A stretch of 48,875 nucleotides of DNA from Gammaproteobacteria bacterium (GTDB lineage Bacteria > Pseudomonadota > Gammaproteobacteria > Steroidobacterales > Steroidobacteraceae). Below the pieces are notes generated by a model that saw nothing but the letters and a program-made list of their open reading frames with translations, made no database searches and was not told the DNA's origin. The translations under genes were made by a program, and so were the position numbers. The stretch is from the NCBI GenBank assembly GCA_021773365.1, contig JAJFKF010000015.1, forward strand, positions 1 to 48,875, written 5' to 3'. Below, piece after piece: positions 1-48,875 of this stretch; position 1 is the stretch's first letter; each line of letters starts with the position of its first letter.

Positions 1-2273
1 GTGGAGCGGTTGACCTTCAAGGACAGCACATCCACGGGGCTGAAAATCGCGCCCAGCGACCAGGTCGTATCGCTGCCGTATTTATCGTACTCGTCATAGC
101 GCACCGCACCGGTAAACACCAACCGCTGTATCCCGGCACGGGCGTTGGCGGTACCCACCAGCGGCACCAGCAGCTCGGTGAAGGCCGCACGCTGAGTCCG
201 GCTGACCTCGGTCTGGCTGTATGGTCCGCTGGGACCACTGCTGTTGAACTCGGACAGATCCCGCGCCCCGAGCACCGAAGCACTGGCGGTCTCGAGAGAC
301 TCATCGCGCCAGTCCACGCCGATGGCCAGATGCACATCGCCACCCGGCAGGCTGAACAATGCACGGCTGGCATTGGCCTCACCCGTGTATTCCTTGTTTG
401 TAGCCAAAGTCCGCGGCTGCTGTGTGGCCACCAGGCTCTGCAGCAACTCGGGCGAGGTGGTCCCCAGCAAATCAACGGCAAACAGGTTCAACCCGGCATC
501 CAACACCGCGGCGAACTCCGGTGCAAAGGTGTTGACGGGTCGGCCCTTGTGGCGCGCATCGATCTCGTCAATGGCCTGCCCCCCCGCCACGCTCCAGTTC
601 CAACCCATGGCGGCACCGTCCAGGCTCAGGTTCCAGCGTACCACCTCCTGGGCGGACTGGAAGTGCTGGTCCGCCAGGCCTGGAATGCGCCAATGCGTGT
701 TGACGATGGCCTCGAAGGGATTGCTGGGATGATCGGCGGGTATCCGCGCGCTGATGGCGAACGATCCGCGGGCCGCGTAAGTGTCGCGCTGTGAATAGTA
801 CGCATTGCCGGACAGCGTTACCGGCGCGCCCAGCAGGTTGAATTGCTGATCGAAACCCAGCTGCACCGTGTTGCGCTGCTGTTTGGGCAGCAGGCTCACG
901 CCCTCGCTGGCATCCTCGTCAGTGAGGTCGCCGAAAGCTCCGTAGGCCGTCAGGTCATCGATGGTCCACATGCCATCCACACTGGTCGTAATGGTTGCGT
1001 TGTTGATAGCCTCCACCCCCATGGAGGCTGGCGTCAGTCCGACGGCTGCCAGCTCCGAAGGCAGGTAGTGCTCATCGCCGACACGATAGAAAAGAGGTTG
1101 ATTGAAAACCGCTGCCGCGTAGGACCCCGGATAACGGGCCGGACTGCGCCAGATCCGCTCCGGACGGTCATCACCGTCGAGGTTGGCACGCTGGAAGTGC
1201 TCCACCGTGGCGCGCATTCGCCCGCTGCCCCAGCTGAAGCCACCGCTGGCGGTGGCAATATGTTCGTCAAAGCCGCCCTGCTGCGGCGCGCCGTACTCGT
1301 AGGTCGCCTCGGTGCCCTCGAAGTCCTTCTTCAGAATGATATTCACCACGCCGCCCACGGCGTCGGAGCCGTAGATTGCCGAGGCGCCGTCGAGCATGAT
1401 CTCCACGCGCTCCACCGACCGCAGCGGAATGCCGCTGATGTCGGTGACACCACCGAAGACACCGGACTTGCCCATCCTGCGCCCGTCGAGCAACACCAGC
1501 GTGGACTCGCTGCCCAGCCCGCGCAGATTGATGCTCGCCCCGCCGGTAATGTTCACCGCCCCGTTGAAGGACATGCCCGTGCCGTTCATGCCCGCGCCGA
1601 CCTCTCTGGCGCCGAAGATGTTCTGCGGCAGCTGCTGCAGCGCGCCCTCAAGCGTCACCTGGCCGGTGGCGCGCAAGGCCTCGGCGTCCAGCACAATCAC
1701 ATTCGCCGCCATCTGGCTGCTGGCGGTGGCGATGCGACTGCCGGTGATCACCATGGTGTTCGCGCGCTCAACCGCGTTCACCGCCTCGCTGCCAGCGCCT
1801 GTGTTCACCTCATCGCGCTCGCTGCCCGTCTCCTCGCCGCGCGCCAGGCGCAGCTGCACCGCCGCCCTGGACATGCCGTCGGTGCCGGAGTACAGCGTCG
1901 CGCCCGTGGCCGCCGCTTCCGGCTGCGAAGGCGTACCGATCTCCACCGTACCGGCGCCCACGGTCTGATAGGAAAAGCCCGTGCCGGCCAGCAGTTTCTT
2001 CAGTGCTGCGCTGATGGACATCCGCCCCGATACGCCGCTGGTCTTGTGGCGCGACACCTCCTCTGCCCGGGTAATGACTTGCACGTTGGTCTGTTTGGAG
2101 AACTGAAGCAATGCCGGCGACAACTGCTGCGCCGGAATATCCAGCTGCACGGTGCGATCGAACTCGTCCGCATGCGCCAACGTGCCAGCACCCAGCAGCG
2201 GCATGGCCAGCAACCACGCGAAGCGCCCGATGAGTGAGGTGATGAAGGACTCTTCTGAATGTTTGTTGTTCAT
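1..2273 (-). CDS. TonB-dependent outer-membrane receptor with N-terminal STN signalling domain (partial, C-terminus off the window)
   Basis: The frame is open from an ATG at 2273 down to the left edge, so about 757 codons are present and the end of the barrel is missing. A signal peptide (to about residue 35, ending AHA-DEF) is followed by an STN domain (residues ~36-95). A linker leads to a plug domain containing SINLRGLG, STLVLLDGRR and GASAIYGSDAVGGVVNI, and then the barrel; WSLGAIFSPVDVLSLKVNRS is still visible at the edge. The STN domain and the sigma/FecR pair upstream on the same strand (64 bp away) identify a transducer receptor of a cell-surface signalling cassette. Its substrate could be a siderophore or another large nutrient and cannot be read from the sequence. 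Confidence 0.9.
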   Translation of the reverse strand, partial: MNNKHSEESFITSLIGRFAWLLAMPLLGAGTLAHADEFDRTVQLDIPAQQLSPALLQFSKQTNVQVITRAEEVSRHKTSGVSGRMSISAALKKLLAGTGFSYQTVGAGTVEIGTPSQPEAAATGATLYSGTDGMSRAAVQLRLARGEETGSERDEVNTGAGSEAVNAVERANTMVITGSRIATASSQMAANVIVLDAEALRATGQVTLEGALQQLPQNIFGAREVGAGMNGTGMSFNGAVNITGGASINLRGLGSESTLVLLDGRRMGKSGVFGGVTDISGIPLRSVERVEIMLDGASAIYGSDAVGGVVNIILKKDFEGTEATYEYGAPQQGGFDEHIATASGGFSWGSGRMRATVEHFQRANLDGDDRPERIWRSPARYPGSYAAAVFNQPLFYRVGDEHYLPSELAAVGLTPASMGVEAINNATITTSVDGMWTIDDLTAYGAFGDLTDEDASEGVSLLPKQQRNTVQLGFDQQFNLLGAPVTLSGNAYYSQRDTYAARGSFAISARIPADHPSNPFEAIVNTHWRIPGLADQHFQSAQEVVRWNLSLDGAAMGWNWSVAGGQAIDEIDARHKGRPVNTFAPEFAAVLDAGLNLFAVDLLGTTSPELLQSLVATQQPRTLATNKEYTGEANASRALFSLPGGDVHLAIGVDWRDESLETASASVLGARDLSEFNSSGPSGPYSQTEVSRTQRAAFTELLVPLVGTANARAGIQRLVFTGAVRYDEYDKYGSDTTWSLGAIFSPVDVLSLKVNRS

Positions 2274-2337
2274 GGACTGACTCACAGCTTGATTGCAAGG
2301 AGACGCACCCATGACGTTTCAGGATCGCGCAGACGAA

Positions 2338-3357
2338 CTACTCGCGCGCAAATAACATGATGCGCCCGTCTGCCGCCGGCTCGGTACGGAGCTTGAACAA
2401 ATGCGAGGTCGCAGTGAGCCAGTCCTCGATGCGGTCGTAGAACACGGTGCCCGTGAAGCGCATGTGCGCCACATCGGTATCGACGATGATCAGCTCGTGC
2501 TCGGCATAGCGATTGACATGCGACACCACCACCGCCAGGGTCTCGTCCTGGAAGTCCAGGCGACCGCCCCGCCAGGAGGCGGCCATGTCGGCATCCACCC
2601 TGGCCAGCACCGGCGCATTGGTGGCAGGGCCGACACGCATCTGCTCGCCGGCATTCAGGCGATACACCTGCGCGTCCGGGGCTGCATCCGCTGCGGCGGA
2701 CGCACTCGCCGCCGGCGTCTGTTCAGTGGTACGCCGGCGCACATCGACAATGCCCTCGGCAACGGTCACGGTGATATGCGGGCCGCTCTTGCGCACATCG
2801 AAGTCCGTGCCGATGTCGGTCAGGTGCAGATCGCCCGCCAGTACTACAAACGGACGACGCGTCTGACGCTGCACCGAGAAATAGGCCTCGCCATCCCGCA
2901 GCCTGACCACCCGTTCGCCCATGCCATAGGACACGTCGATACGCGTACCCGCACCGAGCACCACGGCGGTTCCATCGGGCAATGCAAGCTCGCGATTCTC
3001 GCCCTTGGCGGTGAGATAGGTGGCACTGAACGGCAGGTGCTGCTGCGCGTACCACCAGGCGCCGGCGGCCAGTGCCAGCAGTGCGCATGCCGCCACGGCG
3101 AAGCGGGTCCTGCCAGTACGCAGCCCGGATTCCGCCGGGCCGTAGCGACGCAACAGCGCCGCCTTATGCACTCCGCTCAGCGCATCCAGGCCACCGGTCA
3201 GCGATTCCATTTTTTCGAACTCGGCCATGTGTGTCGGGTCGGCATGAATCCATTCCACCCAGGCCGCCACCTGCCGCGGGTCCACTTCCTCGTCGCGCAA
3301 CGTCAACGACCACTGCGCCGCTCGCATGCGGGACGAGGACCCGATCTGCGCCTTCAT
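2338..3357 (-). CDS. FecR-family transmembrane regulator of the adjacent ECF sigma factor
   Basis: This 339-residue protein has the usual FecR order. A cytoplasmic anti-sigma-like N-terminus carries the motif AAQWSLTLRDEEVDPRQVAAW. One membrane span lies near residues 85-103 (FAVAACALLALAAGAWWYA). The periplasmic FecR domain has GENRELALPDGTAVVLGAGT and the later DIGTDFDVR motif, and an STN-like C-terminal region ends the protein. The ATG at 3357 overlaps the sigma-factor stop (ATGA, 3354-3357), so the two are translationally coupled; longer starts would run far into the sigma gene. It should receive the signal from the TonB receptor downstream and control the sigma factor upstream. The N-terminal wording of the family is clear, but the ligand is unknown. 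Confidence 0.9.
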   Translation of the reverse strand: MKAQIGSSSRMRAAQWSLTLRDEEVDPRQVAAWVEWIHADPTHMAEFEKMESLTGGLDALSGVHKAALLRRYGPAESGLRTGRTRFAVAACALLALAAGAWWYAQQHLPFSATYLTAKGENRELALPDGTAVVLGAGTRIDVSYGMGERVVRLRDGEAYFSVQRQTRRPFVVLAGDLHLTDIGTDFDVRKSGPHITVTVAEGIVDVRRRTTEQTPAASASAAADAAPDAQVYRLNAGEQMRVGPATNAPVLARVDADMAASWRGGRLDFQDETLAVVVSHVNRYAEHELIIVDTDVAHMRFTGTVFYDRIEDWLTATSHLFKLRTEPAADGRIMLFARE

Positions 3358-3944
3358 AGCGGTCCTCCGGTTTCGTCCGTGGACAGCGCATCGAGTCGCG
3401 TGCGGCAATGCTCCAGGCCGCGTGCCACGTACTTCTGGATCATGCGGTCGGTCAGCCGCATCTGCACAGCAATCTGCTGCAGCGTGCGCCCACCAAAGTA
3501 ATGCAGCGCGAAGGCCTGCCGGCACTTGTGTGGCAGCTCATCCAGCGCCGCGGTCAGCACCTGCAGGTGCTGCTCGGCAAGCACGGCGCGCTCGGGCGAA
3601 GGCCGCGTCAGCAGCGCCTCGAATACCTCCACCGGTGCCTGATCCTCACGGACCTTGCGCTGGCGGATGCGGTCAACTGCAAGATTGGCGGCAATGCGAA
3701 ACAAATAGGAACGCAGGAAGCTCACCGCCCCTGGATGTTCGAGCTGCAGCAGGCGGGCATAGGCCTCCTGGGCCACTTCACGCGCGTCCATCACCGACTT
3801 CAGGCGTGCGGCCAGGAAACTCACCAGCGCCTGATTGTGCTGCTCGAACAGCTGGCGAACGCGCTCGGAATGATCCGCCGGCCCCTGCGGGCCGGGAAGG
3901 TCATCATATTCCGCATCGCGGGGCGGTTCGGGTTGTTGTGACAT
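3354..3944 (-). CDS. ECF RNA polymerase sigma factor, FecI type
   Basis: The protein has a sigma region 2 (FLAARLKSVMDAREVAQEAYARL, then FLRSYLFRIAANLAVDRIRQRK) and a region 4 helix-turn-helix (LDELPHKCRQAFALHYFGGRTLQQIAVQMRLTDRMIQKYVARGL). This is the pattern of iron-starvation (FecI-like) ECF sigmas. I place the start at the ATG at 3944. A GTG ten codons upstream (3974) is also open but adds only a low-complexity leader. The gene begins the sigma-FecR-receptor operon and overlaps fecR by 4 bp. Its target is probably the receptor promoter, possibly in the 64-bp gap 2274-2337. Confidence 0.9.
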   Translation of the reverse strand: MSQQPEPPRDAEYDDLPGPQGPADHSERVRQLFEQHNQALVSFLAARLKSVMDAREVAQEAYARLLQLEHPGAVSFLRSYLFRIAANLAVDRIRQRKVREDQAPVEVFEALLTRPSPERAVLAEQHLQVLTAALDELPHKCRQAFALHYFGGRTLQQIAVQMRLTDRMIQKYVARGLEHCRTRLDALSTDETGGPL

Positions 3945-4042
3945 GGGGTCGGATGCACTTGGCGCCGTCACCACTATGACGTCTCAGCTCATCCGATGCG
4001 AACTTTTGGGGCGCGGAATGCCGATAAAGCGGCTACCGAACC

Positions 4043-4663
4043 TCAGGACGCCGGCTCGGGCAGCATCGCGCGCAACGTCTGCATGAACTGCGGATCAAGC
4101 TCCTGCAGCATTTCCGTACGCGCACGTACGACGCCGTCGGCGTCCAGCAAGGCGATCACCGCCGAGTGACTGAATACGCCATCGGGCAGCGGCCGGTAAC
4201 GGATACCGAGGACAGCCGCCAACTCCCGCACGTTATCTTCGGCCGTGCGCGCCAGGAGCCAGTTGGAGCCTTCGGGCTGGTGCAGCTTGGCGAACTCACC
4301 CAGGGCTTGCGGCGTATCGCGCTGTGGGTCGAAGCTCACCATCACGGTTTTCAGCCCCTGGCGCTCCTGCGCGGATAGCGACTCCTCGATGTTTCGCAGC
4401 GTGACGGCGAGCAAGGGGCAAACGCCCTGACAGGAGGTGTAGAACAGGGTAATCAGTGTCGGCTTGCCACGCAGCGCGGAAAGCATGGTGGACTGGCCGT
4501 TCTGGTCGGTCAGTGACAGTTCCAGCTGATAGATGGACTCGCCCGGCACCGGCGTACCCGGAGCGATTACCTCGTGCTGATGCGTGTCCGCGCCACAAGA
4601 GGTGCTCGCTGCCACCGCCGCCACCGCCGTGACCCATATTCCGCATGTATTCTGCTTGATCAT
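4043..4663 (-). CDS. SCO1/SenC-family copper chaperone or thioredoxin-like protein linked to nirK
   Basis: The thioredoxin-fold SCO signature is complete: CX3C (C78, C82 in YTSCQGVCP) and the downstream copper-binding histidine (H166 in GVFSHSAV). The N-terminus is a signal sequence with a Cys at position 23 (STSC), a poor lipobox, so lipidation is uncertain. The start is fixed by a strong GGAGG located 4 bp before the ATG at 4663 and by a 4-bp ATGA overlap with the nirV-like gene, so this is the third gene of nirK-nirV-sco. SCO proteins deliver copper or reduce copper-site thiols in the periplasm. Here the likely client is NirK, although a cytochrome oxidase client elsewhere cannot be excluded. 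Confidence 0.88.
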   Translation of the reverse strand: MIKQNTCGIWVTAVAAVAASTSCGADTHQHEVIAPGTPVPGESIYQLELSLTDQNGQSTMLSALRGKPTLITLFYTSCQGVCPLLAVTLRNIEESLSAQERQGLKTVMVSFDPQRDTPQALGEFAKLHQPEGSNWLLARTAEDNVRELAAVLGIRYRPLPDGVFSHSAVIALLDADGVVRARTEMLQELDPQFMQTLRAMLPEPAS

Positions 4664-5442
4664 GATGCCTCCAATGCGCAACGAAATCCGAGGTTGCCTG
4701 TTGTGTAGTTGGCTTCCAGAGCACTGAGGTAGGCGATACGCATCAGCACCGCATAGTTGTCCCTGTCAGCAGTGCTCAAAGCGCCCTCGCCGCAGAACTT
4801 CAAGCGGTTCGCGCCGCCCTGTTCGCGGCTATCGTTGCTGATCAGCAATGCATTGAAGTCGAGCACCCACTCCCATACCAGTCCGTGCAGGTCCTGGAGA
4901 CCGTAGTAGTTGGCAGACTCCTGGCCAACCGCCGCGAGCGGTTTCGAGGATGGCCTGGCATACCAGTTAAGAATGGTCTGGCGCCAGGCGGGGTCGCGGC
5001 GCGCGTCTGCCACAGCCGGACCCGCTGCCGCTGCGTATTCCCATTCATACCATGTCGCCAGTCGCGCGCCCCGTGACTCGCAGTACGCCTTTGCTGCGAA
5101 CCAGCTTACGCGGGTAACGGGCTGTGCCGGCAACGCCGATTCACCCAGCCTGTCGGCGCCCTGCCAGTGGGAAAGATACTGCGCATCAGCGAACAGACGT
5201 GGAATGCGGTCACGCCGCCAGCGAGGATGCTCACGGACGAAGGCGAGAAATTCGGCGTTGGTAACCGGGCGCCGGTCCAGTCTGAAGCTGGCCAGCGCCA
5301 CAGCGCGTTTACCCGGTGCGGGTGGCAGCACCGACTCGAACTTCGCCGGCCCGAGCGTGACGCTATCCGTGCCCGCGCCTCCCGTACTGGTCGCGGCCAG
5401 CGAGGTGCCTGCAAGCAGCAACAGACATACCGTCAGCCGCAT
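4660..5442 (-). CDS. nirV: NirV-like protein, SUMF1/formylglycine-generating-enzyme fold, exported
   Basis: A signal peptide is followed by a SUMF1 (FGE-sulfatase) domain: RRPVTNAEFLAFV, VSWFAAKAYC, RLATWYEWEYA, GLVWEWVLDF and the closing NLGFRC. NirV proteins of this fold are encoded beside nirK in denitrifiers such as Rhodobacter; their biochemical role is not established. The usual pair of FGE catalytic cysteines is not intact. One Cys is present in KFCGEG, but the second position is not Cys, so classical formylglycine formation is unlikely. An ATG at 5442 has GGAG 8 bp upstream and is preferred; the in-frame GTG at 5451 overlaps the nirK stop but has no spaced ribosome site. It sits between nirK and sco with 4-bp and very short junctions, hence one operon. 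Confidence 0.8.
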   Translation of the reverse strand: MRLTVCLLLLAGTSLAATSTGGAGTDSVTLGPAKFESVLPPAPGKRAVALASFRLDRRPVTNAEFLAFVREHPRWRRDRIPRLFADAQYLSHWQGADRLGESALPAQPVTRVSWFAAKAYCESRGARLATWYEWEYAAAAGPAVADARRDPAWRQTILNWYARPSSKPLAAVGQESANYYGLQDLHGLVWEWVLDFNALLISNDSREQGGANRLKFCGEGALSTADRDNYAVLMRIAYLSALEANYTTGNLGFRCALEAS

Positions 5443-5447
5443 AATTT

Positions 5448-6962
5448 TCACTCCGCCGCGCCTTCGGCTCGTTTGGTGGTTGCGCGAACCTGCGTCACTT
5501 CCTCCTTGCTCACTGCGGCGCCCTGGTTGCCCCAGCTGCTCATTGCATAAGTGAGAATGTTCGCCACCTCATCGTCGGTAAGCTGGCTCATGGGTGGCAT
5601 CACCGAGTTGTACTGCTTGCCGTTGACGGTGACCGCACCCGAGAGGCCGTTGAGTACCGTTTCGATGGCCCGCCGCTTGTTAGCCATCAGGAAGTCTGAT
5701 TTCGCCAGCGGCGGGAATACCCCGGGCAGTCCCTGGCCATTGCCCTGGTGGCAGACCGAGCAGGTGCCGGTGTACTGCGCCTTGCCGGCGCTGATCTGCT
5801 GTTCCTTGGTAAGGCGCCCCTGCGCCCGCGCCATGACCGCCTCGGACACCGCCGTCAGGCTGCCTGCCTTGTCACCCAGATAGTCGGCATCCACTTCCTT
5901 GCCCGAGTAAATCAGCTTGTTCTCCGGTCCGTCGGCCTTGAGCATGGCCAGCGCACCCTTGTTGAAGGCGCGGAAAATGGAATGGTCGACCAGGATATAG
6001 CTGCCGGGCACCTCCAGACGGAACTCGGCAATAGCCGCGCCCCCCGACGGAATCAGCGTGGTCTGCACGTTCTCCTGGAAGCGCGTTCCGCCTTCGAACC
6101 ACACCTTGTCGAAAATCTCACCGATAACGTGGAAACTCGAAACCAGATTCGGCCCGCCATTGCCCACGTACAGCCGCACTGTCTCACCGGTCTTTGCCTG
6201 CAGGGCCTTGTCGCCCACCAGCGCCCCTTCCGAGCCGTTGAACAGCACGTAGGTGGGGTTCTCGTCGATGGCCTTCTGCATGTCGAAGGACTGCAGACCT
6301 TTCTCGCGGTACTTGCCCACGGTATAGAAGTCGCCCTGCATCACGTAGTACTCGTGATCAACTGGCGTCAGTCCCTCGGGCGGTTCCACCAGTATCAATC
6401 CATACATGCCATTGGCCACATGCATGCCCACCGGCGCGGTGGCACAATGATAGACAAACAAGCCCTGGTTGAGCGCCTTGAAAGTGAACTGGGAACGATG
6501 TCCCGGCGCGGTAAATGTTGAACTGGCGCCACCGCCAGGACCCGTAACGCCGTGCAGATCGATGTTGTGCGGCATCTTGCTGTCCGGGTGGTTGAGCAGA
6601 TGAAACTCCACCGTGTCGCCCTGACGGATGCGGATGAAGCTGCCCGGCACGGTGCCGCCGAATGTCCAGAACGTGTACGTCACGCCCTCGGAAATCTCCT
6701 TCTCCAGTTCTCGTACCTCCAGTTCGACGATGACCTTGGCCGGATGGCTGCGATTGAGCGGCGGCGGTACATCCGGTGGAGAGGTGAGAACGGCCTTGAT
6801 CGGCTCGCCCTGGGGAGGTCCGAAGTCACCGCTTGCCGAGCCGCCGGTATCGGTCACAGCGGAGCCAGCGGCTGGATCATCGGAGGAACGGGTGCAGCCG
6901 GTGGTCATGGACAGGAGCAGGACGAGAAGGAAGGAAAGGAGTGTTGACGTACCGATATTCAT
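5448..6962 (-). CDS. nirK: Copper nitrite reductase with fused C-terminal cytochrome c domain
   Basis: This 504-residue periplasmic enzyme reduces nitrite to nitric oxide. After a lipoprotein-like signal (Cys23) come two cupredoxin domains. Type 1 copper ligands are H132, C173, H181 and M186 ([26 protein letters not shown]). Type 2 copper ligands are H137, H172 and H327 (LVDHSIF), and the catalytic pair is D135 and H278 (FHVIG). A class I cytochrome c domain follows, with heme motif CSVCH (401-405) and an axial Met near 455-458 (VMPPM). The cytochrome fusion resembles the three-domain Ralstonia pickettii-type NirK and should let the enzyme take electrons directly. It heads the nirK-nirV-sco operon, and upstream FNR/Dnr-like boxes suggest induction by low oxygen or NO. 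Confidence 0.97.
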
Positions 6963-7139
6963 GCGGGCACCCTGATTTGCTCAAAGACTGGAGGACGTGG
7001 CGCGCTGGGCGTTTTGCCCCGGGAAACACTGATAGAGGTTGAGTTCGGGCATGGCGGGTCATCCGGCGCGGCGTGCGGCGATTCTTCGGGCTCCTCACTT
7101 TCTGGACGCTCAGCATGCGGCACGGGCCCTGCGGACACC

Positions 7140-7153
7140 TTGACGTGGGTCAA
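7140..7153. promoter_or_regulatory. FNR/Dnr-type binding site (TTGAC-N4-GTCAA)
   Basis: TTGACGTGGGTCAA is a perfect 5+5 palindrome around a 4-bp spacer. That is the geometry of the CRP/FNR superfamily, and the TTGAC half is typical of Dnr/Nnr/NarR sites. It lies about 184 bp upstream of the nirK ATG and 200 bp from nnrS. An FNR-type gene is encoded 2.8 kb away (9954-10685). Which regulator binds here is inferred. Confidence 0.65.
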
Positions 7154-7204
7154 GCAGGAACGTGGATAACACGTTACGCAGGTGTCACGCCAGGAAAGCC
7201 GCAC

Positions 7205-7218
7205 TTGACGCGGATCAG
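7205..7218. promoter_or_regulatory. Second, imperfect FNR-like site (TTGAC-N4-ATCAG)
   Basis: TTGACGCGGATCAG matches the FNR/Dnr half-sites at nine of ten positions and has the same 4-bp spacer. It is centred about 135 bp before the nnrS ATG, so it is a candidate for the rightward promoter. It is weaker than the perfect site 65 bp to its left. Confidence 0.45.
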
Positions 7219-7346
7219 GGTCATGTTCGAGCGTGTGAGCCAGTATCGACATATGAACATCAATCTTGCATGGCCACCATCCGGCCGGATGAAGTGCAGC
7301 TTCCCGGCGAATCTGGTCACGGCGCGGACTTATTAGAGGAAACATC

Positions 7347-8540
7347 ATGGCGTACTCGCGCAGCCGCGCCACACGACGCTGGGTGCCTTTTGCCTACGGC
7401 TTCAGACCGTTCTTCCTCGCCGCCCTGGTCTACGCACCGCTGACAATCCTTGTGTGGCTTGGAGTGCGGGCGGCCGGCTGGATGCCCCTGGAACATTTTC
7501 CGCCGCAGCTATGGCACGGCCATGAAATGATCTTCGGATTCGTCGCCGCCGCCATCGCCGGCTTCCTGCTCACGGCGGTACCCAGCTGGACGGGCGCGCG
7601 CGGCTATGCGGGAGCGCCACTGGTTCTCCTCACCCTGCTGTGGCTGGCCGGTCGCCTGGCCTTTGCATTTGCTGCATGGCTGCCACAGCCGATGATCATG
7701 GCGATCGACCTGCTGTTCTTTCCGGCGCTGATTGCACTGCTCGCTCCGCCATTGCTGCGTGCACGCAATCGCAATACTCCGCTGCTCCTGGTGCTGGTGG
7801 CGCTGTGGTCGGGGAACATCGTCTTCCAGTACGCACTGCTGCATGCCGACGTCCTGCTGGCAATGACGGCACTACGCGTGAGCATCGATGTCGTGCTCCT
7901 GCTGATTACCGTCATTGGCGGCCGCATCGTACCGGCGTTCACCGGCAATGCATTGCGCCGGCGCGGAATCGAGACACCGGTTCGCAGCAGGCCATGGCTG
8001 GAAGTCACCGTTATCGCAGCCATGGCACTGAGCATCGTGATCGATGCCGTGGCGCCATTCGGCCTCGCCGCCGCCTCAGTGGCAGCCGTGGCCGCGTGCG
8101 CCCACGCCTTGCGGCTCGCGGGCTGGCAGAGCATGCGCACCCTGAAGGAACCGATTGTCTGGGTGCTGCATGTGGCGTATGCGTGGCTGACGGTGGGCAT
8201 GGCACTGAAGGCCATCCATCTGGGCCTGAATGTGCCCTGGTCAGCGCAGTGGCTGCATGCCCTGACCATGGGTGCCATTGCGATGATGATTGTGGCAGTG
8301 GTGACCCGCGCGACGTTGGGTCATACCGGCCGGGAGCTGGCGGTTTCGCCCTGGGTGGCCACGGGCTATGTACTGCTTGCGACAGCCACATTGCTACGGG
8401 TGTTCGGCCCCTCCGCGACGATGGGATATGAATGGACGGTACGAATGGCCGGAACGTTGTGGATCGGAGCCTTTGCGCTGATCGTGGCGGTGTACGCACC
8501 CATCCTGCTGCGGCCGCGAATCGACGGACGACCGGGCTGA
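7347..8540 (+). CDS. nnrS: NnrS family polytopic membrane protein
   Basis: This 397-residue protein has about twelve hydrophobic segments and the NnrS hallmarks: HGHEMIFGF near residue 57, VIGGRIVPAFTGNALRR near 190, and LHALTMGAIAMMI near 305. NnrS is a haem- and copper-containing membrane protein linked to nitric-oxide or nitrosative stress in denitrifiers. Its position, divergent from nirK and 16 bp before hemN, fits that role. The start has AGAGGA seven bases upstream. It is probably the first gene of nnrS-hemN-fnr, driven from the shared promoter region. Confidence 0.93.
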   Translation: MAYSRSRATRRWVPFAYGFRPFFLAALVYAPLTILVWLGVRAAGWMPLEHFPPQLWHGHEMIFGFVAAAIAGFLLTAVPSWTGARGYAGAPLVLLTLLWLAGRLAFAFAAWLPQPMIMAIDLLFFPALIALLAPPLLRARNRNTPLLLVLVALWSGNIVFQYALLHADVLLAMTALRVSIDVVLLLITVIGGRIVPAFTGNALRRRGIETPVRSRPWLEVTVIAAMALSIVIDAVAPFGLAAASVAAVAACAHALRLAGWQSMRTLKEPIVWVLHVAYAWLTVGMALKAIHLGLNVPWSAQWLHALTMGAIAMMIVAVVTRATLGHTGRELAVSPWVATGYVLLATATLLRVFGPSATMGYEWTVRMAGTLWIGAFALIVAVYAPILLRPRIDGRPG

Positions 8541-8556
8541 CACGACAACCGGCGGG

Positions 8557-9975
8557 ATGATTAGCGTGCCAGCTGATCTGCATCAAGGCAACGCACCCGA
8601 GGCGCGGCACACTGCCGCCATGGATGCGATTCCGCCCATTGATGCCGGGCTGCTGCGCCGCTATGAGCGGCCGCATGGGCGCGATCCTCTGTGTCTCATC
8701 GCACCGCTGCTTGACGCGCGGTTTGACGAGGCACAGCTGCGCAGCGAGATCAGTCGCAGCAACGCGGACCCGATTCCGCGGGAGTTGTCGCTGTATGTGC
8801 ATGTGCCGTATTGCTTCCGTCCGCGTCTCTGCTGTTTCGGCGCACAGGTCATCAGTAGTCGCAGCCACGGCAGGGGCAGCCCCTACGTCGAACGGCTGGT
8901 GCGTGAGATCGGCCTTCTGGGCCGGCTGTTCGACCGTGACCGTGATGTCGTGCAGCTGCATCTGGGCGGCGGGAGCACGAACTTCATTTCGTCACCGGAC
9001 ATGAGCGCACTCATGGACAGTCTGGAGCACCAATTTCACTTTGGTCCCGACATCCGCCGCGAGTTTCTCATCGAGCTCGATCCGCAGTTTCTCGAGCCGG
9101 GAGAGGTGCAAGCATATGCCGACCTGGGTTTCAATCAGGTCAGCCTGGGGGTACAGGAGTTCGACCCCGTGGTTCAGCGCGCCGTCAACCACGCCCAGAG
9201 CGCCGAACAGATGCTGCGCGCCTTCGATGCGTGCCGCGACAGCAGCTTTCGCTCGGTCAACGTGGACCTGCTTTATGGCAGGTCCGGACAAACCCCGGCA
9301 GGCTTCGCACGCACACTCGATACCGTGCTTGCTGCGCGACCCGATCGCCTGACCGTCTATAACTATTCCCGCCTGCCGGAAGCCAGCAGAGCACAGAATC
9401 ATGGCGACACGGCGCAATCACCGGACGCGGAACTCAAACTGGAGCTGCTGCGCCTGGCACTCGATAGGCTGTCCGCCGCCGGTTACCGTCACATCGGTAT
9501 GGAGCACTTCGCGCTGCCGGAGGACAGTTTGGCGCGCGCGCAGACTGCAGGCAAGCTGCAGCGGAGTTTCGCAGGTTACACCACCCACGCACGGTGCGAC
9601 CTCATTGGATTGGGCGTGAGTGCCATAAGCCACATCGGCGACAGCTTCAGTCAGAACCTGCGCGATCTGCCCGCATGGGAACGCACGCTGGACGAGGGTC
9701 GCCTGGCTCTTTGGCGCGGAGCAGTGCTCGACGAGGGTGAAATCCTGCGCAGCGAGATCCTCCAGGAGCTGATATGCCGGGGAGAAATCGACGTGGCCGG
9801 GATTGAATGCCGGCATGATATTGACTTCGCGGAGTACTTTGCCGCGACGCTGACGGAACTGCGGCCGCTGGTTGCGGGCGGACTGGTCACCATCGAGCCG
9901 GGTCGGATTGCCGCCACGTCGCGGGGGCGGCTGTTCATGCGTATCATAGCCATGTGTTTCGAAAACAAGCCATAG
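8557..9975 (+). CDS. HemN-like radical-SAM family protein with degenerate cluster motif
   Basis: The whole length aligns by eye with oxygen-independent coproporphyrinogen III oxidase. Shared features include SLYVHVPYC, ELDPQFLEP, GFNQVSLGVQEF, VNVDLLYG, a GMEHFALPEDSLARAQ stretch, FAGYTTH, LIGLGVSAISHIGDS and the terminal IAMCFE. Several family-defining positions are altered. The CX3CX2C cluster motif reads C86-X5-C92-C93, so the middle Cys is Arg. GGGTPT reads GGGSTN, YGLPxQT reads YGRSGQT, and the usual GPRYTSYPTA near the N-terminus is absent. The first and third cysteine positions are retained. It may be a diverged HemN with changed cluster ligation or a paralogue with another role. A second ATG at 8620 is a possible start. 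Its end overlaps the fnr start by 22 bp. Confidence 0.85.
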   Translation: MISVPADLHQGNAPEARHTAAMDAIPPIDAGLLRRYERPHGRDPLCLIAPLLDARFDEAQLRSEISRSNADPIPRELSLYVHVPYCFRPRLCCFGAQVISSRSHGRGSPYVERLVREIGLLGRLFDRDRDVVQLHLGGGSTNFISSPDMSALMDSLEHQFHFGPDIRREFLIELDPQFLEPGEVQAYADLGFNQVSLGVQEFDPVVQRAVNHAQSAEQMLRAFDACRDSSFRSVNVDLLYGRSGQTPAGFARTLDTVLAARPDRLTVYNYSRLPEASRAQNHGDTAQSPDAELKLELLRLALDRLSAAGYRHIGMEHFALPEDSLARAQTAGKLQRSFAGYTTHARCDLIGLGVSAISHIGDSFSQNLRDLPAWERTLDEGRLALWRGAVLDEGEILRSEILQELICRGEIDVAGIECRHDIDFAEYFAATLTELRPLVAGGLVTIEPGRIAATSRGRLFMRIIAMCFENKP

Positions 9976-10685
9976 CAGACGACGGCAACGAATTCAGGTT
10001 CTGCAGCACCTGCGCCTTCTCGGCCGCCTGCATGGAAAACGGCTATGACAAAAGCCAGCTGCGTGACCTGCACATGCTGGTTGAACACATCGGCCCCTTT
10101 CGGGAGGGTACGCACCTGTTCCGCGAGGGCGATGCCTTCAACGCCATTGCCGCGGTGCGCGGTGGCACAGTCAAGACCTATGTCACCGACACCGCTGGCC
10201 GGGAGCAGGTTCAGGGCTTTTTCCTGCCCGGCGAGGTGATCGGGCTGAACGCGATCTCCAGCAACCGATACCCGTGCAACGCGGTCGCCCTCGATGCCGT
10301 GACACTTTGTCGATTCTCGTTTCCGAACATCGCCGCCCTGGCGCGGCGCCTGCCCGGTCTGCAAGAGCACCTGTTTCGCCTGTTGAGCCAGGACATTGGC
10401 AAGGCTGCGCTCCTGGCCGGCAACTACACCACAGACGAACGCATGGCAGCGTTCCTGCTCACTCTTTCGCGGCGCTATGCCGCACGCGGTTTTTCAGCTC
10501 ACCGCTTCTGCCTCACCATGAGTCGCACGGACATCGCCAACTATCTGCGGCTGGCACCGGAGACCATCAGCCGTGTGCTTCGCCGCTTCCAGGATGAGGG
10601 ACTGATCAAGGTGGAGCGCCGTGAGCTGACGCTGACCGACGCAGCACGGATTGAGGAACTGGCGCGCGCCGTCCTGCGCGGCTGA
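9954..10685 (+). CDS. fnr: FNR/ANR-type oxygen-sensing transcriptional regulator
   Basis: This CRP/FNR-superfamily protein of 243 residues has the [4Fe-4S] ligand set of true FNR: C17, C20 and C26 (CSTCAFSAAC) plus C119 (AVTLCRF). The effector domain (EGTHLFREGDAFNAIAAVRGG) is followed by a helix-turn-helix whose recognition helix reads ETISRVLRRF; E203, S206 and R207 match the TTGAT-reading residues of E. coli FNR. It should activate anaerobic genes, with the nirK-nnrS boxes as obvious candidates. It starts inside the hemN 3' end (22-bp overlap) and so is translated from the same message. Confidence 0.95.
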   Translation: MFRKQAIADDGNEFRFCSTCAFSAACMENGYDKSQLRDLHMLVEHIGPFREGTHLFREGDAFNAIAAVRGGTVKTYVTDTAGREQVQGFFLPGEVIGLNAISSNRYPCNAVALDAVTLCRFSFPNIAALARRLPGLQEHLFRLLSQDIGKAALLAGNYTTDERMAAFLLTLSRRYAARGFSAHRFCLTMSRTDIANYLRLAPETISRVLRRFQDEGLIKVERRELTLTDAARIEELARAVLRG

Positions 10686-10777
10686 TCGGGACCGGGGTAT
10701 ACCCATCCGGGAAAGTCCACGAATGGAAACACATCAGCCGAAGGACGCCGCCAGCGCACGCACCTGACAGCCTGGAA

Positions 10778-11176
10778 ATGATCGAGCTCTACCCGCAAAT
10801 CAAACATCTGCACATCCTGATGGTAACGCTCAGCGGCACGCTGTTCGCGATGCGTGGCGCCGGCGTGCTGCTGCACGGACGCTGGCCCATGTCCCGACTC
10901 GCGCGCTGGGCCAGCTACGCCATCGACACGACATTACTCACTACAGCACTCATGCTTCTCACAATTCTTCCGTGGACCGCATTCTCCAACGGCTGGCTGG
11001 CCGTAAAGCTGACTCTGCTGGTGGCGTATATCGTCCTTGGTACTTTTGCATTGAAGCGCGCTCGCAGCATGCGTACTCGCGCCATTCTATTTGCATTGGC
11101 ACTGCTGACTTACGGATGGATGATCACCAGTGCGCGAGCTCATCATCCGATGGGGATCTTCGCGACATTGCATTGA
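10778..11176 (+). CDS. SirB2-family membrane protein
   Basis: The protein has 132 residues and four transmembrane helices, with the family features HILMVTLSGTLFAMRG and a C-terminal SARAHHPMG. SirB2 proteins are widespread in proteobacteria; the Salmonella name reflects an indirect effect on invasion genes, and the molecular function is unknown. It lies 92 bp after fnr on the same strand. No strong ribosome site precedes the ATG. Confidence 0.75.
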   Translation: MIELYPQIKHLHILMVTLSGTLFAMRGAGVLLHGRWPMSRLARWASYAIDTTLLTTALMLLTILPWTAFSNGWLAVKLTLLVAYIVLGTFALKRARSMRTRAILFALALLTYGWMITSARAHHPMGIFATLH

Positions 11177-11192
11177 TCGACGAAACATCAGC

Positions 11193-11208
11193 GCCCATCG
11201 CGGTGGGC
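11193..11208 (+). terminator. Weak hairpin after sirB2
   Basis: GCCCA-TCGCGG-TGGGC can form a 5-bp GC-rich stem 16 bp beyond the SirB2 stop, followed within a few bases by TTTT. It may end the nnrS-hemN-fnr-sirB2 message, but the stem is short. The remaining stretch to 11320 shows nothing else I can support. Confidence 0.25.
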
Positions 11209-11320
11209 TGACTTTTCCAGGCCAGTCACTCTCGACTTCTTTCTCGACCTTGCTAACCTCAACTGTTCCGTCCGGAATGGCAGCCGCTTGGCTCTATTTG
11301 TTACTGCACCATCGAGCGGA

Positions 11321-11623
11321 TTACGCAGCCTTATGAAGAAGTTTTACTTGACGCACCTGCTTTTTCATCCGCGCCCCAGCCTCCTTCAAGTCATAGTCCA
11401 TCTGAAGATTCAGCCAGTATTCGGGGGTTTGGCCAAGCGCCTTACCGAACAGAAGCGCAACCTCTGCCGTTACCGGACGAGTGCCGTGGATAATATGGGA
11501 AACGCGCATCTTCGAGACACCCAGCGCCCGCGCGAAATCAGCCTGGGAGATTTCCAGCCCCCCCAGAACCTCCTCCAGGAACTCACCCGGATGAACAGCC
11601 GGCAAACCATTGTGTTGCGTCAT
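11321..11623 (-). CDS. higA: HigA-family antitoxin (XRE helix-turn-helix)
   Basis: The protein of about 100 residues starts MTQHNGLPAVHPGEFLEEV and carries a HigA-type XRE domain (ISQADFARALGVSKMRVSHII) followed by TPEYWLNLQMDYDL, the usual HigA ending. An ATG at 11623 with GGAG and AGG upstream would give the normal antitoxin. The frame is also open through this ATG to the HigB remnant upstream, so a longer fusion could be made. No complete toxin partner is present. The protein could still repress its own promoter or antagonise a HigB encoded elsewhere. Confidence 0.85.
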   Translation of the reverse strand: MTQHNGLPAVHPGEFLEEVLGGLEISQADFARALGVSKMRVSHIIHGTRPVTAEVALLFGKALGQTPEYWLNLQMDYDLKEAGARMKKQVRQVKLLHKAA

Positions 11624-11758
11624 AACCTGTAACTCCGTGGCGGCATTCACCTGCAACAGGCGCCTGACCGCGCGAGCCCGAATATCTGGTGGCAGCCGCC
11701 GCGCCCTGCCTGTACGGAAGAACTCCTCGGTTTCGGCGCTGGCGAACGTCCTTATCAC
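11624..11758 (-). pseudogene. 5' remnant of higB toxin fused in frame to higA
   Basis: From the GTG at 11758, 45 codons read VIRTFASAETEEFFRTGRAR, then RLPPDIRARAVRRL and NAATEL. That is the N-terminal half of HigB (RelE/ParE-fold mRNA interferase). The second half, which normally carries the catalytic residues (GDRxGQHSIRINDQWRICF and EIVDYH in homologues), is missing, and the frame passes straight into higA. A deletion of roughly 50 codons is the simplest explanation. The toxin should be inactive. Confidence 0.7.
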
Positions 11759-11767
11759 GAAGGTATC

Positions 11768-11784
11768 GTAAACGTTCCGTTTAC
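11768..11784. promoter_or_regulatory. Perfect inverted repeat, probable HigA operator
   Basis: GTAAACG-TTC-CGTTTAC has 7-bp perfect arms and lies 10 bp upstream of the old higB GTG start. This is where HigA dimers usually bind to autorepress the operon. That it is intact suggests HigA may still be regulated. Binding is inferred from position and symmetry only. Confidence 0.55.
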
Positions 11785-11819
11785 GCGAATCAATTCGTTG
11801 AGACATGGGCGGGTGGAAA

Positions 11820-11895
<76 letters not shown>

Positions 11896-11949
11896 GACCT
11901 GTGACCGGCTGGCGGGCGCGGGTACGCGCCGCGCGGGACCGGCATGCTA

Positions 11950-13617
11950 TCACAGCAGCCCCGCGCTCCTCGGCACCCGCACCACCACCGTCCCGGCGAT
12001 CTTGTCATGCCAGGCCTGGCGCTGGCCGTCGAAGGCGATCCACAGGAATCCCAGCCCTGCCGCAGCCAGCGACAGGAAGCAGCCCAGTGCGCGCACGATG
12101 GCGGTGGCCCAGTCAACGGGCCGATCATCAACCCGGACCACCTGCAGCTGGAAAACGATGCCACCGATGGTTGTGCCGCGCAGTTGCCACATCGCCGCGC
12201 CGTAGATCGCCAGCAGCAGCAGCCAGCCACCACCGAGGGTGGGCAGGAAGGCGAATACGATTCCCACCAGGATGACATCGATTGCCAACGCACCCATGCG
12301 CACCCAGAAACCGGCACGCGGCAGGCTGGCAAGGGCGGCGGTTGCAGCAACCGTGGTCTCAGGACCGGCAGCCGTACCTGCAGTGGTATTGGCGGTCGTA
12401 TCGGCGGCCGTATCCGCAGGCCCGGAACCTGCGCCTGCGGCGGCAGACGCGGCTGCGTTGTCAGCCTGCGCGCCACCGCCCGCGGAGGGCGATGCAGACG
12501 GTGGCGGCGCCACCGCGTCGCTGCCGCCATTGCCGCCCCTGGCGCGCGCCATAAGAATAAGCGTGTAGACGACCACGCCCAGCCCGAGGATGCCCAGCAG
12601 CTTGTAGACAATGAAGCCCAGGATTGGCACCAGGTACAGCGCTAGGACAATGATGCCGCCCAGCAGCACGGCCATTGCGGTATGCGCCAGCGGACTGTTG
12701 CCAAACAAACCGATGATACGACGGCCGATGAGCGCCAGCATCACCACCTTGCCGAACAGGCCGGCGCAGAACAGGGAAAAGCCCAAGAAGGGAATCAGGG
12801 CGATACCAACGACGGTGACCAGCAGCAAAACAAACATCAGCGGCGTGAGCAGCATTGCAAGTAATGCGGCCAGCACAGACCGGCCCGGTCGCGTCTCGAA
12901 GGTCTGCGCGCAACGATCCACCGCGCCACGGAACACAAACGCCATCAGCACGTACAGCGCCAGAAAGCCCAGGGCCACCCACCAGGCCCAGCCCAGTCCG
13001 GGTGCAAGCGCCAGCGGGCGGCCGTACATGACGCATTCGCGGAACCAGATTCGCAAACCCTCGAAGCCGCTGATCTGGCCCGTGGCCACCAGCTGCGTCC
13101 CGCCGGCGATCTGCGCCAAGGCGTCGCGCTCAAGCGTGCCGCCCACCACCACCACCTCGCCACCGATGTCGGCCTGCGGGCCAAGCTCCATGCTGCCGAG
13201 CACCGCCACGGCATCGCCATCGATGCGGCTGTTGATGTACAGATTGCCGCCGATACTCACTACCGAGTCGCCCACCGGGCCGGTAACCCGTGAGTTGCCC
13301 ATTATGGACACCACCGCGTCATCCACCACACCAGCGCTGGTGACCGAGCCGAGAACGGCCACTACCGCATCGGCGTGTTCCCCCTCCGCCAGCATCGCAT
13401 CACGCCCGATGGACACTACGGCGTTGCCGCGGCTGTGCCGCCCATACCTGCGCGTGGTGACTTCCACCTCTGCGGCCTCCGTGCCCACCTGTTCCTGCTT
13501 CATCGCGGGAATACCGACCGGCGATGTGCCAGCAGGCGGTTCGCTGTCCTGCGCCAGGACCGCGGTGCAAATTAGCGCCAGAATGGAAAGCAGAACTCGG
13601 CGAATTGCAGTACTCAT
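11950..13617 (-). CDS. Membrane protein: polymer-forming (bactofilin-like) repeat domain fused to membrane segments and a C-terminal RDD domain
   Basis: The protein has 555 residues. A signal peptide (ending VLAQ) is followed by about 130 residues of short beta repeats (VVSIGRDAMLAEGEHADAVV, then GDSVVSIGGNLYI and GDAVAVLGSMEL), as in bactofilin/polymer-forming domains. Next come several membrane helices (about 210-365), a long Ala/Thr/Gly/Pro-rich linker (about 370-430) and an RDD domain (AGFWVRMGALAIDVILV; TIGGIVFQLQVVR; WHDKIAGTVVV). The start ATG overlaps the upstream stop by 4 bp. It is the last of a three-gene operon led by an ECF sigma factor, so it may be an envelope-stress output or a regulator of that sigma factor. 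The function is unknown. Confidence 0.75.
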   Translation of the reverse strand: MSTAIRRVLLSILALICTAVLAQDSEPPAGTSPVGIPAMKQEQVGTEAAEVEVTTRRYGRHSRGNAVVSIGRDAMLAEGEHADAVVAVLGSVTSAGVVDDAVVSIMGNSRVTGPVGDSVVSIGGNLYINSRIDGDAVAVLGSMELGPQADIGGEVVVVGGTLERDALAQIAGGTQLVATGQISGFEGLRIWFRECVMYGRPLALAPGLGWAWWVALGFLALYVLMAFVFRGAVDRCAQTFETRPGRSVLAALLAMLLTPLMFVLLLVTVVGIALIPFLGFSLFCAGLFGKVVMLALIGRRIIGLFGNSPLAHTAMAVLLGGIIVLALYLVPILGFIVYKLLGILGLGVVVYTLILMARARGGNGGSDAVAPPPSASPSAGGGAQADNAAASAAAGAGSGPADTAADTTANTTAGTAAGPETTVAATAALASLPRAGFWVRMGALAIDVILVGIVFAFLPTLGGGWLLLLAIYGAAMWQLRGTTIGGIVFQLQVVRVDDRPVDWATAIVRALGCFLSLAAAGLGFLWIAFDGQRQAWHDKIAGTVVVRVPRSAGLL

Positions 13618-14069
13618 TTATATAGCGTCCTGTAGGCGGCTGCGCCGAGCCCGAAGAAGGCGGCATACAACGTCACCCCTGCGAAGGCAACGGCAATCAG
13701 CCAGTGCATGGGAATACTCTCAAACAAAAATGCGCCGGTGCGGGTGATGGGCGCGAAAACCCTGCCGGCGGTTTCCAGCTGCGACACCGGCAGGACATCC
13801 GCCAGCGACACGGCCTGAATCGATCCGATCAGCCAGGCCGTGACCCCGATGGCCGTCTTCACCAGGCCGGCACACACCAGCAGAAATGCCACACGCGGCA
13901 GCAGCGGCCAGCGCAGAAAGCCTTGCTGCCACCACGGGCGTGCCGCGCGGTCGCCGATCTCCGCCAGCACCCGCGCCTGCAAGGTTGCCGGTGCATGCAG
14001 TGAAGGCTGGCCGCGCAATGTGCGCTGGATCAGTCGCTCTAATGCCATCTGTTCCTGCTCGTTTGTCAT
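13614..14069 (-). CDS. Small membrane protein, candidate anti-sigma factor
   Basis: This 151-residue protein has a charged cytoplasmic N-terminus (MTNEQEQMALERLIQRTLRG) with two or three membrane helices (about 55-80 and 115-145). It overlaps the sigma gene upstream (ATGA, 14066-14069) and the RDD-fusion gene downstream (ATGA, 13614-13617). No zinc-binding HX3CX2C anti-sigma motif is visible. The anti-sigma role is inferred only from genomic position and topology. Confidence 0.6.
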   Translation of the reverse strand: MTNEQEQMALERLIQRTLRGQPSLHAPATLQARVLAEIGDRAARPWWQQGFLRWPLLPRVAFLLVCAGLVKTAIGVTAWLIGSIQAVSLADVLPVSQLETAGRVFAPITRTGAFLFESIPMHWLIAVAFAGVTLYAAFFGLGAAAYRTLYK

Positions 14070-14614
14070 TGCATCAGGCTCATGGCCAGCGCCGTGCGGG
14101 CGCGGGAAATATCGGTCTTGACCTTTGCCAGCGAGATCTGCAGCTTCTCGGCGATCTGCTGATAGGACATCGCCTCGAAGTGATACAGCACCAGCGGCAC
14201 CCGCCGGTGCGTGGGCAACTGCTGGATGGCCGCCTCCACCCGCGCCTGGCGCTCCTGTCCCTCGACCTCATCGAGCAGGGTTTCCGGCACCGCAAAGGGC
14301 AGTTCGCCCGCCTCGTCTTCCGCGTCCGCCGCCCGGCCCATTTCAGAAAAGAACCGCCAGCGACGCCGGTAGCGGGACAGGTGATTGAGGCTGAGATTGG
14401 TGGTCACGGTCTTCAGCCAGCCACCGGCCTGGGCGCTGCCGCGAATGCGGTCAAAGTGCTCCCAGGCCTTGAGGAATACCTGCTGGGCGATGTCCTCGGC
14501 ATGGCTGGGATCGCCGCTGAGCCGCGCGGCGGTGCTGTAGACCATATCCTGATAGGCACGCATGAACATCGTGAATTCGCCTGGACAGCTGGGTTTCTCG
14601 GTTGGCTTGGACAC
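14066..14614 (-). CDS. ECF RNA polymerase sigma factor
   Basis: Region 2 is clear (YQDMVYSTAARLSGDPSHAE, then DIAQQVFLKAWEHFDRIRG and GWLKTVTTNLSLNHLSRYRRR), and so is region 4 (IQQLPTHRRVPLVLYHFEAMSYQQIAEKLQISLAKVKTDISRAR). The upstream-most in-frame start is a GTG at 14614 without an obvious ribosome site. Starting at a later Met would cut close to region 2, so the GTG is kept. It leads an operon with a small membrane protein and a bactofilin/RDD fusion, all overlapping by 4 bp. It is unlike the FecI-type sigma factors elsewhere in the window. Confidence 0.88.
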   Translation of the reverse strand: MSKPTEKPSCPGEFTMFMRAYQDMVYSTAARLSGDPSHAEDIAQQVFLKAWEHFDRIRGSAQAGGWLKTVTTNLSLNHLSRYRRRWRFFSEMGRAADAEDEAGELPFAVPETLLDEVEGQERQARVEAAIQQLPTHRRVPLVLYHFEAMSYQQIAEKLQISLAKVKTDISRARTALAMSLMQ

Positions 14615-14694
14615 TGGTTTCGATTCGCTTGATCCCAGAACCCCGATGTGACGGAAAAGTTGCGGCCGGCGGCGTGAAAGAGGACCGCAAGTAG

Positions 14695-14724
14695 TTGGTT
14701 GTTTACATTTCAGTCAGTTACAAT
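14695..14724 (+). promoter_or_regulatory. Promoter of tRNA-Ala
   Basis: A -35-like TTGGTT (14695-14700) and a good -10 TACAAT (14719-14724) are 18 bp apart. The -10 is followed by a GC-rich discriminator, and the tRNA begins 15 bp downstream. Confidence 0.5.
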
Positions 14725-14738
14725 GCCGCCCCTCGTGT

Positions 14739-14814
<76 letters not shown>

Positions 14815-14967
14815 ATTCCTCTACGGCGCCCTATCCCAGGCGCCCATCCCGATGCCCGGTGCGGTTCATCGCGCGGGCAACAGGCGGATCATACGCCCCC
14901 CCCTCTAGGTGGCCACGACATGACTGCACTCAGTGCGCGCCCCCTGCTATCCTCACCAGCATCCATC

Positions 14968-15648
14968 ATGAAATTGCTACTTATAGAAGACGACCTGCAG
15001 GCCGCCGAATACCTGGGCAAAAGCCTGAAGGACAGCGGCTACGATCTCGAGCACGCCGCTGACGGGCGCGAGGGCCTGCGCTGCGCCGGGAAACGCGGCT
15101 TCGACCTGATCATCGCCGACCGCGGCCTGCCCTACATCGATGGCCTGACCATCATCCAGACGCTGCGCAAACAGGGCGACCTCACTCCCGTGCTGATCCT
15201 CTCCGCGCTGGGCACGGTCGATGACCGCGTGCGCGGCCTGCGTGCCGGCGGCGATGACTATCTCACCAAACCCTTCGCCTTCTCGGAGCTGCTGGCACGC
15301 ATCGAGGCGCTGCTGCGGCGTGGCACTTCGTCCGGCGGCGAGGTCACGAAGCTGAAGGTTGCCGATCTGGAAATGGACCTGCTCGCCCGCCAGGTCACGC
15401 GCGCCGGCGCCGACATCGAGCTGACAACCAAGGAGTTTCAGCTGCTGGAGTACTTCATGCGCCGCCCCGGCCAGATACTCACCCGCACCATGCTGCTCGA
15501 AGGCGTCTGGGATCTGCATTTCGACCCTCAGACCAATGTCATCGACGTACACATGAGCCGCCTGCGGGGCGCCATCGACAAAGGCGCCGACAAGCCCCTG
15601 ATTCATACGGTACGCGGCGCCGGCTATGTCCTTCGCGAAGCATCTTAG
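14968..15648 (+). CDS. OmpR/PhoB-family response regulator
   Basis: The receiver domain starts at once (MKLLLIEDD), with phospho-acceptor D51 (IIADRGLP), switch residues around LILSA and K101 (YLTKPF). A winged-helix effector domain follows (LTTKEFQLLEYFMRRPGQIL to VRGAGYVL). I start at 14968 because the family begins there. An ATG at 14920 in the same frame would add 16 residues, and neither has a strong ribosome site. The 3' end overlaps the sensor kinase by 23 bp, so the two are coupled. The stimulus is unknown. Confidence 0.93.
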   Translation: MKLLLIEDDLQAAEYLGKSLKDSGYDLEHAADGREGLRCAGKRGFDLIIADRGLPYIDGLTIIQTLRKQGDLTPVLILSALGTVDDRVRGLRAGGDDYLTKPFAFSELLARIEALLRRGTSSGGEVTKLKVADLEMDLLARQVTRAGADIELTTKEFQLLEYFMRRPGQILTRTMLLEGVWDLHFDPQTNVIDVHMSRLRGAIDKGADKPLIHTVRGAGYVLREAS

Positions 15649-17011
15649 ACTGCTGCGACTGTCCTCCGCCCGCCTGGCCATTGCCTACATGGCTGTCTTC
15701 GGCGCGGGCATCTGCATCCTGCTGGCGCTGGTGTACTTCCTTACCGTGCGCGTGCTTGATCGCGAGACCGACGCCATCATCCAGGCCGAGTACAGCAGTC
15801 TCCATGATGACTTCCATCATGGCGGTGTCCCGCAGCTCATTCACACGCTGCGCCTGCGCATAGACGACTGGGGCCGCGCCAACACCATCTACCTGCTCGC
15901 CGATGCACGGGGAAAGCGCATCGCCGGCAACATCAGCCAGTGGCCGCGAGACGGCACCATGCGCGAGGGCTGGTTCGAGTTCAATATCGCCGAACGGGAG
16001 GATGGAAAAAGCGGCACCCATCCTGTGCGCGGACGCACGGTTCTGCTGCCGGGTGGCTACCTGCTGCTTGTCGGCCGCGATCTGATCGAACGCCAGCGTT
16101 TCTTCGAGAGCCTGCGCATGGCTCTGCTTGTCGGCGTCGGACTGTGCATTCTACTGGCGGCAGCGCTAGGCTTTGCCTACCGCTGGCGCGTACGGCGGCG
16201 GGTACTGGCGGTCGCCTCCACCTGTGAATCGGTCATGGGTGGCGACCTGTCCCTGCGGCTGATGCTGGACGGTTCGCATGATGAATTCGACGAACTGGCC
16301 ACGGCGGTCAACCGCATGCTCGAGCGCATCGAACAACAGACCAACACCCTGCGTACGACTTTCGACAGTGCCGCGCACGACCTGCGCGCGCCGCTGTACC
16401 GGGCGCGCGTGCGTCTGGAAGACACCCTGGAGCACGCTGACGTGGGCTCCGCGGTGCGCGCCACCATGGAGGCGACCATCGGCGAGCTTGAACGCGTACA
16501 ACGCACGCTCGGCACCCTGCTGCAGATTGCACAGGCCGAGGGCCAGGAGTCGCATGCCGCCGCCGATCCGATCGACCTGGCCAACCTGGCCCACGAGCTG
16601 GTGGAACTGTATCAGCCCGAGGCCAGCGCCCGGCGACTGGAACTGCACTGCGAGGTGCCGCCGACGGTCATGATCCGTGGCAACCGTCAGTTGTTCGCCC
16701 AGGCGCTGGTCAACCTGCTGGAGAACTCATTCAAGTACGTACCTGCGGGCGGACGGATCGAGGTCAGGGTCAGCGCCGCCGCCGACGCGGTCACGCTGGA
16801 AGTGGGCGATGACGGCCCCGGCATACCCGAGGCACAGCGCACCGAGATCCTCAAACCCTTCGTGCGGCTGCAGCGCGATCACGAACAACTCGGCAGCGGT
16901 CTCGGACTCAGCCTGGTGGCCGCGGTGATGCGCATGCATCGCGCCACACTGGAACTGCTGGACAACAAACCGGGACTGCTGGTGCGCTGCCGGATCGCGA
17001 CAGCCTCCTGA
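15626..17011 (+). CDS. Sensor histidine kinase, partner of the upstream response regulator
   Basis: The 461-residue protein has two membrane helices (about 17-41 and 165-188) around a periplasmic sensor region, then HAMP (about 190-240). HisKA follows with H251 (DSAAHDLRAPL). The ATPase domain has the N box (NLLENSFKY), G1 (DDGPGIP) and G2 (GSGLGLSLV). The start lies inside the end of the response regulator, as in many two-component pairs. The QseC/TctE-like order suggests an envelope signal, but the ligand cannot be told. Confidence 0.93.
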   Translation: MSFAKHLRLLRLSSARLAIAYMAVFGAGICILLALVYFLTVRVLDRETDAIIQAEYSSLHDDFHHGGVPQLIHTLRLRIDDWGRANTIYLLADARGKRIAGNISQWPRDGTMREGWFEFNIAEREDGKSGTHPVRGRTVLLPGGYLLLVGRDLIERQRFFESLRMALLVGVGLCILLAAALGFAYRWRVRRRVLAVASTCESVMGGDLSLRLMLDGSHDEFDELATAVNRMLERIEQQTNTLRTTFDSAAHDLRAPLYRARVRLEDTLEHADVGSAVRATMEATIGELERVQRTLGTLLQIAQAEGQESHAAADPIDLANLAHELVELYQPEASARRLELHCEVPPTVMIRGNRQLFAQALVNLLENSFKYVPAGGRIEVRVSAAADAVTLEVGDDGPGIPEAQRTEILKPFVRLQRDHEQLGSGLGLSLVAAVMRMHRATLELLDNKPGLLVRCRIATAS

Positions 17012-17056
17012 CCGCCGACATGATCCCTGCCGTCGCGGGCGCCGCGGTTTCGCACC

Positions 17057-19345
17057 TCAGAACTCCCACACCACTCCCAGCGACGGCGCCAACGGCAGCC
17101 AGTAGCGCGCGCGGCTGTCGAGCTCAATGGCGCCGTCCGCCAGCCTGCGCGCTTCGTAGCGATGACAGCAGGCATTTTGTCGATTGGCTGCGTTGGTCAA
17201 TTCGGCGATAACCTGCAACTCGCCGCGCCGCAGCTCAAAGCGGCGACTGAGGCGCAGGTCGATGGAGCTGAAATCCTGCAGCCGTCCGGCGTTGCGTATG
17301 TCGGCAACGATGGCCGGCGTCACACCATCACTCACTGACGCATTCGTGTCAGGCCAGCCCGAATGCCAGACGGCGGCCATGGAAAAATCCCAACGAACAC
17401 CGCTGCGATCGATTCCCGCCTGCACTGCGTGGCGCTGGTCCCAGCTGCGCGGAACATACGCATCGCCAAAGCGGTCCTCCGCATACGCGAAGGTGTAACT
17501 CATCCATGCATTCCACGATCCCACCGGTTGCCACGAAAACAATGTTTCCACCGCCTGCATGCGCGCGGAATCAGGTGCAATACGCACACGATCAAACTGC
17601 AGTTCCGGCAGCAGCACCAGTGGATCGAACAGATTCTCATAGCGTGGCCGCAACCGCTCGTAGTCTTTCCGATACAGCTCCACCCGCAACTGCGTTTGCG
17701 GGGACAACTCCCGCTCCAGACTGAAAATCAGGTGATCGGCCCGCTGGGCGGGCAGGAAGGCATCGATGCCGTCCTCGACCTGAAGTTCGTGAATACCCTG
17801 CGATTGAAAGAAACGACCCCAGCTGGCCCGCAACCGCGTGTGCTCATTGATTTCGTAGAGCAGATTCAAACGCGGACTGAACTGCTCATCCAGACCCGGA
17901 CCGGTGTAGCTCTGCGCATCCCAGCGCACGCCAAGCTCGGCCGTCAGCTGTGGCAGGACACGTAGCCGCGTACTCCACCACGCAGCATACTGATTGCCCT
18001 TTGGATCAACGGCGAACTCTCGCCCAGCCGCCCGCGCCGGCGGGGGAAGTGAGAGCACGGGCAGAAGGAATTCGTCAGCAAACCGCACAAAGCTGTCATA
18101 GCGATACTGCGCACGCAGCGCACGCAGTTCCACGCCCCAGCGGTGGCGCAGCCTGCCGCTGTCCTCGCCCAGAAGACGTCCTTCGTAACGCAATCCGAAA
18201 ACAGTGAACTCCCGTTCGTCGGCAACCTCGCCGGTCACGCCCACTGGGTCATCCACCGTACCGCGCCGATCATTGTCGACGGCGGTAAGGGAAGCCACCA
18301 GCCTGGAATGCAACGCGCCAGCGACATGATCCGCCTCAACCCACAGGTACTGGTTGCGGTATTCCACCGCACTGAGCTCGCGATCGCCCGTGTTCTTGAG
18401 CGTTACCCGGTCCTGGGAACCCAGCGCATTGAACGCCAGATGCAAGTTCGGAGACACCTCGATGGTGGCGCGGGCGAAGCCGTCCTGATAGTCCAGCTCG
18501 CCGAGATCAGCGCTGCTTAGATCAGCGATTTCATGCAGGTTGCTACGGCGCATCGCCGCCAGCCAGGTACCGCGCCCACCGGCAAGTGTGCCGCTCGCCA
18601 GCCCGTGGGTATGGAACACATTGAGGCCCAGCTCGTACCGACGATCGCGCGGCAGCTGCAGGGTGTGCGCGTCGACAACCGCACTCATGCGATCGCCATA
18701 CTCGACCGTATAACCACCGGTAAACACATCCATGCCGCCGAGAAGCCTGGCATCCAGCAGGCTCACCGGACCGAAGAAGTTCTTCAGGTGAAACGGCTCA
18801 AACAGTCCCAGGCCATTCAACATGATCTGGCTTTCGCCTTCCTCGCCGCCGCGAATGCGGGCAAGACCGGACAGGCCGTTGCCAGCTGCGCCGGGCAGCC
18901 GCTGCACCGCGCGTAACGGTTCATCGAGCAACCGCGGCATGTTATCGACCTGCGCCGGCGTGAAATAGGCATGTGATCCCTGCGGGATCGTGGCCAGGGC
19001 ATAGCGGCTGGAGGCAACCACGACTTCCTCCGGCAGCGCCCGAGCAGCGCCAGGCCGACCGGAAGGCGGCAATGCCACCACGGCAAACAACTGTCCGCTG
19101 ACCGGCGCAAGGGTCATGCCATGCGGTTCCAGAATCTCCACGGCGATCTGCCGGGGATCGTGAGCCTGGGGCTCATGCAGAACGTGCAGTGTCAGCGGCA
19201 CCTGACTGGTGTTGTAGACAAGCTGCAGACCGTCGGCACGCAGCTCTTCCAGAACCGCCACCACGGGGCGGCCTTCGTAACGCACTTCGACGGCCTGGAC
19301 CGGCAGCGCGAGAAGCGCCAGAAACATCCCCACCCCAATTGCCAT
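17057..19345 (-). CDS. TonB-dependent outer-membrane receptor with STN domain (second signalling cassette)
   Basis: The 762-residue protein has a signal peptide (ending VQA) and an STN domain (VRYEGRPVVAVLEELRADGL, about 20-95). The plug contains RLPGAAGNGLSGLARIRGG and a DVFTGGYTVEYGDRMSAVVD segment, and the barrel ends in the C-terminal aromatic signature VVWEF. It is followed by nothing on this strand and is preceded by fecR (43 bp) and a sigma gene, forming a complete sigma-FecR-receptor cassette. The substrate is unknown. It is more compact than the receptor at the left edge, and the plug sequences are quite different, so the two probably serve different ligands. Confidence 0.88.
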   Translation of the reverse strand: MAIGVGMFLALLALPVQAVEVRYEGRPVVAVLEELRADGLQLVYNTSQVPLTLHVLHEPQAHDPRQIAVEILEPHGMTLAPVSGQLFAVVALPPSGRPGAARALPEEVVVASSRYALATIPQGSHAYFTPAQVDNMPRLLDEPLRAVQRLPGAAGNGLSGLARIRGGEEGESQIMLNGLGLFEPFHLKNFFGPVSLLDARLLGGMDVFTGGYTVEYGDRMSAVVDAHTLQLPRDRRYELGLNVFHTHGLASGTLAGGRGTWLAAMRRSNLHEIADLSSADLGELDYQDGFARATIEVSPNLHLAFNALGSQDRVTLKNTGDRELSAVEYRNQYLWVEADHVAGALHSRLVASLTAVDNDRRGTVDDPVGVTGEVADEREFTVFGLRYEGRLLGEDSGRLRHRWGVELRALRAQYRYDSFVRFADEFLLPVLSLPPPARAAGREFAVDPKGNQYAAWWSTRLRVLPQLTAELGVRWDAQSYTGPGLDEQFSPRLNLLYEINEHTRLRASWGRFFQSQGIHELQVEDGIDAFLPAQRADHLIFSLERELSPQTQLRVELYRKDYERLRPRYENLFDPLVLLPELQFDRVRIAPDSARMQAVETLFSWQPVGSWNAWMSYTFAYAEDRFGDAYVPRSWDQRHAVQAGIDRSGVRWDFSMAAVWHSGWPDTNASVSDGVTPAIVADIRNAGRLQDFSSIDLRLSRRFELRRGELQVIAELTNAANRQNACCHRYEARRLADGAIELDSRARYWLPLAPSLGVVWEF

Positions 19346-19388
19346 AGCAGGATGTTATCGCATTGCGCCCGCGGGCCGCCGGGCGAAT

Positions 19389-20411
19389 TCAGTCCGCCTC
19401 AATTCTGATCTGTCCGCTACCGATGCGGCTGCGCAACGGGGTAGTCGACAACACTGCCATCATGGCCGCCTCCACCGACAGGCCATCCACCGACCCACGC
19501 AAGATGGTGCGGCGAGCCCGATCCTCGACATCGGGTGTGGCATAGCTGATCTCGCGACCCAGTTCACGACCGGCCCAGAGCAGAAACTCCGCCAGTGGCT
19601 GGTCCTCGATAGCAAAGGGCGCGGCCATGGCGACCGCCCAGCTCCAGTCTGGCGCGTCGCGCAATACTGCAGTTCTTGCGAGCAGGCCGTCCGCACCAAA
19701 AGTCAGACGCTCACCGGCGTGCGCCATTTCAGAATGGCCGTCCCTGCCGGTCAGCTCCACCCGCCCCTCCCTGACTGTAAGCTGCAACTGCGAGGCGCTC
19801 ACGCGCACTTCATACTGCGTACCCAGATGACGCACCACGCCATGTGGCGTATCGATGCTCAGGGGCGGCGAGGACTGCGCCCCCTGGCGACCGGTGTCGA
19901 TGTAGGCTGCGCCGGCACTCACCCACAGGCGTTGCGGGTCGATGACTCGCACCTGCGTATCCGCATCAAGTCTCAGGACGATGCCGCCGTCCAGCGCCAG
20001 TGCCGCACCGCCGTCCGCGCCGGTGATGATTTTCTCGCCCACATGCAGGACCCGTCCTGCAACGACCGCGTGCCGGGCCGACAACCAACCGGCATCGACC
20101 TGTACGGTGCCCGCAGTGCGATCAAGCCGGGCGAAGACGGACTCGCCGCCGCCCGGCTGTGACTGTGAAAACCAGAGACCGACGGCAAGCGCGGTCAGTC
20201 CGGCGGCAAGCGCAAACCCCGCCTGTCGGCGCCTGCGCGATCCCCGCCGCTCGCGCACGAAGTCCAGCCACTCCTCATGTACGGCAGCACGCACCTGCTG
20301 CTGCAGCGCCGGCGGCGGTCCGCTGCGCCTGCCGCCGGCGCGAAGCACGCGTGCCAGTTCGGCTTCGTCCCCGTCGGCCGGCAGATCGGTCTGTTTGTTT
20401 TTTTCAGTCAT
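19389..20411 (-). CDS. FecR-family regulator (second cassette)
   Basis: The 340-residue protein has a cytoplasmic N-terminus rich in charge and one membrane helix (about 65-82, FALAAGLTALAVGLWF). The FecR domain (DRTAGTVQVDAGWLS, ALDGGIVLRLDADTQVRV, HGVVRHLGTQYEVRVS) is followed by an STN-like C-terminal region (IEDQPLAEFLLWAGRELGRE). It starts 9 bp after the sigma-gene stop and lies directly upstream of its receptor. The N-terminal region differs from the FecR at 2338-3357, which suggests specific pairing with its own sigma factor. Confidence 0.85.
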   Translation of the reverse strand: MTEKNKQTDLPADGDEAELARVLRAGGRRSGPPPALQQQVRAAVHEEWLDFVRERRGSRRRRQAGFALAAGLTALAVGLWFSQSQPGGGESVFARLDRTAGTVQVDAGWLSARHAVVAGRVLHVGEKIITGADGGAALALDGGIVLRLDADTQVRVIDPQRLWVSAGAAYIDTGRQGAQSSPPLSIDTPHGVVRHLGTQYEVRVSASQLQLTVREGRVELTGRDGHSEMAHAGERLTFGADGLLARTAVLRDAPDWSWAVAMAAPFAIEDQPLAEFLLWAGRELGREISYATPDVEDRARRTILRGSVDGLSVEAAMMAVLSTTPLRSRIGSGQIRIEAD

Positions 20412-20420
20412 GAGTCTCGC

Positions 20421-21077
20421 TCAGGCTTCCAGGGCATTGGCCAGGTCCGCCGCGGCGGAGCCGAAAACAGTTTCCAGCGCTTCGCGAAAGGCCACCCGTG
20501 CGCGCGCCAGCAGCGACTGCGCGGCAGCATGACCGATACCCAGGCGCGTGCCGATTTCCTCGACCGAACGTCCGTCGATGTACTTCCATTCCAGCGCGTC
20601 CCCATAGCGTGACGGCAGGCGGTCGAGCACGGTCTGAATCAGCTGCCCGGTCTGCTCACGTCCATACTGCCTGTCGAGCTCATACTCCTCGGGCGCGGCA
20701 ATCGATTCAACGGCGGCGCGCAACTGCGGCTGGTCATCAATCAGCACGACCCGGTCGGTCTGGCGGCGCCGGCTGCGCAGGTAATCGACAATCTCCCGCC
20801 TGCAGATCTGGCAAATCCACGTGAACATCGCCGCCTCCCCGCGATATTGATCGAGCTTGCGCACAGCCCTGGTCAGCACCGCCTGCACCACATCGCGGGC
20901 GGCATCGGTATCGCCATTCAGCCGTGGCAGGGCAAAGCGGTACACCCGAGCGAAATAACACTCGAAAAATGCATTAAACGCCTGCTCCTCGCCTGCGAGC
21001 ATGCGCCGCACCAGTTCGCGTTCGTCGTTCAACCCTGGCTCCGCCTGAAACAGGTTCCTGTCATTAGACGGCGACAT
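20421..21077 (-). CDS. ECF RNA polymerase sigma factor (second cassette)
   Basis: The 218-residue protein has region 2 (FARVYRFALPRLNGDTDAAR, then DVVQAVLTRAVRKLDQYRG and MFTWICQICRREIVDYLRSR) and region 4 (LDRLPSRYGDALEWKYIDGRSVEEIGTRLGIGHAAAQSLLARAR). An unusually long spacer (about residues 110-140) separates them. It heads the operon with fecR and the STN receptor. The 134 bp to the divergent Omp85 gene must hold both promoters. Confidence 0.9.
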   Translation of the reverse strand: MSPSNDRNLFQAEPGLNDERELVRRMLAGEEQAFNAFFECYFARVYRFALPRLNGDTDAARDVVQAVLTRAVRKLDQYRGEAAMFTWICQICRREIVDYLRSRRRQTDRVVLIDDQPQLRAAVESIAAPEEYELDRQYGREQTGQLIQTVLDRLPSRYGDALEWKYIDGRSVEEIGTRLGIGHAAAQSLLARARVAFREALETVFGSAAADLANALEA

Positions 21078-21211
21078 CAGCGCAAATCAATCGCCCACAG
21101 CGATCGGCCATAGAGACCGACAACAGCGCCCGCCCTTGCAACGAATGATTTAGCTACTCGCAACCGTCCCATTCATGCAGCCCCGTTTTCCAGCTCGACA
21201 GCGCGGAGCCC

Positions 21212-22936
21212 ATGATGTTACCGAAACGCACAGTTCACAACGCATATTGCGCCGCGGCAGCGGTGGCGGCCATGGCTGCCACCATGACCTGCGCTTCAGC
21301 GGACCTCGATCCAGCCGCGGCCCTGCGCGCCGGGTGCTTTGCGCCGGACGGCACCCCATTGTCCGGCAAGTTGTCCGGCAAGTTGTCCGGCAAGGGACCG
21401 CTGCGCATCGGCGCCATCGACATCATCGTAGAAGAGGTGTTCGACACAACCGATCCGCAAGAGGACGGCGCCGCCTACCGCCTGGCCAACGCACTGCACT
21501 ACGCCACGCGCCGGCAGACCATTCGCCAGCAACTGCTATTCAGCGAAGGCGATGTATTTGACGCGCAGCGGCTGGAAGAGTCGGCTCGGATTCTGCGCAA
21601 TCGCCGTTACCTTTATGACGCCCGGGTTCAGCCCGGCTCCTGCAATCCCGAACAGCGCACGATCGACGTGCAGGTCCGGGTCCGCGACGTGTGGAGTCTG
21701 AGCCCGGGTGTCTCCTTCGGCCGCAAGGGCGGCGTCAGCACCTCGCGCATTGAGCTGGAAGACAGGAACCTGTTCGGGCGCGGCAAGCATCTGTCGTTTG
21801 CTCGCGGACAGTCGGTTGACCGCTCAACGGTCACGCTGGCCTATGACGACCCCAATCTGCTCGGATCATGGTGGCGGGCCAGCGGCAGCTACGCTGACAA
21901 CAGCGACGGGCGCGGACAGTCGCTGGTGCTGGAACGTCCGTTCTATTCGCTCGACACCCGCTGGAGCTTCGGCGTTGCCGGCGCCGACATCACCCAGCGC
22001 ACCCCGCGCTACGCACTCGGCGAGAAAGTGGATGAGTTCGACGAGCGCACCGAGCGCCTTTCCATCCACGGCGGATGGTCCAGGGGACTTGAACACGGCT
22101 GGACCCGGCGCTGGCTGGCCGGCGTGCGCCTGGAGCGCAGCCGCTTCACAGCCACGACAGGCGATTCCCTGCAGGCGCCACTGCCGACCGAACGTGACTT
22201 TGTCTATCCATGGATGGGCGTGGAGTTGATCGAGGATGACTTCACCATCACCCATAATCAGGACCAGATCCAGCGTATCGAAGACCTGCAGTTCGGCCGC
22301 CACCTCAGAGCCGAAGTCGGCCTGGCAACGTCCGGCTTCGGCGCGGATGGCACAGCGACACTGTTCGCGCTGAACGCTGGCGCCGGCTACCGCCTGAATT
22401 ACAGCAACAACGACAGCAACGATTCACTGTTTGTAGACGTCACTGGCGCGGGACGACTGCAAGGCGGAACCCTGCGCGACACCATACTGTCGGCCACCGC
22501 GCGCTACTACCGCCGGCAAGGCAGCCGTCGCCTGCTGTTCGCCAGCCTCGAGGGCAGCCGTGCGTTCAACCTCGACCTGGATCACCAGTTGCTGCTGGGC
22601 GGGGACAGTGGCCTGCGCGGCTATCCATTGCGCTTCCAGAGCGGCGACAGCCGGGTACTGGCGACAGTAGAGCAGCGCTTCTTCACCAACTGGTATCCAT
22701 TGCGACTGTTTCACGTCGGCGCCGCGGTGTTCGCTGACGCCGGACGCACATGGGGCGAGGATGTGTTTGGCGCACTCCCGAGCGGATGGCTGGCCGACGT
22801 GGGTTTCGGCCTGCGCCTGGGCAGCGCCCGTTCCGCGCTGGGCAACGTGCTGCACCTGGATGTCGCCTTTCCTCTCGGCGGCCCGCCTTCCGGTCGCGAT
22901 GTGCAATTTCTCATTCAATCCAGAAAGAGCTTCTGA
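21212..22936 (+). CDS. Omp85/BamA-superfamily outer-membrane protein with a short POTRA region
   Basis: The 574-residue protein has a signal peptide, then about one POTRA-like module (IDIIVEEVF to RTIDVQVRVRDVW, residues ~68-165). A 16-strand-type barrel follows, carrying the superfamily loop motif GLRGYP near residue 470 and ending in a C-terminal Phe. BamA has five POTRA domains and TamA three, so this is neither. ATG codons at 21212 and 21215 are both possible; GGAG spacing favours the second. The next gene, an LtaS-like enzyme, starts 2 bp after the stop, so the pair may build or export a common surface product. That function is inferred only from linkage. Confidence 0.8.
   Translation: MMLPKRTVHNAYCAAAAVAAMAATMTCASADLDPAAALRAGCFAPDGTPLSGKLSGKLSGKGPLRIGAIDIIVEEVFDTTDPQEDGAAYRLANALHYATRRQTIRQQLLFSEGDVFDAQRLEESARILRNRRYLYDARVQPGSCNPEQRTIDVQVRVRDVWSLSPGVSFGRKGGVSTSRIELEDRNLFGRGKHLSFARGQSVDRSTVTLAYDDPNLLGSWWRASGSYADNSDGRGQSLVLERPFYSLDTRWSFGVAGADITQRTPRYALGEKVDEFDERTERLSIHGGWSRGLEHGWTRRWLAGVRLERSRFTATTGDSLQAPLPTERDFVYPWMGVELIEDDFTITHNQDQIQRIEDLQFGRHLRAEVGLATSGFGADGTATLFALNAGAGYRLNYSNNDSNDSLFVDVTGAGRLQGGTLRDTILSATARYYRRQGSRRLLFASLEGSRAFNLDLDHQLLLGGDSGLRGYPLRFQSGDSRVLATVEQRFFTNWYPLRLFHVGAAVFADAGRTWGEDVFGALPSGWLADVGFGLRLGSARSALGNVLHLDVAFPLGGPPSGRDVQFLIQSRKSF
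21359..21394 (+). repeat. Three tandem copies of a 12-bp unit inside the Omp85 gene
   Basis: TTGTCCGGCAAG occurs three times without interruption and encodes LSGK three times, between the signal peptide and the POTRA module. Copy number could vary without breaking the frame. Confidence 0.95.
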
Positions 22937-22938
22937 AC

Positions 22939-24873
22939 ATGGCTGTATTTTCCGTCCCATCCACATGGCGCGCGGCCTTCGCGCGCTTCCAGCCACTGCT
23001 CACACTGGGCGCGGTCTACATCCTCGTCGGACTGGCGCTGCGCATCGTGCTGTGGTGGCAGTTCGGTCGTGTCGACCAGGTGGGCGCGGCGGCGCTGGGC
23101 TGGATCGTTCCGGCCGGCATGCTGGCCGATGCCGTCCAGTGCCTGTATCTGCTGGCGCCCTTTGCGCTGTTTCTGTGGTTGATGCCCGATCGCTGGCACC
23201 GCTCACGCGCCAATCGTCTGTTGCTGCTGGCCGGCAGCACTGCCTGGATCTTCGGCCTGATCTTCCTGGCGGCGGCCGAATACTTCTTCTTCGAGGAATT
23301 CAATGCCCGCCTTAACCTGGTGGCTGTGGACTATCTGATCTATCCCACGGAAATCATCGGCGATATCCGCAACGAGTACCCGGTGATGCCGCTGCTGCTG
23401 ACCGCGGCAACCTTCGGGCTGCTGGCGGCGTGGGCGACACGAAAGCGCCTGCTGGCGGGGACATACCAGCGCAGCGGCTGGCGGGCGCGCTCGCTGATTT
23501 TCGGTCTGTTCATCCTAGTGCTGGGCGGAGCGATCACCGGAATCAGCGCCGACAGCTTTGCCTTCTCCGGCAACCGTGTGGCCAATGAACTGACCGGAAA
23601 CGGCATGGGCAGCTTCTTCCGCGCGCTGCGCACCAGCGAAATCGACTATCACACCTACTACGCCAGCGCCGACCCACAGCACAATCTGCAGGCACTCACC
23701 GCACAACTCTCCAAGGGCGGCGGCACCTTCACGCGGCTGGATGAGGGTCGGATCGACCGCACCTTTCCCGCCCGTCAATCCGGCCTGGGAAAACTCAATG
23801 TAGTGGTAGTGGTCAGCGAATCCTTCGGCGCGGAGTTCAGCCGCCTGTACGGCTCGGAACGCGACTGGACGCCGGAGTTCGACGCCCTGGCCCGTGACGG
23901 ACTGTGGTTCAGTCACATGTATGCCTCGGGCACACGCACGGTGCGCGGGCTGGAGGCGATCACCGCGTCATTCCCGCCGATTCCAAGCGTCTCCATCGTG
24001 CGTCGCCCGGGCAACGAGAACATCGCCAACTGGGGCGAGGTGATGCACTCGCATGGCTACCACACCAGTTTCCTGTACGGCGGCTACGGCTACTTTGACA
24101 ACATGAACCACTACTTCGGCAGCAACGGCTTCGAGGTACGCGACCGTAACGACATTCCCGAGCCGGTGCGCTTCGAAAATATCTGGGGCGTGGCTGATGA
24201 GGACCTGTTCGACATGGCTCTGGCGCACTACGACGACCTGGCCCGCGGGGAGAGGCCGTTTTTCTCCATCGTCATGACCACCTCCAACCACAAGCCCTAC
24301 ACCTTCCGCAGCGGCGTACCCGGCGTGAAACCCAGTGGCGGCGGGCGCGAGTCGGGTGTGCGCTATGCGGATTTCGCGCAGGGTTACTTCATCCGCAGCG
24401 CGCGCGAGCACACCTGGTTTGACGACACCCTGTTCATCATCGTCGCTGACCATGGCGCACGGGTGTACGGGCGCGCCGACATCCCCCTCAAGACCTATGA
24501 AATTCCCATGCTCTTCTACTCACCCGGGCATCTGCAGCCCGGCGTTGTCGATCAACTGACCACGCAGATGGATATTGCCCCGACAGTGTTGTCGCTGCTC
24601 GGGCTGGCGTATGACGCGCCGTTCTTCGGCCAGGACGCCTTGCGCATGTCTGACGAGGATCGGGTGGCAGTCTTCAGCCACAACCATGACGTGGCGCTGT
24701 ACCGGAATGGAGCGCTGGCCATACTGGGACTGGAAAAATCGGTCAAGAACGTTGCATACGACCCGCAGGCCGACAGCTACAGGCCCGTCGAACCGCAGCC
24801 GCAGCTCAACAGCCTGGCTGTGGCGTACTACCAGACAGCGTTTGAACTGTTCCGCTCACACCGGTACGAATGA
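22939..24873 (+). CDS. LtaS-like membrane-anchored phosphotransferase (sulfatase fold)
   Basis: The 644-residue protein has five N-terminal membrane helices (to about residue 210) and a large periplasmic alkaline-phosphatase/sulfatase domain. The nucleophile Thr lies near residue 331 (ASGTRTVRGLEA), preceded by VVVVSESFGAEF, with MTTSNHKPY and a later VADHGARVYG metal-binding motif. Family members transfer phosphoglycerol or phosphoethanolamine-type groups (LtaS, OpgB, EptA relatives). Starting at 22939 places it 2 bp after the Omp85 stop; longer in-frame starts lie inside that gene. The substrate is unknown, and coupling with the Omp85 protein is suggestive. Confidence 0.85.
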   Translation: MAVFSVPSTWRAAFARFQPLLTLGAVYILVGLALRIVLWWQFGRVDQVGAAALGWIVPAGMLADAVQCLYLLAPFALFLWLMPDRWHRSRANRLLLLAGSTAWIFGLIFLAAAEYFFFEEFNARLNLVAVDYLIYPTEIIGDIRNEYPVMPLLLTAATFGLLAAWATRKRLLAGTYQRSGWRARSLIFGLFILVLGGAITGISADSFAFSGNRVANELTGNGMGSFFRALRTSEIDYHTYYASADPQHNLQALTAQLSKGGGTFTRLDEGRIDRTFPARQSGLGKLNVVVVVSESFGAEFSRLYGSERDWTPEFDALARDGLWFSHMYASGTRTVRGLEAITASFPPIPSVSIVRRPGNENIANWGEVMHSHGYHTSFLYGGYGYFDNMNHYFGSNGFEVRDRNDIPEPVRFENIWGVADEDLFDMALAHYDDLARGERPFFSIVMTTSNHKPYTFRSGVPGVKPSGGGRESGVRYADFAQGYFIRSAREHTWFDDTLFIIVADHGARVYGRADIPLKTYEIPMLFYSPGHLQPGVVDQLTTQMDIAPTVLSLLGLAYDAPFFGQDALRMSDEDRVAVFSHNHDVALYRNGALAILGLEKSVKNVAYDPQADSYRPVEPQPQLNSLAVAYYQTAFELFRSHRYE

Positions 24874-24960
24874 CGCAGTGATTCCGGCTGCCGCGCGGCC
24901 TGATGCCGCGCCGCACTGCCGTCCCTGAACGCCTCGTTTGTCGACGCGCCTCCCCTGCCC

Positions 24961-25491
24961 TCAGGGATTCTCTTCTCTGTCCACCGCAGGCGGCTCCATC
25001 GCGCCCATCGACGCCACCGGCACACTGACCACCACTGGCGAGGCATGCTCGAACTTCAGCGTCAGCGGAAAGACATCGCCTTCCACCAGCGGCCGAGTCA
25101 GTTCCATCAGCATGATGTGGTTTCCACCCGGCGCCATGACAACATCTTCTCCGGCGGGCAACTCGAGATGGTCGATTTTACGCATCACCATCACGCCGTC
25201 CCGGGTAACCATGGTGTGAAGTTCCACCCGTCCGGATACCGGTGCTTCCAGCGCCACCAGCCGGTCGGCTTCGGCGCCGGAATTGTGCAACTGCAGATAC
25301 GCGGCACCGGCCTGCGCGGCCGGCGGCGTGGCACGCGCCCAGATGCTGCTTGCCTGCACCTGCGCGGATGTCTGCGCCTGCGTTTGCGTCTGTGTGGGCG
25401 CGATACGCTGTGCCTCCTGCCCGCTGTCCTGCGCACAGGCGCCAACAAGTACGGCGGCGGTCACAATGAAAAAATTCTTCGTCAGCTGCAT
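24961..25491 (-). CDS. PCuAC-type periplasmic copper(I) chaperone lipoprotein
   Basis: The 176-residue protein has a lipobox (VGAC, C19) and a Thr/Gln-rich linker (about 32-48). The PCuAC domain has an exact HX10MX21HXM copper site: H92, M103, H125, M127. PCuAC proteins hand Cu(I) to the CuA site of cytochrome oxidase, often together with SCO. It is the last gene of the DUF2946-receptor-SCO-PCuAC operon and begins 4 bp after the SCO stop. The ATG at 25491 is chosen because the signal peptide begins there. Confidence 0.93.
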   Translation of the reverse strand: MQLTKNFFIVTAAVLVGACAQDSGQEAQRIAPTQTQTQAQTSAQVQASSIWARATPPAAQAGAAYLQLHNSGAEADRLVALEAPVSGRVELHTMVTRDGVMVMRKIDHLELPAGEDVVMAPGGNHIMLMELTRPLVEGDVFPLTLKFEHASPVVVSVPVASMGAMEPPAVDREENP

Positions 25492-25495
25492 GGAC

Positions 25496-26146
25496 TTATC
25501 CTCGTGATTGAACGTTTTGTACGGCTGCGGCAATGTCTGCAGCCACCTGCTGCGGTCCCGCGTCAGTGGAGATCAGTGCGCGGATGTGTTGTTGCGCGTC
25601 GATCAGATAGATCAGCGCAGTGTGGTCGATGGTGTAGGCGTCCGCCGCCTCGCCCAGCGCCCGCTTCTCATAATGCACCATGTAGTTGCGCGCCACCCTG
25701 GCCAGCGCCTGCGGCGATCCGCTGAGCCCAAGAATGCGCGCATCGAAAGCCGCAACGTAGGCGCCCACACGTTCGGGCGTGTCGCGCTCCGGATCCACGG
25801 ATACAAAGATCGGCGCCACCCGCGCAGCATCCTCACCCAGGCTCTCCAGCCCCTGGTGCACCCCCAGCAGCATGGTGGGACAGATGTCCGGGCAGGCCGT
25901 GAAGCCGAAGGCCACCAGTCGCAGACGCTCGCCGAAACGGCTCTCGTCCACCGGCTGACCTTGCGGATCCACCAGGCCTGACAGCGAAGCATCGATTTGC
26001 TTGCCGTTCTCCAGCAGGGCATCGCTGGCCCCCACTGACACCGGCGCCTGCGCCTGGCGCAGCCAGCCGGCCACGACCAGACCGAGGACGGCCGCCAGCG
26101 GCAGGGACAGCCACAGCAACTTCAGATTCTTGTTTCCTGCTTTCAT
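25496..26146 (-). CDS. SCO1/SenC-family copper chaperone (second copy)
   Basis: The protein has an N-terminal membrane anchor (about 9-28), then a thioredoxin fold with CX3C (C85, C89 in TACPDICP) and the copper-ligand histidine H175 (TIDHTALIY). The ATG at 26146 overlaps the receptor stop by one base (TGATG) and has GGAG eight bases upstream. The family helps to metallate the CuA site of cytochrome oxidase, and its neighbour PCuAC works in the same route. It is clearly distinct from the SCO protein of the nirK operon. Confidence 0.93.
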   Translation of the reverse strand: MKAGNKNLKLLWLSLPLAAVLGLVVAGWLRQAQAPVSVGASDALLENGKQIDASLSGLVDPQGQPVDESRFGERLRLVAFGFTACPDICPTMLLGVHQGLESLGEDAARVAPIFVSVDPERDTPERVGAYVAAFDARILGLSGSPQALARVARNYMVHYEKRALGEAADAYTIDHTALIYLIDAQQHIRALISTDAGPQQVAADIAAAVQNVQSRG

Positions 26147-28167
26147 CACATTCTCCACTCGACACCCGCATATACCGCGCGCCCATCGCCAGGAAGGAAC
26201 TGCGCGATGTCCTGGCCACCGGCATCGGCCACCACGCCGGTGGCGGCGGCATAGCGCCGGTCAGCCAGATTGCGTCCTTCCACGAACCAGGATATTCCGT
26301 GCTGCGTCGTGCGGGCCAGTTTAATGCCCCACAGCGCATGCGCATCCGCAAACCATGAATTCGCCATGTCAACGGCATAGCGGTCGGGCGACCATTCGCC
26401 GGACACGGTGACGGTGTAGCCCTGCAACGGCGTCCAGGCCAGCTCACTACGATAGAGCTGCGGCGGCAGGCCGGGCAACTCGTTGTTGCCGTAAACGGGG
26501 TGATTATCGAAGTGAAAGTCATTGACCAGCAGTGACGTATGCCATGAAAGGCCGGTGGCCAGCTGCAGCGCCACCGCACCTTCCAGCCCGCGATGCACGG
26601 TCCGCGGCGCGTTGACCGTCCCCAGCGGCTGCCCGTCGGGCGTGTTCTGCGCCAGCAGTTCATCGCGCACCTGTGCCGAATATGCCGCCACGTCCCAGTG
26701 CCAGCGGCCGGCCGCACCGCGCGTGCCGATCTCCAGGGTGCGGGCATGCTGCGCATCCAGCAGGTCCACACCGGGCCCGCCGGACAGTTCGCCGAAACTC
26801 GGCGGCTCGAAACTGTCACTGATATTGGCGAACACGGTCCAGTTCTCCTGCGGCTGCCACAGCACACCGAGCTTTGGCGAGGAGCGGATGTAACCGGTAT
26901 CGAGGCTCTGGTCACCATTCGACAGGAAGCGGTCCTCGTAACGGCGCTGTGCATCGGTCCACTGCGCACCGGCCACCAGCGTCCAGGCCGATGTGAGTTG
27001 CAGCTGACTTTCCGCATACAGCGCCAGATTACGCGAGCGTTGCCGGCTTGCGCCCGTGGAGGCATCCGGCTGTCCCGCCAGATTGACGAAGCGATCATCC
27101 TTCACCGTGTTCCAGGACGGCGCGAATCCGGCGACAAACCGATGGATGCGCCCCCACAGCATGCCGTCACTGACATAGCGCAGGCCCGCCGAGTAATCAT
27201 TCGAGGTCTGCTGCAGCACCTGAAATATGGGATGCCACAGATCCTTGAAGGTATAGCCAAACGACAACTCCACCGAATCCTCGCCCCACTCCAGCACCGT
27301 GTGACTGGCCAGCCGATACAGGTCATAGTCGCGCTTCTGCCGTCCCGCAAGGCTGCCGGCGCTGGCCTGTACGGGATCGGCGCGCAGCTGCGCGCGTGTC
27401 AGCGACCCGGGTAACTGCGAATCGGAATGCACGCCGGAAACAAAGAACCGGCTGAGCGCATGGGCGCCCAGCCGCACGCCAATATTGCCGAACAGGCGGG
27501 CATTTTCTTGCTCCGACCAGTCGCGGAATCCGTCCTGGCGATAGCCCGACAGGGAGAAGAAGGCATCGCCCGCGCCAGTCTCATCCGCCATGTCCCACGA
27601 CCACGCTGAACTGACAAATACCCGGCGGTAGCCGAAACTTCCGCTCTCCAGGCGCGGATGCCATCCGGCCGTATCCTGGCCGGTAGGCGAGACGAAGTTG
27701 ATGGAACCACCCAGGGAGGTGCCGCCGTAACGCAGGGCATTGGCGCCGCGCATCACCTCCGTGTAGGCCAGCGCCATCGGCTCCACTGCCTGGAAATCCC
27801 CGGCGCCATCGGCCAGCGTCAGCGGCACGCCATCCTGCAGCAGATAAATACCCCGCAGGTGGAAAGTGCGCTGCAGGCCCGAGCCCCGTATCGACAACCG
27901 CGCCTCCTCGGCGCCGAAGCGAGGCTGTATGTACACACCCGGCGTCATGCCCAGCATGTCGAGCAGATTCGAGGCGCGGCCATCAGCGTATTCGGCACTG
28001 CCCACGATATTTGCCCCACCCGGCACCCGGGCGGCCCCGGCTTTTGCAGCCTGCAAACGCCCGGCCGTAACCGTCATCTGTTCATCTGCTGGCGATGCGA
28101 CGACGGCGCATGACATCCAGATCGACAATGCGCCAGCCCAGCAGGCGCGCGAAGAAGCACGAAACAT
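26146..28167 (-). CDS. TonB-dependent outer-membrane receptor, probable copper transporter
   Basis: The 673-residue protein has a signal peptide and a plug without an STN domain (GVYIQPRFGAEEARLSIRGS, LLQDGVPLTLADGAGDFQ, GANALRYGGTSLGGSINFVS). The barrel ends with the signature YAGVEWRM. It lies between DUF2946 and SCO/PCuAC genes in one operon, a context shared with OprC-like copper receptors, so copper import is the best guess. A siderophore receptor is the alternative. The absence of a sigma/FecR pair fits direct uptake instead of signalling. Confidence 0.82.
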   Translation of the reverse strand: MFRASSRACWAGALSIWMSCAVVASPADEQMTVTAGRLQAAKAGAARVPGGANIVGSAEYADGRASNLLDMLGMTPGVYIQPRFGAEEARLSIRGSGLQRTFHLRGIYLLQDGVPLTLADGAGDFQAVEPMALAYTEVMRGANALRYGGTSLGGSINFVSPTGQDTAGWHPRLESGSFGYRRVFVSSAWSWDMADETGAGDAFFSLSGYRQDGFRDWSEQENARLFGNIGVRLGAHALSRFFVSGVHSDSQLPGSLTRAQLRADPVQASAGSLAGRQKRDYDLYRLASHTVLEWGEDSVELSFGYTFKDLWHPIFQVLQQTSNDYSAGLRYVSDGMLWGRIHRFVAGFAPSWNTVKDDRFVNLAGQPDASTGASRQRSRNLALYAESQLQLTSAWTLVAGAQWTDAQRRYEDRFLSNGDQSLDTGYIRSSPKLGVLWQPQENWTVFANISDSFEPPSFGELSGGPGVDLLDAQHARTLEIGTRGAAGRWHWDVAAYSAQVRDELLAQNTPDGQPLGTVNAPRTVHRGLEGAVALQLATGLSWHTSLLVNDFHFDNHPVYGNNELPGLPPQLYRSELAWTPLQGYTVTVSGEWSPDRYAVDMANSWFADAHALWGIKLARTTQHGISWFVEGRNLADRRYAAATGVVADAGGQDIAQFLPGDGRAVYAGVEWRM

Positions 28168-28231
28168 GAGAATCTCCTGAAGACAAAGGAATGCGTCGCG
28201 GCAGACCGCAACGACTCGATCGACGGGTACT

Positions 28232-28600
28232 TCAGGAAAAAGCGGGCGGCGCGCGCGGTGGCGGTGAATACGCGCTGCGCGCGGTCAGAATAACAGGGCG
28301 AAAGACCAGAACTTGCCGCACGATGGCCTGCAGCGACATCGTCACTGCAATGGCATCCGCTACCGGACCGGCGCCCGGCGCGAAACCAAAGGAACAGTAT
28401 GTGGCGGACCCGGCATCGTGACCGCTGGAACCGGAATGCTCCGGCGCCTGCTCCAGCCCGACCTGGCACAGCTGCAGCGCGAAGGCATGATCGGTTGCGG
28501 GCATGTAGCCGGCTGGAATCAACCCACGCAGCACCAGCGCGGCAAGCAGAACGCCTGCCAGCAGCGGCCGGTCTGACCAGATACGGAGGAGTCGATTCAT
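28232..28600 (-). CDS. DUF2946-family protein
   Basis: The 122-residue protein has an N-terminal membrane helix (LLAGVLLAALVLRGLIPAGYM), a Cys/His-bearing middle (LQLCQVGL, GHDAGSATYC) and a second hydrophobic stretch. The RGLIPxGYMP motif is typical of DUF2946. Such genes recur next to TonB copper receptors; the function is not established but a metal-related role is likely. It starts the leftward operon, with GGAGG close to the ATG at 28600. Confidence 0.75.
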   Translation of the reverse strand: MNRLLRIWSDRPLLAGVLLAALVLRGLIPAGYMPATDHAFALQLCQVGLEQAPEHSGSSGHDAGSATYCSFGFAPGAGPVADAIAVTMSLQAIVRQVLVFRPVILTARSAYSPPPRAPPAFS

Positions 28601-28632
28601 GGGTGGCGCAGTATAACCACGCGCCGGCAGGA

Positions 28633-29187
28633 TCAGTAGCTCAGACGCAGCACCGAGGGCCTGCCCAGGCTCGGAATCGTCACCACATAGATCGTGGAAT
28701 ACTTCAATTCACTCATGTCGGGAATGTCATCGCGGTGGCTCAGGCGGCCTACGATGTCGGGCACGGTGTTGGAATGACCGACGACCAGTACGTTCTTCCC
28801 GCGATACTGACGGCGAATCTGCTGCAACAGTTTATCGGTATCGCTCTCCACGCTCACCGCCAGCCCAAGACGTGCCGCAAGCGGCGCCGCCGTACTTTGG
28901 GTGCGCCGCGTGCTGGTGGAAAACACCGCCGCCAGACTGCCAGGGCCCGAACGCTCGCCGAACAGCCGTGCCAGCAGCTGCGCACGCTGCTCGCCCACGG
29001 TACTCAGGGGCGGATCCTCGATGCTGCCCAGTTCTTTCTCGGCGTGGCGGACCACAACCACCGTGGTGGTGGTCATGCCGGCAATGAACCAGACCACAGC
29101 TGCGACTGCTGCAATACCCATGACGGCCGACAGCCACAGGGGCGTCAGCAGGGGGCGGCGGCGCAGTTCTCGGTGTTCTTTTTTCAT
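28633..29187 (-). CDS. Membrane-anchored histidine phosphatase (phosphoglycerate-mutase-like)
   Basis: The 184-residue protein has one N-terminal membrane helix (about 16-38), followed by the phosphohistidine motif VVVRHAEKE and the second catalytic His in VLVVGHSNTVPDIV. This is a branch-2/SixA-like phosphatase fold, probably periplasmic. An ATG seven codons upstream (29208) is also possible. It has no clear functional link with its neighbours and lies at the boundary of the degraded island. Confidence 0.8.
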   Translation of the reverse strand: MKKEHRELRRRPLLTPLWLSAVMGIAAVAAVVWFIAGMTTTTVVVVRHAEKELGSIEDPPLSTVGEQRAQLLARLFGERSGPGSLAAVFSTSTRRTQSTAAPLAARLGLAVSVESDTDKLLQQIRRQYRGKNVLVVGHSNTVPDIVGRLSHRDDIPDMSELKYSTIYVVTIPSLGRPSVLRLSY

Positions 29188-29213
29188 GAGAAATATCTTG
29201 CGGCGCATCCTTA

Positions 29214-29423
29214 CTACGCAGCAGGGGATTTGGCAAGCCGATCCGGCAGCGACCACCAGGCCACCACGCCGCTCAGCGCCGCCAACGCCGCGCAAACCCA
29301 CATCAGCACCCGGAAGGTCTCGACATAGGCCAACTGGATAGCCAGCTCGATAGCCTGTTCGATGGCAGTGCTGAAGCCTGCAGACACACTGCCCACCGCC
29401 TGCGCAGGCGCCTGCAGTAGCAA
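29214..29423 (-). pseudogene. C-terminal remnant of a probable MFS-type transporter
   Basis: About 70 codons reading AIELAIQLAYVETFRVLMWVCA then LSGVVAWWSLPDRLAK resemble the last helix and tail of a DHA-type MFS exporter. No upstream part exists on this strand, because the sequence is interrupted near 29425 by the rightward restriction-endonuclease fragment. It is a tail left by deletion or insertion. Assignment rests on hydrophobicity and ending style, so it is tentative. Confidence 0.4.
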
Positions 29424-29427
29424 TAGC

Positions 29428-29613
29428 GGATTCACGGGTGACGGATTGATTGCGTTTGGCCGCGGCAAGCGAGTGATCTGCATGGACGGTCTGGACCTCT
29501 ACGAAGTGCTGAACCGTGGAATACCACTCGCTCGGATGCTTGATCGAAAGGTCCGCCATGCAGCCGAAACCGGACTGCCATTCGCGCGCGCCCGCGAACT
29601 ATTCCCAGCATGA
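29428..29613 (+). pseudogene. C-terminal remnant of a restriction-endonuclease-like defence protein
   Basis: The frame reads GLIAFGRGKRVICMDGLDLY, then IPLARMLDRKVRHAAETGLP and RELFPA. This is the typical ending of a family annotated as restriction-endonuclease-like proteins in defence islands. The 5' part is missing: coding similarity starts abruptly near 29428, where the leftward transporter tail ends. The stop (29611-29613) overlaps an ATG of the next frame, so it and the AbiJ-type gene were once neighbours in a rightward operon. Confidence 0.5.
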
Positions 29614-29642
29614 CTGAAACGAGATCTTCGATGGAGAGCAGC

Positions 29643-30116
29643 ATGCACAGGCGCGCACAGAACACCATCACCGAAGTCACTCGGCGGGCGATCATCGACT
29701 ATCTTTCGATCGGACCGTCCTGGTCAGGAAGCTTACCGGAGGATGATTTTCTGGGTCGCATATATGACCTCAAGTCGATGCCTTCCACCGACTACAGACC
29801 CGAATACGGCAATGCCGAGAAGGATATCTGGAAGCACCGGGTCATGAATTCCGATTGGCCCGATAGCTGGGTATTTACGGACGGGCGATTCGATCTCTTG
29901 TTTGGTCAAGACGAGGCGTTTCTAAAGTTTCTTGCCGAGACCATTCACCCAGTTGTTCGGCCCGATGTTGCAGAGTGCGAGTCCATGACCCGTGAATACA
30001 ATTCCGCCCTTACGGTCGATGGATGGATGGGAGATTTACCCGGCGAGGATGATCTCCGAAAAGCCAGTCTTTTCCTATCGCCGGCTCACAGACAGCTCAA
30101 GACCGCATCTGGATGA
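29643..30116 (+). pseudogene. AbiJ-type abortive-infection gene, frameshifted and 3'-truncated
   Basis: The protein reads ITEVTRRAIIDYL, SGSLPEDDFLGRIYDL, SMPSTDYR, DIWKHRVMNSDWPDSWVFTD and FLAETIHPVVRPD, the pattern of the AbiJ N-terminal domain 3. At 30018-30029 the unit GATG occurs three times. Removing one unit restores the expected reading DGWEIYPARMISEKPVFSYR, so a 4-bp duplication has broken the frame. The 3' portion is also lost, because from about 30117 the sequence is antisense to an integrase start. I place the start at 29643, where GGAG lies six bases upstream. Not expected to be functional. Confidence 0.6.
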
Positions 30117-30117
30117 A

Positions 30118-30189
30118 GCCTCCGCCGTCAGCGAGTTTTGTCGCGCGCTCGGAAGGCTTGGCGCTACGTATGCGGGAGTCCGTGCGCAT
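30118..30189 (-). pseudogene. 5' remnant of a tyrosine integrase (DUF4102-type N-terminus) at tRNA-Ser
   Basis: From an ATG at 30189, 24 codons read MRTDSRIRSAKPSERATKLA followed by DGGG. This matches the start of P4-type integrases (IRxAKP...KLxDGGGL). It then stops abruptly at the AbiJ-fragment junction. It lies 164 bp from the 3' end of tRNA-Ser and points away from it, the standard arrangement for an integrase inserted at a tRNA. The catalytic domain is absent. Confidence 0.6.
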
Positions 30190-30232
30190 GTGTTGGTACC
30201 TAAGGTCATCCATGGGTCGGTACCAACACATG
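30187..30232. repeat. Inverted repeat over the integrase start
   Basis: Perfect 14-bp arms (CATGTGTTGGTACC and GGTACCAACACATG) surround an 18-bp spacer. One arm contains the integrase ATG. It may have been an operator or a translational hairpin controlling the integrase. Confidence 0.85.
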
Positions 30233-30352
30233 TACCCACAAGGGGCGGGAGATAGCAAAAAGCGGGGTGAGACGGCATGAGAAACCAAGTCGCTGTTTTT
30301 AATGGATTTGTGCGACTGGTGAGACCTTCTGAAACAGTTTGAAACAGGCAAC

Positions 30353-30444
30353 TGGCGGAGAGAGTGGGATTCGAACCCACGTACACCCGTGAAGATGTAA
30401 CTGGAATTCCAGTCCAGCGCCTTCGACCACTCGGCCATCTCTCC
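30353..30444 (-). tRNA. tRNA-Ser (anticodon GGA)
   Basis: The 92-nt class II tRNA on the minus strand starts GGAGAGA and ends TCTCTCC plus GCCA. The anticodon loop CTGGAAT lies in a CTGGA/TCCAG stem, giving GGA. A long variable arm and a GTGGG-TTCGAAT-CCCAC T-arm are present. The region between its 3' end and 30190 carries no gene and probably included the former attachment site. Confidence 0.97.
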
Positions 30445-30518
30445 GATATTCATGCGGGTCCCGCGAGCCACGGAACTGATTGCAGCGCCCCCGGGAGGGC
30501 GCGAAGCCTACCTCAGCC

Positions 30519-30866
30519 TCAGCCCCACGGCCACCACCAGCGGCGCTTTTTCGGCGGTGGCGCCGGTTCGGCTCCGGGCTCTGCGGGCGCCGCGGTTTCC
30601 GACGGGCTCCAGCCGGCGGAATACGGGGGCGGCTCTTCCAGGCAGGGCGCGCCATCGACGCGCAGCGGTTCGGGGGTGTCCAGGGGCGGAATGCGCAGCG
30701 CATTGCCCGTATCCGGGGCCGGGATGCCGTCGGGCACGCGCAGGGTCGGAATGCTGGCCACTTCCTCACCCTCGGGCGGGGCCTCACAGCTGGTGCTGAA
30801 GACCTTGCAGCCGGACAGGATGATGGCGCTCAGCGCCAGCCCCGTAATCTGTATCTGCCGTTTCAT
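30519..30866 (-). CDS. Small proline-rich lipoprotein downstream of dapA (BamC N-terminal-like?)
   Basis: The 115-residue protein has a clear lipoprotein signal (lipobox LSGC, C20). A mostly disordered region follows, with IPTLRVPDGIPAPDTGNAL and RIPPLDTPEP, ending in PPKKRRWWWPWG. In gammaproteobacteria the gene after dapA is often bamC (nlpB), and the short VPDGIP-type stretch recalls the unstructured BamC N-terminus. The two folded BamC domains are absent, so this is either a minimal BamC-like protein or unrelated. It lies 78 bp after dapA. Confidence 0.6.
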   Translation of the reverse strand: MKRQIQITGLALSAIILSGCKVFSTSCEAPPEGEEVASIPTLRVPDGIPAPDTGNALRIPPLDTPEPLRVDGAPCLEEPPPYSAGWSPSETAAPAEPGAEPAPPPKKRRWWWPWG

Positions 30867-30944
30867 CGCATGCTCTCCTGGCGCTGTGCGCCTTGTTCCC
30901 GGCCGGCGCCTCGGCGCGTTACTCATTGACAGGCGCCTGAGCGC

Positions 30945-31823
30945 CTAGACATCCACTCCCGCCCCTTTCATGGCGGCGTATACCGCCTCGTGGTGCTGTT
31001 CGTCCAGCGGCGTGAGCGGCAGGCGGATGCCCGCCTCGATCAGCCCCATGCGGCTCAGGGCCCATTTTGACGGAATCGGGTTCGATTCGGCGAACAGTGC
31101 GCGGTGCAGGGGCTGCAGGCGCGAGTCGATGTCCCTGGCCCGCGCCATGTCTCCCTGCAGGGCGGCATGGCAGGCCTCATGCATCTGTCCCGGCGCCACA
31201 TTGGCGGTCACGGAGATCACCCCGCGCGCGCCAGCTGCAATGGCCGCCATGGCGGTCGGATCATCGCCGCTGAGAATCACGAAATCCCTGGGGCACTGTT
31301 CCACCAGCTTGCGCACCCGTCCGACGTCGGCCAGACCTTCCTTCAGACCGATGATATTGGGCACCTCGGCCAGTCGGGCGGTCGTCTCGGGCTGCAGGTC
31401 CACGCCGGTGCGGCCGGGCACGTTGTACAGCACCACCGGCACGGTCGACGCCTCGGCTACGGCGAGGAAATGCTGATACAGGCCCTCCTGCGTGGGCTTG
31501 TTGTAGTAGGGGGTAACCACCAGCAGCGCATCCACGCCCAGCCCGCAGAGCATGCGGGCGCGCTCGACCGTTCCGGCCGTGACGTTGGTGCCCGCGCCGG
31601 CAATGACCGGCATGCGGCCGCGCAGTGTCGCCACGGCGGCTGCCACCAGGGCCTTCAGCTCATCGGTGCTCAGCGCCGGCGACTCGCCGGTGGTACCGGA
31701 AACCACCAGCCCATCGGTGCCGGATTCGGCATGAAAGCGCAGCAATCGCTCCCAGGACGCAAAATCGATCTCGCCGGCAGCCTTCATGGGTGTGACTACC
31801 GCGACCATACTGCCGCTGAACAT
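30945..31823 (-). CDS. dapA: 4-hydroxy-tetrahydrodipicolinate synthase
   Basis: The 292-residue protein, the family length, condenses pyruvate with aspartate semialdehyde in lysine and diaminopimelate synthesis. Visible motifs are GSMVAVVTPM, VVSGTTGESPALS, VTPYYNKPTQEGLYQHF, VLYNVPGRTGVD and the Schiff-base lysine in IIGLKEG, with GDDPTAMA later. The ATG at 31823 gives the standard start. It is divergent from gcvR, with about 100 bp between. Confidence 0.97.
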   Translation of the reverse strand: MFSGSMVAVVTPMKAAGEIDFASWERLLRFHAESGTDGLVVSGTTGESPALSTDELKALVAAAVATLRGRMPVIAGAGTNVTAGTVERARMLCGLGVDALLVVTPYYNKPTQEGLYQHFLAVAEASTVPVVLYNVPGRTGVDLQPETTARLAEVPNIIGLKEGLADVGRVRKLVEQCPRDFVILSGDDPTAMAAIAAGARGVISVTANVAPGQMHEACHAALQGDMARARDIDSRLQPLHRALFAESNPIPSKWALSRMGLIEAGIRLPLTPLDEQHHEAVYAAMKGAGVDV

Positions 31824-31925
31824 GGAGTTTTTCCGCAAGGCTTTACGTGAGCGCAATGGTATCAGAGCAGGCGCTCATATAAACTGCCGCGCGCTTCAGA
31901 CACAGGCATTGTAATCGGCAGCTTG

Positions 31926-32453
31926 ATGAAACAACTCCTGGCCATTTCGGCCATCGGCACCGATCGCACGGGCATGGTTCACGACTTGACGCGTACCATT
32001 GCCGAATGCGGCGGCAGCCTGCATGAAAGTCGCATGATCGCCCTGGGATCGGAGTTCGCCGCGTTGATGCTGGTGTCGGGCAACTGGCATTCCCTGGCGC
32101 GGCTGGAAACTGAGCTGAAAAAACTCACCGAATCGGGCCTGATCCTGGAGCTCAAACGCACCGAGGAGCGCGCCGCGCGCACCGGCATGCTGCCCTACTC
32201 CGTCGATGCGGTGTGCCTGGACCAGACCGGCGTCGTGTCCAAGCTTTCCGGCTTTTTCTCCACCCGCGGCATCGACATCAGCGAGCTGAACACCCGCAGC
32301 TACGCCGCCGCGCACACGGGTGCGCCCATGTTCGCCCTGCAGATGCTGCTGAACATCCCCAGCCGCGTGCAGCTGGCGGTGCTACGCGAGGATTTCATGG
32401 ACTTCTGCGACAACCTGAACCTCGACGCCATCCTGGAGCCGGTCAAGAATTGA
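31926..32453 (+). CDS. gcvR: GcvR-type ACT-domain protein
   Basis: The 175-residue protein has two ACT domains (LLAISAIGTDRTGMVHDLTR; VDAVCLDQTGVVSKLSGFFS with GIDISELNTRSY). GcvR antagonises GcvA to repress the glycine cleavage operon in E. coli. Its position next to dapA is usual in gammaproteobacteria. The stop overlaps the downstream PhoH-family start (TTGA, 32450-32453). Confidence 0.88.
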   Translation: MKQLLAISAIGTDRTGMVHDLTRTIAECGGSLHESRMIALGSEFAALMLVSGNWHSLARLETELKKLTESGLILELKRTEERAARTGMLPYSVDAVCLDQTGVVSKLSGFFSTRGIDISELNTRSYAAAHTGAPMFALQMLLNIPSRVQLAVLREDFMDFCDNLNLDAILEPVKN

Positions 32454-33856
32454 AGCGGCAGCGAATCTTCGTCCTCGATACCAACGTGCTCATGCACGAT
32501 CCGGCCGCTATCTTCCGCTTCGAGGAACACGACATCTACATACCGATGAGCGTGCTGGAGGAGCTGGACGCCGGCAAGAAGGGCCTGACCGAATCGGCGC
32601 GCAACGTCCGCCAGGTCAGCCGCTTCCTCGATGAACTGATGCAGGGCGCCACCAAGGCGCAGATCGACAGCGGCCTGGCGCTACCGCCTTCACGCTCCGG
32701 CGGCGTCGACAAAAAGCCGGCCAGCGGGCGGCTGTTTTTCCAGACCCGCCACCTGGATTCGGGCCTGCCCGACACCCTGCCCAGCCACAGCGCGGACAAC
32801 ACCATTCTGGCCTACACCCTGGCGCTGCGGCAGGAGTTTCCCAAGGCCGCCGTGACGCTGGTGTCCAAGGACATTAATCTGCGCATCAAGGTCGCCATCA
32901 TCGGCATCCACGCCGAGGACTACTACAGCGACAGATCCCTCGAGGACGCGGACCTGCTGGCCACCGGCGCCCTGGAACTGCCCGCGGACTTCTGGGAGCG
33001 CAGCCCCATCGAGTCCTGGCAGGAGGCCAGCCGCACCTTCTACCGCCTGCGCGGCCCGCTGGTGCGCGAATGGTATCCGAACCTGTTCGTGCACGAGCCC
33101 GGCGAGAAGGGCATCGAGGCCGTCGTGCGCCGCAAGGACACCGACGACAAGGGCGAAACGGCCGTGCTGGAGCTCACCCGCGACTATCGCAACGAGCGCC
33201 ACAGCCTGTGGGGCATCGCGGCGCGCAACCGTGAGCAGAACTTCGCCTTCAACCTGCTGATGGACCCGGAGATCGACCTGGTCACCATTCTCGGGCCCGC
33301 AGGCACCGGCAAGACCCTGCTCACCCTGGCGGCGGGCCTCACCCAGACGCTGGAGACGCACCGCTACAGCGAGATCATCATGTCCCGGGTCACCATCCCC
33401 CTGGGCGAGGACATCGGCTTTCTGCCCGGTACCGAAGAGGAAAAAATGGAGCCCTGGATGGGTGCCCTGATGGACAACCTGGAGGTGCTCACCCAGAGCC
33501 AGGAAGGGGGCAACTGGGCCCGCGCGGCCAGCCAGGATCTGTTGCGTAACCGCATCAAAATCCGCTCACTGAACTTCATGCGCGGACGCACTTTCCTGAA
33601 CCGTTTCATCATCGTTGATGAGGCGCAGAACCTCACCCCCAAGCAGATGAAGGCCATCGTCACGCGCTCCGGCCCGGGCACCAAGCTCATCTGCCTGGGC
33701 AACATCGCCCAGATCGACACCCCCTACCTGACGGAAACCACCTCCGGCCTCACCTACGTGGTCAGCCGCTTCAAGGGCTGGCAGCACTCCGGCCACATCA
33801 CCCTGATGCGCGGCGAACGCTCTCGCCTCACCGACTACGCCTCGGATATCCTCTGA
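32450..33856 (+). CDS. PIN domain-PhoH-like ATPase fusion
   Basis: The 468-residue protein has an N-terminal PIN nuclease domain (VLDTNVLMHDP with the first catalytic Asp at residue 10, then SVLEELD and TLVSKDINLRIK). A PhoH ATPase domain follows, with P-loop GPAGTGKT near residue 283 and Walker B FIIVDEAQNLTP. Related proteins are PhoH2-type ribonuclease/helicases. Only a TTG at 32450, overlapping the gcvR stop, keeps the catalytic VLDTN motif; the next ATG lies inside it. The gene is thus translated by coupling to gcvR, and its level may be low. Confidence 0.92.
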   Translation: MKRQRIFVLDTNVLMHDPAAIFRFEEHDIYIPMSVLEELDAGKKGLTESARNVRQVSRFLDELMQGATKAQIDSGLALPPSRSGGVDKKPASGRLFFQTRHLDSGLPDTLPSHSADNTILAYTLALRQEFPKAAVTLVSKDINLRIKVAIIGIHAEDYYSDRSLEDADLLATGALELPADFWERSPIESWQEASRTFYRLRGPLVREWYPNLFVHEPGEKGIEAVVRRKDTDDKGETAVLELTRDYRNERHSLWGIAARNREQNFAFNLLMDPEIDLVTILGPAGTGKTLLTLAAGLTQTLETHRYSEIIMSRVTIPLGEDIGFLPGTEEEKMEPWMGALMDNLEVLTQSQEGGNWARAASQDLLRNRIKIRSLNFMRGRTFLNRFIIVDEAQNLTPKQMKAIVTRSGPGTKLICLGNIAQIDTPYLTETTSGLTYVVSRFKGWQHSGHITLMRGERSRLTDYASDIL

Positions 33857-33886
33857 CCCGTAGCGCCTTGAGCCGAACAGTCCATC

Positions 33887-34007
33887 GGCGCAGGCCGGGG
33901 TCGGGGAGGGGTTTTCCGGGGCGTGAAAAACAGGATGTTTTTCCCGCAGCCCCCATGGATGGGTTCACGGCGGCCCGGAAAACCCCTCCCCGACCCCGGC
34001 CTGCGCC
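33887..34007. repeat. 121-bp palindromic element with 34-bp perfect arms and G-quadruplex motif
   Basis: Arms 33887-33920 and 33974-34007 are exactly complementary. Inside lies a 53-bp loop with a nested CGTGAA/TTCACG pair and a GAAAAAC/GTTTTTC hairpin (33925-33943). The left arm has four G4 tracts (33897-33900, 33903-33906, 33908-33911, 33918-33921) with loops TC, A and TTTTCC. It fills most of the 217 bp between the PhoH-like gene and bepA, with 66 bp left before the bepA ATG. It may act as a terminator or roadblock. Confidence 0.95.
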
Positions 34008-34073
34008 CGGCACGGCCCATCGAACGGACGCCCCGAATAGCGGTCGAACTCCCCGGGCCGAAGAGGATTTCAC

Positions 34074-35633
34074 ATGCGTTTTCTGTCCTTCCTGCTGTCT
34101 GCCTTGCTGATCCTGCCCGGCGGCACACTCCGTGCCCAGAGCACTGGCAGCAAGCAGTCATCCCCGCCAGTAATCGGCAGCGACCTGCCGAACATCGGCA
34201 CCCCGGCCGATTCAGTCTGGACCCAGGACGAGGAGTACCAGGTCGGCCGTATGGTCATGAAAGGCCTGCGTGATGCCGGCCAGCTGTTCGAGGACCCGGA
34301 GATCAACGACTACCTGCAGTCCGTGGGCGGGCGTCTGGTCAGCCACGCGCAGAACCACGGCCAGCGCTTCACCATCTTTGCGGTGAAGGGCTCCCAGATC
34401 AATGCCTTCGCCCTGCCCGGCGGGTTCATCGGCGTCAATGCCGGCCTGCTGCTGGCCACGGAGAACGAAAGCGAGCTGGCAGGGGTGCTGGCGCACGAAA
34501 TCTCCCACGTCACCCAGCGGCACATCGCGCGCGGCGTGAAGGCACAGAGCCGCTCCGCGCTGGTCTCGGCGGCCGCACTGCTGGCTGCCATCCTGGTCGG
34601 GGCAGCGGGCGGCAATGGCGATGCCATGATGGGCGCCATCGCCGTGGCGCAGGGCGCGGCGCAGCAGCAGCAGCTGAACTTCACCCGCGCCAACGAGTAC
34701 GAGGCCGATCGTATCGGCATCGGCGTGCTGGCCGCGGCCGGGTTCAACCCGCAGTCCATGCCGGATTTCTTCGAGACGCTGGGTCGTCATTACGGCACCC
34801 GGCCCGGCTACATCCCCGAGCTGCTGCAGACCCACCCGCTCACCGCCAATCGAATCGCCGAGGCGCGCAACCGCGCCCGTGAGTTCGAACCACGCGAAGT
34901 GAACGATTCCACCAGCTATCTGCTCGCCCGCGAACGCCTGCGGGTGCTGACTGCGCCGGAAGAGATGGACCCCAGCAGCTACTACGAAAAACTCATCTCC
35001 ACCGACGCGCACCTCAACGACGGGCGGCGCTACGGACGCGCAGTGGCGCTGATGAACTCCAACAAGGCGGAAGAAGCCATTCCCATCCTGGAGAATCTCG
35101 CCGCCGCCGATCCGGCCATCACCCAGTACCGCTCCGCCCTGGGCGAGGCGCAGATGCTGGCCGGACGCGTGGATGAGTCGCTGAGCACCTTCGATCAGGC
35201 CATGCGCCTGTTCCCGCGCAATGTGCCATTGACCATGCGCTACGCCGGCGCGCTGATGCGCGCCGACCAGGCGCGTCTCGCGCACCAGATACTGCTGGAC
35301 CTGTTCAACGCCGTGGCCCCCACGCCCGAACAGGCGCGCTTCATCGCACTGTGCGCCAACGCCGCGGGCGATATCGGCGATGCCCATTCCTACATGGCCG
35401 AGTATCACGTCATGAGCGGCGAACTGGTGCTGGCGATCAACCAGCTGCAGCTGGCACTGGCGGTGCCGAGCCTGACCGACGTTCAAAAGGCACGCTTCCA
35501 GGCACGCATGGAACAGCTGCAGGAATTCGTGCCCAAGGGCGGCAGTCGACTGGCGCGGCGCGACGGTCCGCAGCGCGATGATGAAAACGAGAATCGACGC
35601 CGTCCACATCAGGGTAGAATGTCGGCCTTCTGA
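34074..35633 (+). CDS. bepA: BepA-like periplasmic M48 metalloprotease with TPR domain
   Basis: The 519-residue protein has a signal peptide (ending LRA) and an M48 protease domain with zinc motif HEISH (H141, E142, H145) and the third-ligand segment EYEAD (208-212). A TPR-rich C-terminal half follows (EAIPILENLAAADP; DESLSTFDQAMRLFP). BepA degrades or helps assemble LptD and BAM substrates in the periplasm. It is followed 21 bp later by mlaA, another outer-membrane maintenance gene. The start has GAAGAGGA upstream. Confidence 0.94.
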   Translation: MRFLSFLLSALLILPGGTLRAQSTGSKQSSPPVIGSDLPNIGTPADSVWTQDEEYQVGRMVMKGLRDAGQLFEDPEINDYLQSVGGRLVSHAQNHGQRFTIFAVKGSQINAFALPGGFIGVNAGLLLATENESELAGVLAHEISHVTQRHIARGVKAQSRSALVSAAALLAAILVGAAGGNGDAMMGAIAVAQGAAQQQQLNFTRANEYEADRIGIGVLAAAGFNPQSMPDFFETLGRHYGTRPGYIPELLQTHPLTANRIAEARNRAREFEPREVNDSTSYLLARERLRVLTAPEEMDPSSYYEKLISTDAHLNDGRRYGRAVALMNSNKAEEAIPILENLAAADPAITQYRSALGEAQMLAGRVDESLSTFDQAMRLFPRNVPLTMRYAGALMRADQARLAHQILLDLFNAVAPTPEQARFIALCANAAGDIGDAHSYMAEYHVMSGELVLAINQLQLALAVPSLTDVQKARFQARMEQLQEFVPKGGSRLARRDGPQRDDENENRRRPHQGRMSAF

Positions 35634-35654
35634 CCACCCTGACCGGAATCAAAA

Positions 35655-36446
35655 ATGGACTTGCCTGGCTGCATCGCCATGGTCCGGCTGCCACGCCGGA
35701 CTGTACCCACACTGATCACCGTCGCGGCGACGACCGCCCTGCTCGGCGGCTGCGCCGCCACCTCACCGCGCCAGCCCACCGCCGGCGACCCCTGGGAGCC
35801 GATGAACCGGGCCATCTTCAGCTTCAACGACGCTGTCGATCGCGCTGCCTTGAAGCCTGTCGCCAAAGGCTACCGCAAGATCACGCCGAACTGGTTTCGT
35901 CGCGGCGTGGGCAATTTCTTCACCAATCTCGAACAGCCCAGGGTCATCATCAACGAAGTACTGCAGGGCAAGCCCGGACCGGCACTGATGGACACTGGCC
36001 GACTGGTGATCAACACCGTCTTCGGCATCGGCGGCGTTTTCGATCTGGCCAGCGCCAATGGCATGCCGCTCAATGATGAGGACTTCGGCCAGACCCTGGC
36101 GGTGTGGGGCGTGCCCTCCGGCCCCTATCTCATGCTGCCCTTCCTTGGCCCCAGCACATTGCGCGATGCGCCTTCACGCGGCGCGGATTACTACCTCGAC
36201 CCGCAGACCTATGCGGAGCTGAAATCCAGCGAGAAGATCGGTCTGCGCGTAGTGGAACTGGTCGATGTCCGCGCACGACTGCTGGCCAGCGAGGCGGCGC
36301 TGGATCAGGCGTTCGATCGATATGCGTTCATCCGCAATGCCTGGCGGCAGCGGCGCGAGTACCTCATCTACGACGGCAATGTGCCGCTGCAGGAGGATGA
36401 ACTCACGGACGAGGACTGGGCTGCAGAAGATCCTCCACCTCGCTAA
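35655..36446 (+). CDS. mlaA: MlaA outer-membrane lipoprotein
   Basis: The 263-residue protein has a lipobox (LLGGC), then the VacJ/MlaA signature: DPWEPMNRAIFSFND, GNFFTNLEQPRVIINEVLQG, VWGVPSGPYLMLPFLGPSTL and RGADYYLDP. It removes misplaced phospholipids from the outer leaflet and passes them to MlaC. The partner genes mlaFEDCB lie immediately after it on the other strand, and its last 44 bp overlap the end of mlaB. ATG at 35679 is a second possible start. Confidence 0.95.
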   Translation: MDLPGCIAMVRLPRRTVPTLITVAATTALLGGCAATSPRQPTAGDPWEPMNRAIFSFNDAVDRAALKPVAKGYRKITPNWFRRGVGNFFTNLEQPRVIINEVLQGKPGPALMDTGRLVINTVFGIGGVFDLASANGMPLNDEDFGQTLAVWGVPSGPYLMLPFLGPSTLRDAPSRGADYYLDPQTYAELKSSEKIGLRVVELVDVRARLLASEAALDQAFDRYAFIRNAWRQRREYLIYDGNVPLQEDELTDEDWAAEDPPPR

Positions 36447-36723
36447 TGCGGGCGATGGCCTGTATCTGCTCCGGCAGATTGCTGAACTTCACCTCACGCC
36501 CGTAGTGGCGCCCCCAGTTCAGCCACTCCAGCAGCAGCGCCAGTCCGGCGCTGTCGGCCTGACTGACGCCGGCCAGATCGATTTCAATTGCGCCCTGTCC
36601 TTCAAACATCTTCTTGCTACGCACCAACAGCGCGCCGGCCGTGGTGAAGCCCAGCGCACCCTCTATGCGGAAGCGCCCTGCCCCACTGGCCTGGAGACCA
36701 TCAGCCGCGTTTGATCCGCTCAT
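36403..36723 (-). CDS. mlaB: MlaB STAS-domain protein
   Basis: The 106-residue STAS-domain protein has IEIDLAGVSQADSAGLALLL with the conserved Ser of the anti-sigma-antagonist fold, and NLPEQIQAIARISEVEDLL. MlaB binds the MlaF ATPase and supports the MlaFEDB complex. The ATG directly follows the mlaC stop. It is the last gene of mlaFEDCB and runs antisense into the end of mlaA. Confidence 0.9.
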   Translation of the reverse strand: MSGSNAADGLQASGAGRFRIEGALGFTTAGALLVRSKKMFEGQGAIEIDLAGVSQADSAGLALLLEWLNWGRHYGREVKFSNLPEQIQAIARISEVEDLLQPSPRP

Positions 36724-37365
36724 TCAGCCCTGCTTCGCCGGCGGTTTGTAGCCGCTGGTCTCCAGCCTCTTGATCACCGCCTCCAGACCTTTCTGGCGGA
36801 TCTCCGCACCCATGTCATCGTGCAGACTGGTTACGTAACTGATGCCCTCGATGACCACATCCCAGGCCTTCCAGCCCGCAGCCGTGCGGCGCAGAACGTA
36901 GTCCACGTTCACCGACGTCCCATCGTTGCGCTGCACGCGGGTCTGCACCTTTGCCAGGCTGGACTTGGCATCGCCGCGGAAGGGCAGCACCACCAGGCGG
37001 TCGGCGGTGAAATCGATCAGCGCATCGCCATACGTTCCCAGCAACGCCTGATAGAACGCCTTGACGAAGCGCGTACGCTGCTCCGCGGAGGCATTGGTCC
37101 AGTGCTCGCGGCCGAGGATGCGCTTGGCGGCATACTCGGTATCGAAGTTCGGCAGCAGAATTTCATCAACCAGCTGGCGCACCTTGGACGGATCCCTGGT
37201 GTACTCCTCCCGGTTCGCATCGAGTGCGCGCAGCATTTTCTGCGCGCTGCTCTCGATCACCGCGCGCGGACCATCCTGCGTGTCCGCTGCCGACACCGGT
37301 GCTATTGCTGCTGCGACCAGCCAGGTCAGTGCAAATGCCGCCGTCATTGATTTCATGGATCTCAT
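36724..37365 (-). CDS. mlaC: MlaC periplasmic phospholipid carrier
   Basis: The 213-residue protein has a signal peptide (ending VSA) and the MlaC domain (RDPSKVRQLVDEILLPNFDT, AYQALLGTYGDALIDF-like segment, VNVDYVLRRTAAGWKAWDVV, IEGISYV). It shuttles phospholipid between MlaA and MlaD. A strong AGGAGGG precedes the ATG, which overlaps the mlaD stop (ATGA, 37362-37365). Confidence 0.95.
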   Translation of the reverse strand: MRSMKSMTAAFALTWLVAAAIAPVSAADTQDGPRAVIESSAQKMLRALDANREEYTRDPSKVRQLVDEILLPNFDTEYAAKRILGREHWTNASAEQRTRFVKAFYQALLGTYGDALIDFTADRLVVLPFRGDAKSSLAKVQTRVQRNDGTSVNVDYVLRRTAAGWKAWDVVIEGISYVTSLHDDMGAEIRQKGLEAVIKRLETSGYKPPAKQG

Positions 37366-37859
37366 TCCGCGCCCTCCTCTGCTTCACCGCTGCCATTGCC
37401 ACGGCCGGCCATGCTGAGCATGAACTTGCCGATCAGCTTCTCCAGCACCAGGGCTGAATGCGTCAGTTCGATCCGGTCCTGGTCAACAAAAAACGTATCC
37501 GACAGCCCAGCGGCAATGCCGATGTACTGATTGCCCAGCAGCCCCTGGGTGAAAATACCCGCATCACTGTCATCGGGAATGCGGCTGTACTGCTCGTCGA
37601 TGCGCATCTGCACCACCGCACGATAGTCGCTGTCATCGAAGCTGATATCGGTGACCCGACCGATATTCACCCCGGCGATCGACACCGGCGCACCCACCTT
37701 CAGGCCGCCGATCTGGTCGAATCTGGCGCTGAGCAGGTAGCCGTGCCGCTGCACGCCCACCCGCTCGGCGGTGATCTCCGTCACCATGAAGAACAGCGCC
37801 GCCAGCCCCAGCACCACGAACAGCCCCGTTCCCACTTCAATTGCACGTGTTTGTCGCAT
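37362..37859 (-). CDS. mlaD: MlaD substrate-binding MCE protein
   Basis: The 165-residue protein has one N-terminal membrane helix (about 9-28) and one MCE domain (ARFDQIGGLKVGAPVSIAGV, then VGRVTDISF-type strand and GIFTQGLLGNQYIGI). The C-terminus is short and Gly/Glu-rich. It forms the hexameric periplasmic ring of the Mla transporter. It is encoded between mlaE and mlaC. Confidence 0.95.
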   Translation of the reverse strand: MRQTRAIEVGTGLFVVLGLAALFFMVTEITAERVGVQRHGYLLSARFDQIGGLKVGAPVSIAGVNIGRVTDISFDDSDYRAVVQMRIDEQYSRIPDDSDAGIFTQGLLGNQYIGIAAGLSDTFFVDQDRIELTHSALVLEKLIGKFMLSMAGRGNGSGEAEEGAE

Positions 37860-37870
37860 GATCCACCTGA

Positions 37871-38641
37871 CTACAGCATGAACGCCGTAAGAATAAAATT
37901 CAGAATGAGTGTGGCCACCGAGGAGACCACCACGGTACGTGTAGTCGCCCGCCCGATGCCCTCGGCCGTGGGCGCGGCATTGTAGCCCTCGTATACGGCG
38001 ATCAGGCTGCAGGCAATACCGAATACCGTACCCTTGATCAGCCCCTCATAGATGTCGGCCAGCTCAACCGCAGAGCGCATCTGTGACCAGAAGCTGCCCG
38101 GATCAATCTTGACCTGCTGCACGCCCACCAGCTGCACGCCGAAAATGGCGATGGCGATAAAGATAGCCGTCAGCAGCGGCATGGCCAGCACCCCGCCCAG
38201 GAAACGCGGCAGGGCCACGCGGCGCAGCGGGTCCACCGCCATCATTTCCATGGCGGCCAGCTGATCGGTGGCGCGCATCAATCCCAGTTCGGAAGCCAGC
38301 GCCGAACCGGCCCGGCCGGCAAACAGCAATGCCGTGAGCACCGGACCAAGCTGCTTGGTCAGCGCCAGTGCGGCGCCGGCGCCGAGAATGTCCTCGGAGG
38401 CCACGCGCGACAGCAGGTCGTAGCCGAGCAGGGCCAGCACCATGCCGACAAACAGGCCGCAGGTCATGATGATCAGCAGCGACAGCGCGCCGGCATTGTA
38501 GATCTGGTGCACCACCAGTCGCGGTCGCAGCACGGCTGCCGGCGTGGCGGCCAGCAGCCGGCCGAGAAACATCATCATGCGCCCGAAGGTGGCCAGTGAA
38601 TCCCGCGCCGAACCGACGATGTCCCCGATCATGCCGTTCAC
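37871..38641 (-). CDS. mlaE: MlaE permease
   Basis: The 256-residue integral membrane protein has the MlaE family text: ALSLLIIMTCGLFVGMVLAL, LGPVLTALLFAGRAGSALAS, ELGLMRATDQLAAMEMMAVD and FGIACSLIAVYEGYNA. The start is a GTG at 38641, overlapping the mlaF stop (GTGA) with GGAG eight bases upstream. An ATG at 38632 is possible. It forms the inner-membrane channel of MlaFEDB. Confidence 0.95.
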   Translation of the reverse strand: MNGMIGDIVGSARDSLATFGRMMMFLGRLLAATPAAVLRPRLVVHQIYNAGALSLLIIMTCGLFVGMVLALLGYDLLSRVASEDILGAGAALALTKQLGPVLTALLFAGRAGSALASELGLMRATDQLAAMEMMAVDPLRRVALPRFLGGVLAMPLLTAIFIAIAIFGVQLVGVQQVKIDPGSFWSQMRSAVELADIYEGLIKGTVFGIACSLIAVYEGYNAAPTAEGIGRATTRTVVVSSVATLILNFILTAFML

Positions 38642-39429
38642 GGCGCACGCTCCAGCAACTGACCGTGATAGTCCGGTGCCGGATAGTGAAAGGGGACCGG
38701 GCCGTCCGGCAGACCCTGCATGAACTGGCGCACGATCTGTGCATCGCTGCCATTCAGGTCCTGCGGTGTGCCGGCGGCGGCAATGCTGCCGTCCGACAGC
38801 AGGTAGATGGTGTCGGCCACGCTGCAGATCTCCTGCACGTCATGCGACACGATAATACTGGTGATACCCAGCGCGTCGTTGGTTTGCCGGATCAGCCGCA
38901 ACACCACGCCCATGGAGATGGGATCAAGACCGGCGAAGGGTTCATCGTAGACAAGCAGCCTGGGGTCCATCACCATCGCCCGTGCCAGCGCCACCCGCCG
39001 CGCCATGCCGCCGGAAAGCTCCGCCGGCATCAGCTGCGCGGCGCCGCGCAGACCCACGGTCTGCAGCTTGGTCAGCACGATGTGACGAATAAGCCGTTCC
39101 GGCAGACGGGTATGTTCACGCAGCGGAAAGGCCACGTTCTCGAAGACATCAAAATCGGTGAGCAGCGCGCCGTTCTGGAACAGCATGCCCATGCGCCGGC
39201 GCAGATCCAGCAATTGCGTGCGCCCCAGTGCACCGACATCCTGTCCGTCCACCTCGACATTGCCGCTGTCCGGACGCTGCTGGCCGGTCATCATCCGCAG
39301 CAGGGTGGTTTTGCCCGTGCCGCTGGGCCCCATGATGGCCGTCACGCTGCCGCGGCGGACATTGAGGTCGATGCCGCTGAAGATCACCCGCCCGTTGATG
39401 GAAAAATGCAGCCCCCGAACGACGACCAT
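38638..39429 (-). CDS. mlaF: MlaF ATP-binding protein
   Basis: The 263-residue ABC ATPase has Walker A GPSGTGKT, Q-loop, ABC signature ELSGGMARRVALARAM, Walker B LLVYDEPFAG and the H-loop (SHDV). Its C-terminal GPVPFHYPAPDYHGQLL is specific for MlaF. I start at the ATG at 39429, preceded by GAGGA six bases upstream and matching the family N-terminus; the open frame from a TTG at 39489 has no similarity in its extra 20 codons. It begins mlaFEDCB, 56 bp after the aldolase. Confidence 0.95.
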   Translation of the reverse strand: MVVVRGLHFSINGRVIFSGIDLNVRRGSVTAIMGPSGTGKTTLLRMMTGQQRPDSGNVEVDGQDVGALGRTQLLDLRRRMGMLFQNGALLTDFDVFENVAFPLREHTRLPERLIRHIVLTKLQTVGLRGAAQLMPAELSGGMARRVALARAMVMDPRLLVYDEPFAGLDPISMGVVLRLIRQTNDALGITSIIVSHDVQEICSVADTIYLLSDGSIAAAGTPQDLNGSDAQIVRQFMQGLPDGPVPFHYPAPDYHGQLLERAP

Positions 39430-39485
39430 GTCGTTCCTCTTCCCCCCTGCCGCTGGCGGCAGAGAGTCGGAAGTGGGCGTATTGC

Positions 39486-40511
39486 TCAAGCCGCGCCTTT
39501 TTCCAGCTCAGCCTTCCACTGCCCCAGCACGGCCAGGCCGTTCATGTGCGCCCGATGGGCAAAGGCCTTCTGCGCGGCAGGTACATTCCCTGCCTTGCCG
39601 GCCCAGGCCTTCTGCGGCGCGGCCTGCAGGGCACGGCCGTAGGAGAAGGTCAGCGTCCACGGCAGCGTATAGCCAGCATTCATGGCATTGAGGTGCGCAG
39701 TCGCTTCCACGTCGGACTGTCCACCGGACAGGAAGGCGATGCCGGGCACCGCGGGCGGCACACAGCGCTTGAGAATCTTCACTGTGCGCTCGGCCACCTC
39801 GGCCACCCCGGCCTGCTGCGCGCATTTCTTGCCGGAGACAATCATGTTCGGTTTGAGCACCATGCCTTCCAGCTCCACCTTCGCGTAGTACAGCTCCTGG
39901 AAGACTTCCTTCAGCACAAACTCCGTCACCGACTCGCAGCGGGCGATGTCGTGGTCGCCGTCCATCAGCACTTCGGGTTCCACGATGGGAACGATCTTCT
40001 GCTCCTGGCACAGGGCCGCATAGCGCGCCAGCGCCTGGGCGTTCTGGTGCAGGCAGCCGTAGCTGGGAATGCCGGCACCGATGTCGATCACCGCCCGCCA
40101 TTTGGCGAAACGCGCACCGAGGCCGTGGTACTCGGCCAGGCGCTCGCGCAGGCCATCCAGCCCCTCGGTAATGGTTTCGCCAGGGCAGCCGGCCAGCCGC
40201 TTGGCGCCGGCGTCCACCTTGATGCCCGGAATGGCGCCGCTGTTCTGGATGATTCTGGCCAGCGGCGTGCCGTCCGCGCCCTTCTGGCGCAGGGTCTCGT
40301 CATAGAGGATGACGCCGGAGACATAGTTTTTCATGGCTTCATCGGTGCGAAACAGCAGCTCGCGGTAGTCGCGGCGGCTGTTCTCGGTGGATTCCACGCT
40401 GATCGCGTCGAAGCGCTTCTTGATGGTGCCGCCGGACTCGTCCGCCGCCAGAATACCCTTGCCCTTCGCCACCATCGCCTGGGCGATGGCATGCAATTCG
40501 TTCGCCGCCAT
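39486..40511 (-). CDS. Class I fructose-bisphosphate aldolase
   Basis: The 341-residue protein cleaves fructose 1,6-bisphosphate in glycolysis and works in reverse in gluconeogenesis. Motifs are GKGILAADES, VDAGAKRLAG, IVPIVEPEVLMDGDHD and the Schiff-base lysine in VLKPNMI, followed by PGIAFLSGGQS. This is the eukaryote-type class I family, common in some proteobacteria. GGAGG stands nine bases before the ATG at 40511; an ATG two codons upstream (40517) is too close to it. Confidence 0.95.
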   Translation of the reverse strand: MAANELHAIAQAMVAKGKGILAADESGGTIKKRFDAISVESTENSRRDYRELLFRTDEAMKNYVSGVILYDETLRQKGADGTPLARIIQNSGAIPGIKVDAGAKRLAGCPGETITEGLDGLRERLAEYHGLGARFAKWRAVIDIGAGIPSYGCLHQNAQALARYAALCQEQKIVPIVEPEVLMDGDHDIARCESVTEFVLKEVFQELYYAKVELEGMVLKPNMIVSGKKCAQQAGVAEVAERTVKILKRCVPPAVPGIAFLSGGQSDVEATAHLNAMNAGYTLPWTLTFSYGRALQAAPQKAWAGKAGNVPAAQKAFAHRAHMNGLAVLGQWKAELEKGAA

Positions 40512-40604
40512 GATCATGATCCTCCGCCGCGCCGCCGGGTGGGACGCCTCAAAAAAGGAGCGCGAGGATAGCAGATCGCATGCGGGCCCTTCACTTGCCG
40601 GGGG

Positions 40605-40629
40605 GATCAGGACTAAAATGGTCCCATAT
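40605..40629. promoter_or_regulatory. IscR/SufR-like operator in the suf promoter
   Basis: The half-palindrome GACTAAAATGGTC (40611-40623) with flanking ATAT fits the type-1 IscR consensus (GACTRWWWYAGTC core) with one central mismatch. A -10-like TAAAAT lies inside it and a -35-like TTCACT lies 18 bp upstream. Autorepression by the Rrf2 protein encoded 29 bp downstream is the likely role. Confidence 0.5.
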
Positions 40630-40657
40630 TCAGCCGCCCGGGCGGAGGCTCGTGCCA

Positions 40658-41062
40658 ATGATGCGCATCAACAAGCTGACCGACTACGCCACCGTGGTGC
40701 TGGCCCGCCTGGCCGCCGCGCCCGGCCGCCTGCATGCGGCAGCGGAACTGGCCGAGGCAACCGGCATTTCGCTGCCGACAGTGAGCAAGATTCTGAAGAA
40801 ATTACAGCGCGCCAGGCTGGTATCCTCCGCCCGCGGCGCCAGCGGCGGCTACCAGCTGAGCAGAGCACCGGCGCAGATCAGCGCCGCGGCCATTCTCGAC
40901 GCACTGGAAGGCCCGGTGGCCGTCACCGAATGCAGCGGCAAAGACAGCCGCTGCGCCATTGAGCATGCCTGCACCGTGGGACGCAGCTGGCAGCGCATCA
41001 ACGGCACCATCCGCAACACACTTGATCACGTTTCACTCGCGCAACTGGCAGGCCTGGAATAG
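40658..41062 (+). CDS. Rrf2-family SUF system regulator
   Basis: The 134-residue winged-helix protein starts MMRINKLTDYATVVLARLAA and has ATGISLPTVSKILKKLQRAR and the ARGASGGYQLSR wing. Its cluster-binding cysteines are C92, C99 and C105 (CX6CX5C). IscR has CX5CX5C, and this variant is typical of the SUF-linked regulators. GGAGG lies nine bases before the ATG. It begins the sufBCDSUT operon, with its stop joined directly to the sufB ATG, and should sense Fe-S status. Confidence 0.92.
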   Translation: MMRINKLTDYATVVLARLAAAPGRLHAAAELAEATGISLPTVSKILKKLQRARLVSSARGASGGYQLSRAPAQISAAAILDALEGPVAVTECSGKDSRCAIEHACTVGRSWQRINGTIRNTLDHVSLAQLAGLE

Positions 41063-42511
41063 ATGTCCACACCCACTGACACCCTCGAAGCGCTGGTCGG
41101 TGGCAAGTACCGTCACGGTTTTGTCACCGACATCGAATCAGACACCCTGCCGCCCGGCCTCGACGAGAACGTGGTTCGCCATATCTCGCACATGAAAAAG
41201 GAACCGGCCTTCCTGCTGGAGTGGCGGCTGAAGGCACTGCGCCACTGGTTGACCATGAAGGAGCCGCATTGGGCGCATCTGAAATACGACCCCATCGACT
41301 ACCAGTCGATTTCCTACTACTCGGCGCCGAAGTCGAAGAAGGACGGACCGAAGAGCCTCGACGAGGTCGATCCGAAGCTGCTGGAAACCTACGAGAAACT
41401 CGGCATCCCGCTGCACGAGCGCGCCGCGCTGGCCGGGGTGGCCGTTGACGCGGTCTTCGACAGCGTCTCGGTGGCCACCACCTTCAAGGAGAAACTGCAC
41501 AAGGCCGGCGTGATCTTCTGCCCGATGTCACAGGCGGTGCAGGAACATCCCGAACTGGTGGAACGCTACCTCGGCACCGTGGTGCCCTACTCCGATAATT
41601 TCTTCGCCACGCTGAACTCGGCAGTGTTCACCGACGGCTCGTTTGTATACATCCCCCAGGGCGTACGCTGCCCCATGGAGCTGTCCACGTATTTCCGTAT
41701 CAATGCGCTGAACACCGGGCAGTTCGAGCGCACGCTCATCATTGCCGACGAGGGCTCGCACGTGTCCTACCTCGAGGGCTGCTCGGCGCCGCAACGCGAC
41801 GAGAACCAGCTGCATGCCGCCGTGGTGGAGCTGGTGGCGCTCGACGACGCACAGATCAAGTACTCCACGGTGCAGAACTGGTATCCCGGCGACGAGAACG
41901 GCCGCGGCGGCATCTACAACTTCGTCACCAAGCGCGCCATGGCGCGTGGACGCAACTCGCGCATTTCCTGGACGCAGGTGGAAACCGGTTCAGCCATCAC
42001 CTGGAAGTACCCCAGCTGCATCCTCAAGGGCGAGAATTCCATCGGCGAGTTCTACTCGGTGGCTGTGGCCAACAACTGCCAGCAGGCCGACACCGGCACC
42101 AAGATGCTGCACATCGGCCGCAACACCCGCAGCACCATTGTGTCCAAGGGCATTTCCGCCGGTCGCGGTCAGAACACCTATCGCGGCCTGGTCAAGGTGA
42201 TGCCAGGGGCACATGGCGCGCGCAACTTCACCCAGTGCGATTCATTGCTGATGGGCGGCAGAAGCGGCGCGCATACCTTCCCTTATGTGGAAGTAAAGAA
42301 CCCCACTGCCACCATCGAGCACGAGGCCAGCACCTCGAAGATCAGCGACGAGCAGCTTTTCTACTGCCTGCAGCGCGGCCTGTCGACGGAGGACGCGGTG
42401 AACATGATCGTCAGCGGCTTCTGCAAAACCGTTTTTCGTGAATTACCCATGGAGTTCGCGGTGGAGGCCCAGAACCTGCTGGCCGTCAGCCTCGAAGGCG
42501 CCGTGGGTTGA
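41063..42511 (+). CDS. sufB: SufB, Fe-S scaffold subunit
   Basis: The 482-residue protein has the SufB core ([59 protein letters not shown]), the scaffold Cys in [14 protein letters not shown], and the His in ATIEHEAS. It forms the SufBC2D complex, which builds [4Fe-4S] clusters. It directly follows the regulator gene. Confidence 0.97.
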
Positions 42512-42520
42512 AACAAAGAG

Positions 42521-43279
42521 ATGAATACCTTGCTCAACATCGACAATCTGCACGTCGCCGTCGGCGACAAGAAAGTACTGAACGGCCTGACACTGCAGGT
42601 ACCGGCCGGTGAAGTCCACGCCATCATGGGTCCGAATGGCTCAGGCAAAAGCACCCTGGCGCATGTACTGGCCGGCCGCCCCGGCTATGAGATTACCGCC
42701 GGCACGGTGAGCTATCAGGGCACGGACCTGCTGGCGCTGGCGCCGGAGGAACGCGCCCGCGCCGGGCTGTTCCTGGGCTTCCAGTATCCGGTGGAAATCC
42801 CGGGCGTGAACAACGTCTACCTGCTCAAGGCGGCAGTCAACGCCGCGCGCAAGCAGCACGGCCTGCCGGAGGTGGACGCCTTCGACTTCCTGACGCTGGT
42901 CAAGGAAAAGATGCAGCTTATGCAAATCGATGAGAGCTTCCTCTCCCGCGGCGTCAACGAAGGCTTCTCCGGTGGTGAGAAGAAACGCAACGAGATCCTG
43001 CAGATGCTGATACTGGAGCCAAAGCTGGCGGTGCTGGATGAAACCGACTCCGGCCTGGACATCGATGCACTGAAGATCGTCGCCAACGGCGTGAACAGCC
43101 TGCGCGCGCCAGAGCGCAGCTTTGTTCTGGTCACTCACTACCAGCGCCTGCTCGATTACATCGTTCCGGACCGCGTGCATGTGCTGGTGCGCGGCCGCAT
43201 CGCCCGCAGCGGCGACCGCGAACTGGCGCTGGAGCTGGAGCGGCGCGGCTACGACTGGATTTCCCAGGAAGCGGCCTGA
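42521..43279 (+). CDS. sufC: SufC ATPase
   Basis: The 252-residue ABC-type ATPase has Walker A GPNGSGKST, the SufC-specific FLGFQYPVEIPGV, signature EGFSGGEKKRNEILQ, Walker B AVLDETDSGLD and a terminal H-loop (VTHYQRLLDYI). It powers the SufBCD scaffold. It lies 9 bp after sufB and 10 bp before sufD. Confidence 0.98.
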   Translation: MNTLLNIDNLHVAVGDKKVLNGLTLQVPAGEVHAIMGPNGSGKSTLAHVLAGRPGYEITAGTVSYQGTDLLALAPEERARAGLFLGFQYPVEIPGVNNVYLLKAAVNAARKQHGLPEVDAFDFLTLVKEKMQLMQIDESFLSRGVNEGFSGGEKKRNEILQMLILEPKLAVLDETDSGLDIDALKIVANGVNSLRAPERSFVLVTHYQRLLDYIVPDRVHVLVRGRIARSGDRELALELERRGYDWISQEAA

Positions 43280-43289
43280 GGACTGACGC

Positions 43290-44590
43290 ATGAGTGCCGC
43301 CAGCGACCTGCTCACCGCACGTATCGCCGCAGAGCATGCCAGCGCCCTGCCCGACCTGCCGACATCGGTCATCGGCAGGGATCGCCGACTGCAAGCCATT
43401 GGCGCGTTCTCCGCCCGTGGCCTGCCGATCAATCGCCAGGAGAACTGGCGCTATGCCAATCTCCACACCCTGCATCACGCCCGGTTCACGCCGGCACAGC
43501 CGCAGGCGACGCTGGAACCCTCCGCCCTGCCCGGTGAAATCGAAGGCTACGCCCGCTACATCTTTGTAGACGGACGCTTCGCGCCGGAGCTCTCGCACCA
43601 CTCACCGCATCCCGCGCTGACGATCTTTACCACCGGTACTGAAGACACCGCGCAGCACATCGCGGCTGAACAGGAACTCGCCGACAACCGTCTCGCCCTG
43701 CTCAATGAGGCCTTCGCCACTGATGGCGCGCGCATCGTCGCGGCAGACACCGCCCACCCCACCTGCATCGAAGTGGTGTTCGTGGCCACCGCGGCCGCTC
43801 AAGGCGGCGCCTCCTATCCGCGGCTGCAGGTCACGACGCAAGCAGGCACGCGGCTTGGCTTCATCGAGCGGCATATCAGTCTCGGCAGCGAGGCGAACTT
43901 CATCAATGCCGTCGTCAACATCGAAGTGGGTCGCGGCGCAACGGTCGATCACTACCGGCTGCAACAAACCGGCGCCGAGGCCACCTGGATGGACACCCTG
44001 TCCGCCCGCGTGGCTACCGACGGCACCTACCGTCTGCACCTGGCCAATCTGGGCGGGCAATCGGCCCGCTCCACCCAGCAGATCAGCCTGGCGGGCGAAC
44101 GCGCCTCTACAGTGCTGAACACCGTGTCCGTTGCAGGGCGCCTGCAGGTCCACGATGTGTTCGCCGTCATCGAACACGCAGCCGCTGCCACGCAATCCGA
44201 ACAGCGCTTCCGCGGCGTCGCCGCGCAACAGGCGCGCGTGGGCTTCAACGGCAAGGTAGTGGTGCGTACCGACGCGCACGGCGCGGTATCGCGCCAGTCG
44301 CTGCGCGGCCTGCTGGCCGGTCCACAGGCCGAAGTGGACGTACGCCCGCAGCTTGAGATCTACACCGACGAGGTGCAATGCAGCCACGGCGCCACGGCCG
44401 GCAAGCTCGACGAGAACATGCTGTTCTATCTGCTGTCGCGTGGCATGGAGCCGGAAATGGCGCAGCTGCTGCTGAAATGGGCCTTTCTGGAAGATGTGGT
44501 CGCCAAGATCGACCTGCCTGCCCTGCGCGGCCAGGTCGAACATGCGCTGGCGGGACAGATGGACGACACCGCGGCGCTGCGGGAGCTGTT

Positions 44591-44594
<4 letters not shown>
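43290..44594 (+). CDS. sufD: SufD scaffold subunit
   Basis: The 434-residue SufB-like beta-helix protein has NRQENWRYANLHTLHHARF near residue 50, VNIEVGRGATVDHYRLQQ, and the C-terminal QLEIYTDEVQCSHGATAGKL with the family Cys-His pair, then LSRGMEPEMAQLLLKWAF. Its stop overlaps the sufS GTG start (GTGA). Confidence 0.96.
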
Positions 44595-45903
<1,309 letters not shown>

Positions 45904-45904
<1 letters not shown>

Positions 45905-46347
45905 TGGACCTGCAGGACCTCTACCGCGACGTCATCGTCGATCACAACCGCAACCCGCGCAATTTCGGCCGCATAGATCCGGCCGACGCCCACGCCGAGG
46001 GTTTCAATCCGCTGTGCGGCGATCACCTGCAGCTGTGGGCGAAACTCGATGGTGATCGCATCGCCGACGTCCAGTTCGAGGGCAAGGGCTGCGCCATCTC
46101 GGTCGCTTCCGCCTCGCTGATGACCGAGACGCTGAAAGGCCGCTCGCTGACGGAAGTCCACGACTACTTCAAGCAGATACATGCCCTGCTGACCACCGAC
46201 GACTACAAACCGACGCTGCCACTGGGCAAGCTGGCAGCGCTGTCAGGCGTGCGCGAGTTTCCCTCGCGGGTGAAATGCGCCAGCCTGTGCTGGCACACGC
46301 TGATGGCGGCGCTCGACCGCCAGAACAAACCTGTTTCCACGGAATAG
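45904..46347 (+). CDS. sufU: SufU sulfur-transfer protein
   Basis: The 147-residue IscU-fold protein has C38 and D40 (NPLCGD), C63 (GKGCAIS) and the paired C125/C129 (VKCASLCWHTL). It has the extra insertion before the last Cys that marks SufU as opposed to IscU. It accepts sulfur from SufS as zinc-dependent transferase. It overlaps sufS by one base and precedes sufT by 2 bp. Confidence 0.95.
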
Positions 46348-46349
46348 CC

Positions 46350-46901
46350 ATGCGCGCCTACGACAATGAACCGGTGGTCATTCAACGCGACGTCGATGTC
46401 GTGGTCATTCCCGCGGGCATGAACGTGAAGCTGCGCGCCGGCCAGGCGGGCTACATCACCCAGTCCCTGGGCGGCAGCTTCACCGTCTACGTGGAAGGCA
46501 ACCTGTTCCGCATCGCCGGCGAGGACGCCGATGCCATCGGCAAGGAGGTCGTCAAACCGCCGCAACTGCCGCCCGATGCCACCGAGGATGATGTCCGCGA
46601 CCTGGTGTGGAAGCAGATGCGCGGCTGCTACGACCCGGAAATTCCGATCAACGTCGTCGACCTGGGGCTGGTGTACGAGTGCGACATCAGCCGCAATGAC
46701 GACGGGACCCGCAGTGTCGATATCCAGATGACGTTGACGGCGCCGGGGTGTGGCATGGGGGAGATTCTGGTGCAGGACGTCAAGGAGAAGGTGCAGATCG
46801 TGCCGACGATTCGCGAGGTGAAGGTCGAGCTGGTGTTTGATCCGCCGTGGAACCACTCGATGATGTCGGAGGCGGCGCGGCTGCAGACTGGGATGTTGTA
46901 G
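46350..46901 (+). CDS. sufT: SufT, DUF59/MIP18-family Fe-S maturation factor
   Basis: The 183-residue protein has a SufT-specific N-terminal beta region (VIPAGMNVKLRAGQAGYITQ, LGGSFTVYVEGN) and a C-terminal DUF59 domain with QMRGCYDPEIPINVVDLGL and the Cys motif TAPGCGMGEIL. It supports maturation of Fe-S proteins. It is the last suf gene. The two inverted-repeat elements follow 58 bp later. Confidence 0.94.
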   Translation: MRAYDNEPVVIQRDVDVVVIPAGMNVKLRAGQAGYITQSLGGSFTVYVEGNLFRIAGEDADAIGKEVVKPPQLPPDATEDDVRDLVWKQMRGCYDPEIPINVVDLGLVYECDISRNDDGTRSVDIQMTLTAPGCGMGEILVQDVKEKVQIVPTIREVKVELVFDPPWNHSMMSEAARLQTGML

Positions 46902-46959
46902 CGTGGCAGCGGTATGGGTGATGGGGCGCTGGCGCGGGAACTGATTGCCGTGGTGCCTT

Positions 46960-47177
46960 GCCTGGCCATCGGCCGTGGGTGGGGTGTGTTTTCCTCGGCG
47001 CGGGCACCCCATCGTCGAAGGCACAAAGCCGCCGCAGCGTTGTTCCAAATCGAAGGCAGTGCATACCAACCGCCGCTACCCCCATGCTGATGGCACCGGC
47101 GGCGGACCCAACCTCGCGATGTCAGCAGAGAGCCCGCGCCGAGGAAAACACACCCCACCCACGGCCGATGGCCAGGC
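46960..47177. repeat. 218-bp element A: 46-bp perfect inverted-repeat arms around a 126-bp core
   Basis: Arms 46960-47005 and 47132-47177 are perfectly complementary over 46 bp. The core 47006-47131 is about 75-80% identical to the core of element B and contains GGCACAAAGCCGCCGCAGCG, identical in both. No protein motif is visible in any frame, and frames across it have no family resemblance. It occupies most of the first half of the 606-bp non-coding stretch between sufT and sdaA. Confidence 0.95.
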
Positions 47178-47252
47178 TCACCACCGAAGCCGGCAGTTCC
47201 AGAGTCGTTGCATCACTTTCTTCGGTCAGACAGCGGGCATTGCCCATTCAAC

Positions 47253-47470
47253 GGCTCCAGCGACGAGCGGTCGGGGGGCGGTTCGCGCGGCGGCGTGGCC
47301 GCCCATTGTAGAGGGCACAAAGCCGCCGCAGCGTGACCCTTCATCGAAGGCAGTGCATCTCAAGCACCGCTGACCGCATGCTGATGGCACCGGCGGCGGA
47401 CCCGCACCGCGATGCCGGTAGAGAAGCCACGCCGCCGCCAACCGCCCCCCGGGCGATCGGCGCTGGAGCC
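47253..47470. repeat. 218-bp element B: second copy with different, imperfect arms
   Basis: Arms 47253-47299 and 47426-47470 are complementary at about 41 of 47 positions. The core 47300-47425 matches element A in length (126 bp) and largely in sequence. Arm sequences of A and B differ from each other apart from a shared central G-rich run. The 75 bp between the elements and the 37 bp to the sdaA stop hold nothing else I can identify. Confidence 0.9.
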
Positions 47471-47507
47471 CCATCTATCGCGAACCCCAAAACTCAAAAT
47501 TTAAAAC

Positions 47508-48875
<1,368 letters not shown>

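Follow-up and report, generated by a model that had tools for sequence, protein, structure and literature searches.

Intergenic structured repeats are treated as a recognized kind of element in the consulted parts of a 2008 survey (PMC2267715). Among those described, Correia elements (CREE, nemis) of Neisseria comprise, according to the consulted portions of the sources, inverted repeats and a directional core, are mostly intergenic, have end variants, and are reported to invert (PMC2649163, PMC10969869); most are 153–157 or 104–108 bp long, and they often insert at TA with target duplication (PMC2649163). REPs and BIMEs, in the excerpts at hand, are intergenic palindromes that often occur as oppositely oriented pairs and as dimers of unlike partners (PMC3733652, PMC2817692, PMC3116915), with REPs being 20–40 bp in length (PMC3733652). 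ERIC, RU-1, RU-2 (YPAL), and other stem-loop repeats are intergenic, 100–200 bp long, and foldable as RNA, as far as the sections drawn on describe them (PMC2267715, PMC2759123).

The element analyzed here was encountered in a contig stretch of 48,875 nucleotides (hereafter, the window). Compared by layout rather than by sequence, and within what the consulted accounts describe, it is like CREE in having inverted ends around a conserved directional core, an intergenic position, and inversion, and unlike CREE in that its modules are ~218 bp, its arms are longer, its modules join into A-B composites, and target duplications were not detected. With BIMEs, as described in those same excerpts, it shares paired palindromic units of alternating, opposite orientation with unlike partners in the genome of the window (G000), and it differs from REPs, BIMEs, and REPINs in that its modules are ~218 bp and contain a long conserved loop. 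It differs from the available descriptions of ERIC, RU-1, and RU-2 (a comparison made at the sequence level via Rfam only) in that a long stem encloses a non-palindromic core of 126 nt and in that a single core goes with two types of arm. A search of the open-license literature in PubMed Central, which is not searchable by sequence, returned no description matching the repeat. We file the element under a known kind, non-autonomous intergenic palindromic repeats, as a new family whose layout is nearest to that of Correia elements and BIMEs.

Two modules lie side by side in the window in the same orientation. Their parts and the flanking genes are as follows:

46275–46901, + strand: flanking gene for an FeS assembly domain protein (Pfam PF01883, E 3.6e-12), which we take to be SufT-like
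46960–47177: module A, 218 bp, comprising left arm, core, and right arm
46960–47005, + strand: module A left arm, pairing with 47132–47177, with an imperfect extension to 46937
47006–47131, + strand: module A core, a member of the core family; the block of arms plus core is inverted against its flanks relative to other places
47028–47034, + strand: 5' side (GCCGCCG) of the module A core helix, with compensatory changes in copy A_C99 and in G004 (a second carrier genome, see below)
47097–47103, + strand (position derived): 3' side (CGGCGGC) of the same helix, with compensatory changes in the same copies
47132–47177, + strand: module A right arm, pairing with the left arm, with an imperfect extension to 47200
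47178–47252, no strand assigned: linker between the modules, with homologous linker sequence at other composites
47253–47470: module B, 218 bp, comprising left arm, core, and right arm
47253–47299, + strand: module B left arm, from the inverted-repeat alignment
about 47300–47425, + strand: module B core, a member of the core family
47426–47470, + strand: module B right arm, apparently followed by ~20 further bases of conserved sequence
47508–48818, − strand: flanking, convergent gene for L-serine dehydratase (Pfam PF03313 and PF03315)

The layout reported in an initial annotation of the window, made from the sequence alone, held up: the two 218-bp copies have cores that are 80.6% identical over 124 nt, the arms of copy A pair at 46 of 46 positions, and those of copy B pair imperfectly, with 4 mismatches and two 1-nt gaps when the frayed outer end is set aside. 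When extended, the inverted repeat of module A reaches 69 nt at 86%, with ends at 46937 and 47200, the extension being weaker than the 46-bp arms. As the annotation had also stated, no gene is visible in the core, and a coding core was rejected because, in the reading frame left open by copy A, TAG occurs in five copies (judged by eye, for that frame).

The window element belongs to a dispersed family and is not a local curiosity. Searching G000 (3.97 Mb, 157 contigs) with core A as the query recovered 17 cores plus one 24-bp match, and a covariance model of the core (R1) recovered the identical 17 cores at E < 1e-15 and, beyond them, three matches that all had E above 3. The 17 cores comprise 11 intergenic places, with two cores at six of these (C47, C102, C134, C99, C150, and C116) and one core at five (C125, C61, C131, C147, and C37). 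A repeat family, one of the options raised in the initial annotation, is therefore borne out, and the core-alone search ran against the outcome that the annotation had named as adverse to it (no further core copies anywhere). Remnants with a single arm were identified on two further contigs (C85 and C151), and, by eye, remnants of a missing partner lie alongside the single cores at C131 and C37. Three contigs end inside or beside an element (L049, C125:11-243; L055, C61:1-157; L058, C151:3443-3490), which suggests that the repeats probably break the assembly and that the true copy number may be higher. The 24-bp match to the core (96%) is at L060:4259-4282 (C121:33258-33281), where the rest of the element and the arms are absent.

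The typical unit in G000 is a composite of ~0.5 kb that comprises module A, a linker, and module B, with different arms and one shared core. Five of the six two-core places are divergent pairs, with each core-sense strand, A and B alike, directed outward from the linker; the sixth is the window, where copy A is inverted. According to simple gene calls, every core-bearing place adjoins a gene end (six convergent, three codirectional, and two for which the contig covers one side only), and none lies between divergent gene starts. Of 10 A modules, 9 have their core-sense strand antisense to the neighboring gene, and the one that departs from this is the window copy. Flanking proteins were identified for 20 genes in G000 and 10 in G004, and these have no Pfam families in common; flanking gene names outside the Pfam identifications (e.g., rpsI and acrB) are our assumption from protein ends. 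Gene order and a 6S RNA-like match beside rpiA (see below) make a gammaproteobacterium the probable host.

The two modules differ in their arms and share their cores. Mean identity of G000 left arms was 0.766 among A copies, 0.903 among B copies, and 0.522 across the two types (the odd B-like copy at C116 was counted in the A-B mean and left out of the B-B mean), whereas core mean identity was 0.749 within A, 0.779 within B, and 0.745 between A and B. Core identities are thus alike within and between types, indicating that cores carry no memory of module type. Furthermore, A and B cores at one place had a mean identity of 0.785 versus 0.738 for the 64 pairs that combine different places, and the true pairing was the best of the 720 possible pairings of six A with six B cores. 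Since arm types and the linker are common to several places, we read the likeness of A and B cores at one place as local conversion rather than as repeated new duplication.

Copy A of the window was inverted in place between its arms. Only in flipped orientation does its right flank, which is the linker, match the left (linker) flanks found at other A modules (z = 17.3 at C102, 9.8 at C150, 4.7 at C116, 4.3 at C99, and 4.0 at C134, versus −0.7 to 1.6 at those five places when not flipped). No flipped match was found at the single modules C147 and C37, and C125 and C61, lacking a left flank, fall outside the comparison. Opposite, gene-side flanks yielded only weak scores (z up to 3.0). Mismatches of the G·A type are kept in the arms of 12 of the 14 analyzed copies and are absent from window module A. 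The perfect stem of copy A thus accompanies inversion and loss of mismatches, which argues for arm-to-arm homogenization; of the two explanations first offered for the stem, function or continual homogenization, the latter accounts for copy A, and selection alone is insufficient.

Covariation of arms inside single G000 copies is real. An RNAalifold consensus pairs the arms, and for 25 of its 52 pairs, which span arms and core, at least one copy shows a both-sided change. Across 36 arm pairs in 15 copies, 96.3% of 535 cells pair versus 78.3% in shuffles, and 24 of the 36 pairs show both-sided changes versus 15.0 in shuffles, with 0 of 500 shuffles reaching either value, in an alignment that mixes both arm types and also supplied the structure. 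A cleaner test matched each left arm to right arms taken from different copies with the same type of arm, leaving out A_C134, whose left arm aligns poorly. Pairing of A arms (8 copies) was 0.930 within copies versus 0.805 between copies (reached in 0 of 5000 permutations), and that of B arms (5 copies) was 0.928 versus 0.853 (reached in 41 of 5000). The truncated C61 and C150-B were left out of the arm analyses; A3 is without A_C134 and the two partial G004 copies, A4 is without C150-B and those same partial copies, and A5 holds the 8 of 24 G004 copies that passed the cut-off. The early claim that arms change while complementarity is kept therefore stands for G000 and does not extend to G004, where pairing is 0.787 both within and between copies. 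Part of the arm difference between the two window copies is a fixed, genome-wide difference between the A and B types.

The second carrier (G004) is a 5.2-Mb genome from another genus of the same family and was found by a weak R1 match (25.7 bits), which its own complementary arms showed to be real. A search with the G004 element recovered at least 24 full, diverged copies plus two partial copies. Their plan is that of G000, with a 43-bp arm, a core containing GGCAC..AGCCGCC and GCACCGG.CGGCGG, and an arm, and full copies in close pairs have the same orientation. Arms are near-invariant (0.987 and 0.990) versus the middle (0.804) and tail (0.786) of the core, and they have fixed mismatches or non-pairing positions and fixed left-right differences. 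With rougher gene calls, G004 elements are mostly intergenic, some apparently between divergent genes, and of mixed orientation; a predicted ORF overlaps an element in two regions (L133 and L134). Partial copies lie directly beside full ones in the same orientation at L131:2560-2680 and L137:1530-1660. Short direct repeats of the type ACCGAAGCCACGCTCTTCACGAACGAAGCCA flank G004 elements, with a small tandem array in L123:2750-2840, and part of this motif is similar to a segment of the core.

Residual arm mismatches were counted in core-sense orientation from an alignment that weights every mismatch equally, with the outermost positions of the arm alignments skipped. In 14 of the 15 G000 copies, 30 cells were of the G·U type and 2 of the A·C type (19 versus 2 when distinct, p 2e-4), or 30 versus 3 cells when A_C134 was kept. 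The G004 counts were 25 versus 0 cells (6 versus 0 distinct), much of this being one fixed site. Copies within one genome are related, such that cell counts are not independent; pooling distinct mismatches from both genomes yielded 25:2 (p 6e-6), and allowing for the overall C/T bias of the cores yielded a one-sided p of 1.4e-4. This bias of C/T over A/G is moderate (49/67 versus 32/64 columns; core transitions by column C>T 30/50, G>A 16/40, T>C 12/18, and A>G 8/25). A pyrimidine bias of this kind would favor T>C over A>G, which is the opposite of the arm pattern: at pairs with a Watson-Crick consensus, 14 uncompensated transitions leave G·U (10 C>T, 4 A>G) and 2 leave A·C (2 G>A, 0 T>C). Since the changes are present in both arms, stronger conservation of the left arm does not account for the excess. 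The excess of G·U over A·C suggests a folded single strand, either RNA or single-stranded DNA. Mismatches of the G·U and G·A types are milder in single-stranded DNA too, and so the result speaks for a folded single strand and not for RNA in particular. Total folding energy showed no preference for the core-sense strand: the copies in which it was the more stable numbered 7 of 14 in G000 and 1 of 24 in G004.

Folded as RNA with its arms, copy A reaches −150.7 kcal/mol versus a shuffle mean of −88.0 (z −12.4), whereas the 126-nt core alone folds no better than its shuffled counterparts, with z of −0.57 on one strand and 0.14 on the other, leaving the core unsupported as an independently stable fold. 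A scan of core helices identified both-sided change in GCCGCCG/CGGCGGC (all cells paired) and in a 4-bp candidate (88% of cells). In the former helix, 99.4% of 175 cells pair and two pairs are changed on both sides, in an alignment that was fitted to the helix and with the swap of the last pair being essentially one inherited G004 difference; by direct reading, a pair is broken in 2 of 24 G004 copies (L133 and L137). A simple consensus for intrinsic terminators had 3 matches versus 0.6 in shuffles, and a T-rich hairpin precedes the element in L050.

Element places and copy number differ between G000 and G004, and the different places in two genera make past mobility plausible. The suggestion of a non-autonomous mobile element that accompanied the first description is likewise plausible, although no target-site duplication was detected: in six composites, no 2–6 bp repeat exceeded permuted flanks, with element ends that are not sharply defined. 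No place with arms around a gene was found among the matches listed (for G004, 20 of 149 candidates scored, in draft assemblies). Many REP families accompany RAYT transposases, whereas the Y1 transposase (PF01797) was absent from both G000 and G004 (98.95% and 97% complete, respectively) and was found in 5 of 14 control genomes. Membership in REP/RAYT was rejected on this basis and on the basis of module and arm length (218 bp, with arms of 43–46 bp, versus REPs of 20–40 bp).

Taken together, we consider it probable that these are lineage-specific, non-autonomous interspersed palindromic repeats in which a folded core-sense strand, recombination between arms, conversion of cores, and an enzyme acting in trans each have a part. 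The module of ~218 bp is a long imperfect stem (43–46 bp) around a conserved core of ~126 nt with one short internal helix, and the dispersed unit of G000 is mostly an A-B composite with distinct arms, usually in opposite orientation, a conserved linker, and a position after stop codons. The core-sense strand may be, or may have been, recognized as a folded single strand (RNA or single-stranded DNA), such that changes leaving G·U would survive and those leaving A·C would be lost. Recombination between arms would homogenize a module and sometimes invert it, conversion between inverted A and B cores would keep the cores at each place alike, and spread would have needed the putative enzyme in trans. 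A scheme in which the folded core-sense molecule of ~220 nt (RNA or single-stranded DNA) itself spreads through an enzyme in trans, while inverted cores pair and convert one another, so staying matched at each place, and whole modules flip by way of their arms, strikes us as quite improbable. If the preferred reading is correct, three processes that are usually confounded have left separate traces here: folded-strand constraint (wobble bias), homogenization and inversion by the arms, and conversion of cores. In addition, diverged versions at different places in two genera that have no RAYT make the spread of RAYT-less palindromic repeats testable in relatives.

Among the alternatives, a MITE, in which a transposase in trans would act on the arms as terminal inverted repeats, all covariation stems from arm conversion and inversion, and no folded strand is selected, is possible and somewhat doubtful. 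The element is small and non-coding with terminal inverted repeats and many copies, and both the inverted window copy A with its perfect arms and the G004 arms, which are the best conserved part and have fixed left-right differences, are as such a model would have it; however, a MITE gives no reason for G·U-type mismatches to outnumber A·C-type ones, and no target-site duplication was detected in the six composites. The strand-biased mismatches and conserved core, along with core-sense strands that point away from the linker in divergent pairs, would instead suit multi-copy genes for structured non-coding RNA transcribed outward from the linker and having a function in the cell. We regard this as unlikely given that no promoter-like sites of the sigma-70 type were found near the window copies, that there is no Rfam family, that only 2 of 25 genera in the family carry the element, and that the two genomes have different numbers of copies at different places. 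Covariation in the arms of inverted repeats can be over-read as proof of RNA function. A single local duplication followed by random arm decay would account for two adjacent window copies in the same orientation, but A- and B-type arms recur elsewhere and the linker is common to places; it was rejected on the basis of the genome-wide dispersed copies and retains next to no probability.

Searches across many genomes scored only some candidates per genome, so absences are limits and not proofs. No third carrier was detected among 217 genomes of the family. In those genomes, a second model (R2) yielded 8 marginal genomes besides G000 and G004, and the arm scores of their loci were 6–9.5 versus a random 95% point of 10.5, with L089 at 17. 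With R1, 8 of 295 other genomes had matches at E ≤ 0.1, of which G004 alone was accepted (arms were scored for L083, L084, L086, and L089, and for L085, L087, L088, and L090 the judgment was based on the model alignment alone). BLAST against 59 genomes yielded four marginal matches of 34–66 bp outside G000 and missed G004, which was included, suggesting that more diverged relatives may exist. A shorter core query against 21 genomes returned only chance-like matches outside G000, and 10 others of 39 genomes around G004 had short marginal matches. In a sample of 369 genomes from the class, the element's own genome alone matched at E ≤ 0.02, with G004 absent among the matches listed. A core pattern allowing up to 2 mismatches matched 12 of 396 genomes; the 11 besides G000 had one match each at 2 mismatches and were taken as chance, since a reversed control pattern also matched several genomes. 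Three core-pattern matches in a genomic contig collection look by eye like coding DNA. Viral contigs had no matches to two core patterns, plasmids and phages had none to the window element, and a G004 stretch had 6 short matches to plasmids (7–10% of the query).

Rfam covariance models did not match the window element at gathering scores, nor the elements of L048, L050, L052, and L123 at E ≤ 1, and a known RNA family was rejected on this basis. Matches to known RNAs lie near two element places in G000: a SAM riboswitch (78.9 bits) at L052:7954-8086 on the − strand and, beside rpiA, a 6S RNA-like match (42.7 bits, below the gathering score) at L050:6604-6802, also on the − strand.
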